Source: Pascua guehoae
Lineage: Eukaryota > Basidiomycota > Tremellomycetes > Trichosporonales > Trichosporonaceae
Direction: 5' to 3'
Length of the DNA: 64,000 bases
Assembly: GCA_001600415.1 (NCBI GenBank)
Contig: BCJX01000009.1
Span: 62,001 to 126,000 of the forward strand
Every line of letters begins with the position of its first letter. The first letter of the stretch is position 1. Positions 1 to 64,000 of this stretch are shown piece by piece. The position numbers were made by a program, and so were the translations under genes. The notes beneath the pieces were generated by a model that made no database searches, was not told the DNA's origin, and saw nothing but the letters and a program-made list of their open reading frames with translations.

Positions 1-1267
1 CCGAGGGGCCGCCCGAGGTCGCTGAGCCGGTGCCGCTCACGTCGTCCGAGCACAGGGGGTACCCCGAAGGCGGCGCACTGCCCATGGCGTTCCAGGGGAG
101 ACACGAGGTGGCGCTCTGCGATGGCCCAGACACGCTAGGGTTGCTGGCCGATCCCGAGGGACCGTCAGAGGAGCCGCCGGGCACAGCGACAGACGCGCCG
201 ATGACAAGCCCGCCGGTGTCTCCGGAAGCGGCGGATGGGTTGGAGGACGCAGTAGCAGACGGGCTACCAGACCCCGTGGCCGACATGCCCGAACGCGTGG
301 CTGAAGCTCCTGTACCAGTTGCTGATGGGCCCGAGGCCGTGATGGAAGGGCTGATGGACGAGCCCGTGGCCGTGGGAGTGACGGTGCTGCCGGAGATGGT
401 GGACGTGGCGCCGCCGCCGCCGTTGGTAATCCTGTCGACAGTGCCATACGACTCGGCGCCGGTCGGGAAGGAACCGACAAAGCTCGTCTCGTAGCAGGTA
501 GCCGACATGGAGGTCGATGTGGCCACGCCCTCAATGTGGGTAATGTTGATCTCGACGCAGCTCCGGAGCTTGGCGTTGCCCGGGATATAGGTGCCGTACG
601 GGTCGGAATAGTTGAAGAGGACTGCCGCATAGTGGTCCACTTCCGTGTCGTCGCCCGCCGTATACTGGAACCCGTACGCCGCGACGCGGCTGCCGTCGAT
701 GCCGTGCTCGGTTGACTTGCCAGTATTGTCAATCTCGCCGTTTTCGTCAAAGTCTCCAGCGTCGTAGACCCCAAGGGTCTTGGTGTAGCACTTTCCATTG
801 CCTACGTCTGAGTCGTGGCCCTCGGAGGTGGTGGCGTCCAGTCCCAGGGTGATGCAGCTAATCATCTCGAGCTGGTCGGCCTGGTACACGCCGTCGGAAT
901 CGTCGTACGAATAGTTAAAGTAGACACTGCCGGTGATGGTAGTGTCGGGCTCGCCCGCATCGTGGATTTCAAACGTGTCGTGCAGGTCTCCAGACGCGTG
1001 CACGGCCTTGCGCGCGCCGGGGAGGTCGGTCGACGACGACGAACTGCTACCGGTAATGTTGGCGGTTGCGTAGACGTCGTCGTCGCGGGGTTCGACGTTG
1101 CGTCGGTGCTGAAGGGGATCTGCCCTGTTAGTATCGCCCTAGGCAAGCGAGTTGTTTTACTACGCACAATGGAAGCCAAAGGGGGCGTCGCCGTGGGGCG
1201 GCTGGTAGTTGGCCACCACGGGACCGACGAGCAACCCGAGACTGAGTACGAGAGCTTCCACACGCAT
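1..1267 (-). CDS. Secreted Ser/Thr-rich protein, 3' end beyond the window
   Basis: Exons 1267-1168 and 1119-1, with no stop before the window edge. The 48-nt intron runs from GTGCGT to CTAACAGGGCAG, and only this splice joins the open frames. The first 19 residues (MRVEALVLSLGLLVGPVVA) look like a signal peptide. The next part is Asp/Gly/Tyr-rich and contains FNYS twice, each followed about 20 residues later by a Ser-Cys pair, which suggests a two-fold repeated module. Sequons (NYS twice, NIT) fit secretion. The rest is a long Ser/Thr/Gly/Pro stretch of the kind seen in O-mannosylated or GPI-anchored wall proteins; any anchor signal would lie outside the window. I recognise no catalytic domain. 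Intron and signal peptide are seen in the sequence; wall or extracellular location is inferred. Confidence 0.7.
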
Positions 1268-2851
1268 GGTGGTAGGTGGTTATAAAAGAGAAAAGAGCGT
1301 GGGTGTGAAAGAATGAAAGCGAGTGGCAGTACTGCTACTACTGCAGTATGGATGGGAGGTTTTGGGAGAAGAGAATCATGGCGTCTAACACTCCTCGGTC
1401 GCGAGTATAAGTACCACCTCGGGGACACTCACCAACGCGCGCCGACGACTCCAAGAACGCGTTCAACAACGCGTCGCAGACCTTTCAGAGTTCGTTGTGG
1501 AGCGCTGAGTGTAACAAGGCGTCGTAAATGCTGTCATATCGGGGCCTGGTGGTCACCTCTCGGGTTCCAGCTACGCGTTGCCGACATTGCAAGCGTTGGA
1601 TCCAGCGCCCCGCTCGCTCCAACACGCTGCCAAGTAACTGGAAACACGACGCGTCTTACTGGTTCAGGAACATTGGACCTCAACCCCAAAGTCGACCAAC
1701 ATGGAGGCACCGTCATCCGTTGGGAATCAGCATTGCCGTAGCCTACATGTCAGTTGGAGCCGTTCCTTGCAACCAAGTTGCCAAGTGCAGGAACCGTCAA
1801 CGTCCTTGTAGAGGCCCAACGTTTCAAACACAAAACGTGCGGGTAGCTGATGATTGCCTCCGGTTCCTGAAACAACCACAGTCGCGATTAGGTACAAGGT
1901 ACCACCGACCGACCTCGACACGTTGTATTTAGAGTGCGAAATTAAATCCTCGCTCGATAGAGTTGCACTACTTGGAGTGAATCCGAGGAGGGTAGCTTCC
2001 CGCATGACACGACCAGTCCAATTCGGCGCGTCGAGAGTGACGCGGGGGTGACGGCGCTCCTGCGTCGGTGATGTACGACGAAGCCGTATAGTGACAGGTG
2101 TTTCTGTTCTAATATTCACGTGTTTCCCGTTGTCCTTTCCGAACATGCTCAGCCTCGATATAGCACTTTGAAAGCGAGCGAAAATATCTCAACGACAAAG
2201 TCCACGAGGACAGGAGGCTTGGATCACCACACAACACCCGGACTGTCCCCCCTTGCTCGTCGTCCTCAAACAATTGTTAACCAAACAGTGATGATCGTGA
2301 CCCCCAACGTAAGAGTAGCTGGGGCCTCGGACCTCGGACCTCGGTCGCGTCGGCCCGGAAGTATTCGCCCCTCGTACCTCGTTCCGTGGACGGCCCAGTT
2401 TTCTGTTGCGTTGACAACGACAGAGGCTATCCGAGACACGTGTGCTGCGTCGACCACAAAATGCCATGTGCTCTGGGCGTGGCTCCGTGTGGGAGCAGCG
2501 ATGGAGGCAAGACGCGTCGCAAGAGGTCAACATGAGTAGACGCGTCGCAAGGTCAGAGTGGAGTGTGAGCAAAGCGCAGCCGGAGTGCTGAGCCGCGCCA
2601 AATCGACCCGGGAGATGATTACGAGTCGTGAAGCAATCTCGGACCTCCTCACCATTCCGCCGTTGCAAAACCGGGCAGGAACAGCTCTGGCCCGAGAATG
2701 GCCAGCGTGGACGTGGGAATCACATCCAGCGCGGCACGGCGGGTTGTACACGCGTGTCCACTGGCAAAGAGGTACCCGCGCAATACCTGGTTGTAACATA
2801 CACAATGCCATTAAACAAAAGAGCCAGCACGTCAAGCCCCACGCCTCCGCA
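1268..2851. other. Intergenic, no supported gene
   Basis: This 1.6-kb stretch lies between the upstream end of the secreted-protein gene and the 3' end of ARP10. The reverse strand is open at 1727-2146 with a partly protein-like translation (for example TLYLIATVVVSG), but it has no convincing start context, splice partners or family match. I treat it as an unproven fragment. Nothing else stands out. Confidence 0.5.
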
Positions 2852-4698
2852 CTAGACCCCGGCACGGACACGCGTCGTCGTCCAGTCAGGAACAATGTCA
2901 CCCACACCCCAGCCGCGTTTGTGCACGGCTGCGGGCAACCTGTTCACCATGCCTGGACGCAGTTCCTCAATGTCCAGACCCACACTCGGCGCGGGAACTC
3001 CTTGACGCTCAGCCTCGATTGCGGCCCGATATGCGTCGCCGCGCTCTACTGCCTCGGTCACGAGCTGGTCGTAGTCTTCGCGAATAAGGGGGACCGATGA
3101 CGTCTTCAACAACCTGTTCGTCAGCGCTGTCACGGGCGGATGCGGGTTTAAAACTCACCCTGCAAGCGAAGCACCAACCCAAGGAAGTAGATGGGGCACC
3201 CAGCGTGGCACGGCACCGCCACGGCCGCCTGTCATTCCGTCCACCGGAGCAGGATCATTGAGCACTGCAATCTTGTCGTCCAGGCCGTAGAGGGACGGGT
3301 ACCGCTCACGGCCTTGGGTGCGCCAGGCGGCGAGCTGGCCGCGCAAATCTTCCGCATGGGTCGGGTCTGGTGGGAGGTATCGAATCATGTCGGTGCGAAC
3401 ACGCTGAATCATACCAGGCAAGGACGCGATGCCACCCGTAATGAGGACAGAGGGCGCCATCTCGGCACGCAGGTCGGCCGGGAGTCGTGCCAGGGTGTCA
3501 AGCACGACCTCGGGTACGGCCGGGTCCTCATTTGGTCCGTCACCAAAGAGAACCTCGGTCGCGTATTCGCGTACCCAGCCGGGCACGACGAGTCGTCCAC
3601 CGGGGCCAATACCGCGTGGGGCAGGAAGCAAGAGGGTCCAGTCGGCGGCATCCGAGTCCTGGTACCGTTCCTTCAACGCAAACATGAGCGCCCGGTCGTC
3701 AATCTCCGCCGGGTGCTCCATGGGCTCGACGCTCATCAGCGCAACCGGTTCAGATGGGTCCTGGGGTTCCTCTTCCGACACAAAACACGCCTCGGTGAGC
3801 ACACGCTCGACAAGGCTGTCCGTCAGAACCGAAAGGGGTGGTGCGATGGGTTCCGGTGCTCGATGCCGTGGTAAAGACGGCGGGTAATACTTTCCGTACT
3901 GGCGCAGGAGCGCCCGCAGGCGAGTAAACAGCATACGGCCAGCTGTAGGGGTCGAGCGCGCGAGGTGGTTGAGTGGCCTCGACGCGTAAACAGGGGTGAC
4001 TGTCGTCTCGAGCCAGCCGCAGTCGACGACGAGACCCGTGGCGCGTCCACAGGCAACGAGCGCCAGCAGGCTCGACGGAGTGAACGCGACAGATGGTGCC
4101 TACAAGTTAGCAAAAACAGACGCCTCTCCTCTCACCTTGAGGTTTTCAAAGAGCGCGTTGGCAATCTCCTCCTTGACGTAAGTGGGCAGGAACGTATTCT
4201 CGACCACAATGACCTTGCGAGCCTTGCCATCGGTCAAGAGATGTCTTGGTGGTGGTCAACTTCACAGCAGGAACCGATTACATACTTGTGAAACGTGTCG
4301 CGTAGTCGACGCGTTATCCGCCCCGCTACGAGCCGGCGTGCCTCGGAACGGCTCCCATGCGCGCCACGCATCGCACACAGGTCGAGATCGTAGAGCTCAC
4401 CCGCGGATGTACGCGCGGCGTCGGCATCGTCGACAGCCCAAAACACGCCGCGCGGGTCGGGCTCTCCAGAGTATCCGACCTTCCAGACACGCGCCCCGGG
4501 ACTAAGTGGTCAGTAAGAGCGATGTGGTGTGTGCGGTCCGAACGCGTGGCAAGGCTGTCAACGACACTTGGCAGTGTAGGAGCCTCTGCGTGTCGTACCC
4601 CTAAGCTATTGAACCCAGACTCACTCAATCACCACGCGATCATCGGTGCCGTACAATGAATGCCGGCGGTTGTTCTGGTGGGTCAGCACATGGGCCAT
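2852..4698 (-). CDS. ARP10: Actin-related protein Arp10/Arp11 (dynactin pointed-end subunit)
   Basis: Five exons: 4698-4625, 4501-4286, 4244-4136, 4099-3159, 3113-2852; 533 aa. Introns are 123, 41, 36 and 45 nt, each ending shortly after a CTGAC, TTGAC or CTAAC motif. Actin-fold signatures appear in order: RVWKVGYSGEPDPRG near residue 30 (phosphate 1 region), ENTFLPTYVKEEIANALF, GLVVDCGWLETTVTPVY near 150 (phosphate 2 region), SVLITGGIASLPGM (adenosine region), and a C-terminal IPDW-like end, here DIVPDW. Divergent phosphate loops and the short N-terminus fit Arp10 rather than actin, Arp1 or Arp2/3. The family caps the dynactin Arp1 filament and supports dynein-driven nuclear and vesicle movement. 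The start at 4698 is the first ATG that keeps the frame before the Gly-rich loop. It is divergent from the F-box-like gene at 5226. Confidence 0.88.
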
Positions 4699-5225
4699 AT
4701 TAAAGACCAACGTAGGCTGGGGTGAGGACCACCGGGCGCCGGCTTGGTCCCGCATCAGAAATAACAGAAGAGCGTTTCGGTGGTGGTGAGGACATTGTCG
4801 CTGCCCCGGGAACAGTTGTGGAAAAGGTAGTTGTGTTCGATGAGGTCGTGAGGCGGGAATGTTGATGTTCACACTTGGGACGCGCTGTGGATCGAGGGGG
4901 ACAAAGCGGGCGTCTCTGCCAGCGTCGAGTGATGCGATGAGGTCACTCGAATGTTGATTGAAATGCTTTGTGGGCTTTTGTAATGCACTTTCAAAATCAT
5001 TAATAATTGCCACGTGGAAATTCCAGGCACGTCTCAATGTGATCACATGACTGCACTTGGACGTGCCTGCGGTGTTTGTTGCTGCTGTGCAGCAGTTGCA
5101 ACTGCTACCTTGACAACGGAGTCGACTGGAGGTGACTGTATATAAGTACCGAAGTTCCCATTGACCCTCAGCCCCATTCTCACTCTCTTCTCTTACTCAC
5201 ATCTTCTTTTGTCTACACTTTCACC
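4699..5225. promoter_or_regulatory. Divergent intergenic region with TATA box and dyad motifs
   Basis: This 527-bp region separates the ARP10 start from the F-box-like start. A TATA box (TATATAAG) lies at 5139-5146, about 80 bp before the ATG at 5226. Just upstream are two overlapping palindromes: CTGCTGTGCAGCAG (5082-5095) and AGTTGCAACT (5094-5103). They are candidate binding sites for the plus-strand gene; the factor is unknown. Positions are read directly and regulatory function is inferred. Confidence 0.5.
5139..5146 (+). promoter_or_regulatory. TATA box of the F-box-like gene
   Basis: TATATAAG lies about 80 bp upstream of the ATG at 5226, followed by a pyrimidine-rich leader (CTCACTCTCTTCTCTTACTC). 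This is a classical core-promoter spacing for fungi. Confidence 0.6.
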
Positions 5226-6281
5226 ATGAACCAAACAACCATGGCCGTCGCTCCTGGCTCAAAGCCGAAGCGCCGTGCTCGGCCATCCACCACCTCGCCC
5301 TCTCCCAAACGTCAACGCCTGGCAAGCGACCACCAGCCACCACCTTCTTCCTCCCCAGACGTACTAGCACCGCCCTCGCCGACTACCCCACACGAGACTC
5401 CCGTCATCGACCACACGGGATTCCCCCACATCATCGACGCCATTCTCGAAAATCCGAACCGCGAGTTCCTCATATCCCTCCGTGCCTCGTCACGCGAGTT
5501 TCTGCACCGCTGTGACTCGCTGTTTTATCGCCATCTCGTCTTCCGCCTTCTCTCATCGACGCGTATTTCTGTTGAAGCGCCAGACGGCCGCATACCTGGG
5601 TTGGAGCCCCGCTACCCCAATCGCTGGTGTAAAGACTCTGAATTCCTGCAAGCTCTGAGCTTGGCCCGCATCATCGACTTGCACGGCAGAGGTGAAACCC
5701 TCCAGTGCCTCATGGAACGCCTTCAAAACTATACCAAGCCTGAATGGGTGCGCACATTCGACTTTGTGCATCGAATCGGCATCGCTGCGCCACGCTACAT
5801 TTATGTTGTCGACTTGACGCGATTCAAACTCGAAAGGTTCTCCCCACGCATTCCCCCTAATCATGGGACGGAACGGGTCGTCTTCGCTTTCAAGTGCGAC
5901 TTGAGGCGTAGGGATATCCTGCAGCGCTACTTTGGATTTGACCGCCTGAGGGGAGGGTTTGACGTCGTTATCCACGTGGTCGAGCAACCCTCGGATGCTC
6001 CATTGCAAGAGGGCGGTGGCGAGTGGATAATATCCCTGATCTATCGTGCCCTTTGGGCTTCCAGACGTATCACGCTTGTCGATATGGACAAGGTTCCACG
6101 ACGTTGGCTTCTCGGCCCCAGCTGCAACAGCCAGAATCTCGAAGAGGCTATAAAATCGTGGACGGCAGACAGCGATACCCGTCAGATGGTTGAAAAGGCT
6201 CTCAATCTCGTTTCTGCCGAGCAATACATGGCCGAGACGGGTATTACAAGGGCACAACTGGAGCTCGAGCGAGGAAACTAG
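5226..6281 (+). CDS. F-box-like protein, lineage-specific family
   Basis: Single-exon gene of 351 aa. Residues 1-60 are Ser/Pro-rich with basic clusters (KPKRRARPS, SPKRQR) that could act as a nuclear localisation signal. Residues about 64-105, from GFPHIIDAILE to FYRHLVFRL, look like a degenerate F-box helical region. The remainder (ARIIDLHG, RYIYVVDLTRF, RVVFAFKCD, ITLVDMDKVP, SAEQYMAETG) lines up in order with landmarks of the protein at 9039-10322, so I place the two in one family. F-box proteins usually bring substrates to SCF ubiquitin ligases, but substrate and Skp1 binding cannot be read here. A TATA box lies about 80 bp upstream. ORF confidence is high, function low. Confidence 0.75.
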   Translation: MNQTTMAVAPGSKPKRRARPSTTSPSPKRQRLASDHQPPPSSSPDVLAPPSPTTPHETPVIDHTGFPHIIDAILENPNREFLISLRASSREFLHRCDSLFYRHLVFRLLSSTRISVEAPDGRIPGLEPRYPNRWCKDSEFLQALSLARIIDLHGRGETLQCLMERLQNYTKPEWVRTFDFVHRIGIAAPRYIYVVDLTRFKLERFSPRIPPNHGTERVVFAFKCDLRRRDILQRYFGFDRLRGGFDVVIHVVEQPSDAPLQEGGGEWIISLIYRALWASRRITLVDMDKVPRRWLLGPSCNSQNLEEAIKSWTADSDTRQMVEKALNLVSAEQYMAETGITRAQLELERGN

Positions 6282-6784
6282 AGGGTGAGAACAAACAAAC
6301 GCACACTGTGCTTACTAAACAGCGAGCCCTGGTACCCTTTGTCAGAGAGTTTGTTCCATATACCAATGCAATGGACAGAAGCGCACGACTTCATCGAGCT
6401 GTGTGGGAAAGAGGATACGAGCTGTGCGGATGGAGGTGGCGTGTTATTGCCACGTCGGCGAGATTGAGACGTGGAGACCATGTTGCGTTGGACAAATTGG
6501 CCCCACCCCTTGCCAACTCATAAACTTCTCCCTTCCAATGCTGGCCCCATCGCCGGGGGGGCTCACACTTGTCGCTACGGCAACCTTTCGCCGCATTCGC
6601 CTCTGCAGCTGGGCCACCACTTATCTTGTCCATATTCCCAAGTCGTGCTCGAGTCACCCACAACCCCCCCGGCCCCCCCCCCCTCCAACCCCAAAGTGCC
6701 CCACCCAACCAGTCACAGCCAGCTGCATTCCCAAAGAGACGCTAAAAACCTATGCAATATGTACAACCTTTGAAAACTCGTCGC
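6282..6784. other. Convergent intergenic region
   Basis: This 503-bp gap lies between the 3' ends of the F-box-like gene and the dioxygenase gene. It contains an interrupted C-run at about 6664-6685. Short open frames lack family signatures. I see no further feature. Confidence 0.5.
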
Positions 6785-7990
6785 TTACGCGGTCGCCTCG
6801 GCCTCGGCGGCGGCCTTCTTGGCGAGGTCGTCGCGACGGGACGACGAGTTGGGGTCGAGGTAAGGGCGCTCGCCGAGGCTGACCGAGCGCGTGCCCTCGC
6901 GGTTGAGACCACGGACGTCGTCGGTGATGGCGTCTGGGGGTGTGTGAGCAGGGCAAGACTTGTGGTACAGCCATCAAGACTTACGGTATGTGGAGCGGTT
7001 GTCCCAGATGGCGAGGTTGTTTGGCTCCCAGCGGAAGCGGACCTGGAAGTTCTGGTTGAGGGCAATGTGGCGGTGGAGGAAGTCGAGAACCTCGTCCGAC
7101 TCGGCCTTGTTGAGCTCGACGATGCGCTTTGTAAAGTTCTTGTTGACAAAGAGGCCCTTCCAGCCCGTGACGGGGTTTGTGCGGATGACGGGGTGGACGG
7201 CCTCGAGGTCGTCGCCCGTGTTGTCTGGCGAGCCACGCACGTCGCGGAGGGGCAGGTTGTAGGCCTTTGCGAGCTGGATAAAGCCCTCGCCCTTGTGGAG
7301 GGCAGTGAGACCCTCGAGGAACTTTTTGTACGGCGCAGAGAGGCGGTCGTAGGCCTCGTACGCCGACGCCCACAGCGTGTCGCCGCCGACCTTGGGGATC
7401 GTGCGGATCTGGAGCGACGCATAGTCGGACGGAATGTTCTCAAAGGTAATGTCCGAGTGCTGAAAAGTGTCAGCAACTGAAAAAGGCACGGGGGGTGCAC
7501 TCACCCAGCTGTTGGCGTTAAAGTCGCGGGCCAGCTCGCCCTGGTTGGGAATCTTGTACTTTTCCGTAAAGACGTATTTGTTGGAGATTTGGCTAATCTC
7601 GTCGCCGTGCTTTGTGCCCTCGAGCGTGAGGGGGTGGACGTGGAGGCCGCTAGTTGCGGGCTTGCCGCCAAACTTGCCGAGCTTGTCGACGAGGACAAGC
7701 TGCTCCTCGGGGGTGATTTCGGCGTCGCGGAAAAAGACGACACCGCGCTCAGACACGAGGCGGCCGAGGGCCTTGAGCTTGGCGTCGTCGGCGAGCACGT
7801 CGCGGATCGAGAGCGTCGGCTTGCCGTCGTCGGTGAGCTTGCGGAACTCGGTGCCAATGGTGGGTGTCGAGTCAAACTGAGAGTAGACGCTCAGGTCGGC
7901 CGGGGCAACGTCCCCGAGGGAGACCGAGGCAACAGCGTTCTTGAGCTGCGCGACGGGGTCGGTGGGGGCAGAGACAGCGATGGGGGCCAT
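6785..7990 (-). CDS. TauD/TfdA-type Fe(II)/2-oxoglutarate dioxygenase
   Basis: Exons 7990-7505, 7459-6985, 6933-6785; 369 aa. The family opens sulfonates such as taurine, or related substrates, using Fe(II) and 2-oxoglutarate and releasing succinate and CO2; the exact substrate cannot be read. Visible signatures: RGVVFFRDAEITPEEQ near residue 80, the iron-binding His-X-Asp in NSWHSDITF at about 163-165, HPVIRTNPVTG.KGLFVN near 240, and WDNRSTYHAITDD carrying the distal iron His. Both introns touch iron ligands: intron 1 (45 nt) ends just before the first His codon and intron 2 (51 nt) splits the distal His codon. Intron 1 has no stop and is a multiple of three, so the frame reads through it. 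Removing it restores Trp-His-Ser-Asp, which supports the splice. A TATA-like GTATAAG lies at 8087-8093 on this strand. Confidence 0.88.
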
Positions 7991-9038
7991 GGTGAGTGAT
8001 TTGGGGGTTTGGGAGTGGCTTGGGAATGGTAGTGTGCTGGAGATCGGGGCGGTTGATGGTCTTGTTCACCACTCCTCACGCTACTTCTTATACTCTTCGG
8101 TCCACCATGTTGTTGTCTTCGTCGAGCGTCACATGCCCGCCGTCGTTGCTCTGGGAGACGGCATCACGACATGACAAGCATCACGCAACCTCGTTTTTCT
8201 GGAATTCTTCATCGCCTCCTCGGCCCATTCCGTCAACCAAGGACGACGGTTGACGTCAGAACAATGGCGACGTCGAGCGGCGCAGGCCGGTGGCATCGAC
8301 GGTGGCATGGAGGTGTGTGTCCGTACGTCGCATGTACGTCGCAATGAAAGAAAAGGTGGGCTCGAAACGAACAACCGTTGGTAACATTGCAGCATGCGCA
8401 GCGCAGCACCACATCGCGTACGCAGGTTGCAGCATACTGTGGCGATAGCACGAAGTGTGTACGCCACGACCCAGGGCGATGGTGTGATGAGTGATGATTT
8501 ATCTCGCCCAGGCACGCCACACATTCTGGCCGCACGCCACTGCCATCTTATCGTCGGTCAAATCCGGCCACTCAGAGGCATCAGTCCTCTGGCCCGTGGT
8601 GTACTGCAGCCTGAACCACGACACATGATGGTGCTCCATACTGCACGGGTTCCTCGGGCCCCGGTCCTGTGGAATCCAAGCCCCAGTAAACTCCCCGTCG
8701 CTCGGTGCGCTCTGCGCGGCTGCGGGGCCATTGTCTCCTCGCCGCCGGCCGCCGGCAGCAGATGACACTGCCGATTTCATATCCAGCTGCAGGATGACCG
8801 CGTTAGCAAGCCCAGAGGCCAGAAGTGTCCGTAGACAAGGAAGTGTGACCAAACTAGCTTGCTGTGGTTGGTAGCGTCTTGGCATTGGATTATGTTGAGC
8901 GAGACCCGTCAGCGTGCGCGGTAAGTGCATTGTTGTTACAAGCTGTCGACCCCCAGGTACTCTCCCACGCGCTCTGCTATCCTCGAATGCCTCGAAACAA
9001 CTCGCTGTGATGGACGACGGACGACATGAAACATCGGG
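7991..9038. other. Intergenic, one weak ORF
   Basis: This 1.05-kb stretch lies upstream of the dioxygenase gene and downstream of the second F-box-like gene. A reverse-strand frame at 8499-8930 (143 codons) has a hydrophobic stretch and a Cys/Trp-containing C-terminal half, but no recognised family and no clear promoter. I do not call it a gene. A TATA-like element for the dioxygenase lies at 8087-8093. Confidence 0.45.
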
Positions 9039-10322
9039 TCACATTCCTTCATCGCTTTTGCCGAAGGATGGCTGCTGCAACACTTCACGCATGCCACGCA
9101 CTAGCGGGACATAGAGACCGACGCCGAGTGGCATCTCGGGGTCAAACACCCGGATGCTGAACGCCTCGCCGCCAATCTCTGCAGCATATGCGTTGCGGGA
9201 CAGGATGCGCAGCGTATGCTCGGTATTCTGCGACTCGTCCTCGTCGTCCGACCACATTGGCGCTCGTTCGATAGCCTTGCGGACAGCATCGAACACGTCG
9301 TCGTCCGACATGTTGGGTGCGAGCCCGATGAGTGCGCGGGGGATATCCTCGATCCCGACGAGCGTGTAGGATGGGTGAGTGCGCTGGGCGACAAAGTCGA
9401 GAAAGAGGCCGAGGAACGAGGACATGAGGTCTGTCGCTGGCGGTGCCAGTGGTGGGGGAGGCCGGACGGGTGCGTCGTTTGAAGAGGTCCGGCTTGGGAG
9501 ATCATATGTCGCGGCGGGGCACTTTCGGTCGTTCTGTGGATTGTACTGGGTGAATGCAAACACGACCTGGGTCGTGGGGCAACAGCAGTCGAACAAGAGG
9601 TTTGCGTCGTGCAACCTGGCGGCCGTTGGGTCGTAGAGAACATTGATGACCTGCGTGGTCGTGCGGTCGTGCACGTCGGGCACGCACAGGAGCTGCAGCT
9701 CATCCGGCGTCTCGCCTGGCTGCAACACTTCGTGGACGAGATAGAGGTAGTCGACGACCGTGTCCGCGACGGGGTCCGCATTGTTGTCCAGCACGCGTCG
9801 CACAGTGTGCACCCCTGCGAGTGCCGCGTCGAGGCGCGGAAACGTCATGCTGCCAATGTGGATATTGGTGCCATAGTCGAGCACACGCGCGTGCGACAGC
9901 GCCGCCACAAACGCCGGCGGAGGCGACCCCGACTCGAGCATGGGGCGCGACGGGACCACGCTGAGAATCTGCGCGCCGCCGTCGTCGACACTAGCCGGAT
10001 CTGGTGGAGGAAACGGCGGCAGGCGACGCGCCGCGCGCCGCCGACAGAGCGCGTCCGCCGGCTCCCACTCGAGATGCCACACGTGCGCCACCGCCGACCC
10101 GTCGCCCATGTCACGAAGGGGCAGGGGGACAAGATGCTCGGGCGCCGAAAAGCCCATGCCCCGTTCGCATGTCTGCCGGATGACGAGGTGCGCAAAGAGC
10201 TGCTTGTCGACACGCTCCCGGATTGCGCGCGACGTGGCGCGGATCGCGAGCTTGGTGTCCCAGCACGCAAACGTGATGACGAGCTCGAGAATGTGCGGGT
10301 ACTGCAGGTGTGGGAGTGACAT
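9039..10322 (-). CDS. F-box-like protein, same family as the gene at 5226
   Basis: Single exon, 427 aa using the ATG at 10322 (MSLPHLQYPHILELVITFA). An in-frame ATG at 10499 would add 59 residues of low-quality sequence, so I chose the inner start, where the F-box-like helix begins. Residues 8-50 (YPHILELVITFACWDTKLAIRATS and onward) resemble a degenerate F-box. Downstream landmarks match the protein at 5226-6281 in the same order: HARVLDYG, QVVFAFTQYNPQND, LVGIEDIPRALIG, NAYAAEIGGEAF. A Pro-rich linker lies near residue 280 and an acidic stretch (WSDDEDESQ) near 370. A role as an SCF adaptor is family inference only. Confidence 0.72.
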   Translation of the reverse strand: MSLPHLQYPHILELVITFACWDTKLAIRATSRAIRERVDKQLFAHLVIRQTCERGMGFSAPEHLVPLPLRDMGDGSAVAHVWHLEWEPADALCRRRAARRLPPFPPPDPASVDDGGAQILSVVPSRPMLESGSPPPAFVAALSHARVLDYGTNIHIGSMTFPRLDAALAGVHTVRRVLDNNADPVADTVVDYLYLVHEVLQPGETPDELQLLCVPDVHDRTTTQVINVLYDPTAARLHDANLLFDCCCPTTQVVFAFTQYNPQNDRKCPAATYDLPSRTSSNDAPVRPPPPLAPPATDLMSSFLGLFLDFVAQRTHPSYTLVGIEDIPRALIGLAPNMSDDDVFDAVRKAIERAPMWSDDEDESQNTEHTLRILSRNAYAAEIGGEAFSIRVFDPEMPLGVGLYVPLVRGMREVLQQPSFGKSDEGM

Positions 10323-10564
10323 GGTGGGTAGTTGAATGTGCGCCGAGATGGTATCCGCTGCTACAAATACCATGACCAACGTCAACGGAGCTCGATCTCT
10401 GGGAGCTCTCTCTGTGGGATCTCGGACTGAATTGGTGGCTGTGACGCGTAGGGGGTAACGGGTAGCGAGGAGGGGGCGTTGTGGGTGATTGTGAAACAAG
10501 GGTGATTCAGTTTGGGACGGTCACCTAGCGCATATTATGAATGATTCTGCCCTAGTTAGTTGAA
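10323..10564. other. Short intergenic region
   Basis: This stretch separates the second F-box-like gene from tRNA-Ser. I see no further feature in it. Confidence 0.5.
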
Positions 10565-10661
10565 GGCGTTGTGGCGGAGTGGTTAACGCGGTTGACTAGA
10601 ACCGAGTCGTTCTATATATCAACTTCCTTCGGGAGCGCATGTTCGAATCATGTCAACGTCG
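10565..10661 (+). tRNA. tRNA-Ser(AGA) with a 16-nt intron
   Basis: The cloverleaf folds by hand. The acceptor GGCGTTG (10565-10571) pairs with CAACGTC (10654-10660), with one G-T wobble, followed by discriminator G. The anticodon stem GTTGA/TCAAC encloses loop CTAGAA, with anticodon AGA at 10598-10600. The 16-nt intron after position 37 contains TTCT, which can pair with the anticodon loop. A long variable arm (TTCC-TTCG-GGAG) marks the serine class, and the T arm has loop TTCGAAT. A run of five T at 10666-10670 is a Pol III terminator. The intron requires the tRNA splicing endonuclease and ligase. Confidence 0.9.
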
Positions 10662-10665
10662 AATG

Positions 10666-10670
10666 TTTTT
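10666..10670 (+). terminator. Pol III T-run after tRNA-Ser
   Basis: Five consecutive T on the coding strand, four bases after the discriminator base, as expected for RNA polymerase III termination. Confidence 0.7.
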
Positions 10671-10960
10671 GACTGCCAGGCAATCGTTCACCCGTCCACT
10701 GCAACTCCTTTGCGATTGTGGTGTTACTCGGCATAGCTCTTCTACCCAGCCAGCCAGCCGCCTTCTCCTCGTCAAATCTAGAACATCAGTGTTCGACGCG
10801 GCAGGCTCCAGAAGGCCAGGAGAACCATCATGGGCATGGTGTCGTCATGGCCTGCCCTCGGACACACTGACTTCAACATCCACATTCTCATTCACATTTA
10901 GTTGCCTTCCTGCCACGCCCCCAAGTACGCCCAAAGCTGTTTTGAACTACATAGGCATTA
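10671..10960. other. Intergenic region
   Basis: The 290 bases between the tRNA-Ser terminator and the 3' end of the ADP-ribosylglycohydrolase gene hold no feature I can support. Confidence 0.5.
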
Positions 10961-12589
10961 CTAGAACCCGCCAAACCACCCAGTCCTGCTAGTCCTGCTT
11001 TCCTTTGCACGTTGCTTGGCCGCCTCCTCTTCCTTTAGAATCACCTTGTGCGCGTCCTCTGCCATCCTTGCCTGGAGTTCCATAAACTTTCGCTCCACCT
11101 GGCCCGTCAGCTTGCGCGCCCTGTTCGTCGCCAAACTCACCTGCTCGGGGGTGAGGAACCCCTTCCCTCCATCCGGGTGCGTATCCTTGTCCTCTTTCCC
11201 ATTATAGCTGCCCTCCTTGATATCCAGAACGATACAGAGCGCCTCGGCCTTGGTGAGCAGCCACTCGCCATGGAGCAGTCCGTCGCGCCACTGGGGCGGG
11301 AGGGCGCGGTAGCCGAGGTACGCGCCCAGAAGAGCACCGGCAAAGCACGCGTTGGTGTCTGCGTCGCCGCCGCACATGATGAGATCCGTGATGAGGGGCT
11401 CAAACACGCCGAGCGGGGCTGCAACCGAGCGGTTGGCGGCGGTGACGCGCCGCATGGCCTGGCGGAGCAGGAGGATGCCAGAGCCAAACGTCTTGAGGAC
11501 GTAGCCGATGCCCTTGCCGTCGAGGTCGAGGTCGGCGAGCGTTGCGGCCGTCGCGTGCCGGAGGAACTGGGGTGAGCGCAAGTCGCATTGCCTTGTGGTC
11601 GCTATTGTTGCGTCTGCCCCAGCAAGGTCTTCTGGTACCCCATTGTACTGGGGCCCTCGCAGCTAGTTGGGTTCGCGTCGTACTCCACCAACAACACTCC
11701 TTGACACTATCACGTTCTCGACCCTTTCGACGATCCTCGAAGATCCTCAACTACAACCTCAAGCCCGTCTGCAGAGTCCCGGACATACCTCATCAGTATC
11801 GAGACCCGGCTCGCCATCAGTATTCGGGCCCTCTGCGCGGAAACTGCCCTCGAGATTGCTATACGCCACTACAGCACCTGCAATGACGAGATCCACCTGA
11901 GCCTCGTCGTCAACCTCTCCGCGAAGGAGGCCGCGAACGAGGGCCGTACCGGCCATGCACGCGACGGCGCAGCGGGGGTCGACATGCGTGACGCGCGAGT
12001 ACCTTGCGGCAATCTCGTACGTGTCGTCGAGCGTGTGGTGGACGCAAATGACGCCGAGGGGGTGGGTGCGCATGAGGCTGCCGTTGGGGGCAATGTTGTA
12101 GTTGCTCTTGCGCCAGACGTCGTGTGCGGTGGCGACGGGGTCGGTGAGATAGTCCTTGTTGCGCACAATGGTCCCGACCGTCTGACCGAGGCCGAGCGGG
12201 GGTGTATCGAGCGCACGCAGGCCCATGTCGACCCACACGCGGAGGCGCGCGGCGAGGTCGGACGGGTCCAGCGTCCCGTTGTGCAGGTACGAGAGGAGAA
12301 TGAGCAGCGAGTGGTCCGTGTCGTCTGTCCACTCGCCGGCCCGGTGCTTGAGCCGGTGCATGTCCTGCGCAAACTGTGTCGCCGAGGGGAGGAGCGTAAA
12401 CTTGCCACTGGGATACTCGGACGCCGCGCGCCGCGCAGAGAGAAACTCGGTGTACAGCCCAATCGCGTCGCCGAGCGCAGAGCCCACCAGCACGCCGACG
12501 GCCCGGTCGTGCAGCGTCGCCTGCGCAAGGGCGGTCAGTTGGTCGGGGCCGAGTGTGTTCCGCATCCGTGAGGGTCGTGGCGAGGACAT
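10961..12589 (-). CDS. ADP-ribosylglycohydrolase family protein
   Basis: Exons 12589-11789 and 11566-10961; 468 aa. The 222-nt intron starts GTATGT and ends CTCACCCCAG, and both sides are in phase 0. The family removes ADP-ribose from proteins or small molecules using a binuclear Mg centre. Landmarks: GSALGDAIGLYTEF at about 36-49, the metal-binding acidic motif WTDDTDHSLLI near 86, the loop LGVICVHHT, and the C-terminal metal motif MCGGDADTNACFAGALLGAYLG near 330. Residues after about 405 form a charged, probably helical extension (RKLTGQVERKFMELQARM...EEEAAKQRAKE) ending GWFGGF, which is longer than the core family and unexplained. The active-site acidic residues appear intact. Substrate (ADP-ribosylserine, -arginine or O-acetyl-ADP-ribose) cannot be assigned. 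Confidence 0.87.
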
Positions 12590-13199
12590 TGTGGAAAGAG
12601 TGGGTGGTGCAAAGGTCTAATCATGGTTTGGAGGTTGGTTGTCGATCGGTGGGTGAGGCGGTGCGCCCATGCCAATGGTCTGGCCATTCTACGGGTGGTC
12701 AGGTGAGACAGGCCAATTCGCCACTGGGCGGCGAGAGGCACATCGCATTATGCTCTGGGCCATGGCGTTGCTTTGGGCGACCCCCCCAACCATTGTCGAG
12801 TCCGAGTCAGGTGCGTGTCGTCGCGCTGGACCTTAGGTTGCCTCGGAGTCGGAGTTCCAAAGCGGAGTGCGGGCAGCGGGCACTATCGGCCATTCGGTGG
12901 CCGAACGCCGGAACCAAACAAACGCCGACGCCAAGGACACACTATGGGCCACACATGCCGTGTCCAACGCGTCCTTGTGTACAATGGACGCTGCACCACT
13001 TTGACGCCTGTATCACGTATCACGCATTCATTCGTCAATCTCCTCTACAAGACTCGTGCACATTTCGTATCTCCATGCTCGTTTCAGCTTTTTTGCGTCT
13101 TGTCATCGTTTATCTTGTTGTGGACGTGGTTCGTGGTCATTTTCGGCCGTGGTGGTTTTGGACTTGGGTCGTGGCTCGCCTGTGATTCATGACTCGCAT
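12590..13199. other. Intergenic region
   Basis: The 610 bases between the ADP-ribosylglycohydrolase start and the 3' end of the Pro/Ala-rich gene contain no supported gene. The distal part (about 13060-13180) is T-rich, which may belong to the 3' region of the neighbour. Confidence 0.45.
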
Positions 13200-14902
13200 T
13201 CAACGAGCAGTCTGGGTCGTCTCGGCGCCAAGGTCGCTGTTGTTGAGCGCGAGGTCAATGTGGGGCGCTGCAGCGTCCTCGACGGGCGTGTACGGAGGAG
13301 GCGGGGGCTCGGTAGTGTCCTCGGCGTCTTCGGCTGCTTCCTGTGCCTTGCTGGAGGTGGGGGCGGGGACGGGAGCAGCAGCGGTCGAAGACGAGGCAGC
13401 GGGCACTGGTTCGGCTGCAACAACTGGAGCCGGAGGGCCGGCAACGGCGGCGGGCTCAGCAGGGGGCGTAGGGAGAGGGGCAGGAGTGGACGCGGGGGCA
13501 GACGACGCAGGCGCAGCGGACTGAACAGGTTCAGCAGGAGCAATCGACTGAGCTGGAGCAGGCTCAACAGGCGCAGCCGGCGCTGCGACCGGGGCTGCAG
13601 CAGCGGGTTTTTCAGACACCGGTGCAGGAGCTGCTGCTGCCTGGGGAGGAACCTCTGCGGCAGCAGCGGGGGCGACTGGAGCAGCCGGGGCAGGGGCAAC
13701 GGGCTGGACGGGAGCTGCAACTGGGTGTTGATACGCGACGGGAGTTGGGAACTTGACGCTTCCGATGGTGCTCTGGGGACGAGGCTTCACCTGAGGACTG
13801 GGGAACTGGAGCGGACCTTGAGGCTTTGGCAGAGTCGGCGCGGCAGACTGAGCTGGTGCCGACGCTGCGGCAGGCTTGGTGGCTGCCGCCGCGGCGACCG
13901 CAGCGGCTCCCACACCGACGGCGGCTGTGGCCAGTGCGGCATGGGGCGCCGAGGAGGGCTTCTGCTGAGGGGGAGCTGGTGCGGCGGCGGGCGCGCTCGG
14001 GCGCGGGGGACGAGTAGGGCTGTGGCTCGGGCTGGGACGTGCGGGGAGGGCCGGGGGCGGGGGGTGCGGGGACGTCTGGGGCGAGTACTCTGCCTGTCCG
14101 GCCGGGAAGAGCACCTCGGCGACGGTGGGGGTGTGTGGCGTGCCCTTGCTGGGTGGCGGGGAGGGGGGTGGGGAACCCACGGCCGTGACAGCGCTCGGGG
14201 GNGGNGGGGGNGGGGGTGAGCCGGGCAGCGAGCTGGTGCTGGGGCGAGCACCGTGGGCGCTCGTGCCCGCGCCCTGGCCAGACCAAGCGGGCTCGAGCTG
14301 GCTCGGCACGTGGCCCTGGCCATACTGGCCACCACCCTGGGTCTTGTTCTCGTGGTGGTCCTGGTAGCCCAACGCGGTGGCGCCGGCGTGGATAAAGCCC
14401 GAGATCCACGAGCGGCGGTGCTTCTTGCCCGACGACGGCGAGAGGCCCTGCTGGCCCGAGGGGGGCGGGGGTGCGTTGGCGGTCGAGAATGACTGGCCGC
14501 CTGGGAATGTCTGGACACCTGGGCCCGTTGGGGGCGCTGGGTGAGCGGCAGCGTACCCAGGGTTGACGGTCGCGTTGACAGCGTGTGCATACTGAGCCGC
14601 CGACTGCTGAGCCTCGGCGTCACCAGCGTTCAGGCGGTCCTGGAGCGCATTGAGCGAGTCGGGGCGCCCGCCCGGGTACAGTGCTGGGTGTGAGCTGTGG
14701 CTTTGCCCGTGGGCCACAAGTGGGGATGACTGTGGATGCCCAGTGATTCGGAAACGGAGCACAACGTACGAGCGAGAAGGTTGGTGAGCTGCTGGGCGAG
14801 CTTTTGGCCAGGGTCGTCATTGAAGAGACCGCGGTCGGAGCCGAGGGCGCGGTCAGAGCTCGGCGCGGGGTCGGAGCTGGGAGAGCGGTCGGGGCTGCCC
14901 AT
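13200..14902 (-). CDS. Pro/Ala-rich low-complexity protein of unknown function
   Basis: Exons 14902-14770 and 14683-13200; 538 aa. The 86-nt intron runs GTACGT to CTCACACCCAG and joins ...LTNLLA to PLYPGGRPDSLNAL in phase. Residues 1-30 are Ser/Asp-rich. A short helical segment (GQKLAQQLTNLLAPLYPG, then NALQDRLNAGDAEAQQSA) may be the only folded part. A basic patch GKKHRRSWISGFIHAGATALGY follows, then over 350 residues of Pro/Ala/Val/Ser-rich sequence ending in an acidic, Pro-rich tail. Three ambiguous bases (14202, 14205, 14211) lie in a G-run, so a few codons are undefined. A run of 15 G (sense C) lies 36 nt upstream of the ATG. I recognise no family; a membrane- or actin-associated scaffold is possible but unsupported. 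Confidence 0.65.
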
Positions 14903-17120
14903 GGCTGGATGCAAAGAGTGAGGAGGATCTGTGACGAGGGGGGGGGGGGGGGCTGAGCCGTTGATCGAGTTGTCTCTATGATGGGATGGGGATGAGAAGA
15001 GACGAGACGAGACGTATGGTGATGCAAACGCAATGCAATGCAAGGTGGGGGTGATGGAGGATGGAGCACCGTGAACGCCACCAGGCGCCGTCGTGTCGCA
15101 TCAGTCGCGTCAATCGTGGTTCCAGATCCAAATAAAGGGAGAACCGTGCCACTTGGGCCCCCATCGCTCCCATCATCCCATTGGAGTGCTGTATCGAATG
15201 CAAGTTATTTCACCCACTCACAATGCATCTTGGTACAGTGTTATGACAGTCGGTTCGATGTGTCGTTATCTACTTGCCTTTGGGCATACAGTAACTGAAC
15301 ACCTTGGCAGGTATCGGTAGCTCTTCATTGTCCTCAGCGGCCAACGCCGAATCATTAGCCTCGGGATGAGCCACTACATACCTTGCAGTCGGTTTTGATG
15401 ACATCAATGGCTTTGATAAAGGTGAGCAGTGATCAATAAAGCGTCAGCTCGAGGCAAAGTAAATGGGAGCCCGCTGTTCCTGTGCTCGACCTAAACGTCT
15501 CACACACTTGAACGGTGATATCCAAGAACAAACCCGACCTCTGCTGGAATGGGCCCAAAGCGCAGCTCCCGATGTAAGCCATGTGATACCTCGCTTACAC
15601 GCTGAGCCTTCCCGACAATGGGCTACGAGCGGGCAAGGACTGGCGATGGACAGCGGTAAATAGGTAGCCGAGGGAAGCCACAGTGTCGCTGTTGTGAAGA
15701 CCGAGGATACTGAGGAGTTTGGTACGGACCTTGGAAGGTATGTCGACCTCCTCCCTTGGAGTCGATCAGAAGGATAGTCGGGGTTAAGCCAGTTGGATAC
15801 CCAATTGAGAAGAGTCGTACAAGCAGTATCGGACACGCGACTGCAAAATTGTTACGAGAGTCAAAGATCGAAGGGGTCTTGGCGGCGACCAAAGTTGTCA
15901 ACACGCCGCTGCTGTTGGCGGAAGACCAACGTGAACCACACACAGGTAACAAGTTAGAGACCGGCCGACTGTAAGCGGACGTTGGCCTTCCAATGGCGTT
16001 CACACGATCAAGTCGTGGACGCCCGACAAGACTCTGGTGACAGCGACGGCTTCCCATCCCCAAAGAATGAAACCAGCTGCTAGTGAGTAGCCTTTCCCTG
16101 GAAACAATGGTTAAGAGTGCAAGAGTTGCCTTCTGGGCCTCACAGAGGCGTTAGTCTGCGGCTAACAACTGTAGGCGGAGGTGAAACCACTTATGGCGGT
16201 GGCGGTGGCTTCTCAGCCGCCTCAGGGCTCGCAAAGCAAAGGCCGGTGTTAACCATGAAATCCTCCTCTCGGCCCGTTTGGAAGGGTTTCCAAAGTACAC
16301 AAACAGGACGAGCGACGGACACACCTTGGGCACATCTTACGTGCCGCTCTATGGAGCGGACCGAGGCCACCTTTCAACTGGTCAAGCAGCATGAGTGGGG
16401 TCACAGGTTGGGGCCGTGGCGCCCACGCCACCACCATAGCACCAGTGGCGCCACATTTTTACCAACTACTGCCGCACCAAACATTGCACCAAGGCTGGGG
16501 CTTGCTGGACGCCCTGAGCCAAGATCTCCACGATCCAATGAGGCGTCTAATGAGACTGGGGTGTTTCTCTCATTCTGGATCCGAACACTCGGCACGCTAA
16601 GAGAAGAATCCGAAGCGGGGGGTTTCCTGTTAGTTGCGGTTCGAAAGATCTAACGGTCAAACCTGCCAAGCATCGCGCCGATGTTGTCCCCCAACGTCCC
16701 ACAGTGCCAGTACGTCAACCTCGTCTAGCTCGTCTATCGTCTATATCTGCGAGGACACCTGGCCAGGGAAGCGCCGAAGCGTACAGGGCATCTAGTTGTC
16801 ACGGTAGCTTACATACGAACGAGGTAAACCCGAAACAGCCATAGAGACCCAATATATTAAAAGTTCTACAGAATTACTGTACAACCATGCCGTGCGCGCA
16901 CCCGCTGCGCGCCGCGGCCATGGTGGAAGGAAAAGAGCTGTTACTCGTAGGGAGGGTTAGGGTGTGGACGCCGCCAGCGGCGCCACTGCCCCAGAGATAT
17001 TTCAATGCCGCAGTCGCGGAGGGACGCGCCAACACGCCGCCGGATGGTGCAAGCACTCTTTGACGTGTGGCCGACGAATCACTGATGTGGGGTTGTGTGC
17101 CGCTGTTTCGGCGTGGTCGG
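14903..17120. other. Gene-poor 2.2-kb stretch
   Basis: This region lies upstream of the Pro/Ala-rich gene and downstream of the CRAL-TRIO gene. It begins with a 15-base G-run (14938-14952) and continues with sequence of lower GC and no long open frame. Several 150-450 nt frames exist on both strands but none shows a domain or a splice-linked partner. I see no terminal repeats or tRNA. It could be a decayed mobile element, but nothing in it proves that. Confidence 0.45.
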
Positions 17121-18442
17121 TCACCACGCATACCCCGCCTTGAAGAGGCGTTCGGGCCGACCGACAATAGGGTCGCCGAGGTCGCGCCATTGCTGAAGGC
17201 TGACTGCACGGTTCCGCTTGCAGACTGCGAGGAGTGCGGGCCAGTACGAGTCGTGGTCGTATGGCATCTGCATGTCAGTCAACGCTTCAGCTGCACTGCT
17301 TGCCGTGCATGGGCGGCGTTACTCACGTCAAAGGTGCCGCCGCAGTCCCTGAGGAGTACGTCCTGCTTGACGATGCCTTCTTCAATCAACTGTGGTCCAT
17401 TGGCGATCCTGAACTTGAGTCTCCTCCAGGCGTTGGGGTCGAACATGGGCTGCATGATCTTCACCCAAGCCTTCATGGTCCACGACAGGCCTTCGAGGAC
17501 GAACATGCTGGCAAACTCGGGATAGTACTCGTCGAGGATGCGAACAAAGTGTTTGGTCACCTTGTTACTCTTTGAGATGCCCTTGCCTTGGTTGAAGGAG
17601 AAGATGGAGAACATCGAACTGCCACCATGTCAGCATCGAGGCCGAGTTGCCGTCGACTTTGCACACTCACGTCACGCCGTCCGCGGTCAGGTCCTTTGCA
17701 CGCTCGCACATGAAGAGCTAGAGGTCAGCCGGCTGGTCCGATGGCGGGGTCGACAAGAGTACCTACAAGTGGCAGCGAGCGACGCTTATCTGCGTCCACA
17801 GTGTTGCGTGCTGGGAAAATGTACACAATCGGTTGTCCGTCGGTTGTAAACCCTTGGACGTAGTACATGCCACTCCGGAGCTGCGAGCAATGAGCAACTC
17901 TGTCTAGCCCGCACGCGACCGCAAGCGTACCTCGTCTTCACACTCCTTGGCCATGGCATCAATGTCGTCCATGCGCATGGTACGTCGCCAGACGATGCAC
18001 CGCTCGACTTGACGAATGGCCTCGGAGATATGTCCGCGGTGGGCTGGGGTGGTCAGCTAGTCGTCCGTGTTCGGTCTCTCTCGCTCTCTCCCTGGTCTGG
18101 GGCCGAATCCTCACCCCTGAGAAACCTGTAGAGATCGTCAGCTCTGCTCTGTGTGTACGCCAGTAAGCAACTCACGCCAACAATGTCTCTTGGGACTAGC
18201 GAGTGTCAGCTTGCCGTCGCAGTGCCAGTGGCTACGCGACCTACGAGGTACATCATCTCCCGTTCACACAGCGGCTCCATCTCTGTGGAGCCCTCCTTGA
18301 CAGGCAGCTTGTGACCGGGGCGGTGAAAGTAGTTCCTGAACGCGTCGAGGGCATGACGCTCCGAGTCGTTTGGCCATGACGCACGGCTCGCCGTGCGGTA
18401 GGGAGGCGCAAAGAGCTGCAGGGGATAGTTGGCGTAGGCCAT
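17121..18442 (-). CDS. CRAL-TRIO (Sec14-like) lipid-transfer protein
   Basis: Eight exons: 18442-18245, 18195-18176 (20 nt), 18125-18115 (11 nt), 18043-17931, 17880-17767, 17717-17671, 17618-17327, 17267-17121; 313 aa. Introns are 49-71 nt and most end CTGAC-(N6-11)-AG. The CRAL-TRIO N-terminal helix is built across the two microexons: MMYL + SQETLLA + FLR + AHRGHISEAIRQVE, giving the typical LLAFLRAH motif. The lipid-binding domain follows: GMYYVQGFTTDGQPIVYIFPAR, FMCERAKDL, KHFVRILDEYYPEFASMFV, IMQPMFDPNAWRRLKFRI. The last exon adds DHDSYWPALLAVCKRNRAV. The family exchanges phosphatidylinositol and other lipids at membranes; the ligand cannot be told. No signal peptide is seen, so it is probably cytosolic. 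Phase agreement at all seven junctions is strong support for the microexons. Confidence 0.85.
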
Positions 18443-21400
18443 GATGGTTGGGCGAGCAAAAGCTGGGTTGGTTCAAACGAGTGTGACGCTTTTGTCGATC
18501 TCTCTCTCTGAGAGGGCAAGTGTTGTGGGATAGATAGAAGATGGGGAGATATCAAAAGGGGTAATCCTGGTCGATCGAGTGTTATCTTAACCGAAAGTGG
18601 GGTGGGGTAACGACCTATGCGTGCGCGCGGCTATGGGGTCTTCGTCAGCACTGACAGATGGCTCTGTGCGGCCAAAAGGCAAAACGTTTACGCACCTGTG
18701 CAGATGTGCAGGGAGTAGGCAAGCAAGTGGAAGGGAGTGGCGAGTCGAGCACGGTCAATGGTCCTAAATACACCTTGCGCCTCGTCACACGAGGCTGCAG
18801 CCCATACCCACATGGTCACCATATTTGCGCCGTCATGCATTTGCGTCGCATCGTAACACGACCTGCCTAACTGCTTGCTGCAACTCTGCCGTATGCCCGA
18901 TGCGAAGAGAGGCGTATCCAGGAACCCGGTTCTGTCGGCCTGACCGTCGCCGCACAAGTCGGTCCGCGGATTTATGTCGGCCAAAAGCGACAGGCGGCGA
19001 CGAGGCGGCACGCCCCACTGCCGCCACCAACGACGGACGCCATAATCAAAAACACCCAGGCACGCACACCAAGGCTAGCACACCAAGGCTAGCTGCTACC
19101 TGCAACCTTGCTGTTGCCGAGTCGCCTGCACGGCTGCCTCCACTAGTGTCTTACCGGTACGTGCATTTAGAGCGCCAGTACGCCAGTACAGCCAGGGCAT
19201 GCATACCTGTAGGCATTAAAGGGTCTGCTCCACTCGTTGCACGTTCCTGCTCGAGCAGGACCCATGGCATGTTTGGCCATCGGCATCTCTGCAGGGTATC
19301 CATGGCAGGCAAAAACCTCATTGGATGTCAAGGGGGGCAGACGACATCCCACTGGTGTCCCCCAGATTTTAACGTGGTCATGGTGGGCCATGCTGTAGCC
19401 CACGGTAATAAGCCCCAGACGTGGTATATCGATCGCTTTTGGAGCAGTTTACGGATGGTTCCTGGTCAGGGGATGGACACCACCCCTGAGAAGAAGCCAG
19501 TTTACAAACAGAAACAGACGTCGCTTCCAACCACTACACCGGTAAAGTTTTGATGATCCGGTCAGACGCCAGCGACCATGTGCAGTAACGTTATAGAGCT
19601 CCAAACTCCGCGCCTCCCGGGAATGCAAGTGCCAACGCGCCAACGACGACGCGCAAGACGACGCGTTGGCGCCACCGCCGCCGTCTCCACATCGCCATTG
19701 ACATCCACGCGTGTCGCCCGCCTTGGCATGAGTCTGTCACATGGCCACCACATTTGGTTTAGGCTTTCACATTCCAGACCATTCAACATTGGGGGCAGCG
19801 CAGCCAGCTCATCGCGTCACTCTTCACTCTCGGTGGCCGGTCATATGTATTGCCCTATTGGGAAAACTGCACAAGCAGGACAACGATGCCAAAACCCTGG
19901 TGATTCTTGAAGGCGTTCCAAACTGCAGGGTTTCAGGTCGACATAAGGGGCATCTGGCCAGGTGGGAGGGTCATCGGTGGCCGCTCGGCCGGGGATCAAG
20001 ATGATGAGGTGGTGGTTCTGCCGTGTGAAGGACTGTGCGGCCGGTCCAACTCACGGTGCGAGCCGAGTACTGTGGTGATGCCCGGAGCATTCCCCATCTC
20101 TCATGTGACTCTCTGTTAACCGCGTATTGAGGGAAGTCGCGCCCAGTCTCCGTGCAACGGTGCACGGGTTGGAGGCGGGGATGGATGCGCAAGTCCTTGA
20201 CGTTCTGGCCTGCCTGGCAGATTCTTGCAACTCTCCACGAATGCGCCATGGGTCAGCTGGTATGAGCCCGGGACCACCGAACCGCCGCTCTCCCTTTAAG
20301 GTTTGGCCGCGACGATGTAGAGTTCGTTCGGAAGCCGAAACTATAATGCTAGCGCCTGCCGTTGCAGAGGACTGACGACACGCGATGGTTTCATTTCGGG
20401 GGCCTGAAACGCAGTGTGATCAGACACGAAATCGAAGCTTCTGCGAGTGCGACGAGCGGCTCACCACCGACCACTGGCCGAGGTCGTCGCGAGGGACAGG
20501 GACAGAAAAACGGCCAGCACGTGCAGCATGCCCAGCGCTTGGCATGCTCCTGCCGAGCCTGTTGCTGGGCGATATGACATCACTGCGCAATGTGCAACCT
20601 TTCGCCGAAAGTTGGCAGGCGGCCAAACGTGTTGCAAAGTCCGGCCCCGCACCTGTGACAAACCTGATTCTTGCCAGTGTTCTTTAACGCCATTGTGAAA
20701 CGCGTGTGCTCAGTGGCATTCTTAAATGCGTGTTCTTCGTGTCATTGTTCATGGAATTGTAACCGAGAATCTTAGCAGGTACGGGATGCAACGACTCACC
20801 AAGGTGGCGTCGGTCTTACCTGTAACATGGACGACAGGGTACGCATACACTTGCCTCCAAGGTGTGGACATGCCTGTGTCTTGCACTCGGTCGGGCTGAA
20901 TCCAATGTCGACATAGGGTGCATGCCCGTGTTGACGGCGTGAAGCGGCGACAACGATACGGCCACAAAAGCACAACCTCTGTGTCTGAGGGATAGCAGGA
21001 GCCTCGACGCAATTGGCCATGTGACATGTTGGGGCAGCCATATAGCCAACCTGTTGGACACTTGCCTGCAGCGCATGCAGCTACTTGGTGAGATGGACAT
21101 GATACACATCCCGACAGATCTGCGTGCGATCTACAGATTATTCGATAGCGTTACATGGCCAATCGTCGCTGATCCCGATCAAAAGGGATGGACAAGAAGG
21201 AAGAAAACCGAACCTGACGTCATGTCACACTCGGCCATCGCTATCTGATATCACATATTTTGGGATCATACGCTGCTCAGTCTCATCTGTGCGTTGTCGT
21301 GTCGGCTAGGTATGCTCTGCATATGACAGTCAGTTGCGCCTCGAGGCTTACGAGGTCGACGGGGTGTACCACTTGACACTGTGTGCCTGCTCACTAGCAC

Positions 21401-22287
21401 AGTGTGGAGCGTGACTCAGTCGCGAGCTCCTGCAGAACGAGGCCAAGCAACACGGCAAGGCGTTCAAGTCACTGCGCCTCGACTGGCGACCCCGTGATCG
21501 TCTCGTTCCGCTCATCGCTCGCTGTGCGTTCCTGGCAGTTGCGCGAAGCAGTGCCTTCGCCGTCGTGTGTATGGTTTGAATGCCAAAGTCAGAGGCGACT
21601 CTGACTCGGGTACTAGCCACGTCATTATTTGTTGTTTTTCCCTTATCTCGGATCTCACTCGTTGTTCCACTAGGATTCCAACTTTTTGGGAAACGGAAGC
21701 AAATTACCCCACAATGGGTCCTACCCCGCACTGCACCAAACAACAGAGAGAGAGAGAGGCTGGCTGGCTGGTGCACGCTGGGCTGGGGGGGTCCATCCGT
21801 TGGGTGCCAGCTCCTGTGGCTACAAACACAACATGGATGCCAACATCGCAATCCATCTCTGTCCACTCATCCATCTGTCCACAAACAACCCAGCACACGA
21901 CCAACATTTCACGACCCACCGTCTTTTCTCCCCTTCTGTCTCTCTCAGGCCTAGCTATACCCCATCCTCATCCTCCCTCTTGACACACCCCGCATCACCC
22001 ATACACCTCCAGGTTCCAAAGCACACAGCGTAAGCCGCCTGCATTCCTCGTGTGCCCGATCCCAAACATCATCGCTGATCACCCAACGCCCCGTTCCCCT
22101 CCTGTTGCCTTCTACTGCTGCTCTCTCCCGAACATTCCTGTCGCTCTTCGGCATGCCTGCGGATCTATGGCCCTCCCGCCGATCCATCTCACCCTCGTCA
22201 TCATGTGTACACCTGTGCAGCACCAAACACAAGACCGCTATCATCCAAGCGACACCAAAACCAACCCACCCAATCCAAACAACCACA
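18443..22287. other. 3.8-kb stretch with no recognisable gene
   Basis: This is the largest gene-free interval of the window, between the divergently placed CRAL-TRIO gene and CKS1. Open frames reach 242 codons (18825-19553, +) but codon use looks random and no domain is seen. A 13-base direct repeat (CACACCAAGGCTA) occurs twice near 19060-19090. The last 300 bases upstream of CKS1 are C-rich and G-poor and probably include its promoter and leader. An unrecognised non-coding RNA or decayed element remains possible. Confidence 0.45.
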
Positions 22288-23136
22288 ATGTCCAAGAAGG
22301 TCTACACCACCGAAGAGAAGCGCCGTGCCATTGAGCAGTTCCACGAAAAGATCCACTACAGCTCTCGGTACAGTGGTACGTGAACCCACACGACCCGTCA
22401 GAGTTTTGCCCTAGCTGACCTCGTGTGTTTGTATCAACAGACGACGATTGGGAGTATCGGTGAGTCCTTTGATGGCCCCTGAGGCTTGAGACGCTGTTAC
22501 TGACCTGTCTCAGTCATGTCATTGTGCGTTTCATTCCAAGCGCGGCGGGTGCACCTGCACCCCAGGCGACCACTAGGCGACGTAGCTAACACGCAGCTCC
22601 CCAAGCAGCTCGTCAAGTTTGTCCCCTCTGGTGTCCTCGCCGAAGAGGTATGGCGCGGCCTCGGTATCCGCCAGTCACCCGGATGGGAGATGTACATGCG
22701 TCACGAACCTGTGAGTTGTTGGTTGTTGGGGTCGTGTTGTTGGTGTTTGTCCCGGCGCGTGCATGCGGGTGCCACAACCCTGGCTTGTTTGGCCACATCC
22801 AGCCAGTGCGAGGACAGTGTAATGGCCAGTGGGCCACACACCAGACGCGATTGTTTTCTTTTGTCTTTGTTTGGCACCAAAGCACAGGCGCCATTTTACC
22901 ATCTTGGTACACAGACCCCTTTCCCTACCCCTGTCCTGACACTTCTCGGATGGCAACATGGCTGACACCCAACAGGAACCGGTACATACCCTTTCCCCAC
23001 TTTAACCCACCCATCCACTGACATGACTTCCCAGCACGTTCTCCTCTTCCGCCGGCCAAAGAACTACGACCAGCTCCACCCCCCTCTGGGCGGCTCGATG
23101 GCCGCGCTCCGCGGTGTCAACGGTCTCCGGGCCTAG
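22288..23136 (+). CDS. CKS1: Cyclin-dependent kinase regulatory subunit Cks1/Suc1
   Basis: Six exons: 22288-22375, 22441-22459 (19 nt), 22514-22523 (10 nt), 22597-22710, 22976-22981 (6 nt), 23035-23136; 112 aa. Introns are 65, 54, 73, 265 and 53 nt. The spliced protein has all Cks landmarks: IHYSSRYSDDDWEYRHVILPK, SGVLAEEVWRGLGIRQSPGW, the hinge HEPEPH and VLLFRRPKNYD. Exon 3 supplies only His-Val-Ile of the invariant RHVxLPK. Exon 5 (GAACCG) supplies only Glu-Pro of the hinge HxPEPH, and without it the invariant motif is broken. Cks proteins bind Cdk1 and phosphothreonine sites and promote multisite phosphorylation and ubiquitination. The C-terminal tail PPLGGSMAALRGVNGLRA is a little longer than in animals. 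The leader before the ATG is C/A-rich and almost free of G. Confidence 0.93.
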
Positions 23137-23746
23137 TAGTCAACAGCAAGGGGCAGGGGCGTGTGCGGCCGCGGACGCCACCGTCCGGGCCCGTGCGGTG
23201 GCGTATCCCTGCGGGCGCTCACTGAACAAGCCGCCGACGGCGCATGCTGCTTGTCCAATGGTACCCGCCGGCGGCTGCGTCGGCCGTGTTTGGCGCAGGA
23301 CGGTGCGCGAGTCGGGACTCTGGCAGGGACGCAGAAAGAGGGATTGGTTTGGGTTTACATGGAGAAGAGAGACGAGAGTGATGAGCATAGTGGTCACGTG
23401 TGGATGGTCACCCCGGCAGTAGTCACCCATCATTACAGTATTGAATAATTGCATTAGGCGCCCGGACACTGCATAGGCGCCCCATGGGGCTCAGATCAAT
23501 GCATGGCGATGCGTTCGACAAGGTAGAGCGAGGCGCGCGGTTGCAGGCTGAGCACACTTGTTTGTGCAGTCAGAGTCCGACGAAATGGCGGCTTTGGCTT
23601 CCTCTGTGGAGGTCAACCACAGGTTAGTCCCCAGCCCCTAGAGCGGTGTGTTTACATGCCCGTGCCGTAAACGCACACGCCCAGGTACATTGCATGAGAT
23701 GCATACTGCCACTCTACGCCCTCGACGATCCACCCCATGGCGCCAC
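23137..23746. other. Convergent intergenic region
   Basis: The 610 bases between the 3' ends of CKS1 and the U2AF gene hold no supported feature. Confidence 0.5.
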
Positions 23747-25719
23747 CTAGAGGCCGCCAGTAATATCGTTGAGGAGGTTTTCCGCCTGCTGCTCGACACT
23801 CTCTTCGGGCGGCGGCGGGGGTGGCGGGGGCGCATTGCCATTTTCTCCGTCGCCTTCTGGTGCGGGAGGCGGCGACGGCGGGGGTGGTGGTGCGGGTCCG
23901 AGAAAGTCTTCCTCGGAACACGAGGCGACGAGAATGGTGCGTCCGCCAAACTGGCGTCCGCCGAGGGCCTTCATGGCCTTTGAGCAGCTCTCGACGTCGA
24001 CGTACATGACGTAGACGCGCCCGACGCCGTTTTCCTCGTCGAGCTTGCGGTTCTTTTCCGCCGTCTGCGCGGCGCTGTCCGACGGCTCCCACTTTGTGCT
24101 CTTGGGCACGGGGCGGGGGATGCGCACTCCCTCGACCTCACCATACTTGCCGCACTCGTCGCGAATGTCGTCGAGAATCTCGGCATAGTCGCGGTCGTCG
24201 TACAGCTCGTCGGGCGTCACCATGTTGAGCATGAGCATGACGCGCGACTCTGGGGCCTCGGCATCGGCCGACTCGAGAATCGACGACTGCGCAAGGAACG
24301 CCGCCGTGCCGGGTACATTTGGCGCCGATGCACCTGCGCGGCCCGTCGTCGCGGCACGCTGTACCACCAATGCACGGTCGCCGAGCGTGAACCCGTTCAG
24401 ACCCGTGATGGCCATGTCCGTCACCGAAGGGTCGAGGTACTCGACAAACGCAAAGCCCTTGGACACCGAGCCGTTGCCCTCCTTGACCAGGTTGAATGTG
24501 CGCAGCTCACCAAAGCTCTTGAGCAGCTCCATGACCTGGTCGCTCGACAGGTTGGTGGGCAGGCCACCGACAAAGAGCTTGTTGTTCGGGTCGCCCGTCT
24601 GGCCCATAAAGCCCAAGCTCGGGTCAATGCCCACATAGTCTTTGGGCCGCTGGACACGCAGCGAGACGTCGTCGAGCATTGTCCCGTCGAGCTGCATGGC
24701 CGCCGATGCCTCTTCGGCCGTCCGGAACTCGATAAACGTAAACTTCCTCCCCTCGTCAATCGACACTTGGGTCACGGGCTCGCCTTCCATGTCGGCCGCA
24801 ATCTTGTGCTGGTGCATGAGCTTGTTGAAAAAGTCTTGCAGCTGTTGCTCCGTCATGCTCTCGGTCACACCGCCAATGTACACTCGCCGGCTCTGGCGCA
24901 GTGGGTTGATCATGCCCGCGGCAAACGACGACGGTAGGCCGAGGTGCAGGGGCGGCGGTACACGTCCGGGTCCGTACGTGAACATTCCTGGCGGGTTAGC
25001 ATTGACTCGACCGCGCTCCAGACTCACCTGTCATTTTGGCCTCCATCGCACTGATGCCCTCAAACTGAGGCGGTGCAATGTCCCACAACGACGGCTCGAC
25101 ATGGCGCGCCTCGAGCGGCACCGCACCCGGTGGTGTGGGTGAGCGGCGCGGCGAGTCGCGCCTGCGTCCACCACGACCTCCGCCATGTCCCCCGCGCCCA
25201 CCGCCACCGCCTCCGCGCCAGTCGTCGCGCCCATAGTCTCCGCGGTCATAGTCCCTCCTCCGCGGCGACGCGTATGGGTCGCGATCCCGCTCGCTCCGTC
25301 CATACCGGTCGTCGCGGGGTTCGTCTCGCCTCCGCTCTGCGTACCGGTCACGATCGTCGCGTCCGTATGGGTCACGCTCCCGACCGCGGTCACGGCGACT
25401 CCGGTCGTAGTCGCGGTCATAGTCGCGGTCGCGATCGCGTCGCCCCCCGCGATCGTCCCGATCGCGGTACCGGTCCTCGCGGTCACGGTCGTGCCGCTTG
25501 TCGCCACGGTCATAGTCGTCGCGGCGGCTGCGGTGCCGGTCTAAGAAGTCGGGGTTAGTGGCTGCTAACAAGTGGGGTTTGGAGGGGTAGCTAACCTCCA
25601 TCATAGGTTTCCCTCGACTTGGCGTACGACGAGGCCGCGGCTTCGAGCGCGTCTGTGTGGTGTCAGCTAGACCGCGGGCAACAATACCATGGGTCCAACG
25701 CACCGTATCCAGTGTCCAT
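23747..25719 (-). CDS. U2AF2: Splicing factor U2AF large subunit
   Basis: Exons 25719-25704 (16 nt), 25652-25596, 25540-25028, 24987-23747; 608 aa. Introns are 51, 55 and 40 nt. Residues about 25-150 are an Arg/Asp/Ser-rich region (many RDRD, SRR and DRY repeats). SLWDIAPPQFEGISAM near 175 matches the conserved Trp motif that binds the U2AF small subunit. Then come RRM1 (RRVYIGGVTESMT, about 228-315), RRM2 (NKLFVGGLPTNLS, about 330-408) and the C-terminal UHM (RVMLMLNMVTPDEL...GRVYVMYVDVESC, about 443-556). The family recognises the 3' end of introns and binds SF1 and SF3b1. Unusually, the protein continues past the UHM with about 50 residues of polyproline and an acidic end ([20 protein letters not shown]). 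The first coding exon is only 16 nt. Confidence 0.92.
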
Positions 25720-26722
25720 CGTGATGATTCGAGGTGGGTTAGGAAAGGATGGCTCGTTGATGTTGTTGCGATTGTTGTCTGCAATAGACGTCGAGGCTGT
25801 CGAAGTCACCTCTCTCCGAATAGGTAGGTAGTGGTGAGTACTGCAGTAGTGGCAGATCGGCAGAGGGAAAGGGCTGGACAACCACATGGCGGAAATAGCG
25901 GCGTTAGCCTGTGTGGCGGTCATGAAGACGATTGAGGCACGGGTGACGGCAGGTTGTTGCCGGGGAATGCCGGGTGGCGACTAGAAGTCGAGGGCAACTG
26001 GCTTGGCACGCCGGGAGCGGAGGAACGCGTCGGAGCTTGCTGCCCAAGGAGAGAAGGGACGCGTCAAGCGCCACCCACCACACACCACACACACCGCCCA
26101 TGGCCTGCGTACCCACAGCACACGCACCAACTTGGCGGGGAAAGCAGAGAGAGAGAGAAGGGATGCAGAAGCACTAAAAAGAAAAAGACGTCGCGTGTTG
26201 GCAGAAGCACAGGGTGAGCCATGAGCCAACAGTGTCACCTCGTTTGTCAGCCAGCATCCTCCTTGCCTTCCTTTCCCCACAGTGACCATTTCGATCACCA
26301 TCACCCATTGTCCGTAACATACCCCATCGCAATCGCAAAACACGCGCTTTCACACATCCGCACGCTTTCCATCTGCCTACTACTCTGGTCACCTAACCAG
26401 GCAGCGAGCGATAGCATGTATTGTTCGCCACCACGCTAGTCCTCGTACCACTCGACGCACTCGTTCGACTCCACTCCCGTTCCCGCTCCTCCGACCCTTG
26501 CACAAGTCCCGGCGCATTCATTTCAACAACCAACATCATCCTTTTCCCCCCAACAACAGTCACTGTCACTTGAACATCAATCAGTATAATTCTCGCACAC
26601 CTCACGATCAACGAACCCCTCCTTTGACACGTTTCCCCTGCATCTCACGCCCCCGGACCCACGTCCCCACGCACCCCCATCCCCGCATAACCACATAAAA
26701 CGCACCGCGCAGCACGCCCAAC
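25720..26722. promoter_or_regulatory. Divergent promoter region, U2AF / calponin-like gene
   Basis: About 1.0 kb separates two divergent starts. The half next to the plus-strand gene (from about 26230) is C-rich and G-poor. A GAGA run (about 26140-26160) is present. No TATA box is evident on either side. I find no gene. Confidence 0.4.
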
Positions 26723-29691
26723 ATGGCCCACACCCTCGTGGAACAAGCTGCGCTCGAGCCTGCGGTAAGTTGACGCCCCCCATTCGCAAGCGACACGAGG
26801 CCATGCAGGCATGCAGGTGGAGGACGCTGTTGGGCCAAATGGAACGCCCCCCTGGGTCGCTTCTCCTTCCGGCGACATTGGCCAGCACAACCGCACCACC
26901 CAGCGCTGACCCACAGTCCATCACAGCGACCGCTACGAATTCCACGACCACGACAACGACCGACGACGACCTTGCCTCTGACGCCGACACAAGTTTTGGC
27001 TCTACGTCTGCCGACGGCAGCACGCGCGCCACTACACCCGGTACACCGGGCACCAAGACGACCGGGGCTGCAGGCGGCGCCCCCCTTCCCACCGTGACGT
27101 CGGCGACGCCGTATACGTTCCCGCCCACCGGGCCGTCTGGTCTGGTGGGCCGTGGTCCAGCGGGGCCCGGTAACGGTGTTGGGGGTAGAGGGTCCCCGAC
27201 TTCGCCACCCAATGGGCCTCTCCCATCGCAGCGCAAGTACCAGTACCATCGACACATGGCCAAGTCGGCCCTCAAGCGCGATTCCGTTGCGGCCCTTCCT
27301 TCGATCAAGGACCTGCAAGCGCACTTTTCGAGCGGCGGTGCCAAGGCCGAGCACCGCGCCGGCGTCGGCGTCGGCATCCGGTCCTCTGCTCTTGCCATGC
27401 TCGAGGAAGAGGAGCCCGAGCAGCGCTACCGCCGTGCGCCCAAGCCGTGGAAAGACGTCCACTTCCCGCGCGTCGGGGCGGCAGAAGCCCGGGCCGAGGC
27501 CGCCAATCTCACCGCTGCGATGCGTGCGCGGTGGAGCCTTGCCGCTTCTGAGAGCGTCACGCAGGCACAGGGTGGTAGTAACGCTGCAGATGACCCGGCA
27601 CCTTCGGACGACGCTCCGGCTTCAGAGGCTTCTGTGCCGACGGAAGCGGCGGAAGCAGCGCCCCCGACCCCCACGCAGCCCGACGACATGCGCGACGCCT
27701 TTGTGTGGACGGCTCGCACCGTTCGCCGCGTGCGCTTGCTCGCGCTCGCGCTCGTGCCCACCGGCCAGCGCCGCGTCTCTGGGCCGGCGCAAAACCGCGC
27801 CGCCTTTTCCACCCCTTCGCGTCCAGGCGCCGGCGCGCGTGTTGTGTCGGGCAGCGCTACTCCGCCAATCGCCCAGCCCCCCGACCCCAGCGCGCCTGTG
27901 CGCCGTGCCGCGCTCGACCTCCTGGGCCACCTCCGCGCGCTCGAGGAGCGGCTGTGCGAGACGCGCGAGGCCGTCCCCGTCGTCGTCATCGTCCCCGAGG
28001 CCGGCACAAGCAGCGCCCTCGGCCTCGTAGCTTCGCCCACAGACGAATCGGCCAGTGCCCCCTCGGTGTCGTCGTATCCGTCGTCATACCCGTCGGCGTC
28101 GTCGGGCCCCAGCCGCGCCACGTCTCCAGCGTCCTACGGCAGTCCCAACCTCGACAATCGTCGCTTATCCATGGCCTCGATCCGGTCCTTTACAAGCCTC
28201 GACGACTACTTTTCTGACGACGACGACTTTAGCATTAACGCCGCAGCAGCAGAGGCAGAGGCGACCCGTCCCCATGAGCCGTGGGAGGACCGCCTCGTCG
28301 GCGAGGCACGCGAATACCGCACCCTGGCATCGGACGAGTGGCTCAAGGCCAGTTCGCCGGTGCGGGGTGCCGCGCGCCGCTGGGTGGAGGCCGTCGAGCG
28401 GGCATTTGGGGAGCGGGCAGAGACCCCAGCGGCCGGGTGGGTCACAAAGGCGGCGGCTGCGTCGTCTGACCTTGGTGAGTGGTAACGGGGGCGGGAATGG
28501 GCCAGGAGGTATGAGGGTGAAGGTGTTGGAATGTGGGGATGAGTTGACAACGGACTCGGCAGCGGCACGTCTCCAGCGTGCCCCCCTGCAGGTGAATCCC
28601 GCTGACATCAGACCGTACACGCTTCTTCATCTCGGCCAACCTCACGCCCGAGCACCAGGCGCTCCTCCCCGAGGGCGACATTCTCCAGCGCCTGAGCGAC
28701 GGCTTCCTCCTGATTCAGGCGTACAATGCCTGGCTGCACGCCTCTCCCCGCCCCTGGGGCTTTATTCCGCCAGAGGACGTGCACGACACATTAAGCACCA
28801 TTGACGACAATGGACGCGAATGGACGTTCCGTCGTGTGCAGAACTTGACGTGCTGGGCTGCGTGAGTTGCCGTTATGTCTGTGGGGATCGGCTGGGGTGT
28901 AACAAGAAAGCACTGGCATGCTGGCAGCCCATTCATGCTTGTGCTGTGGCTCCATGGCCGCCGTGCCCACCACCTGTGTCCACCTACTACTCTCACGCCG
29001 TCTCGTCACAATGCCTCTACTGACACCCAGCTCGCTGCGCCTCCGCTACAATCTCCCCATCAACCTGCCCGCCTCGGCACTCGCTCGCCCTGCGCTGCCC
29101 GACGCGCCCGAGCCGAAACCCACCCCGCGCGTGGTGAGCATGCCCGGAGGCCGTCGCGACGCCCCGCGTATCGACTTTGACCCCCTCGTCGTTGCCAAAC
29201 ACGCCGACGGCTGGGAGCCTATGCTCCGTGCCGTCGTCAATGCGTGGGTGGTGGAGGCTGCGCGCGAGGTCGGTCACATTCTCCTCTCGGTCACGAACGG
29301 TGCGAGTACCCCGGAAGAAGGTGCTGAAGTCACCGAGGCCACGGTTGCGCAGAAGACTGTGACGGAGCCTGCTCCAGAGGGAGATGAGGAGCAGGCTGAT
29401 TCTGCGGGCGCCGCCACTGGCGATACCGAGTCTCCCGCGGTTGACGAGGCCGATGCTGAGGCAGCTGTCGAGGGCAGTGTCGCCAATGAGGCGGCCGAGA
29501 CGACGACCGAGGCTAAACTCGCTGCCGAGGAGACGACCACCATGGCTGAACTCGCTGCCGAGGAGACGACCACTGAGGCTGAACTCGCGGCCGAGGAGAC
29601 GACCACCGAGGCTGAACCCCCGGCTGAGGAGACGACCCCCGCGGCCGACCTCGACGCTACACCCGCGCCCGAGGCCACGACCGAAGCCTGA
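26723..29691 (+). CDS. Protein with calponin-homology-like segment and acidic repeat tail
   Basis: Exons 26723-26764, 26917-28474, 28612-28861, 29031-29691; 836 aa. Introns are 152, 137 and 169 nt, ending CTGACCCACAG, CTGACATCAG and CTGACACCCAG. Residues 15-130 are Thr/Ser/Pro-rich, followed by basic and Ala-rich regions and a Ser-rich stretch with SMASIRSFTSLDDYFSDDDDF. Residues about 530-640 span exons 2-4: FFISANLTPEHQALL, DILQRLSDGFLLIQAYN, RPWGFI, EWTFRRVQNLTCWAASLRL. This resembles a calponin-homology (actin-binding) domain in spacing, but I could not test it. The C-terminal 130 residues are acidic, with four imperfect copies of a 10-residue unit (ELAAEETTTE). Function is unknown; cytoskeletal or Rho-related signalling is a guess from the CH-like part. 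Confidence 0.72.
29529..29640 (+). repeat. Coding 30-bp tandem repeat (ELAAEETTTE unit)
   Basis: About four imperfect 30-bp copies of a unit encoding Leu-Ala-Ala-Glu-Glu-Thr-Thr-Thr-X-Ala-Glu lie in frame near the 3' end of the calponin-like gene. Such units often vary in copy number between strains. Confidence 0.7.
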
Positions 29692-29900
29692 GCGCGGTTC
29701 CCCTGGGCTCACAGCGCCAAGAAGCGCTCGTGCGGAATGCGCCCATTTGCATGGTGGCATGGCCACCCAATGTCATCTGTCTGGAAGAAATGTTGGTTTT
29801 ATTACGAGGTGACTTATTCAATAGCACAAAGGAGCAAAGGAAGCCGCGTATGGCACAATGCATAGATGTACAACACTCTAGTATGCGTGTGTTTGTTTCT
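29692..29900. other. Short convergent intergenic region
   Basis: These 209 bases separate the 3' ends of the calponin-like gene and RRP42. I see no feature. Confidence 0.5.
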
Positions 29901-31317
29901 CTATGGAAGGTCGGCGTTGAGCGACTTTGCGAGCTGGACGGCGATGCGCTGCGCCTCCTGGTCTTGTCAGTGGTGCGGGTGTTTGTCGCGACATCAAGAC
30001 CCACCTCGAGCAAGGGCCTGACCCTGGCATTCTCAATACCCTCATCACCCTCGATGCGCAGCCCACATATCCTCCCTCCCGGGCGGAAAAACGCATGCAC
30101 GCGACTCGTACACGCGTCCTCTTCGCGCGCGGTCGCGTCAAGAAACACGGCCTCTGACCCCGGGACGAGATTGAGCGTGACGAGGACGGGCAGCTGTTCC
30201 CTCGCGTCGACATGCTTTGTGCCGCCGGCCGCATCGAGGTCCCAATCGTCTGCGCCGCGCGCGCGCGCGCGCCCCGCCCCCTTTTTCGCAGCCACGACGC
30301 CCTTGATGCCCATCAGGTCCTTGCCCTGCTCCTCGGCCGCCATGGCGTCGTCGTCGTCGACGCCCACCGCCTTGGTCTCGGGAATTTGCAGGTCGGCCAG
30401 CGCACCCCGTGCCGCGAGCACGAGGGCGGATGCCACCCCGCCATCAGCCGCCAGCAGCGCTAGGTGGATCGAGGGGCTGAAGAACTTTGAGCCCGCGATG
30501 GGGAGCGCGGGGAGGGTGGGGATAAAGTGCTCGTACAAGAGGGCGGCGTAGGCGGCGGACAGCGTGCCGAGCGTCCCGCTCGTGAGGGACGGGAAGGCTT
30601 GGGGTGTGCTGGGTGTTAGTGGGGGTAGCCAGGGGAGGAGGGTGGAGGGGAGGGGCAAAGGTTAGGTTAGGTGAGCTGAGGACCAGGGGGGGGGGGGGGC
30701 ATGGCGGCCATCGCGGCCTTGTTGCGCCTCGAACTCTAGCGAGTGCAGATCAAGGTGGACAAGTCGGACCGACGCCGTGTCCCGGCACTCTTCCGTCTCA
30801 TGAGAGGCCCAGTCGACGATGCCCACCTCGGCCGCAACCTTGCTCGGACTTGGTCACCATCTCTAATCTGGCACTGCACTCTCGGAACTCAGCCATCCCC
30901 CTTGCGCCGCCTTCCAAAGCACGACTAGAACCCACCATCCCAAGCGGGACCTCACACACGCCCCACATCGCGCGACCAAACCCCAGGCCTCAAACCCCAT
31001 CCCCCAAGCCCCAACCCTCCCAACCCAACCCAAAGAACACACCACACTCACACATCCACCTCGACCTTTGCGCGCCACCCCTCCCTTCCCTTTGCCTGCT
31101 CCTGGGGCGCATCGACAACCTCGAGCTTGACGCCCGCCACGACCTCGGTACCGCCGACGCGCACGCGCGCCGATCCATTCGCCGCAGGCAAGTCGCCATA
31201 GCTCATCTCGATCGCCCGGGGTTCCAGCAGGCCGCGGCCGTCCACGCGCGTCGGGGCCGTGGGGTGCGCGAGGCCGCTGGTGATGTATGACCGCTCGGCG
31301 GGGGAGAGCGTCGTCAT
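29901..31317 (-). CDS. RRP42: Exosome RNase PH-like subunit Rrp42
   Basis: Exons 31317-31052, 30608-30005, 29957-29901; 308 aa. Intron 1 is 443 nt (GTGAGT to CTAACACCCAG, with a 14-base C-run in the sense strand) and intron 2 is 47 nt. Landmarks: SPAERSYITSGL, RVDGRGLLEPRAIEMSYGDL, NGSARVRVGGTEVVAGVKLEV, then TPQAFPSL, SPSIHLALLAADGGVASALVLAARGAL, LPVLVTLNLV and FLDATAREEDAC, ending EEAQRIAVQLAKSLNADLP. This order and the N-terminal SPAEKxYI signature match fungal Rrp42 (EXOSC7 type). The subunit forms part of the catalytically inactive six-member ring that threads RNA to Rrp44. An Ala/Arg/Gly insertion (GAGRARARGADD), encoded by a CG-repeat tract, is low complexity. It shares a 335-bp promoter with NSE3. 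Confidence 0.88.
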
Positions 31318-31652
31318 GGTGGAATCTGGGCGGGGGGTGGGGAGGGGTAGGGAGGGGTAGGGAGGGGGAGGGTGTCGTGGTGTGTCGATGTGGTGAGGTG
31401 CTGGAAACGTTCAGAAGCTTCAGAAGGTGTTGATGTTGTCGATGTCAAATGCCAGTTGAGGTCATTTCAGAAACTTGGCCAGGAGCAACACCAACCCACC
31501 GTGGGAAATCCAGGTCCCATTAATCGTTACGTAAACAATGTTGTGACCCATGTACCATGTACAGACGCGACATGAGTCCTGCCTCGAACAATCCGACGCG
31601 TCTTTGTCAACAACAACATCCTTACAACTCGACACCACTCCACCACCACACG
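31318..31652. promoter_or_regulatory. Bidirectional RRP42/NSE3 promoter with G-rich tract
   Basis: Only 335 bp separate the two starts. A tract at 31331-31373 consists of repeated G-runs (three to six G each, separated by A, TA or T), capable in principle of forming a G-quadruplex. It begins 14 nt upstream of the RRP42 ATG and is C-rich in RRP42 sense. No TATA box is evident. Both genes serve nuclear genome or RNA maintenance, so shared expression is plausible. Confidence 0.5.
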
Positions 31653-33290
31653 ATGCCACCCCGACGCTCCCAGCCCCAACCCCGCCCCCACTCGGACTCG
31701 GACTCGGACTCTGCCGCCGGCGGCGAGATGAGCGCGGCCGTGAGCTAACCCCCCTTTCTGCGCTGACGGCAGGAACTAGAAGCGTGCGGGGGGCAGGTGG
31801 CCCGCCTCGCCCTCTTCCACGAGTATGCGCATAATCCCCTCAAGCGCGAGACGATCGTCAAACACGGTCAGTTACCGGCTTCCTGTCGAATCAAGCAACT
31901 GACCCGCAGTGATTCCCAAGACGCCGCGCATGTTCAACCTCGTGTTTGAGCGCGCCCAGCACCGCCTCCGCCAGACGTTTGGCATGGAGCTCGTCGAGCT
32001 CCGCATGCGGCACAAGGAGGACACGGCGCCGACGCAGACGCAGCGCAAGGGAAAGGGCAGGGAGAGGGAGGGCGAGGGAGGTGAGGACGGGGGTGAGACG
32101 CAGACGCAGCGCAAGACTGGTGGGTGGCTGGTCTGCTCTCAGTTCACCCATTGCTTTTTCCTTCCTTGCTTCCTTACATGCTTCCTTTGTCTCTTCCCTT
32201 GTCTCTTTCTTCCTCCCTTCCTCCCTTCCTCCCTTCCTTCCTTCGTTCTTTATTTATTCCTTCCTTCCTCCTTTCCTTTGTCTCTTCCTTCCTTTGTTCC
32301 TGCCTTCCTTCCTTCTTTCTTTCTTTCCATCCTTACTCCCCCTTCTTACCTTTCTTCATTTTACGTCTCCTTTTCCGTGTTCCATTTACTACGTTCCTCC
32401 CTTACTTCACACGCGCATTATGCCATTCTCCGCCTGCCTCTTCCCCCTCCCCCTCGTCTCCCTTCCCTTTCCTCCCTCCCACACCCTCGCTTACACCAGT
32501 CGGACGGCGCGCCTACATTCTCCGCTCGACACTCGACCCCGCCTTGCGCGCAGCAATGGCCATCCCCGCCCCTCTCCCGCTCGTGGACGCGGACGACCGG
32601 GCGTACGCGGCCGAGCTGGAACACGACTCTGGCGCGCTTGTGCGCTGGGAAAAGGCCGACGGCGGTGCAGGAGGTGCCCTGGGTCTCTTGGGCATCCGGA
32701 CAGTCATCCTCTGCCTCATCCTGTGTCTCGGGCGGACCGTGAGCGATGGTGCGTTGCACGTCGTCAGCTAGGAACCACGCATCACCAGCTGACGCCTCAG
32801 AGCAACTCCACTCGTTCCTCGTGCGCCTCAACCTCCGCGGGGACACGCCACTGCCGTACACGGGCGAGGACACGCACGAGCCCCAGCTCACGCTCGACAA
32901 GTATCTCGACCTCCTCGCAAAGCAAAATTATCTCGAAAAGGTGAGCTGCGGAGCTGAGGCGGCAGCTGACGATCAGAACAAGCTGCCCGTGCGCCCCGGC
33001 GAGCCAGCAAAGTACGAGTGGCGGTGGGGCGCGCGCGAGGCCGAGTTTAGCGAGCAGGATGCGGCCGAGTTTATTGAAAGAATGTGAGTCGGCCTCTCGG
33101 GCAACGTTAGCCATGGAAGGGGTACGTAACAGCTGTGGCTAACGATAGATTCCTTGGCGACGTGGAAAGCGAGAGCGAAGAGGAAGACGACCGGGGGCGC
33201 GATAACGAGCGCGAGAGCCGCGACAAGAAGCGCCGGCGGATACGCACAAACCTCGAAAAGGCGGCCGGTGGGCCGCTGCAGGGGGTCTAG
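31653..33290 (+). CDS. NSE3: SMC5-SMC6 complex subunit Nse3 (MAGE domain)
   Basis: Seven exons: 31653-31739, 31773-31866, 31910-32119, 32500-32748, 32801-32940, 32977-33083, 33149-33290; 342 aa. Introns are 33, 43, 380, 52, 36 and 65 nt; five of them end CTGAC or CTAAC plus 5-7 nt to AG. MAGE-type winged-helix landmarks: VARLALFHEYAHNPLKRETIVKHVIP, FNLVFERAQHRLRQTFGMELVEL, RAYILRSTLD, LGLLGIRTVILCLILCLG, EQLHSFLVRLNL, LDKYLDLLAKQNYLEK, YEWRWGARE, EFIERIFLGD. An Nse3-Nse1-Nse4 module binds DNA and supports recombination repair. Residues 75-115 hold a charged insert (TQTQRKGKGREREGEGGEDGG), and the tail is acidic then basic (ESESEEEDDRG, DKKRRRIRT). The 33-nt intron 1 has an in-frame stop and is close to the physical minimum. 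Confidence 0.92.
32150..32498 (+). repeat. CCTT-rich pyrimidine tract in NSE3 intron 3
   Basis: Nearly the whole of the 380-nt intron 3 is pyrimidine, dominated by CCTT and CTTT units. Other introns of this gene are 33-65 nt, so the excess length is the simple-sequence tract. Confidence 0.85.
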
Positions 33291-33594
33291 CCGGGCTCAA
33301 TTCGTAGCGGTATGCTGTGGATAAGGGGCAGTGCCGGTCCCTGCTGGCGCCGTCGTCGGCGCGGGCCTTGGGTGGTCATGTCCTCTCGCTCATCCACTTT
33401 GTGTTTATGTAGCTCTCGCGCATCCACCCTGATCTGTACCAGCCATGTCACTCTGCGTGGTCCGAGTTGCCGAGTCTGCCCCAGAAACACACGGATCAGG
33501 ACAAGCACCTCTTGCACACCCGCCACTGCACTGCACAAACAGGTATCGGATACATCTACAGGCGACCGCCCGGCCAGCCCTCTACTTTTGCCCT
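33291..33594. other. Convergent intergenic region
   Basis: The 304 bases between the NSE3 and HAP5 3' ends hold no feature I can support. Confidence 0.5.
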
Positions 33595-35102
33595 CTATGC
33601 AAAACCGTCGCCCTCTGGCTGCACATACTCCGAGTAGAGCTGGTCGTCGCGCCCGTCCTCGTCATAGTGCTCGTACTCTGTCTCGTCGACCCACTCGTGC
33701 CCGCCCTGCCCTTGGCCGTCCCCTCTCTGCGCGCCCTGGGCAATGTTGGCTTGTGTGCTGACATTGCCATTGTTGGCTGCGCTCGCGACGTTTGCGTTGG
33801 CATTGGCGTTTGTCGCATTGTTGGCGGTTGTAGAGGTCGCGCCGCCGTCGTCGCCGTCGCGCGGCACAATGTCAATGAGGAAATCAAACACGTCGGAAAA
33901 GGCAATCGCGGCGGCAACGTCCGACTTTTGGAGCGTGCGCCGCTTGTGGCCCTCGGCGACGAGCCATGCGCGGCATGTTAGCTCCGAGATGAAGACTGGG
34001 GTCAGCGGGGATGGGGGGGGGGGGGGGGGGGAGGTGCCCAGGAGGGGTGAGAGTGAGGAGGGCGCAAGAGGGAGGAGAGCTGGGACGGGGGAGACGCAGT
34101 GGGTGATTCAGTGGTGGGTTGGAATGATTCAGACGAGGTGGCTCAGACAGTGGGCGGGCAAGAGGGAGACGAGGCTTCCAGAGAAGACGTAGGGCCGCGG
34201 GTACGCAAGGAAACATGCGAGAGCTGAAAGGAGCCAGGTGGGGAAGGGAGGGGGGAAGGGGGGGTAGAGAGCGGGAAGGGTCGAGAGAGGGCTGTAGGAG
34301 AGGGGCCAAGAGAGTGGACTGGTTCAGAGAGGCTAGGAGGAGACCAAGAGAGTGACAAGGACAAGGTCAAGAGACGGGAACCCAGGAAGGTAGGGACCAG
34401 GAAAGCGGCAACTAGGAAGAGGCGGAAACCACGAAGCGGTTGCTCAACTCACTCTCGCACGCTTTGGAAAACATGATCGGGGCTGCGGGGGTTAGCTTTG
34501 TGCTCGCTGCGTCGCGTTCGGAGTCGGGCGCGCTGTATCGGTGCATGTTAGATGGTGGATGGCTTGCTCCATGATACGTGTGATGGCGACGACTGCGACA
34601 GTGTGCCATCACAGACAGCGACTCTGCTGCACTCGTCCTTGGACAAGCACCCCGACGCCGACACGGCGCACCATCACGTCCATCAACACGTCGACCCCAA
34701 CCGCACGCTCTGGGGCAGTAACTGACCCTCTGCACTAATCATCTTTACGTCCTCGTCGCTCTTCATGACCTTTTTGATGCGTGCGAGGGGCAGATTGTAC
34801 GTCTTAAAGTCTGGCGTTTCGCGCTCGACGCTGTCCATCTGGCGTGTCCAAAACGACTCGAGAAACTCGTTCAGGTCCTGGTGCGGGTGGACGAGGGGTC
34901 CTGATGCGGGCGGCGCGAGCTGGGCTGCACCTGGGCCCCCTGTGGGGGGTTGTGCGGATGCGGATGCCGACGCCGACGCCGAGGCCGAGGTGGATGCGAG
35001 CGCGCCGGGGGCCGGGGACGAGGTCGCCGAGCCAGACGAGTAGCCGTTGGCCGCAAACGGTTGCGCGTACCCGAGGCCGTCGGGGAGGTAGTATGGGTTC
35101 AT
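33595..35102 (-). CDS. HAP5: CCAAT-binding factor subunit Hap5 / NF-YC
   Basis: Exons 35102-34727, 34482-34453 (30 nt), 33995-33595; 268 aa. Intron 1 is 244 nt with a GTCAGT donor; intron 2 is 457 nt and holds a 19-base C-run (sense) shortly before its acceptor. The histone-fold domain is rebuilt exactly by the splices: [22 protein letters not shown] + [10 protein letters not shown] + [11 protein letters not shown], then [28 protein letters not shown]. The upstream [15 protein letters not shown] helix is the conserved NF-YC extension. The N-terminus is Ala/Ser/Gly-rich. The C-terminus is Asn/Ala-rich ([10 protein letters not shown]), then acidic ([16 protein letters not shown]), possibly an activation region. 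Hap5 pairs with Hap3 and recruits Hap2 to bind CCAAT boxes, controlling respiration and iron genes in fungi. Confidence 0.92.
34013..34031. repeat. 19-base G-run in HAP5 intron 2
   Basis: Nineteen consecutive G on the plus strand (C in the HAP5 sense), directly before the branch motif and 3' splice site of intron 2. Confidence 0.9.
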
Positions 35103-36169
35103 CGTGGGCGTGGGAGGCGGACGGGGGTGGGGGATGGGGGATGGGGGATGGGGGACGGGTGGGATGGATGCCGGGCGGGGGTGGGTTACCAGCACGAGAC
35201 GCGATCGCGGGGTCGGATCAGTGTCCGAGGGAGGGCGGCGCGGGGCGGGGCCGCGACGGGGTGGGCAGGCGCGCGCGGGGGGGGACAAGTAAGGGTCGTA
35301 GGCGTCGGTGTGCTGCGTGCAGACGGGTGGTGGATGGAGGGATGGGGTGTGGACGGCGGGACAATGGGGTGTGAGTAATGTTGACAAAACGGACAACGGT
35401 GTGGCTTAGATCATGTTGTTGAACGGTACGGGGGTGATGGTGAAAAAACGGCCGAATCGTGCACCGTACAGTGATCAAGAGCCAAAAGTCACGGGACCGG
35501 TATGCCCACTGCAGATGCTTAACTCCCCCATATACCCCGCGACAAACACCCACCCCGTTATACTGTACATGCATCCCCTCTCGGCCTCTGGCCCAGTACC
35601 TTTGTGCACAATGTCGTTGATGCTGTTGCTTTGGGCCTTGTGCCCATTGTGCCCGTGGTGCCGTGCCCACAGTGCCCATGGATGGGTTTCTAGCCCCAAG
35701 TTTTGAATTCCTCCGTGCCCGCCCGAACACTCCACCCAGACTGAAAACGAGATTGCCGTAAACGAGGTCCACAACCACGTGGCTATTACTTTACCACGGT
35801 CGTCGTCGGTGGCGAATCCCCTCCACCCAACTCGACTGGGCGTCATGTGTTGTGACCCATCCGACTGACGCGCCACGACGTCAGTCAGTGCCACCAGCCA
35901 AGCCATGCGCAGCGCACCGAGCCTCAGCCTCATCGGGCGCCATCTTCTCTGACAACATTAAAACACCCAGCACGACTGCTGACAACCCCCACATTCACAC
36001 TCACAATCACACTCCGCACTGACACGCACGTTGGCAGCAGCCCAGCGATCCAGCGACCCGACTCTGTCCCCATCCCCATCTCGCACCTCGCCACTCCGCC
36101 AAGCGCCACCTACCCTCACACGCCCTTCGGCCCATACCCCCCCTCGGCCGAACGGCGCACGAGCCCCCG
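35103..36169. promoter_or_regulatory. Divergent HAP5 / GH5 intergenic region
   Basis: About 1.07 kb. At 35123-35159, GGGGGATGGGGGATGG-type repeats (C-rich in HAP5 sense) lie about 20-57 nt upstream of the HAP5 ATG. Next to the GH5 start, the sequence from about 35960 is C/A-rich. An imperfect repeat of TGTGCCCATTGTGCCCGTGG occurs near 35637-35680. No gene is seen. Confidence 0.45.
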
Positions 36170-38538
36170 ATGGGCCTCTTCGACAAGCTGCGCACCAAGG
36201 CGCAAGACATGAGCAGCGGGATGATTCCCGGCGCCGCCCCGCCCATCGCGCAGTACACGTTCCCCGCGGCTCCGGGGCCAATGCCGCTCGACGTCGCGGT
36301 GCGGCGGTACCGCAAGCAGCGGGGCATCAACCTGGGGTCGTGGTTTACGACCGAGGACTGGCTCGCGACCGAGCTGTACAAGACGGCTGCGGCGCCGCGG
36401 CGCTCCGACTTTGACCTCGCGCGGGCGGGCGCCGAGGCACGCGCGAATATGGAGCGGCACTGGGATTCGTGGATGACCGAGGAGGATTGGGCGTGGATCA
36501 AGGATCGCGGGTTTAATAGTGTGCGGTTGCCGGTGAGTGCGCGGGCGGTCGGGCGTGGGGTGGGGCGTGGGGTGTGAGCCGGGGTGGGGTGTAACGTGGG
36601 GNNNNNNNNNNNNNNNNNNNNNNNNNNNNNNNNNNNNNNNNNNNNNNNNNNNNNNNNNNNNNNNNNNNNNNNNNNNNNNNNNNNNNNNNNNNNNNNNNNN
36701 NNNNNNNNNNNNNNNNNNNNNNNNNNNNNNNNNNNNNNNNNNNNNNNNNNNNNNNNNNNNNNNNGGGGTGCATGGGGGCGGGGTAGTGATGAGAGCGAGA
36801 TGTGGTGACGTGGGGGCCGACGTATGTGACGTGGGGTTGCGGGGTCACACTTGCTGCTCTTTGCTGCCAGCTGCTTTGCAATGCCGACAGTAACGTGAGG
36901 CAGACGCAAAGTCGACGCCCAAGTCGGTGCAGAGCAGGACTACTGGGCCATCGCCCAATGAGCAAAGTGGACAGTAATGTGGCAAGTTGGAGAATTGAGA
37001 TCGCGAGGAGAGCGGGGCTCTGTCAGCTGGTTATGCCCATGGTACTGGCCGTACTGGCACCGAGGTACATACATCGCAGGGCGTAGCCAATAGAACAAGA
37101 GGTCCATCCCAGCACCCACTAACTATCAGATTGGATACTACCACCTTGCGGGCGTGCTCCCGGACGTTCTCAAAGGCACCGAGTACGAGCCATACGCGGC
37201 AGTGTACGAGGGCGCGTGGCCGCGGATCCTTGCCGCCATTGACAAGGCGGGGCAGTACGGCCTCGGCGTGCTTGTCGACCTGCATGGTGTGCCTGGCGCA
37301 CAGAACAGTGATGGTGGGTGGTGTCGATAAGCTCTCAAAAAGTCCTCAGCTGACGACGCAGGCCACTCCGGACTGTCAAAGGGCAAAATCGGATTCTGGG
37401 ACCGCAAGAGCAACCTCGAGCGCACGGCGCTGGCGCTGCGCTTCCTTGCGTCGACCTTTGTGTCCAGCCCGACCGTGATCGGTCTCGAGGTGATGAACGA
37501 GCCGGCCAACAACCCGCGCCTGTCGGGATGGTACGACATGACGCTAAACGACCTGCGCACGGTCGCCGGGCCTGATTTCCCGCTCTATATTTCCGACGCA
37601 TGGCAGACAGACTATTACGCGGGGTACGCGGGGGCGCGGGACGACTTTGTCGTCGTCGACTACCACCTGTACCGGTGCTTTACGCAAGAGGACAAGGCGT
37701 GCACGGGCCCGCAGCACGCGCGCCACCTGCGCGAACAGTTTGTGCACCAGGTCGACGACTGGAACCGCAAGACGCACGGGCAGATTGTCGTCGGCGAGTG
37801 GAGCGCGGCGCTCGACGACTCGTGCCTGCCCCACGACACGCCTGCGGGCGAGCGCGACGCACACAAGCGCGAGTTTGTCGCCGCACAGCTAGACGTGTTT
37901 GACCGCATTGCCGGGTACTGGTTCTGGACACTCAAGACGGACCGGCCGTGGGACGCCGGGTGGTCGGCCAAGAATGCCGCCCAGGCAGAGATTCTCCCGC
38001 GCAACGTTGCGAGGGCGAGGTATCGGCACCCCGCGGACGGCGCCAGGGATGGGTCGTGCAATGTCGCTTGTCGTGAGTGTTGGGAGGGCGGAGGTGTTGG
38101 GTGCTCGCACGTGCTACAGGCTGGCTACGCCGGCTGTGCATACAGGGGGAGAGGGGAAGAGGGGAAGAGACGAACGGGACTACTCTGTTGCCGCGCTGCC
38201 AAGTAAAGAGGACCAACCTATCGACCCTGCTACATGGCCCAACGCCCCAATCCACGTCCCGCACGCTGACTCCAGGCGCACACTGCGACTACTGGTCGCA
38301 AAACGGCGCGCACCCCGACCCGCACGCGTTCAGCGCGGGCTTTACGACCGGGTGGGACGACGCGCAGCGCTTCTTCCAGGCCGGCGACGAGCTCGGCTTT
38401 GTCGCCCAGTGGGCCAAGCGGCGCAAGGCCGAGCAGGAGCAGCGCTACGGGCCCCTCGGACCGGGTGCGTGGCAGTGGCAGCACGGGTTTGAGCAGGGTA
38501 TCCAGCGGTGTAAGGAGCAGTGCTGGGAGCGGTGCTAG
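36170..38538 (+). CDS. GH5 exo-beta-1,3-glucanase-like glycosidase, intracellular
   Basis: Exons 36170-36532, 37130-37313, 37362-38072, 38276-38538; 506 aa. Intron 1 (597 nt) contains an assembly gap, but the flanking exons join as NSVRLP-IGYYHLAG, a contiguous family motif, so no exon is missing. GH5 landmarks: RGINLGSWFTTEDWL, HWDSWMTEEDWAWIKDRGFNSVRLP, GVLVDLHGVPGAQNS, GLEVMNEPA (acid/base Glu), VDYHLYRCF, GQIVVGEWSAALDDSC (nucleophile Glu), GYWFWTLKTD. The family hydrolyses beta-1,3-glucan from the non-reducing end or related glucosides. There is no signal peptide: the start MGLFDKLRTKAQDMSSG is polar, and a 55-residue segment precedes the catalytic core. A C-terminal segment (HCDYWSQNGAHPDPHAFSAG, then WAKRRKAEQEQRYG) continues beyond the barrel. 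A cytosolic glucan or steryl-/lipid-glucoside role is possible. Confidence 0.87.
36602..36764. other. Assembly gap (163 N) in GH5 intron 1
   Basis: 163 undetermined bases flanked by GGGGTG-type G-rich repeats, which probably caused the gap. Confidence 0.95.
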
Positions 38539-39830
38539 GAGGTGTGTTAGGATGTGAGTTTGGGTGGGTGGGTGAAGATGAGAGGGAGATGTGGAACCGG
38601 TGGTGCAGTCACAGCTATTGGGGATGTTGTGTAGGTGCCAAGGATACAGGCCGGCGTCACATAGAATTGAGACTTTCTTCCGTAGCGATGCAAACCATTA
38701 ACTGGTGCTCATCAGACTTTGCGCATCTGGTTTGGGACGTACAGATGCGTTTGGAACACGAGTGTGCCAGTTGGGCCATTCACGAACGAGGACAGGTGGT
38801 AGAGGCGCACCAAAGGTGACAAAAGGATTATGAGCGGCACAGGGATGTCCAGGCACGCCGTTCTTCTTCTCGGCTGGAATTACACAATCTGCAGAGCGAG
38901 ACAGTGTCATCCTGCACCGCTCACGAGCCCCTTTGTCGTATTCTGTAGGCCTGGGTTGGTCACTGGTTAGTCCTGTCTCGAACAGCCACGGCGGCGGATC
39001 GGGGACCTGGACCTGGGACGGCTGGCAGCTGGGATCTGGTTCTGGCCCCGCCACGTTGCAAAGGATCGACGCCGCAAAGACGAGACTGGACGCGCGTTGC
39101 TCGTCACCGCCGCCGAGGGTGCACGGGTGCACGACCCGTACCGCCGTGCTGGAAGTGTGCACAGTCTCGGGCCGTCGCGGAATTTGTCCAACACTAGAGA
39201 AGAATATGGTGCTGCGCCGTGGTTTGCAGAGTCGACGTCATTTGATGCACTGCCACACGACGATCGCACAGGATTAAGGCAGGCAGGCCCATTTCGATTC
39301 CCATTTCTGTGTGCCGGCATTGTATGTCATTGGGCCTGTTGGCGGTTGGCTTGGCACTCGTCTCTTATTTGCATCCACATCGGCTAGCTCGGGGGTGGCC
39401 GTGGTTGGGTGCACAAACAGGAGCACAGAGCACTGCCCTGGCCGTGTGTTACTGTAGTTCTGTTTGCCCTTAGGGATGGTTTCCCTGGTTGCGCTGCCAG
39501 TGCTTAATCTCTGTGCCTGGGGGGGGATTGCCACACTCAACTGTGCTCGACTTTATCCGCCATCCGCGCCATTCGCCTGGCAATGACGCCTCGCATTTGA
39601 CGACAGTCGCAGCACAAGACTCGACCGAGATCCACGGCACAGCACCCTTCCAAGCCATCCATCCAATCCATCCATCCATCCATCTCTCCTCTACATAACC
39701 CAGACATCCTAATCTTCCCCCCTCTCCACATCCACATCCACCAACACCACCTCAACACAACACAACAGCACCACCAACAACGCCACCACAACACAACACC
39801 ACAACACCACAACACCACACCCCACACGCC
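38539..39830. other. Intergenic region with G-poor annexin leader
   Basis: 1.29 kb between GH5 and annexin. No gene is recognised in 38539-39640. From about 39655 an (ATCC)n stretch is followed by about 110 nt of CAACAC/CCACAA repeats with almost no G, ending at the annexin ATG. This is presumably its unstructured 5' leader. Confidence 0.5.
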
Positions 39831-42340
39831 ATGTACGGCAACAACTACAACCAAGCCTCCTCCTGGTCCCAACCGCAACAGCAACAGCAATGGGGCCAAC
39901 AGCCTGCGCAGACCTGGGGCCAGCAACCCGCCCAAACCTGGGGCCAGCAACCCCCGGCCCCGGCGCAGCAGTGGGGCGCGCCCGCGCAGCCGGCGTCGGG
40001 CTTCCAGCCTTCTGCGGGGGGCGCGTACGCCCAGCCCGCCCAGCAAGGGTGGGGCCAGCCCGCCGCGGGCGGGTACGGCGCGCAGACGTACGGCCAGCCC
40101 GCTGGAGGGTACGGCGCACCAGCGGCGGGAGGGTATGGCGCCGGCGCCGGCGCTGCGGGTGGGGCGGGTAGTTATGGCGCAGCACCAGCGGCGGGCAGTT
40201 ATGGCGCTGCACCCGCGGCGGGCAGTTATGCCGCTGCACCAGCGGCGGGGGGTTACGGCGCCCCAGCAGCCGGCGGCTACGGCGCGGCGGCGGGAGGGTA
40301 CGGCACCCCAGCTGCAGGTGGCTACGGAGCCACCCCCGCCCCCGCCGCAGGAGGTTACGGAGCCACACCCGCGCCCGCAACAGGCTATGGCGCGCAGCCC
40401 GCCTACGGCGCGACGCCGGCGTATGGCCAGCCAGCCGTACCGCCGCCCAACATGGGGCAGCCCATGTTCCTGGGCGTGGCGATCCCGCCGCCCCCGCCGG
40501 CGCCGCCGCTGCTGCATTTGCCGAATTATAATCCCCAGTTTGATGCGGATCGGATTCGGAAGGCTACCAAGGTGGGTCTGGGGTGTGTGTTTGGGGGTGT
40601 GTTTTTTGTTGGCAAGGGGAGGGTATGGCTGGGGAGAGGGTGGGGAGAGGGAAGGGGGGGGGGGAGAAGAGAGGAGAGGGGGATGGGCAACTGTGCCGCA
40701 GCGGTGATTGGCCAGCGATGGCCGGACGCGATGTCTAACGCGCTCTCGGTCGCGTAGTCTGAGCTCTGTCCGAGGGCGGTTCCGCTTTCATCCGCGCGTC
40801 CGGCAAGCGGCGATGCCGGGGGCGTTCTTGGAGCCGCCGAGGGAGATGGCGTGGCGATGGCAGACTGCGGTGTGGAGTGCCGGCGCCGGCGTCGGTGTCC
40901 GTCTCCAGGACGCGCCGCATCGCGGGCACGGGAGCCACATCGAGGCTGCCGTGTTCCCGCGCACAGGCATCCGATTCCAGACATCGCCACGGTCCGTGCC
41001 CGCCCGAGTAACGCCGCCCGAGCACTGGCTACGCCGATGCAACGCCAACAGGTACCCGGGTGACGGTCAGGGGAGCTGGATCACTCCGTCGCGACCACGC
41101 GAGAAGAGTTGCCGTTGGCGTGTAGATCAAGTCCCGTGGCCTGCGCAGAGAATGCTCGAGGGGCTTTACAAAGACTATACGGACCAATCGCTAACTCGCA
41201 GGGCTTTGGCACGGATGAGCGCACCCTCATCGACACGATGGCGCCGCTCGACGCATTCCAGATTGACCTCCTGTCGCGTACCTTTGAGCAGACGGTCGGC
41301 CGGCCCCTGAGCACCACGCTCGAAAAGGAGCTCTCGGGATGGTGAGTGTCGATGTGCCTGGCGCGGGCGGGCGTGGTTGTGCGGCGCGGTGCGATGGTGC
41401 TGGTGACGATGGCCGTGCCAGTACCCGCGCACAGACACTGCCGAAGGCTATGACCGGCTTCTGGCTTTCTGGCCCACGGGCATACTCTCGCCACACACCC
41501 GCGTTCCTCCTCTCGCCACACCGCAAGCTGTTCCCATGACTGACCCCGACCCCAGGTTCCAGTACGTCCTCGTGCTCAAGTCGTACGGCCCGCTCCAGGG
41601 CGACTGCTACCTGCTCAACCGGGCGTGCAAGGGCATGGGCACACACGAAGACTTGCTCAACGAGGTGCTCCTGTGCCGCTCCAACCAGGAAATCTACCTC
41701 TTGAAGGAGTGCTTCCGCCGCATGTACAACAGGGACCTCGTCCAGGTCGTCCGCGGCGAGCTGAGCATGAAGACGGAGCGGTGAGTGCGAGTTGCTTTAA
41801 ACCCGCTAACATTGCAGCATGTTCAACATGGCGCTCACAGGCACGCGCGACGAGTCGCCCTACGTCAACGACCAACAGGTGCAGCAGGACGTCGAGGCGC
41901 TGTACCGCGCCGGCCCAGGCAAGGTCGGCACCGACGAGATTGCCATCTGCGGCATTCTGCTGCAGCGCTCCAACGCCCACCTTGCCGCCATTGCGCGCGC
42001 CTTCCCCGCCCGCCACCGCAAGTCGCTGACCGTCATGATCGAGTCGGAATTCTCGGGCCACATGCGCGACGGCTTGTTGCACATTGCGGGCTTTGCGGAA
42101 AACGACGGCGACGGCGTCTACCGCGACGCAAACCTGCTCGAGGCCGCCATGAAGGGCCTCGGCACAAAGGACGAGCGCCTCTGCTACCGCCTCGTCCGCA
42201 TGCACTGGAACCGCCCCCGCTTTGCCGCAGTGAAAAACCAGTACCAGGGCCTGTATCGCAAGAGCCTCCGCCAGCGCGTCGAGGGCGACACGTCGGGCAA
42301 CTACAGAAAGGCACTCGTGGGGCTCATTGAGCAGAACTAG
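39831..42340 (+). CDS. Annexin with Gly/Tyr/Pro/Gln-rich N-terminus
   Basis: Exons 39831-40571, 41202-41341, 41556-41780, 41818-42340; 542 aa. Introns are 630, 214 and 37 nt. Residues 1-220 are low complexity: Gln/Trp-rich repeats (WGQQPAQT), then many GGYGAPAA/GSYGAAPA units, as in vertebrate annexins A7 and A11. Four annexin repeats follow: KGFGTDERTLIDTM, KGMGTHEDLLNEVL, KVGTDEIAICGILL and KGLGTKDERLCYRLV. GxGT loops in repeats 1, 2 and 4 fit type II Ca2+ sites; repeat 3 has KVGT in place of the full motif. Exons 1 and 2 join as RIRKATK-GFGTDE, a contiguous motif, so no exon is lost in the 630-nt intron. Annexins bind acidic phospholipids with Ca2+. The Tyr/Gly-rich tail could drive phase separation, as in ANXA11, by inference. 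Confidence 0.92.
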
Positions 42341-43171
42341 GGGGTATGCTTGGATACCGATTAGCGGGGCGGTCGTAGCGGGGCGATCGGTACCATTCGG
42401 CGGTACGGTACATTCTTGTTTGTGCTCGATTTTACGTTTCTCTCTTTATCGTCTTCGCGTCGTTTCGTAGCTTTGGTCACGACTTTTATGCGTAGTATAC
42501 CCTGCGGTTCTCCGTCGGTTCGTAGCCTTGTCCGCGTCTGGTCAATGAATAGTGTCACCTTTGATGGAAGTGTCATCTTTTATGAATAGTGTCACCTTTT
42601 GCTTGGCCGCACTTTGGATTCCGCATTGGCAGTGTTGTCCGCGTCTGATCAATCAGGAGTATCCCCACTTGTCCAAGAGCAGGCAGGAGGTTGTGGGCTA
42701 GTTGTTGAGTTTGTCGAGTTTCGTCCGCGTCTGTTGTTGAGTTTGTCCAGTTTCGTCCACGTCTGTTCAACAAGTTTCCTTTGGTCTGTTCAACAAGGTT
42801 CGTTCGTTTGGGTCTGTTCAACAGCGTCTGTTCAACAGGTTCGTTGGCGTCTGTTCAACAAGTAGTATCGGTACCTTCCCTGCCGTGCTCTCGGTTCGTC
42901 GCCTTTTCCGGCTCGTTCCATTCGTGCATCTACCTTGCGTGCCCTTGCCTGAGTTCACAGCCGTCACGTCACGAGCAGCACGTCCCCTGTTGTCCCGCTC
43001 ACCCGCCCCCACCACCAACACGCCCTCACACCCCGCCCTCGTCTTTGTCCGGGTGAAAAGTGAATGCATGGCTGTTGTACATCGTCATGATACAAGGTCT
43101 GCCCGTCAGCACGGGCCCCTGACCCAACCCAACCCCGCGCTAGAACACAAGAACTCACCAAGTCGTCACGC
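42341..43171. other. Convergent intergenic region with degenerate repeats
   Basis: These 831 bases separate the 3' ends of annexin and the TOM6-like gene. The interval has unusually low GC for the window and contains the repeat cluster at 42536-42862 described separately. No coding region is supported. Confidence 0.5.
42536..42862. repeat. Degenerate array of CGTCTG-TTCAACA units
   Basis: Five copies of CTGTTCAACA start at 42763, 42786, 42814, 42828 and 42851. Two of them extend to the near-perfect palindrome CTGTT-C-AACAG. A 32-bp tandem pair precedes them (42702-42733 and 42734-42765, two mismatches). Degenerate CGTCTG-TCAAT copies lie at about 42536 and 42641. An 18-bp direct repeat (ATGAATAGTGTCACCTTT) occurs at 42545 and 42582. 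Spacing is irregular, so it is neither CRISPR nor a classical minisatellite. Confidence 0.75.
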
Positions 43172-43945
43172 TCAGAAGACGGGGACGATGGCCGCCGACC
43201 AGTCGCTGCGGACAAACGCGACGCCGAGGGCAAACAGCCCGACGGCACGGGCAATGCTGGCGGTCAGCGACTTTGGTCTTGCCATGTTGACGATCCTGTG
43301 ATTCTGCCATCCCCGCCATCCTGGGGGGCCATAGAGCGCGTAGCTCGCTCTGCTCCTCCACCCGACTGCCACCGGCCTGATTCTCCATGCACGCCGCTAG
43401 CGTCGTCCTCGGGCTCGCCCTTGGCGTGGCTCGCGCGCTCGATGCACAGCGCAGTCTTGCCTCTCTCCAGCGCGTGCTGGCCCGCTTCCCGGCCCGAGTC
43501 CGCGCCGCTCCACCTTGCACCGTCCGCCGACGTCCCACGTCCAGACGTGTTCTCTCTGCACTTGTCCTCGACGCCGGCTCGGAGGCTTTCCTCATGTTTG
43601 GCCTCGAGTCGCGTCTGTCGCTCCTCAGACCTTTCCTCGGTTTGCCTTCCTGCTCGGCGCTTCCCTTGTCATTCCCTCCTCGCCATCACCGGCATTTCGC
43701 CCTGTGGACTTAGGCCGACACCTCCCCTTCAACTCCCCTTCAACTCCCCTTCAACTCGTCTTCAACTCCCCCCCCCCCCCTCCCCGACCACACTCGCACC
43801 CCAACACGACGCACTTGAGGTTACCCTCGCGGTGGGCGGGGTTGGCAATCTGCTCCTCCCAGAGCCACCCGAGGAAGCTCTTTGGCTGCTGCGGCGCGCC
43901 AGAGGGGCCGAGGTAGAGCTGGTTGGCGGGCGCGGGGGCGGACAT
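43172..43945 (-). CDS. TOM6: Tom6-like small mitochondrial outer-membrane protein
   Basis: Exons 43945-43815 and 43295-43172; 84 aa. The 519-nt intron begins GTGCGT and ends AATCACAG; it joins EGNLK to IVNMARPK in phase. The N-terminus (SAPAPANQLYLGPSGAPQQPKS) is Pro/Gln-rich and polar. After FLGWLWEEQIANPAHREGNL comes a C-terminal single membrane segment, ASIARAVGLFALGVAFVRSDW, ending SAAIVPVF. A polar head, one C-terminal anchor and an ending like '(F/V)xRSxW...P.F' fit Tom6 of the TOM translocase, which stabilises the Tom40 complex. Such short proteins diverge fast, so the name is provisional. The intron carries a 13-base C-run on the plus strand and TTCAACTCCCC repeats. A splice-free alternative, MARPKS... 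from inside exon 2, would encode only the anchor. Confidence 0.6.
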
Positions 43946-45963
43946 TGTTGTTGTCGGGGTGGGTGCTCGAAGTCGAGGTTTTGGGGTTTTAGGGGGTTGG
44001 GTACAGGTTTTGGGTTGGGTTGTTGGTTGTTGGTTGTGGTGCTCTGGATTTGATGTCACCACTTGGTGAAAGAGTTGGCTGGCCGGTGGTGGCGGCGGAG
44101 GGTGGCTCGGAATCTGCCTGGGCGGCATTTGGCGGCGTTAGCCTTGTGGCCATGCCCTCCACCCTCCACCACCGGACCACCACCACCACTGCTGACCGCC
44201 AACTCATGGCAGGGCATGAGCGTCGTGCCCGTCGTTGATCACGGTCACCAAAGTCGTCGTACACCGCACAAAAGGACGACACCGACCTCACAGTCTTATT
44301 TTATCAAAGAAGCAGTCCGGCACGCCCTTGGTGGCCATACTGTACGAGCCCAAAACTGGCATTACCTACCGGCTCCCAGGTCCCACCGACTTGGGTCCTG
44401 CAGAGTGGAACAACGACTCGCAGAGCGCAGAGTCGAGCTGACGTGATCCACCAGAAGTGCAAGGCCTTTATTAACCACCAAGACAAGCAAGACAAGCAAG
44501 ACAAGCACGAAGACATGTTGGGCCCGAAACGTCCGATCCGACGGCACGGGCCCAGGCACCCCCTCGGCCCGGCGATCAGTGCGCGAGCCACGGTGGCAGT
44601 TTTGGCAGTTGGCACACTGGGTTGCACACTCGAGCACACACCCCCGATCTCGTGCTGTGCTGTGCAGTGCAGTTAATTACTTACATCCTGCGAATGGAAT
44701 GACTGCACACTGCACTCGTCCTCTGGCCTCTGGGGCTACAGGACCTGGACAGGTGGCATGCACAAAGGAGGGGCCGAGGCCACAAAGGCCGCCACGTCCA
44801 AACCCGACTATTGTTCAGACGCACGGTCCGCGCCAGTCCCACACATGGCAGACGCCACACGCCTTGTGCGCCGCGCCACCCAGAGCACGAGTAGGTTGTT
44901 CTCTCCTGTCCGCCTTACACGTCGTGCACATGGACGCTGCCTGAATGTACCGGCCTATGGCGGTGGAGATTGACACCCACCGCCTCCCTGTCGTGCACCA
45001 GTGCACACGCGTAAGCCTGATCCTGTGAGGCCAGGAGACAACGTTGCCAAGTAAGTGGGCGCCCCCCACCGGTCCTCTCCACGCCCACCCTGCACGCCAC
45101 ACCCTCGCTGCTCTCGATTCCTGTCCATTCCGCTCCATCTCGGCTGCGAGGTGCCCCGTGTCTCCCCAGACCCGAACTTTTTTTTTTTTTGCCTCCAAGT
45201 GGGCAGAGAGTATAGACCCCGTGCGTCGTGCACGTCGTGTGAGACGCGCACGAGGCTCGGGCACATGTCTCGAAGACCTCAAAGGTCTTGTCTCGTTTAA
45301 AACACCACACCCGTCTCGTCAAAATACAGGAGCCACAACGTGTCTTGCACACGACACGCCCGGCGCGGAGTGTGCTCGTGCGTGCCCCGTCCCCGTGTGT
45401 CGGGCCTGTCCTGCCTCCTGCCTCCTGCCTGTCGTGTGTCCTGCCTCGTTCCTCCTGCGTCCTGGCCGCATGTCCCGTGTCCTGCATCCTGGCCATCCTC
45501 TGACTCGGAATGTACCAGTCCACCCGTCCCACCAGCTACCAGTCCTTTCCCTCCCCCCAGTTCCTGTCCCCCGTCCCCCGCCCTGCCCTCCCCGTCCCCT
45601 CTGCCTCTGTCCCACCCCCGCCGTCTCCTCAGTCGTCAGCCTACTCGTCACTCGTCTGCACTGCACAATTCTCACACTCTCTCCCACCACTCCCACCGTT
45701 CACCATCGCTCTCTCTGATATTTTTTTTTCTTGCTCGCAAAACAGGCCGCAAAGTACCCCGCCCACCGTCGTCCTTCTCTCCTATCCCCCAACCGACACT
45801 TCTCGACTTCTCGCCACCACCTAGTTCCGGCTTGGACCCAGCTCCAAGCTCCACCACACCTTTTCCACCACCACCCCCACCGCCGCCGACTTTTTCCCCC
45901 AACCCCTAACCCCACCTCTCCCCCCCGCCACCCCCCCCCCCCCCCCCCCCAAACTCCACCACA
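43946..45963. other. Divergent 2-kb region, one weak ORF
   Basis: This lies between the TOM6-like and G gamma starts. A plus-strand frame at 44235-44441 ends with a protein-like stretch (LVAILYEPKTGITYRLPG, then DLGPAEWNND) and may be a small gene or a remnant; I could not find its family or splice partners. Other content: GACAAGCAA repeats (about 44480-44510), a T-run near 45179-45191, and a long CT-rich leader ending in a 20-base C-run before the G gamma ATG. Confidence 0.4.
45931..45950 (+). repeat. 20-base C-run in the G gamma 5' leader
   Basis: Twenty consecutive C end 13 nt before the ATG at 45964. This is the longest homopolymer in the window and lies in the probable mRNA leader. Confidence 0.9.
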
Positions 45964-47413
45964 ATGTCCATGCCGCCACCGCCCCGCGCCCCGTCCCCGC
46001 AGCGCCGGACAAACAAGAACGCCATGGCCGAGCTCAAGCTCCGCCGCGTCCTCGCCCAGACCGACCGCCTGCACGACGAGCTCACCCGCCCCCGCATCCG
46101 CGTCAGCGAGGCGAGTTTGACGTGAGTGAGCGCGCGCGCACGCGCACGCGAGCGTCAGCGAGCGTGAGCAGGCGTGAAGTGACCGCGAGCGAGGGTGACG
46201 TGAGACCGCTAGCGTGAGACTGCGAGCCTGAGGAGAGCGTGGGCGTGAGGATGTGGATCGCCACGTTTTTCCAGCCATGAGGCCACGGCTGCACGGCTGG
46301 GCGCGGTAATGGAGACTTGGCTCCTTGAGTACTGGGTACTGGGTACTGGTACTGGGTGCCACGCCAGCGACCCGTCGCCAAGGCCGGGACCCCGCGCTCG
46401 TCCCCGCCCCCCCCCCCCCCCCCCCGGGAGAGTTCCCAGTGCCACGACTGGAGCCGTCGGCGTGCTCTGCTGCCCGCCTCCAACCTGCCAACCTGTCTCC
46501 AGGCTGCCTGTCTGCCTCCAGTCTGCAGCCCACTCGCAACCTGCAGTGACATTTCCACTGGTTGTGCAGAGTGCAGATCCGGTTCCAGCCGGCCCGTGGT
46601 CCCCCCTGCCTCCTCCTGCCCTGCGATGCGGGGGCGGCGTGATCGGATCGGGGCCGGGGGGCCCCTGCGACGCCACACTCGGTGCCGGCCGGAGAGCGCC
46701 ACGCGCCACCGATCCACGGATTGGCGAAGTTCGGCTCGGTTTCGGGAGGCGCGGTGTGGCATGACGTGTGGCATGACGTGACTTGATGGATGGGCAGTGG
46801 CGGTGCAGTCTGTCTTAATCTTGCAGCTGCCGGAGATTGCCGTCTGCTGGTGGCCTCAAGGGGGTGACGACAGGCTGGGTTGGTACTTGCGGGGTGTCAT
46901 CGGAGGCGTCGTCGTTGGGTCTGCGTTCAGTGTACGCTGGGTACGCTGCGTGCTGGCTGCATCGAGTCATGCGGCAGTACAGCCGTGAGGCAGTTGAGGC
47001 AGCGTTTGAGTCGTGTCTCCTCGATGAATTTCACGCCGTCTGCATCTGGTCTCAGATGTCCCAAACTCTGCCCCGCCTCTCTCGTGTTCTCTCCTGGCCT
47101 CTCTCTCTCCGTCTCCCACTCTCACCCACCCCCACGCCATCTCCCACTCTACCTCGTCCCACTCTACCTCGTCCCACTCTACCTCGTCCCACTCTACCTC
47201 GTCCCAACTCTACCTCGTCCCACTCGAGCCTAACACCCACCCAGTCTCATCAAGTTTTGCCAGGACACGCGCGACCCGCTCCTCCCGTCCATCTGGGGCG
47301 AGCTCAAGAAGGGCGAGGACCCGTACGCCCCGCCCGAATCTGCATGCTGTTCTAGTGCGTCTAGTCGTACACATTCCACACAGGATGCTGGTGCTGACTT
47401 TCCAGTCATGTAA
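45964..47413 (+). CDS. Heterotrimeric G-protein gamma subunit
   Basis: Exons 45964-46121, 47245-47354, 47406-47413; 91 aa. Intron 1 is 1123 nt, the longest in the window; intron 2 is 51 nt. The protein reads: Pro-rich start, the coiled segment AMAELKLRRVLAQTDRLHDEL, then TRPRIRVSEASLTLIKFCQ, DPLLPSIWGELKKGEDPYAP and the C-terminus ACCSIM. CSIM is a CaaX box for prenylation, and the preceding Cys is a likely palmitoylation site. This is the fungal G gamma layout (compare Ste18/Gpg proteins), acting with G beta in pheromone or nutrient signalling at the plasma membrane. The last coding exon is only 8 nt and completes the CaaX. Intron 2 is stop-free and a multiple of three; if retained, the protein would end ADFPVM without a CaaX. 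Confidence 0.9.
46407..46425 (+). repeat. 19-base C-run in G gamma intron 1
   Basis: Nineteen consecutive C inside the 1123-nt intron 1. Further down the intron (about 47148-47225), CTACCTCGTCCCACT is repeated several times. Confidence 0.85.
47148..47225 (+). repeat. 15-bp tandem repeat CTACCTCGTCCCACT
   Basis: About five tandem copies, the last with one inserted base, near the 3' end of G gamma intron 1. Confidence 0.85.
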
Positions 47414-48456
47414 TCGGGCACGGCCTCGGGGATGTGCGCGATTGCACACTCGACTCGACCAGATTAAGACTTGTCGATTAAGCCGTCGGCATTAGTTTCC
47501 CCCGCCTGGCGCCCCACCAAAGTGGTTGCGACCGTGTAGTCTGTCACTCACGCTCGTCCCACGTTCCATGCTCCCCTCGCCTTTTACTTCGCTTTCTCCG
47601 CGACAGGACCGCGGCCTAGACATTCCCACCTACACCTACACTCCCACCTAAACTCCCACCCCACCCCGCCATTCCACCCTTCGTCACAGCCTACAGCATA
47701 CTCCACGCTTCACACCCATCCCCTCCTACGCATCCACAAATCCACATCGCGCATCGCACATCCGCAACCCCGCATCCGCCATGCGCGCCATGGCTCCCCA
47801 CTACCCCCACCCTACCCTATTACATTCACCCCGGATCCCCACACGCGGAACCCTTCCCCACCTACCCCTTTACCCCGCCGCCACCCTCGCATCCCACCCT
47901 CGCAGCGCGACCTGCTCACCCTGCACCCAGCCAATCGCGCGCGTCTCGCGGCGGTGTGCTAGGCTAGGCTCACCTAGAATAATACCCCCACGGCCCACAG
48001 GCGGCGGGCTACACGCACACGCGACGGCCCCGCTTGGCCCACCTGTACACCTCGCGCTCTCCTCGCGGCCTGGCGCATCCTATAATTAGTAATGTGAACG
48101 TCACATATACAGTATGCATAGCTGCTGTGCTAGAGGCTGGGCGGCTGGGCGTGGTTGGCTGACAGCGTGGGTAGGCTAAACAGCATGCGTGGAGTCGGGG
48201 CATGATCAGAGCTGGGGTATTGGCGCGGTTACAGAGCTGGCGATGAGAGGACAACGGGCCAACGGGGGTTACAGAGCCGGCGTTGAGAGGCGAGGCTGAG
48301 GTTGAATCGGACACATGGGAGAGGACAGGGTTGTGACGAGGTGAGATGGTGAGTGGACTGAGGCGTCAGCTAGTGTCAAGACTCACTGGACGGCATACTC
48401 ACCGATGAGACGACCACACTCTACGTGAGGACCACACTCTGCGTGAGAGTCGGCCG
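47414..48456. other. Convergent intergenic region
   Basis: 1.04 kb between G gamma and BTB gene 3' ends. The first 400 bases are rich in CCCACC and CTACAC repeats. The remainder has no supported gene. Confidence 0.5.
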
Positions 48457-50052
48457 CTACCCCTGGTAGTAGTCGTCGTCCTCGTCGTCGTACGGCATCT
48501 GATCATTCGCATGACCCCCATTGGGGACCCCGGCATGACCAAACGGCACATGGGCGCCGGCATGCCCCTCCTGCCCGCCATGGTGCCCCGAGCACCCTCT
48601 GAGCGAGTGCAGCGCGATTGAAAACTCATGGCTGAGCTCGCCCGCCATGCCCGACCCGCCAATCCTAAACCACGCGCGGCTGAGGGCCCACAGATAGTCT
48701 GGCGGGATGCGTTTAAAGTCTGCAAAACCCAGCGCGCCCGGGTTGAAGACACACTCGTTGGGGACATAGAGGTTTTCGTCGGCGTCGGGGCCCGCGTCGC
48801 CCCACGTCCATGTCGGCCGGTCGAGCGCGGCCGTGCATGTCTTTTCGTCGTCGATGGCCGCCCCAATCATGAACGCGCCAAACGGCGAGTGGTGGCCCGC
48901 CCGCACCAGCTCGCGCGTGTAGAGGAGCAGAATCTGCAGCGCCCCGTTGCAGTCGTACTTGCGCAGAAACTGCGCGAGTGCCGGGTACGCCGGGAGCACG
49001 CAGGGGGGCTCGTCGAGACACCCGTCGACGGCAATCTTGAGAAACAGCCGGAACGTCGCGGCGTTTTCAATGTCGACGTCGGTGAATTCGAGATACTGGC
49101 CCCGAGTGTGCGCGGGCGGCGGCGTCTGCGAAACGGGGCGTGGGGAAGGGCTCGTCACCATTGCCCTGTTGGTGCTGTCGGCGGCGTCCGCGACACCGTC
49201 CCCCGTCACGCCGTCGCCCGTCTCCTCGCCAATGTGCCCCGCAGGTGGCGCGGGCGGTTCCGGCGGTGGCGGCGTCCCAAACGACTGGGCGTCCCGGAAC
49301 ACCGAGCTGGGTGTGAGCTACGTGGACGTAAACAATGGGTCGGTCTGTTGGCTCTGGGCATGCAGCATCTGCATGCTATGCCTCAGAGTGACAACGCTGT
49401 GATACGATACACCCTCCATGCCCTCCATGCCTCCATGCCTCCATGCCTCCATGCCTCCATGCCTCCATGCCTCCATGCCTCCATGCCTCCATGCCTCCAT
49501 GCCTCCATGCCTCCATGCCTCCATGCCTCCATGCCTCCANNNNNNNNNNNNNNNNNNNNNNNNNNNNNNNNNNNNNNNNNNNNNNNNNNNNNNNNNNNNN
49601 NNNNNNNNNNNNNNNNNNNNNNNNNNNNNNNNNNNNNNNCCTCCATGCCTCCATGCCTCCATGCCTCCATGCCTCCATGCCTCCATGCCTCCATGCCTCC
49701 ATGCCTCCATGCCTCCATGCCTCCATGTCTCTATGCCTCCATGTCTCCACAGCTCCACACCCACGCCCGCACCCGCACCTGCACCTGCACCCGCACGGGA
49801 GGCAACTCACCTATGCGCCAAAAGATAGTACGACGGCACGCGAAACCGCACATTATCCGCCGTGATAATCTCAAAGTCGCCCTCGGTCCACTCTGGATCG
49901 TCCACAATGGCATCGGGGTCCTCGTCGTCATAGTCGTACCCGTCGCCGTACCCGTCTGATCCCAGCGCGCCCTGGGGCGCGTCGTCGGGCTCGTCGTCCC
50001 ACGGGTCGCGCGCGCGGGACGCCGCCGTGGGGACCGGGTTGGTGGAGGCCAT
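48457..50052 (-). CDS. BTB/POZ-domain protein
   Basis: Exons 50052-49811 and 49306-48457; 363 aa. The 504-nt intron contains an 8-bp minisatellite and a 100-N gap; its ends are GTGAGT and CTCACACCCAG. The exons join as FEIITADNVRFRVPSYYLLAH-SSVFRDAQSF, the conserved start of a BTB fold (residues about 59-92), continuing FTDVDIENAATFRLFLKIAVDG and LAQFLRKYDCNGALQILL. The N-terminal 55 residues are acidic (DPWDDEPDDAPQ; DYDDEDPDAIVDDPEW). The C-terminus is His/Gly-rich (GHHGGQEGHAGAHVPFGHAG) with an acidic end. An upstream in-frame ATG at 50094 would add 14 hydrophobic residues; I preferred 50052 because BTB proteins are intracellular. BTB domains mediate dimerisation or Cul3 binding; the partner is unknown. 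Confidence 0.8.
49424..49748. repeat. 8-bp minisatellite (ATGCCTCC)n with assembly gap
   Basis: Uninterrupted ATGCCTCC units flank a 100-N gap at 49540-49639; the last few units drift to ATGTCTCT and similar. The period of 8 is read directly. The gap of exactly 100 N suggests a placeholder, so true array length is unknown. It lies inside the BTB gene intron. Confidence 0.95.
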
Positions 50053-50728
50053 GATGCTGACGATTGCGAGCGAGGCGAGCGACGAGAGGACCATGCGGAG
50101 GTGTCGGGCTGGGATTGCCGGGCGAGGTGGCCGTGAAGGTGGGGATTGGGTGTGTGGAAGGTGTTTGGCCCAAAGGAAGGGAGGCGACGAGGAAGGTATG
50201 GAGCTGTCGTTGGCAGCGACGGGGTGTGTGGCCAGTTGAGGCGGAGGATGGATGCACGAGTGGGTGATGCAGTGGTGATAGAATACAGAAGTGGGGGTGA
50301 TACAGGCGACTGAGATGAAGAGTGAGTGAGTGAGTGAGAGAGTGACAGTTGGGCTGTGCAATGATATCGAGTGACCCAACCTAAACAGGACGAAGCGGGT
50401 TACGACATGGTCAGACGCGTTCCCCCCCATTGCCAGTGGCGGTGCCTCGATGTTGGCTGGCCATGGCTGGGTTGCCGTGCCTGGAAGGCGATGCGACTAC
50501 CACCACTCAAAACTCGCAACCCCCAAGGGGAAACCCGCCACGGGACGTGTATCATGTCACCGCCTCACTCGTCCCATCTCCCTCCCCCCAGATGGGAAAA
50601 AAAAGACGCACAGCGCCTAGGGTACTAGTACAAACGTTGACTGAATGCGATGCATATGCTGTACTCTACATGAAGCGCAAACCCCTTGCACTCGAACCAC
50701 TCGCGACGCCCAACCCGTCCCCTGCTGG
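50053..50728. other. Intergenic region, BTB promoter side
   Basis: 676 bases between the BTB start and the PRP18 3' end. A (GAGT)n stretch occurs near 50318-50342. No gene is supported. Confidence 0.5.
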
Positions 50729-52076
50729 CTATCCCATGTTCTGCGCAATGCTGTCCGCGGGCCGGACCATTTGCGAAAACGTCATCAACCTAAGGTGTGA
50801 GCTTTGACCAGCGCTTTCCCTGCTTGGCAGCGGCATCCGTCGCCAAGCACGCGACCACGCGACTCACCTCTTGACCGCCTGGATATACTTGCGCGACACC
50901 TCGTCGTTGAGGACGTGCGCGACATTTTCAGTGATTCGCTCATCGCTCGAACGCTCGTGAATACCGACACTCGTCACGCCAATGGGCCACGCAGCGTTGC
51001 CAATGGACAGGCGGAGGTATGCGTCGTTTGCCTTTTGGTACGAGCGCACCTGGATGTAGTGGACGACTTCGGCGAGGTGGCGGACAACGTCCTCTGCAAG
51101 TTCCTACTTGTCAGCGGGTGGACCAGAAGACGTGCTACACCCACTCTGCTGCGGAGACCACGGAACAGCGGCTTGAGGTTTTGCACCGACTGGGCATGGT
51201 TGGCGGACGCGAGCTTTCCGGCTGCCGTGGCCTTTTCCTCGGCCGGCCGTGCCTCTAGCCATTCCTCCCACTCTTTCAACAAGTCCTGCGGCATTAGATC
51301 GAGCCTCATGGGTACAAAGGAGTTGTCCTCGTGGTACCCACCTTGAACGCCCAGTAGATAATCGGATGGAGCTTGTTAAAGTTGGTCTTGATGAGACCCA
51401 GGTCCAGCGGGCCATCGGGAACTTTACGCTTCTTCTTCTCCCCCTTGTCCTTGTCCGTCTCATTCGTCTCGCCGCGCGCGCGCTTCTCCTGCTCGCGCAT
51501 CTGCATGTCCTCGACAACACGCCGGAACTCGTTTTGTCGCCCCCCGCCACGCTCGTCGAGCAGCTCGAGCGCGCGCAGGCGCAGCCGCCGGTCCTTGTCC
51601 GTCTCGCCGAACAGCCGAATCGGCTGCCCCTTTGCACGCAATCGCCGCACGCATTCTTCTGGGGCAATGTTGAACCGCTCCACAGCGCCTTCTGGTGCTG
51701 GAGAGCCCGAGTCGGGTGTTGGCACTGCAGACTCTGCGAGGTGTGCGAGCGCCGCCTTTCGTGCTTGCTCCGCCTGTCGCTGTCAGCAGGCAACGTCTCG
51801 GAGAAAGGCAGGATGGTGATAATCCAACCATTGCGAGCCCAACAACCACTGCACACTCACCTCCTTGCGGTTCTTGTATGCCTGTGCCTCGGCACGCGCT
51901 CCAGCAGCCGCAGCGTCGGCCTCTTCCTTGCGCTTGCGCTCCTCTTCGCGCTTGCGTTGCCTCTCGTCCTCCTTTGCGCGCTCGAGGTCGCCGCGGCGCG
52001 CATACTTTGGCGCGCTGCCGCTCGAGACAAAGTCCTCGGCCTTGCGCTTGTTGATCTCGGCGAGGAGGCCCTCCAT
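50729..52076 (-). CDS. PRP18: Pre-mRNA-splicing factor Prp18
   Basis: Five exons: 52076-51861, 51779-51342, 51285-51145, 51103-50868, 50789-50729; 363 aa. Introns are 81, 56, 41 and 78 nt. Residues 1-75 are charged coiled-coil (ERAKEDERQRKREEERKRK). The PRP4-like motif APEECVRRLRAKGQPIRLFGET at about 105-126 is the Prp4/Prp18 signature. The C-terminal Prp18 domain follows: FNKLHPIIYWAFK, LLKEWEEWLEARPAEEK, LAEDVVRHLAEVVHYIQVRSY, KANDAYLRLSIGNAAWPIGVT with VGIHERSS (the conserved loop), and VLNDEVSRKYIQAVKRLMTF. Prp18 acts with Slu7 in the second splicing step and influences 3' splice-site choice. It is divergent from MMS2 over 386 bp. Confidence 0.93.
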
Positions 52077-52462
52077 GTTTGTATTGAGCTTTGGGGATGA
52101 AATGTGAGGTGGGTGGCGACTTTGAATGCACGCGGTTGGATGGATGGCGAGCAGGTGGCAAGTGAAGTGGGGTGAGTTGCGAATGGTGCCTGAGGTGATG
52201 GGAGGAAGTGGGATCATTACGTAACGTGTCCCCGTGCGGCACGATCGTGGGTGGGTGGGTCGGGGCCACGCCTAGCGTCGTCACTGCGTGCACTGCGTCG
52301 AGAGAGTGTGAGTAGTGAGAGTGCGGTGTGCCAGTCCTGGGTTGATCTCAACCATCATTGTCACTACTACTCTTGTCCTTGTTCAACTCGCTTCAGCCCC
52401 CGTTTCATACCCCCTCCTTTCCTTCCCCCCTCCCCCCACAACTACTACACTCACTCGCAAAC
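52077..52462. promoter_or_regulatory. Bidirectional PRP18/MMS2 promoter
   Basis: 386 bp separate two divergent starts. The MMS2-proximal half is C/T-rich and G-poor (CCCCCTCCTTTCCTTCCCCC). A GTTACGTAAT-like palindromic core (ATTACGTAACG on +) lies at 52215-52225. No TATA box is evident. Confidence 0.45.
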
Positions 52463-53653
52463 ATGGCCAAGGGTGAGTGGAGTGTCACAAGCGGCGTCAG
52501 CCGACACCCCGCTTGGTCGCGACCGTCGCGCCGCTCTGTTCACTGTGCTCGGCGGTCTCGTCTTGGTCAGAATACGACTAACCCGCAGTGCCGAGGAGTT
52601 TCCGTCTCCTCGAGGAGCTCGAGAAGGGCGAGAAGGGACTCGGCGACGGATCGTGCAGCTATGGCCTCAAGGTGAGCCACTCCCTCTCCTAATGGCTTGT
52701 CATGCCCGAGCTCGGAGCTAATCGCCACAGGACGGCGAGGACCTTGCCATGTACGAATGGAACGGGACGATCATTGGCCCGCCCCACTCTGCGTTTGAGA
52801 ACCGCATCTTCAGCCTCAGCATCTACTGCGGCGACAAGTACCCTGGTGCGTCGGGGGTTGTGTACAGGTGGTGCCGCCGGTGTGGACACTTGCAGGCACA
52901 ACAGAGCTCAGGCGCGGGCTGGGCATCGGGCATTGGGCATTGGCCATGGGCTCGGGCGTCGCCGATGCACATGTGCGGTGGACCGCCGCCAAGACCCCAA
53001 TTTCCGACTGTGGTGCAATGCATGCCATCCTTGGTCGACCCTCGGTGCCTTTACAACTAACACTGCAGACCTCCCCCCGATCGTCAAGTTCGAGAGCCGG
53101 ATCAACCTCCCCTGCGTCGACCAGCGCGGCGTCGTGCGTTTTGTTCCTTCCCCCGGCTGATAATCTGCCTGCCTGTCCATCAAGTATACTGACTCTCAGG
53201 TTGACCTGTCGCGCGTGCACACAATCTCCCAGTGGAGGCGCGACTACACTCTGGAGAACGTGCTTGTCGAGCTTCGCAGGTGAGTCGTCGCTGTGGCCTT
53301 GACGTGTGACCGTGGTCTGGGCTGTTGCTGGAGACTTGTATCGCGTAGACCTTGGACTGGAAGAGGGTCACTGCCGCGCCACATGCCCGAGGACGTGTTC
53401 AGATGCGTCCTATGGATGACCGCATCGATTTTGGGGCACGGAACAGGACGGCCGAGCATTGTGATGCTTGTCGCGTGCTCCATGGCACCATTGATGTACA
53501 ACGCGCGCTCGGCTCTTCCCTCACCTAGGACGCACACTAACGACACACAGGGAAATGGCCGCGCCCTCGAATCGCAAGACGTCGCAGCCACCCGAGGGCG
53601 CCGAGTTCCCGCCGCTCGACCTTGTCGCGCTCGCCAAGCAGCGTCGCGCGTAG
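52463..53653 (+). CDS. MMS2: Ubiquitin-conjugating enzyme variant Mms2/Uev1
   Basis: Six exons: 52463-52472 (10 nt), 52589-52671, 52731-52845, 53069-53133, 53200-53279, 53551-53653; 151 aa. Introns are 116, 59, 223, 66 and 271 nt. The spliced product: [80 protein letters not shown] and [18 protein letters not shown]. It has a UBC fold, and the catalytic Cys position is replaced, as in the UEV class; the Cys in NLPCVDQ is the common UEV one and not the E2 nucleophile. Mms2 pairs with Ubc13 to make Lys63-linked ubiquitin chains in error-free DNA damage tolerance. The C-terminal extension after EMAAPSNRK ([12 protein letters not shown], then ALAKQRRA) is short and basic. The first coding exon has only three codons plus one base. 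Confidence 0.92.
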
Positions 53654-54404
53654 GGGCCCGCCTCTCGCTGGGAGGAGCCCGCTTTGGGCGTAGACTCGTG
53701 ATATTCGCTCCTTTGGCCTTTGTTTTTGACGTCATGCACACAGACATACACACGCGGGGTCGTTGGAATGGCTGGGCGTTGCTCTGACCCCTTTTGTTGG
53801 CTGGCGATGGCCTGAGTGCCATCAACTCACCTCTACCTCTCGGCAGTCACCCATGTCCCAGGTTGCATACGGTCTGTCTGACAACTCTACAACACTGGTT
53901 AGTTCCTTGGGGGTGGCATCGAGCCTGGTCGATGTGGAACCCATCCGAGACCCAGCCTAGGCGCGTGATGGCGATGCACTTGCCAATTCCGTTTAGAACA
54001 GCCGACTGTTCTTCAAGGGTGACAGTGTCGCTGTGCATACTTGTGAGCGAAGAATGTGTGCAGCTTCCACGACAGTATCATATCTTGGTGATTGGCAGTG
54101 AAGAGGCAGGGTCTTTCTGGGGTACTCGAGGCAACATGGGAATGGAATGTCAGTGCTGAACTTGGCAGCATTGAGTGGATGGACCTGGCTGTCATGGGGA
54201 TGTATACCTCACTAGAAGCCTTGAGCTACGGCTTGAGCTACGGCTTGTCGTATTCACTATAGCGCCAGGCTTTGTGTTCGGGAGTCTCCTGTGTGGGTTG
54301 TGCGGGACAACTTTGCATAAGAAGGGTGTACGTGTTGAAGGGGTGATTTAACGTGCCCAGTCCACACCTCGCGCGGTAGGACTCGGGCAGAGCGAACTAT
54401 CAAA
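53654..54404. other. Convergent intergenic region
   Basis: 751 bases between MMS2 and xylanase 3' ends. A duplicated CTTGAGCTACGG occurs near 54220-54247. No gene is supported. Confidence 0.5.
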
Positions 54405-55807
54405 CTAGTTGACCAGTGCATAGAACGCAGGCTTTGGGTCGATGTTACGGTCGAACAAGGTGGCTGCGCCCCACCCCTTGTGGTAGTAGGGCACCCACGA
54501 GTGCAAGTCGGTAAAGCCCCCTGGTAGCGGTGTCAGAGGTCTCTTTCCGTGGTGTTTCTTGTTCAACTCACAGACACTGACGCCTGGGCAGCGATCGTTG
54601 CCAAGGCACGCCTGCACGACGTGCGAGTAGTCGTTTGCTCTAACGGGTGAGTACGCATCATACCGCGGGTGGGGGTTACGCACTGCGTCTCGAGCGACTG
54701 GCTGCTCGCCACGCCCCGCCAGTCGACGGGCACCCTGACGTCGAGCTCGGTGATGGCGACATCGAGCCCGAGGTCTGTAAACAGCTTCATGCTCGCAGCA
54801 ATGTCGCCGGGGACCTCGCCAGCGACAAAGTGCGCCTCGAACCCGATGCCGTGCAAGGGCGCGCCGGCGGCGAGGAGGCGCTTGGCGAGCGCGAGCATTG
54901 TGGTCGTCTTGGGGTGGTTGACGGTCTCGATGTCGAATTCGTTAATGTAGAGTTTTACGTTGGGCGCCGCTTCGTGTGCGAGCCTCAGCTGTAATGTTAG
55001 TTTTGGTCTGGTCGGCTACGGCTACGTCTTGGGTCAGTAGAGATGGACGCTCACGGCGAGCTCGATGTAGTCGTCGCCCAGGACGTTTTGCCAGATGGAC
55101 GGCCGCATCGTGCCGTCCCAGTCGATGGCTGGCGTTCAGCGCGGTTCCCCGTCAATACTGGCACTTACGCTCGTTGACCACGTCGATGGAGTACAGGTTG
55201 CTCCCGTACCTAGAGTAAGACTCGAGATCAAAGTGTGCCCAGGTCTGCGTACCTGCCCATAACCCCTTGAATGTGCTCGGTAAGGATCTTCTTGAGCTCA
55301 TCCGCGTTCGTCGTGCGCGTCACATAGTCCGGACTACTCATCAGCAGCGCCACAGCCCAGTCGCACCACGCACAGACCAATGTTCCACACGAGGTTGTGG
55401 CCCCGCATCGTCTGCCCGTTCTCCTTGGCCGTCCCGACAATCTAAACCCATCAGCTCCGACTAACACGTGCAGCCTTGCAAACTGACAAGATCACACCCG
55501 GTCCAGTTCCACACGTCGCGCTCGGGGTGGATCCCCACCCACTTCATTTCGTTTTCCGGCGTGAGCTGCGAAAACTGCTTGGCCAGCACGCCGCTGTACT
55601 TTGTATTGGCATTGAAAAACGACGTGTGCGCCGTGCCAATGTACTTGCCCGCGGCGACGGCGTGGTCGCGCAGGCTCGGCGTGTCTGGAACTGTCAGTGG
55701 GCGCGCGTGGGGGTTCGCTGACCAGTGTTCTGGCGGGTGGTGACGGGTGAGGCGGACGACAGGCCCGCGAGCGCTACGAGGCTGGTGATTAGGTGTGACG
55801 CGAACAT
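54405..55807 (-). CDS. Secreted GH10 endo-beta-1,4-xylanase
   Basis: Nine exons: 55807-55723, 55684-55488, 55441-55374, 55333-55253, 55209-55169, 55128-55055, 54988-54684, 54639-54572, 54520-54405; 344 aa. Introns are 38-66 nt. A signal peptide (MFASHLITSLVALAGLSSA) precedes the barrel. GH10 landmarks: KYIGTAHTSFF, TPENEMKWVGIHPER, ENGQTMRGHNLVWN, LYSIDVVNEPIDWDG (acid/base Glu), LYINEFDIETVNHPK, LHGIGFEAHF, VAITELDVRVP (nucleophile Glu) and VSVWGFTDLHSWVP. Intron 8 splits the Trp codon of WGFTD and is stop-free with 51 nt, so the raw frame reads through as VSVCELNKK. The enzyme cleaves xylan backbones outside the cell. A TATA box (TATATAAG, 55880-55887 on this strand) lies about 75 bp upstream of the ATG, fitting an inducible gene. 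Confidence 0.93.
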
Positions 55808-55879
55808 GGTGAGTGCTGTTGGAGATGAGTATCAGCTAACAGCAGCGGCGAGAGAAGGCTGGGAGTATCTCCCCTCTCC

Positions 55880-55887
55880 CTTATATA
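55880..55887 (-). promoter_or_regulatory. TATA box of the xylanase gene
   Basis: TATATAAG on the minus strand, about 75 bp upstream of the ATG at 55807. Further upstream at 55935-55946 lies a dyad ACCCC-AA-GGGGT, a possible zinc-finger repressor or activator site. Confidence 0.6.
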
Positions 55888-57177
55888 CGTATCAGTGCAT
55901 AACCAGCACGTTCGTTTCAGCAATGATCAATGGCACCCCAAGGGGTAGTTCACACTCCACCTTTGTCACGGAGCATTACATCTCGTCACCTGTTTGCCTT
56001 TTACGTTGCCCACCGTCTTCGTCAATTATGTCACGAGCATGCTTGTTGTTCCCTACAGCAGTAGGTGATCTTGTCTACGGCGCGTGTTGGGCCATCGGTC
56101 TGCTGATAAGCGCCGATCATGGCTTTGGGTGCCTCTAGGGGAAGATGGGACAAGTCGAAACAGGGTGCTGTCCGGCACGGCGTGCCCACAGAGGACAACT
56201 CTGAGAATGGCACTGGGATGGACAGCGTCCAGCGTGCGTGGTTTCAAGTACCCCGCCAAAGGTCTCTCTCGTTGCCGTCGTATACAAGGGGCTGAGTCTT
56301 GGGGTTCCGCAATGACGCGTTGCGCGCGTTGCACGCGTTCTGCGTTCTGTGTTCAGGCGTTCTGCGTTCTGCGTTCCGTGTTCTGTGTTCTGCGTTCTGC
56401 GTTCTGCGTTCTGTGTTCTGTGTTCTGCGTTCTGTGTTCTGGCGTTCTGTGTTCTGCGTTCTGAGTTCAGCGTTCTGCGTCTGCATTCACCAGAATGGGA
56501 CCCTCTCTGTAGGTAACCCTAGCGGGCGGGGGTGCCCGTCGGAGGTAGTGCCTCGCCTTCGGCCAGGAACAATTTACGTCCACGACGGACACTTTGAGTC
56601 ACCGTCGCGCGTCTCGAGTATTTGGATGAAACCTTCGTGCCTGTCGACTTGCAAGCGGCGACAGCCGCCTCTGCGTTCGTCGCTCGCCTTTGCTTCACTG
56701 TGGCACCGTGGCTCGGTGAAGTCAATGACTCGGCATTCGGCATGGTCGTTGGTAACGATGAGACGGGCGGACACCGCGTAACCGAGGGCGAGCATGCTCT
56801 GCACATGACCGGTGTCGACAGTGGAGCGAACACAAAAGCTTGGTATCACGGTTGCTCCACCCCGAGACGAGGTCCGTGGTCAACAAAAGACTGTTTTCTC
56901 GCAGCGTCGTTTGTTGGTACCCCAAAAGGATAATTTCTGTACACACGTGGGATGTTTGGTTCTTGTCGCCGTTGGCTTGGAGACAGGACATTGGTAGTCG
57001 GGCCCGCTACCATTCCAAGGAAAGGCAGAATCCGTTTTGCTCCTTTTTGCTCGATGGCCTTGACGCGGCATTTTTAGCACAAGACCCACCGACCCGAGCG
57101 CGACTCCCTACCAGACGAGATGAGCTGCAGCCCACCAGCTCGATAAAAGGAGACAAATGAACAAGGAAAAAGGAAGA
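55888..57177. other. Gene-poor region with GTTCTGY repeat
   Basis: Upstream of the xylanase gene to tRNA-Gly. It holds the 7-bp repeat array at 56335-56484. Frames of about 100 codons at 56574-56849 (-) and 56622-56933 (+) overlap each other; neither has a family match. Confidence 0.4.
56335..56484 (+). repeat. Degenerate 7-bp repeat GTTCTGY
   Basis: About 20 tandem copies of GTTCTGC or GTTCTGT with a few variants (GTTCAGG, GTTCCGT, GTTCTGG, GTTCAGC). The period is read directly. Seven is not a multiple of three, so it can be open in every frame without being coding. Confidence 0.9.
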
Positions 57178-57258
57178 TACACCTAAGGGGGTTTGAACCC
57201 CTGTCACCACTTTTCACGCTGTGGAAGAGTGGCATCCTTACCACTAGACGATAGGTGT
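57178..57258 (-). tRNA. tRNA-Gly(TCC) with a 9-nt intron
   Basis: The minus-strand cloverleaf has acceptor ACACCTA (57258-57252) pairing with TAGGTGT, then discriminator A at 57178. The D arm contains TCTAGTGGTAAGGAT. Anticodon stem CCACT/AGTGG encloses CTTCCA plus a 9-nt intron (CAGCGTGAA) plus A, giving anticodon TCC. T arm: CAGGGGTTCAAACCCCC. Removing the intron leaves 72 nt, a normal glycine tRNA length. A T-run follows on the sense strand. A TTC (Glu) reading would break the seven-base loop. Confidence 0.88.
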
Positions 57259-58824
57259 CGACGATTTCTGGGGTTGTTGAGTTCTTGGGACGAGTTCTCG
57301 GGGTTCTTGGGGGTGAGGAAGGATTACGGCACGTATTGGCATATCGTGTGATGGTTCGTGCTCCATGCCACACTAATGGCGATGGTAGAACCCCCCTTCC
57401 CTCCTCATCTCCGGCCTCATTCTCCCTTGTCGGCCTTATTATGGTCGAGGGGATGCTCGGGGCTCGGTAATACCGCATAGTATTGTGGAGTGGTGGGCAG
57501 TGACAACTGCTTTCTTACCTGACCCCTCTACATACGCCAATACAGCTACACGCCACATTGTCCCCAGCTGCCGGCAATAACAATGACAACAATGACAAGA
57601 CGATACTGATGGGGTTCATAACTGTGCTCAGGTTCTTTGCGCCCAAGTTGCCTTATTGGCCGTTACGGAAAGGAAGGATTGATGTCGCCGCACGCCGCGT
57701 GGCCCGTGCCGAGTCTTTTCGCCTGCTCGCCTGCAAGAATGTCGCTATGGTCCGCATTGAGTCAACTCGCGGCCGAGTCGGGTGCATCAGCTGCTCAGTC
57801 TTTGCATGGCTCTGATGTGACTAATCCACATTCCAGGCATACGCAGCTTACCCCCTTGCCATCGCGCTGGTGGCCTTTGCAATTATTGCTGAATCCGGTG
57901 GCGTGACAGTACGACTGGACAGATGCACGCAATCCACAATTTCCCCTCGACTATTGCCAGCATTCTCAATCCCTAGATGATTGACAACGTAGTCGATAGC
58001 AATTTCGGGTATTGCCCTGGGCTGAAGGTAACAACTTCAGGACAGCGAGGTGGTGGGCAAGGCTGGCTTCATCTACTTTGGTGTTTCTGGAATAACCGCG
58101 CACTGGTACTTGTCAGGTCGAAACTGTGAGCTGGATGTTCTGGTCAATGAGTTAATTTACCACCTCAAGACAAAAAGTCCAAATGCATCATGCCGGCCCA
58201 GTCCAGGACGGAGCAGGTACGAAATGCCATACGGGTTGCTGAAGAGAAGGCCCGAGCGCAGCCCTCACATGTGTTGCTCCTCAGAGGCCCTCACGTGTGC
58301 TGCGGTTCAGAGTGGCAATCCCATGAGTACATAATCGAGAAAAATCACCGTCGGAAATTTAAGACAACAGGCGTGGACGCTGTCGACGACGACATTGTGT
58401 TCCATTCGACTGTCGCGGCCTTTCCCTAGTAAAAAGTGGGAGAGGTATCCCATGTGTAGCACAGAGCCAAACACTGGCAATTGCACGGTGAGGGCCGCCC
58501 AACATCAAAGTGTTATCGCCCACTGTTAGTATTTTCCCGCCTCGCAGTTGTTATCGGATAATTGTCGGAACTATCACGCGGCCCGATGCGACACAGAACG
58601 GCCCACTTCAAGAAATGATGCTTAGTGCAGGGGCAGAGCCCACCACCGTACTTGCGCGCTTGATCGGGTGAGTGGGGAGATCTATTCTTGACTGCGGGCT
58701 GCGGGCCGAAGCGACCGGACCGTCGATGGGTAAGCATATAGTCAGCACCGACGCCGACGTGAGCAAGACTTATAGATGCAGTTGGAGTATCTGGCACCCA
58801 CTCTACCCGCTTGTGACATCCACC
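57259..58824. other. Intergenic region
   Basis: 1.57 kb between tRNA-Gly and the beta-lactamase-like gene. A plus-strand frame at 58190-58429 (79 codons) looks weakly protein-like near its end but is unsupported. Nothing else is recognised. Confidence 0.45.
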
Positions 58825-60210
58825 ATGACGGACACCTCTGCTCCTTTGCAGCAGCCCCGCCTCACTCCCGAGGGCAAGGCCGCACTCGACGACCTCCTCC
58901 ACTCATCTGTGGAGTCCCGCAATGTCCCCGCCCTCCACATTGGTGTCACCACCGCCGACGGCCCGCTGTACTTTGCCCATGCTGGCGAACGCGTGTTTGG
59001 CGAGCCCGACAAGGGTCAAGTAGACGACGACACTCGTGAGTTGACTCTACCTACGCACTGGGAACCACAGCACTGCACGTCTGACTCGACTCTAGGCCTC
59101 CAGCTGTTCTCGACGACCAAGCTGGTGACGACGATCGCGGTGCTGCAGCTGGTGGACCGTGGCCTGGTCGACCTGGACGACCCGGGCGTGGTGGCCCAGC
59201 ACGCCCCGGAACTGTGCAAGATGGAGATCCTCGAGGGGTTTGATGGCGACGACAAGCCCGTGTTCCGGAAACGCACGAGGCCAATCACGCTCAAGCGGCT
59301 CCTGTCGCACTCGTCTGGGCTGGCGTACATGTTTTCGTCCGAGCTGATCATGCGGTGGGAGAAGGTGACGGGCCACAAGGGATTCTGGGCCGGGGGGCCG
59401 GAAGGCTTTTGCGAGCCTCTGATCTTTGAGCCTGGTACACGCTGGACGTACGGGATCGGGATTGACTGGGCGGGCATTATCGTCGAGCGCGTCAGCGGGC
59501 AGACCCTCGAAGACTACTTTGGCGAGCACATCTTTGCACCCCTGGGTATCACGACGCTCACATTCTACCCCACGGCCGAGGTCGTGAGCCGCCTCCAGCA
59601 GGTCTGCGGGCGCGATGCAAACGGAAACCTCGAGCACTCGCAAGGTATGCGCTCACTCAAGCTCGACGACCTCGTCGGGTCCCAGCTCTCCGGGGGTGGC
59701 GGCTTGCTCGGCACCGCGCGCGACTATCTTCGTTTCCTCCAAGGCGTCCTCGCAAGCCAGGACCCGGGACGGACCGGCCTCATCTCCCCAGCCTCGTTCA
59801 AGACGCTCTTCACAAACGCCCTGCCCCCACGTAGGCCGGATAACACATGCTACGCCGACCTCGCTAGAATGACCCAGAACCAGACATACCACGACCCAGA
59901 CCACACGGCCAACGACGCCCAGTATCTCGAGCACTCGGTCGGGCTCGTCCTCAACACGCGCGACTCGGTGCACGGCCGCAAGGCAGGCAGTGGCTGCTGG
60001 GACGGCGCCGCAAAGACCCAGTACTGGCTCGATCCTGTGACGGGTATCGCAGTGAGTCTGGACATTGCAGAACGCATACAGAGTTTGAAACTGACCCAAC
60101 TCTTGTAGGGTATTTGCTTTTCACAGATCTTGGCGCCCAACCCCGACCCGTTCATGAGGCTGTTCAACAAGTTTGAACGTACAGTCTACGACGGGCTGGA
60201 CAAGGCCTGA
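58825..60210 (+). CDS. Class C beta-lactamase-like serine hydrolase (esterase/EstB type)
   Basis: Exons 58825-59035, 59096-60051,60109-60210; 422 aa. Introns are 60 and 57 nt. The start at 58825 (MTDTSAPLQQPRL) is preferred over an in-frame ATG 153 nt upstream, because homologous sequence begins there. Motifs: LQLFSTTKLVTTIAVLQLVDRG, with the SxxK nucleophile Ser-Thr-Thr-Lys near residue 77; LLSHSSGLAY; the Tyr motif RWTYGIGIDWAGIIVERVSG; and a C-terminal TGIAGICFSQILAP after splicing. Family members hydrolyse esters, beta-lactams or cyclic side chains in secondary metabolism. No signal peptide is seen, so it is probably cytosolic. Intron 1 is a multiple of three with no stop and lies just before the SxxK. 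If retained it would insert 20 residues. Confidence 0.88.
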
Positions 60211-63200
60211 GAAGATACAGGGGTATACAAGGTTACCGAACAGTAGCATAGAAGCAATGGGCTCAGAAGCATGATGAGACTTTAAGGATCCTGTGAGGCA
60301 CGATACTAGGGTTGTGTCCGCTGAGCATCATGAGTGGAGGGAGGTGAGTGGCGTACGGAATGAACACTGGAGACGAGAGCGTAGCCGGAGTGGGTGAGCA
60401 TCCTCCATCCGGCGCACGGCCAAGGTTGCGAACCGGTCCGCAATTGCAAGAAGCATGGTTGCCCCATGGGGCCGTGGGAGTGCCGTAGCCGGGTCCGGGA
60501 CGCTGCCGCTTTTTGCGGGGGACGCCGCTTGCACTGAGCGGCAATGTGTGCGGGAAAGAGGCAGAGAAGGCAATGGTATGTAGAGCATGGTTGAAACGTG
60601 CCGGACGGGGGTAACCGTGAGCCGCATGCCGCAGTGCACGGCGTCCTACCGAATCAAGCATGGTGTAAGGGCGGCGCGGAATGTTACACGACATGTTGGG
60701 TCCGGCACAGGGCGGGGGAATGCGACGGGTGGCGCGTGGCGCGGGGGGCAACGAGGCGCATGCGCCTACAGTAGTGACGATGTGGCGCGCACGGGCCCTT
60801 GTGAATGGTTGCGAGGATGCGAGTGGATTGTGCCACAAAGTAAAATGGGGTGGTAAGCCCACAGGCAGACAGAGGTCCAGGCCTCTCTCACGCACAGGCC
60901 TCTTTGCAGGGTATATTAATTGCACACAAGTCGCGCCGCACAGACACACCAACCCGGCCAGACCTTTTTTCTTCCTTCCTTTGTTGCTTCCTTTGGACGA
61001 TTCTGGGGTGGTCCCAGCCGTTACCCTCGTTCTATCCCTGCGCCCTTTGCGCCCTTTGCACCCTCGGCCGCTCGCTCCTTGCAGCGTGTGGGTCCTCTGA
61101 ACACTCGCACACGGTCCCTCCCTGCTCCCTGCCGCCTGCACCCTACCCCCATCTGCCTTCTCCCTGTCGCCAACCTCGCCGCTGACTGTCTCCGCTGTGG
61201 CCGCTGTGGTCGACTGGTCGCTGCTTCGGGCCCGGTCCGCCACTGCCCGACCCCAACTGCCCGAACCCCATTTACCATGCTGGTCCTGGCGCGTGGCGGA
61301 TAGGAAAATCCGCTCTCCTGGCTAACTCCAGGCCTCTGGCCCTGTTCCAATGTCTCAATGCTAGAGACGCGCCGCCAACACCCCCGTTGTCGGTTCTTCT
61401 CCTGGCACTGCGGGCGAAGGAAACAGCAGCGAGGAAGGTATGATCCGGCTCTGGGAATCGGCATACTGATCCTGCTGTACCTGATGGCTGATGGCGTCTG
61501 ACTGCCTAACTCTTTCTGGCTCTCACATCAACGCCTCAACGGACACCGGAAGCCTGGCATCGTGCCACACGGTGAGTCCAGCACATTCTTGCTGGCCACT
61601 GGGAATGACGAATACAGCGGTGCAGAAGGGTGCATCAAGGATTTGTAGCAGTCCAGACCCAAACGTGGTCATTAGCACAGGATAGAGAATTACAAACCGA
61701 TCATAATTCTGCACGGCTCGCTCAGAGCGCTTGCAGAGCGGGGCGGAGCGGACCGCGCGTGTCATTTACAAGGCTGTACGGCTTGCAAAGTACCCCAGAG
61801 TAAGGCTGTCGCGCACAGAGCCACATCCCCGTGACACTCACGGACCACAATGTAACATACCGGCGGATCCAACCTCCTGGGAGGCGAGTATGATCGTTAC
61901 GACGGGATAATTTGTTGGGTTGGGCGTGAGACAGCCTGCGAGGTGTCTAGTGAACCGGCAGTAAACATCTCAAGATTGACAGGACCATGCAGGCCACACA
62001 GGCCATGCAGTGCAGGACATGCAGGCAATGTAGGCCATTGGGACGACCAACGATACATGCAACAATTGCCTGGCAATGGGAATCGTCAACCAGCATCACG
62101 GCTATCTGCATGTGCACTGCCAGAGGAGATGAACGACGTAGGCGAGGTAGACGCCTCCAGAGGGAATCACCACGCCACCCCCGCCTTACTGGCTGACCCC
62201 CAAGCACGCCACAGACATGCACCGGGCCGGGACGCGACGTGAGCAACGCGCAGATGCCTAAAACAGACGTGCAAGACACACAACCTGCATGCAGCCTGGT
62301 GGCCTGTGAACAAGACAATGCCCAACTTGGGCACTGTTGCATTGTTTGGGGTGGGGTTTTCGAGGGTCGGTCGTTCAAATGGCCCGAGAACGCGGTTTGT
62401 CCTCTCATATTATCTCGGGGACTGGTGTGGGTGAGTCTGTCCGTGAGACCTGGGTCTGTGGTAAAGTGGCCGGGGTGGGGGCGGGGTGGTCGTGCTACGC
62501 GTGCTAATGCCTGCCATCCTATGCATACACAGTACCAATGGCCACAGGCAAACCCGAACGGGCCAGTTGTATTCGGCCGGCAGCCACTAGCCACCTGCGC
62601 CATGGCCGTGGTCAGCCACACACGTCGCATGGTTGAGCCTACCTGCTACCTGGCGCGCCCGGCGCCACAACGCCCACACACCCAATTGGCTCATGTCGAC
62701 GCTTTGCTGATACCCACGCACCCATGCACCCACGCGCCCACGCACGCACCGATACGGTGCGCACACACGTCGTTTGCACGATCCACACCATCAGCACCCT
62801 CGTTTCCATCACCACCCTATTCCTTTGCTTTCCTTTGGCTCGTTGCTGCATGCTCCCACCCCCACCCATCAACCCCCCTTTTGTTGCGCTGCTTGCATCC
62901 TTGCCTCTGATTCTCTCTCACTACTTCTTCACGCCCGCTCGCTTTGTCCTTTTTCCTCACCCCCCCCCAACCCCAACCCCCCAACCATCACGTCAATTCG
63001 TCATTGTTCTTCACTCACCCCCAACCAACCAATCCAACCAACCAACCAACCAACCACCACCCAACCTCCATCACAACTCGCTACCAAAACGGCTGCACAG
63101 TGACACACGCTGCGTTTTACAGTTGTGTGTATTGTTCCAGCTAGTCAACCCAAACCAGCCATTGCCTACCTGTGGGGCGCACGGTCCTCGCCTGTTTTCT

Positions 63201-63730
63201 TTTTTTCGCGTCGTCCAACCCACCACGGTCCATTCTCGTCTCGTCTCGTCTCCCAACCTCATCCACTGTCGTTCCTCCTCGCACTTGTACTTCAGTCTCT
63301 CTTCGACTTCTCTCTCTCCCATCGCAACACGTCCCGACACATACTTTCTCACTACCCACTCCCATCGCCACCACCGCCATTGTAGCGCCAACCCGAGCAC
63401 ACGCCGAGCGCGCCCCTGATCCTCGCACCCACCACCATTCGACCCTTTTGCCTCTGACCCTTTGTCGACGACTAGGGCCACCTCTCACTCAGCCCTCGTC
63501 GTTTCCCTACCGACCTACACCTCGTTACCCTTTCCCATCGCACAGCCTGTGCTCAAAATCCACCATCCACCAGCACCTTCGCCATCCAGTGGGATACGCA
63601 AACTCGCGCACCAACAATCCATCTCTCGCCACATAACACTTCTTTTTCGCTACTTTGCGATCAGATCAAAGCAATCGAAACAACCTTCCCTCATCCTCCC
63701 CCCCATCACAATCGCCCCGCCCCACCCGCA
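60211..63730. other. Long gene-poor stretch and leader of the last gene
   Basis: 3.5 kb with no recognised gene. The reverse strand is open at 60263-61243 (326 codons), but its translation is basic, repetitive in composition and without domains, so I regard it as chance. A reverse frame at 61523-61765 has a hydrophobic, protein-like stretch (FVILYPVLMTTFGSG) of unknown origin. CAGGCCA/CATGCAG repeats lie near 61985-62040. From about 62840 the sequence is pyrimidine- and CA-rich with CCAA repeats (63021-63062) and few G, probably promoter and 5' leader of the gene at 63731. Confidence 0.45.
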
Positions 63731-64000
63731 ATGTCGTCGCTCTCGCTCTTAACATCGTCGGCAATGCCGTCACCCCGCTCTCAGCCTACCCCATCTCCTG
63801 CCTTGACTCGTCCAAACTCTCCAAAAGGCCTCAAGCGACGCAAGTTTAGCTTTAATCTTGGCCGCGACCACAACGACTCTTCCTTGTCACTCACAGCCAT
63901 GTCGCGCGCCGGCATCCAGCGTTCATACTCGCAGTCCCACGCACACTCGTACTCGGTCTCCCACACGGTGCCGAGCCTCGGACAGGGCGCAACCGTCGTC
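63731..64000 (+). CDS. Ser-rich protein, N-terminal part only
   Basis: Ninety codons open to the window edge, starting MSSLSLLTSSAMPSPRSQPT. The segment is Ser/Pro-rich with a basic patch (KGLKRRKFSFNLGRDH) and a Ser/His/Tyr-rich region (SYSQSHAHSYSVSHTV). It has no signal peptide and no recognised domain; such sequence often forms the disordered start of a signalling or transcription protein. The ATG follows a long C-rich, G-poor leader like those of other genes here. The gene continues beyond the window. Confidence 0.55.
   Translation, partial: MSSLSLLTSSAMPSPRSQPTPSPALTRPNSPKGLKRRKFSFNLGRDHNDSSLSLTAMSRAGIQRSYSQSHAHSYSVSHTVPSLGQGATVV

What the first reader, a model, noticed from the sequence alone, without database searches (positions are those of the whole stretch)
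22976..22981. 6-nt microexon encodes the Glu-Pro of the Cks1 hinge
GAACCG is bounded by CAG and GTACAT and flanked by introns of 265 and 53 nt, each with a good CTGAC branch motif. Including it gives HEPEPHVLLF, the invariant Cks hinge; skipping it gives HEPHVLLF in frame. In Cks proteins the HxPEPH hinge governs the switch between monomer and strand-exchanged dimer. A two-codon exon exactly there could tune Cks1 conformation by splicing. It is also among the shortest coding exons I would expect in any fungus.
Basis: partly seen in the sequence, partly recalled or inferred. Interest (0 to 1): 0.9.

Follow-up and report, generated by a model that had tools for sequence, protein, structure and literature searches.

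The report
Six-base exon in Cks hinge
In this yeast the nearly universal Glu-Pro hinge of the cell-cycle protein Cks is encoded by six bases isolated between two likely introns, and 10 of 18 public protein models found for its relatives lack exactly those two residues, so the same tiny exon is probably shared and often missed.

Summary
GAACCG (22976-22981) lies between likely introns of 265 and 53 nt, each with a CTGAC 11-14 nt before its 3' splice site. It is the only way found to splice an H-x-P-E-P-H hinge (one solution; 0 of 2000 shuffles gave any). The gene is one of two deep Cks paralogs in a 33.6-Mb Trichosporonales-like genome. It also has 19- and 10-nt exons, again the only solution found.

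The microexon looks old. Among 18 named Tremellales/Trichosporonales models of this paralog in our capped lists, 10 lack exactly Glu-Pro, 3 break at the same spot and 5 are intact. The other paralog keeps its hinge in 17 of 17 models of the class. The missing-EP label lies on the tree about as shuffled labels do. That points to frequent misannotation of a conserved, likely constitutive microexon.

Regulated skipping is not shown: no transcript was available. It is not excluded either: the intron-5 donor (GTACAT) is not among the genome's best, and AlphaFold2 closes an EP-less relative with a tighter turn. Exons of 1-6 nt are already known in fungi, so length is no record. New member of a known kind, in an unusually telling place.

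The parts
22288..22375 (+). Cks gene exon 1, 88 nt, start codon, MSKK...RYS(D)
22376..22440 (+). intron 1, 65 nt, GTACGT...CTGAC...CAG
22441..22459 (+). exon 2, 19 nt (DDWEYR)
   Evidence: only splice solution found for YSDDDWEYRHVILPK
22460..22513 (+). intron 2, 54 nt
22514..22523 (+). exon 3, 10 nt (HVI)
   Evidence: the same stretch is garbled in the Vanrija models P0008 and P0009
22524..22596 (+). intron 3, 73 nt, CTAAC 8 nt before the 3' splice site
22597..22710 (+). exon 4, 114 nt, ends ...CAC GAA CCT (HEP)
22711..22975 (+). intron 4, 265 nt, GTGAGT, CTGAC 11 nt before the 3' splice site
22976..22981 (+). exon 5, 6-nt microexon GAACCG = Glu-Pro of the hinge
   Evidence: only splice solution found, 0 of 2000 shuffles; comparative evidence
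22982..23034 (+). intron 5, 53 nt, donor GTACAT, CTGAC 14 nt before the 3' splice site; retention gives a stop
23035..23136 (+). exon 6, 102 nt with stop TAG (HVLLFRRPKNYD...)

Best explanation
The six bases GAACCG at 22976-22981 are likely a constitutive microexon of a Cks gene, predicted to be joined to exons 4 and 6 by two successive intron-by-intron splicing steps so that the protein would carry the complete His-Glu-Pro-Glu-Pro-His hinge. Shown by sequence: the reading frame, the splice-site and branch motifs, and that no other splice choice tried gives the hinge. Shown by comparison: in the capped lists seen, 13 of 18 named Tremellales/Trichosporonales models of the same paralog lose exactly Glu-Pro (10) or break at that point (3). 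Inferred: six bases leave no room for both neighbouring splice complexes at once, so one intron is removed first and the other afterwards. Inferred: both flanking introns were present in the common ancestor of Tremellales and Trichosporonales, and the exon is kept because losing Glu-Pro removes the residue matching human Cks1 Glu63, which hydrogen-bonds the CDK, and shortens the hinge turn.
For: Only splice solution found; 0 of 2000 shuffles. CTGAC close to both 3' splice sites. In a 264-kb sample of the genome the five donor hexamers most enriched before CTRAC...YAG are all GTRNGT; intron 4 has GTGAGT. Of 204 proteins collected (tabulated in 36), 188 have H-x-P-E-P-H. Of the 16 that do not, 13 are named Tremellales/Trichosporonales models of this paralog, one (P0044, unnamed) runs on after HDP into V-S, as a GTRAGT donor would read, one is HAPEPW (P0023, unnamed) and one is a nematode (P0123). 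Papiliotrema P0015 has HDPEP and then V-R, as a GTRCGT donor would read. Seven Tremellales/Trichosporonales organisms are listed with both paralogs: type A lacks EP in 6 of 7, type B has HAPEPH in 7 of 7. EP-minus needs 4 changes on the tree against a shuffled mean of 4.4, unlike a single inherited loss. Three Vanrija species have two different hinge models (HEPH, HEPH, HEPFQH). Five of the 18 are modelled with EP, among them C. deneoformans JEC21 (P0005); RNA-seq of JEC21 has been mapped with a microexon search (PMC8022950, passage), but I did not trace P0005's model to it. The EP form scores 11.4 bits higher in Pfam CKS.
Against: No transcript data could be read. No relative's genomic DNA was available, so the microexon as such is seen in one genome only; P0015 alone would also fit a single intron after EP. 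The intron-5 donor GTACAT ranks 13th of 220 hexamers, enriched 1.86-fold against 3.1-8.8-fold for the top four, so inclusion may be inefficient. AlphaFold2 gives the EP-less Vanrija protein a confident closed fold, so skipping is not shown to be harmful. Ten of 18 models skip EP; how far RNA-seq informed them was not checked. On the tree, well-supported branches force only 2 of the 4 changes.
Confidence: 0.85

Rival explanations
1. Regulated microexon: inclusion makes a switchable hinge, skipping makes a hinge-shortened Cks that would be locked as a closed monomer or weakened in CDK binding.
For: Skipping is in frame. The intron-5 donor is not among the best. AlphaFold2 predicts a closed fold with a tight turn for an EP-less relative (strands 72-78 and 81-87, pLDDT 92 over residues 71-80) against a six-residue loop in an EP-containing one (strands 70-74 and 81-87, pLDDT 86 over 71-80). 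Cryptococcus deneoformans has CKS1 and CKS2 with different roles, each deletable (PMC8670703, passages), so a changed form could be tolerated.
Against: No evidence of a skipped transcript. Missing EP in models fits annotation failure. The two folded proteins come from different species, and 31 of the 36 rows of each alignment contain EP, so the models are a weak test of the deletion.
Confidence: 0.1
2. EP was truly lost in the relatives that lack it, and the window's GAACCG is a decaying remnant that is no longer spliced in.
For: Ten of 18 models read HEPH or HDPH.
Against: Scattered distribution, congeneric models that disagree, five models with EP, a run-on model that retains EP (P0015), and good signals at the flanking introns in the window.
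Confidence: 0.03
3. A genomic base error hides a longer exon or a different junction.
For: No read data were available to exclude it.
Against: Only Glu-Pro is missing between exons 4 and 6, so no longer exon is needed; the enumeration gives one clean solution.
Confidence: 0.02

Closest known systems
5-6 bp exons set by cDNA in bglA genes of the basidiomycete yeasts Sirobasidium magnum and Rhodotorula minuta (PMC9142197, passages)
   Same: Tiny internal exons between short introns in intron-rich basidiomycete yeasts
   Different: Glycosidase genes; here a near-universal cell-cycle protein and its conformational hinge, with signs of the exon across two orders
6-bp exon and other microexons of Phanerochaete chrysosporium P450 genes (PMC1184071, passages)
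   Same: Two-residue coding exons in a basidiomycete
   Different: P450 genes of one species
1-nt exon of Fusarium CYP621A (PMC12940212, passages) and of Arabidopsis APC11 (PMC4674806, passages)
   Same: Ultra-small exon needed for the protein and missed by annotation
   Different: 1 nt, so skipping breaks the frame; here skipping stays in frame
Conserved, widely misannotated plant microexons (PMC8831610, abstract and section list)
   Same: Conserved microexons of 15 nt or less missing from gene models
   Different: Plants, backed by RNA-seq
Xlr2 microexon switch of Trichoderma virens (PMC11121469, abstract and passages)
   Same: Fungal microexon
   Different: There inclusion follows glucose and controls a DNA-binding domain; no regulation is shown here
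Cryptococcus deneoformans CKS1 and CKS2 (PMC8670703, passages)
   Same: Two Cks paralogs in a Tremellomycete
   Different: The word exon does not occur in its main text; which of the two matches this paralog was not settled

Membership tests
Cks family (PF01111) | CKS domain over the curated cut-off | tested here: met
   114.3 bits against a cut-off of 27, profile 1-68 of 68
[quoted passage not shown]
   HEPEPH if exon 5 is included; loop 75-80 in the model of relative P0003
Cks family (PF01111) | binds CDK and phospho-sites | not testable with these tools
   needs a bench assay
Conserved constitutive microexon | 15 nt or less between two GT-AG introns and needed for a conserved motif | tested here: met
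   (sequence only)
Conserved constitutive microexon | same exon in relatives | tested here: inconclusive
   Protein models imply it: 13 of 18 named models are broken at that point; no relative's DNA was available
Conserved constitutive microexon | included in mature mRNA | not testable with these tools
   no transcripts; 5 of 18 relatives' models include EP
Regulated microexon switch | condition-dependent inclusion and skipping | not testable with these tools
   no transcripts

The most novel reading that the evidence does not exclude
A splicing switch on a protein hinge, shared by two orders of yeasts: Tremellales and Trichosporonales vary inclusion of a two-codon exon to make two Cks forms, one with the full strand-swap hinge and one with a shortened turn locked closed, coupling splicing efficiency to CDK control.
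Probability: 0.1. Interest if true: 0.85.

Novelty: new member of a known kind. Interest (0 to 1): 0.5.

Why it matters
Cks is used across eukaryotes and its hinge is nearly invariant (188 of the 204 proteins collected), so models from these yeasts that lack Glu-Pro would mislead anyone who expresses, aligns or models them. If the exon is as old as the comparison suggests, a spliceosome working intron by intron has handled a 6-nt exon in a cell-cycle gene over the history of two orders, in frame, where any skipping could yield an altered protein rather than none. That makes it a clean natural test of how accurately fungi include tiny exons and of whether a two-residue hinge deletion is tolerated.

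Tried and rejected
Looked for relatives' DNA: the viral-contig scan with alignment A1 matched 13 stretches, none a Cks by tblastn. The bacterial/archaeal genome collection was not scanned, as fungi are not expected there.

Rejected a one-intron model or a longer hidden exon. Rejected rarity of the AG-6-nt-GT motif alone as evidence. Rejected 'true loss of EP in relatives' as the main reading. Considered the second Cks gene on contig C4 as a broken copy: it reads as an intact, deeply separate paralog. A crude scan of 264 kb of the genome, window included (2431 N), for intron-microexon-intron signatures gave 7 candidates of 27 nt or less, three of them in this gene. One other 6-nt candidate (L015) had no coding support checked and may be chance.

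I first took CKS1 to be the database name of the other paralog only; the listings use it for both types, so that argument was dropped. Searches compare two species' proteins (P0003 and P0001), because spliced or altered sequences may not be folded. Paper search for cks1 with microexon: 0 papers; microexon searches with fungi, Cryptococcus and basidiomycete are.

Full report
What is there. The window carries a Cks gene on the + strand with six exons of 88, 19, 10, 114, 6 and 102 nt. Exon 5 is GAACCG at 22976-22981. It sits between introns of 265 nt (GTGAGT...CTGAC, 11 nt before the 3' splice site) and 53 nt (GTACAT...CTGAC, 14 nt before it). The protein is 112 aa and scores 114.3 bits against Pfam CKS. 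Its closest solved relatives by sequence are S. cerevisiae Cks1 and S. pombe suc1 (species partly recalled from the entries).

Is it real? I enumerated GT/AG choices between exon 4 and exon 6 (first donor within 60 nt of 22696, introns of at least 35 nt, at most one internal exon of up to 60 nt). No one-intron solution exists, and 0 of 2000 dinucleotide shuffles of the stretch between gave any solution. The 19- and 10-nt exons are likewise the only solution found for YSDDDWEYRHVILPK. The bare motif AGGARCCNGT is not rare (2 found, 1.13 expected), so the strength lies in place, frame and flanking signals.

Which organism and which Cks. The genome has 33.6 Mb in 28 contigs. The best protein hits are Vanrija, Apiotrichum, Cutaneotrichosporon and Trichosporon. 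Vanrija is Trichosporonales; that order for the window is an inference from similarity. A second intact Cks lies on contig C4. It carries HAPEPH, and its hinge also falls on a small exon (18 nt, introns of 44 and 127 nt). A tree of 41 rows puts the window gene among its relatives (type A) and the C4 gene among another group (type B), the two groups split by a branch with support 100/100. C. deneoformans is known to have CKS1 and CKS2 with different phenotypes (PMC8670703, passages). Which of them is type A I could not settle: database names give CKS1 to rows of both types.

Is the microexon shared? I could not read relatives' DNA (one search found none), so I read their protein models as traces. 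I collected 204 proteins over three searches (each lists 120, out of 182, 2752 and 1938 hits). Of these, 188 have H-x-P-E-P-H and 16 do not. Among 18 named Tremellales/Trichosporonales type A models (P0001-P0017, P0117), 10 lack exactly Glu-Pro (P0001, 2, 7, 8, 10, 12, 13, 14, 16, 17). P0009 has Phe-Gln in its place. P0015 has HDPEP and then runs on into V-R. P0117 runs on after HDP. Five are intact (P0003, 4, 5, 6, 11). The unnamed P0044 runs on after HDP as V-S. V-S and V-R are what GTRAGT and GTRCGT donors read in phase 0, and the window's own intron 4 would also read V-S. The remaining two of the 16 are P0023 (unnamed, HAPEPW) and P0123 (a nematode). Orders of Vanrija, Papiliotrema, Dioszegia and Cryptotrichosporon were looked up; those of the other genera among the 18 are recalled. 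Each row is a cluster at 90% identity and may stand for several sequences.

Controls. Type B models of the same class keep HAPEPH in 17 of 17 (P0150-P0162, P0165, P0168, P0170, P0179), although three of them (P0161, P0165, P0168) run off just after His-Ile, where the C4 gene has an intron. In seven Tremellales/Trichosporonales organisms listed with both paralogs, type A lacks EP in 6 of 7 (Kockovaella has it) and type B keeps HAPEPH in 7 of 7. With the hinge cut out, the EP-minus label on the type A tree (10 minus, 5 plus, 3 outgroup rows; P0009, P0015, P0117, P0044 and P0023 left out) needs 4 changes, against a shuffled mean of 4.4 (241 of 500 shuffles as low); well-supported branches alone force 2, and the tool warns of long branches among the outgroup rows and P0016. 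A heritable loss should cluster; annotation failure need not. Models of Naganishia, Filobasidium and Mrakia on the type A side of the tree have intact hinges (P0121, P0122, P0124), so the flanking introns may date to the ancestor of Tremellales and Trichosporonales; that is a guess from three models.

How it likely works. Fungal introns are thought to be recognised one by one across the intron (general knowledge). Six bases cannot hold both neighbouring complexes, so the two introns must be removed in turn (inference). The intron-5 donor GTACAT is middling: in a 264-kb signature scan without annotation it is enriched 1.86-fold and ranks 13th of 220 hexamers, against 3.1-8.8-fold for GTGCGT, GTACGT, GTGAGT and GTAAGT. 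Retaining intron 5 gives a stop; skipping exon 5 keeps the frame. In human Cks1, Glu63 hydrogen-bonds the CDK, His60 and Pro62 are also listed in the CDK-binding region, and an open hinge prevents CDK2 binding (PMC3930463, passages). By the alignment ends (query 87 with human residue 72), exon 5 encodes the counterparts of Glu63 and Pro64, although in the repeat EPEP either pair could be called deleted. I therefore expect constitutive inclusion under strong protein constraint.

What skipping would do. AlphaFold2 on the EP-containing P0003 gives strands 70-74 and 81-87 with the hinge 75-80 as a loop. On the EP-less P0001 it gives strands 72-78 and 81-87 joined by a two-residue turn, with high confidence. 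By Foldseek both lie nearest to Cks1 entries 4lpa and 3qy2 (the P93A monomer mutant) and superpose on human Cks1 entries such as 1buh at about 1 A rmsd, while entries titled for the strand-exchanged dimer and the hinge switch rank lower. The two proteins are from different species and 31 of the 36 rows of each alignment contain EP, so this shows only that a closed EP-less fold is conceivable.

Against what is known. Tiny coding exons are documented in fungi: a 5-bp exon in S. magnum bglA and a 6-bp exon in R. minuta bglA, set by cDNA (PMC9142197, passages); a 6-bp exon in Phanerochaete P450 genes (PMC1184071, passages); a 1-nt exon in Fusarium (PMC12940212, passages). The Arabidopsis 1-nt-exon paper states that the smallest constitutive exon known before it was 6 nt (PMC4674806, passages). 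Misannotation of conserved microexons is established in plants (PMC8831610, abstract). Cryptococcus RNA-seq has been mapped with a microexon search (PMC3990503 and PMC8022950, one passage each). No paper of the held library has both cks1 and microexon. So the kind is known; this place, its in-frame skippability and the annotation scar were not found in print by that search.

Verdict. Observation confirmed; interpretation partly supported: a real, probably conserved, probably constitutive microexon. Regulation is untested.

Noticed in passing
L003 minus strand (G000 contig C4, 2127106-2129051): Second intact Cks paralog (98 aa in my model, last exon uncertain) whose HAPEPH hinge lies on an 18-nt exon, followed by a 20-nt exon; deeply separate from the window gene in the tree.
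   Followed up: yes
22441-22459 and 22514-22523: The same gene has 19-nt and 10-nt exons, the only splice solution found; two Vanrija protein models (P0008, P0009) garble the same stretch.
   Followed up: yes
Type B Cks models P0161, P0165, P0168: Three Tremellales models run off just after HAPEPH-Ile, where the C4 paralog has an intron, so faulty models can map introns without DNA.
   Followed up: partly
23747-25027, minus strand: Convergent neighbour ORF with an RRM domain (Pfam RRM_1, 108 bits) that looks like the splicing factor U2AF large subunit (recalled, not tested): a splicing gene beside the microexon gene, probably coincidence.
   Followed up: partly
18195 down to 18176, minus strand: Candidate 20-nt exon between two intron-like signatures in another gene.
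   Followed up: no
L021 around 795 and 6629 (+ strand), L015 around 3125 (minus strand): Further candidate microexons of 27, 18 and 6 nt elsewhere in the genome; coding support not checked.
   Followed up: no
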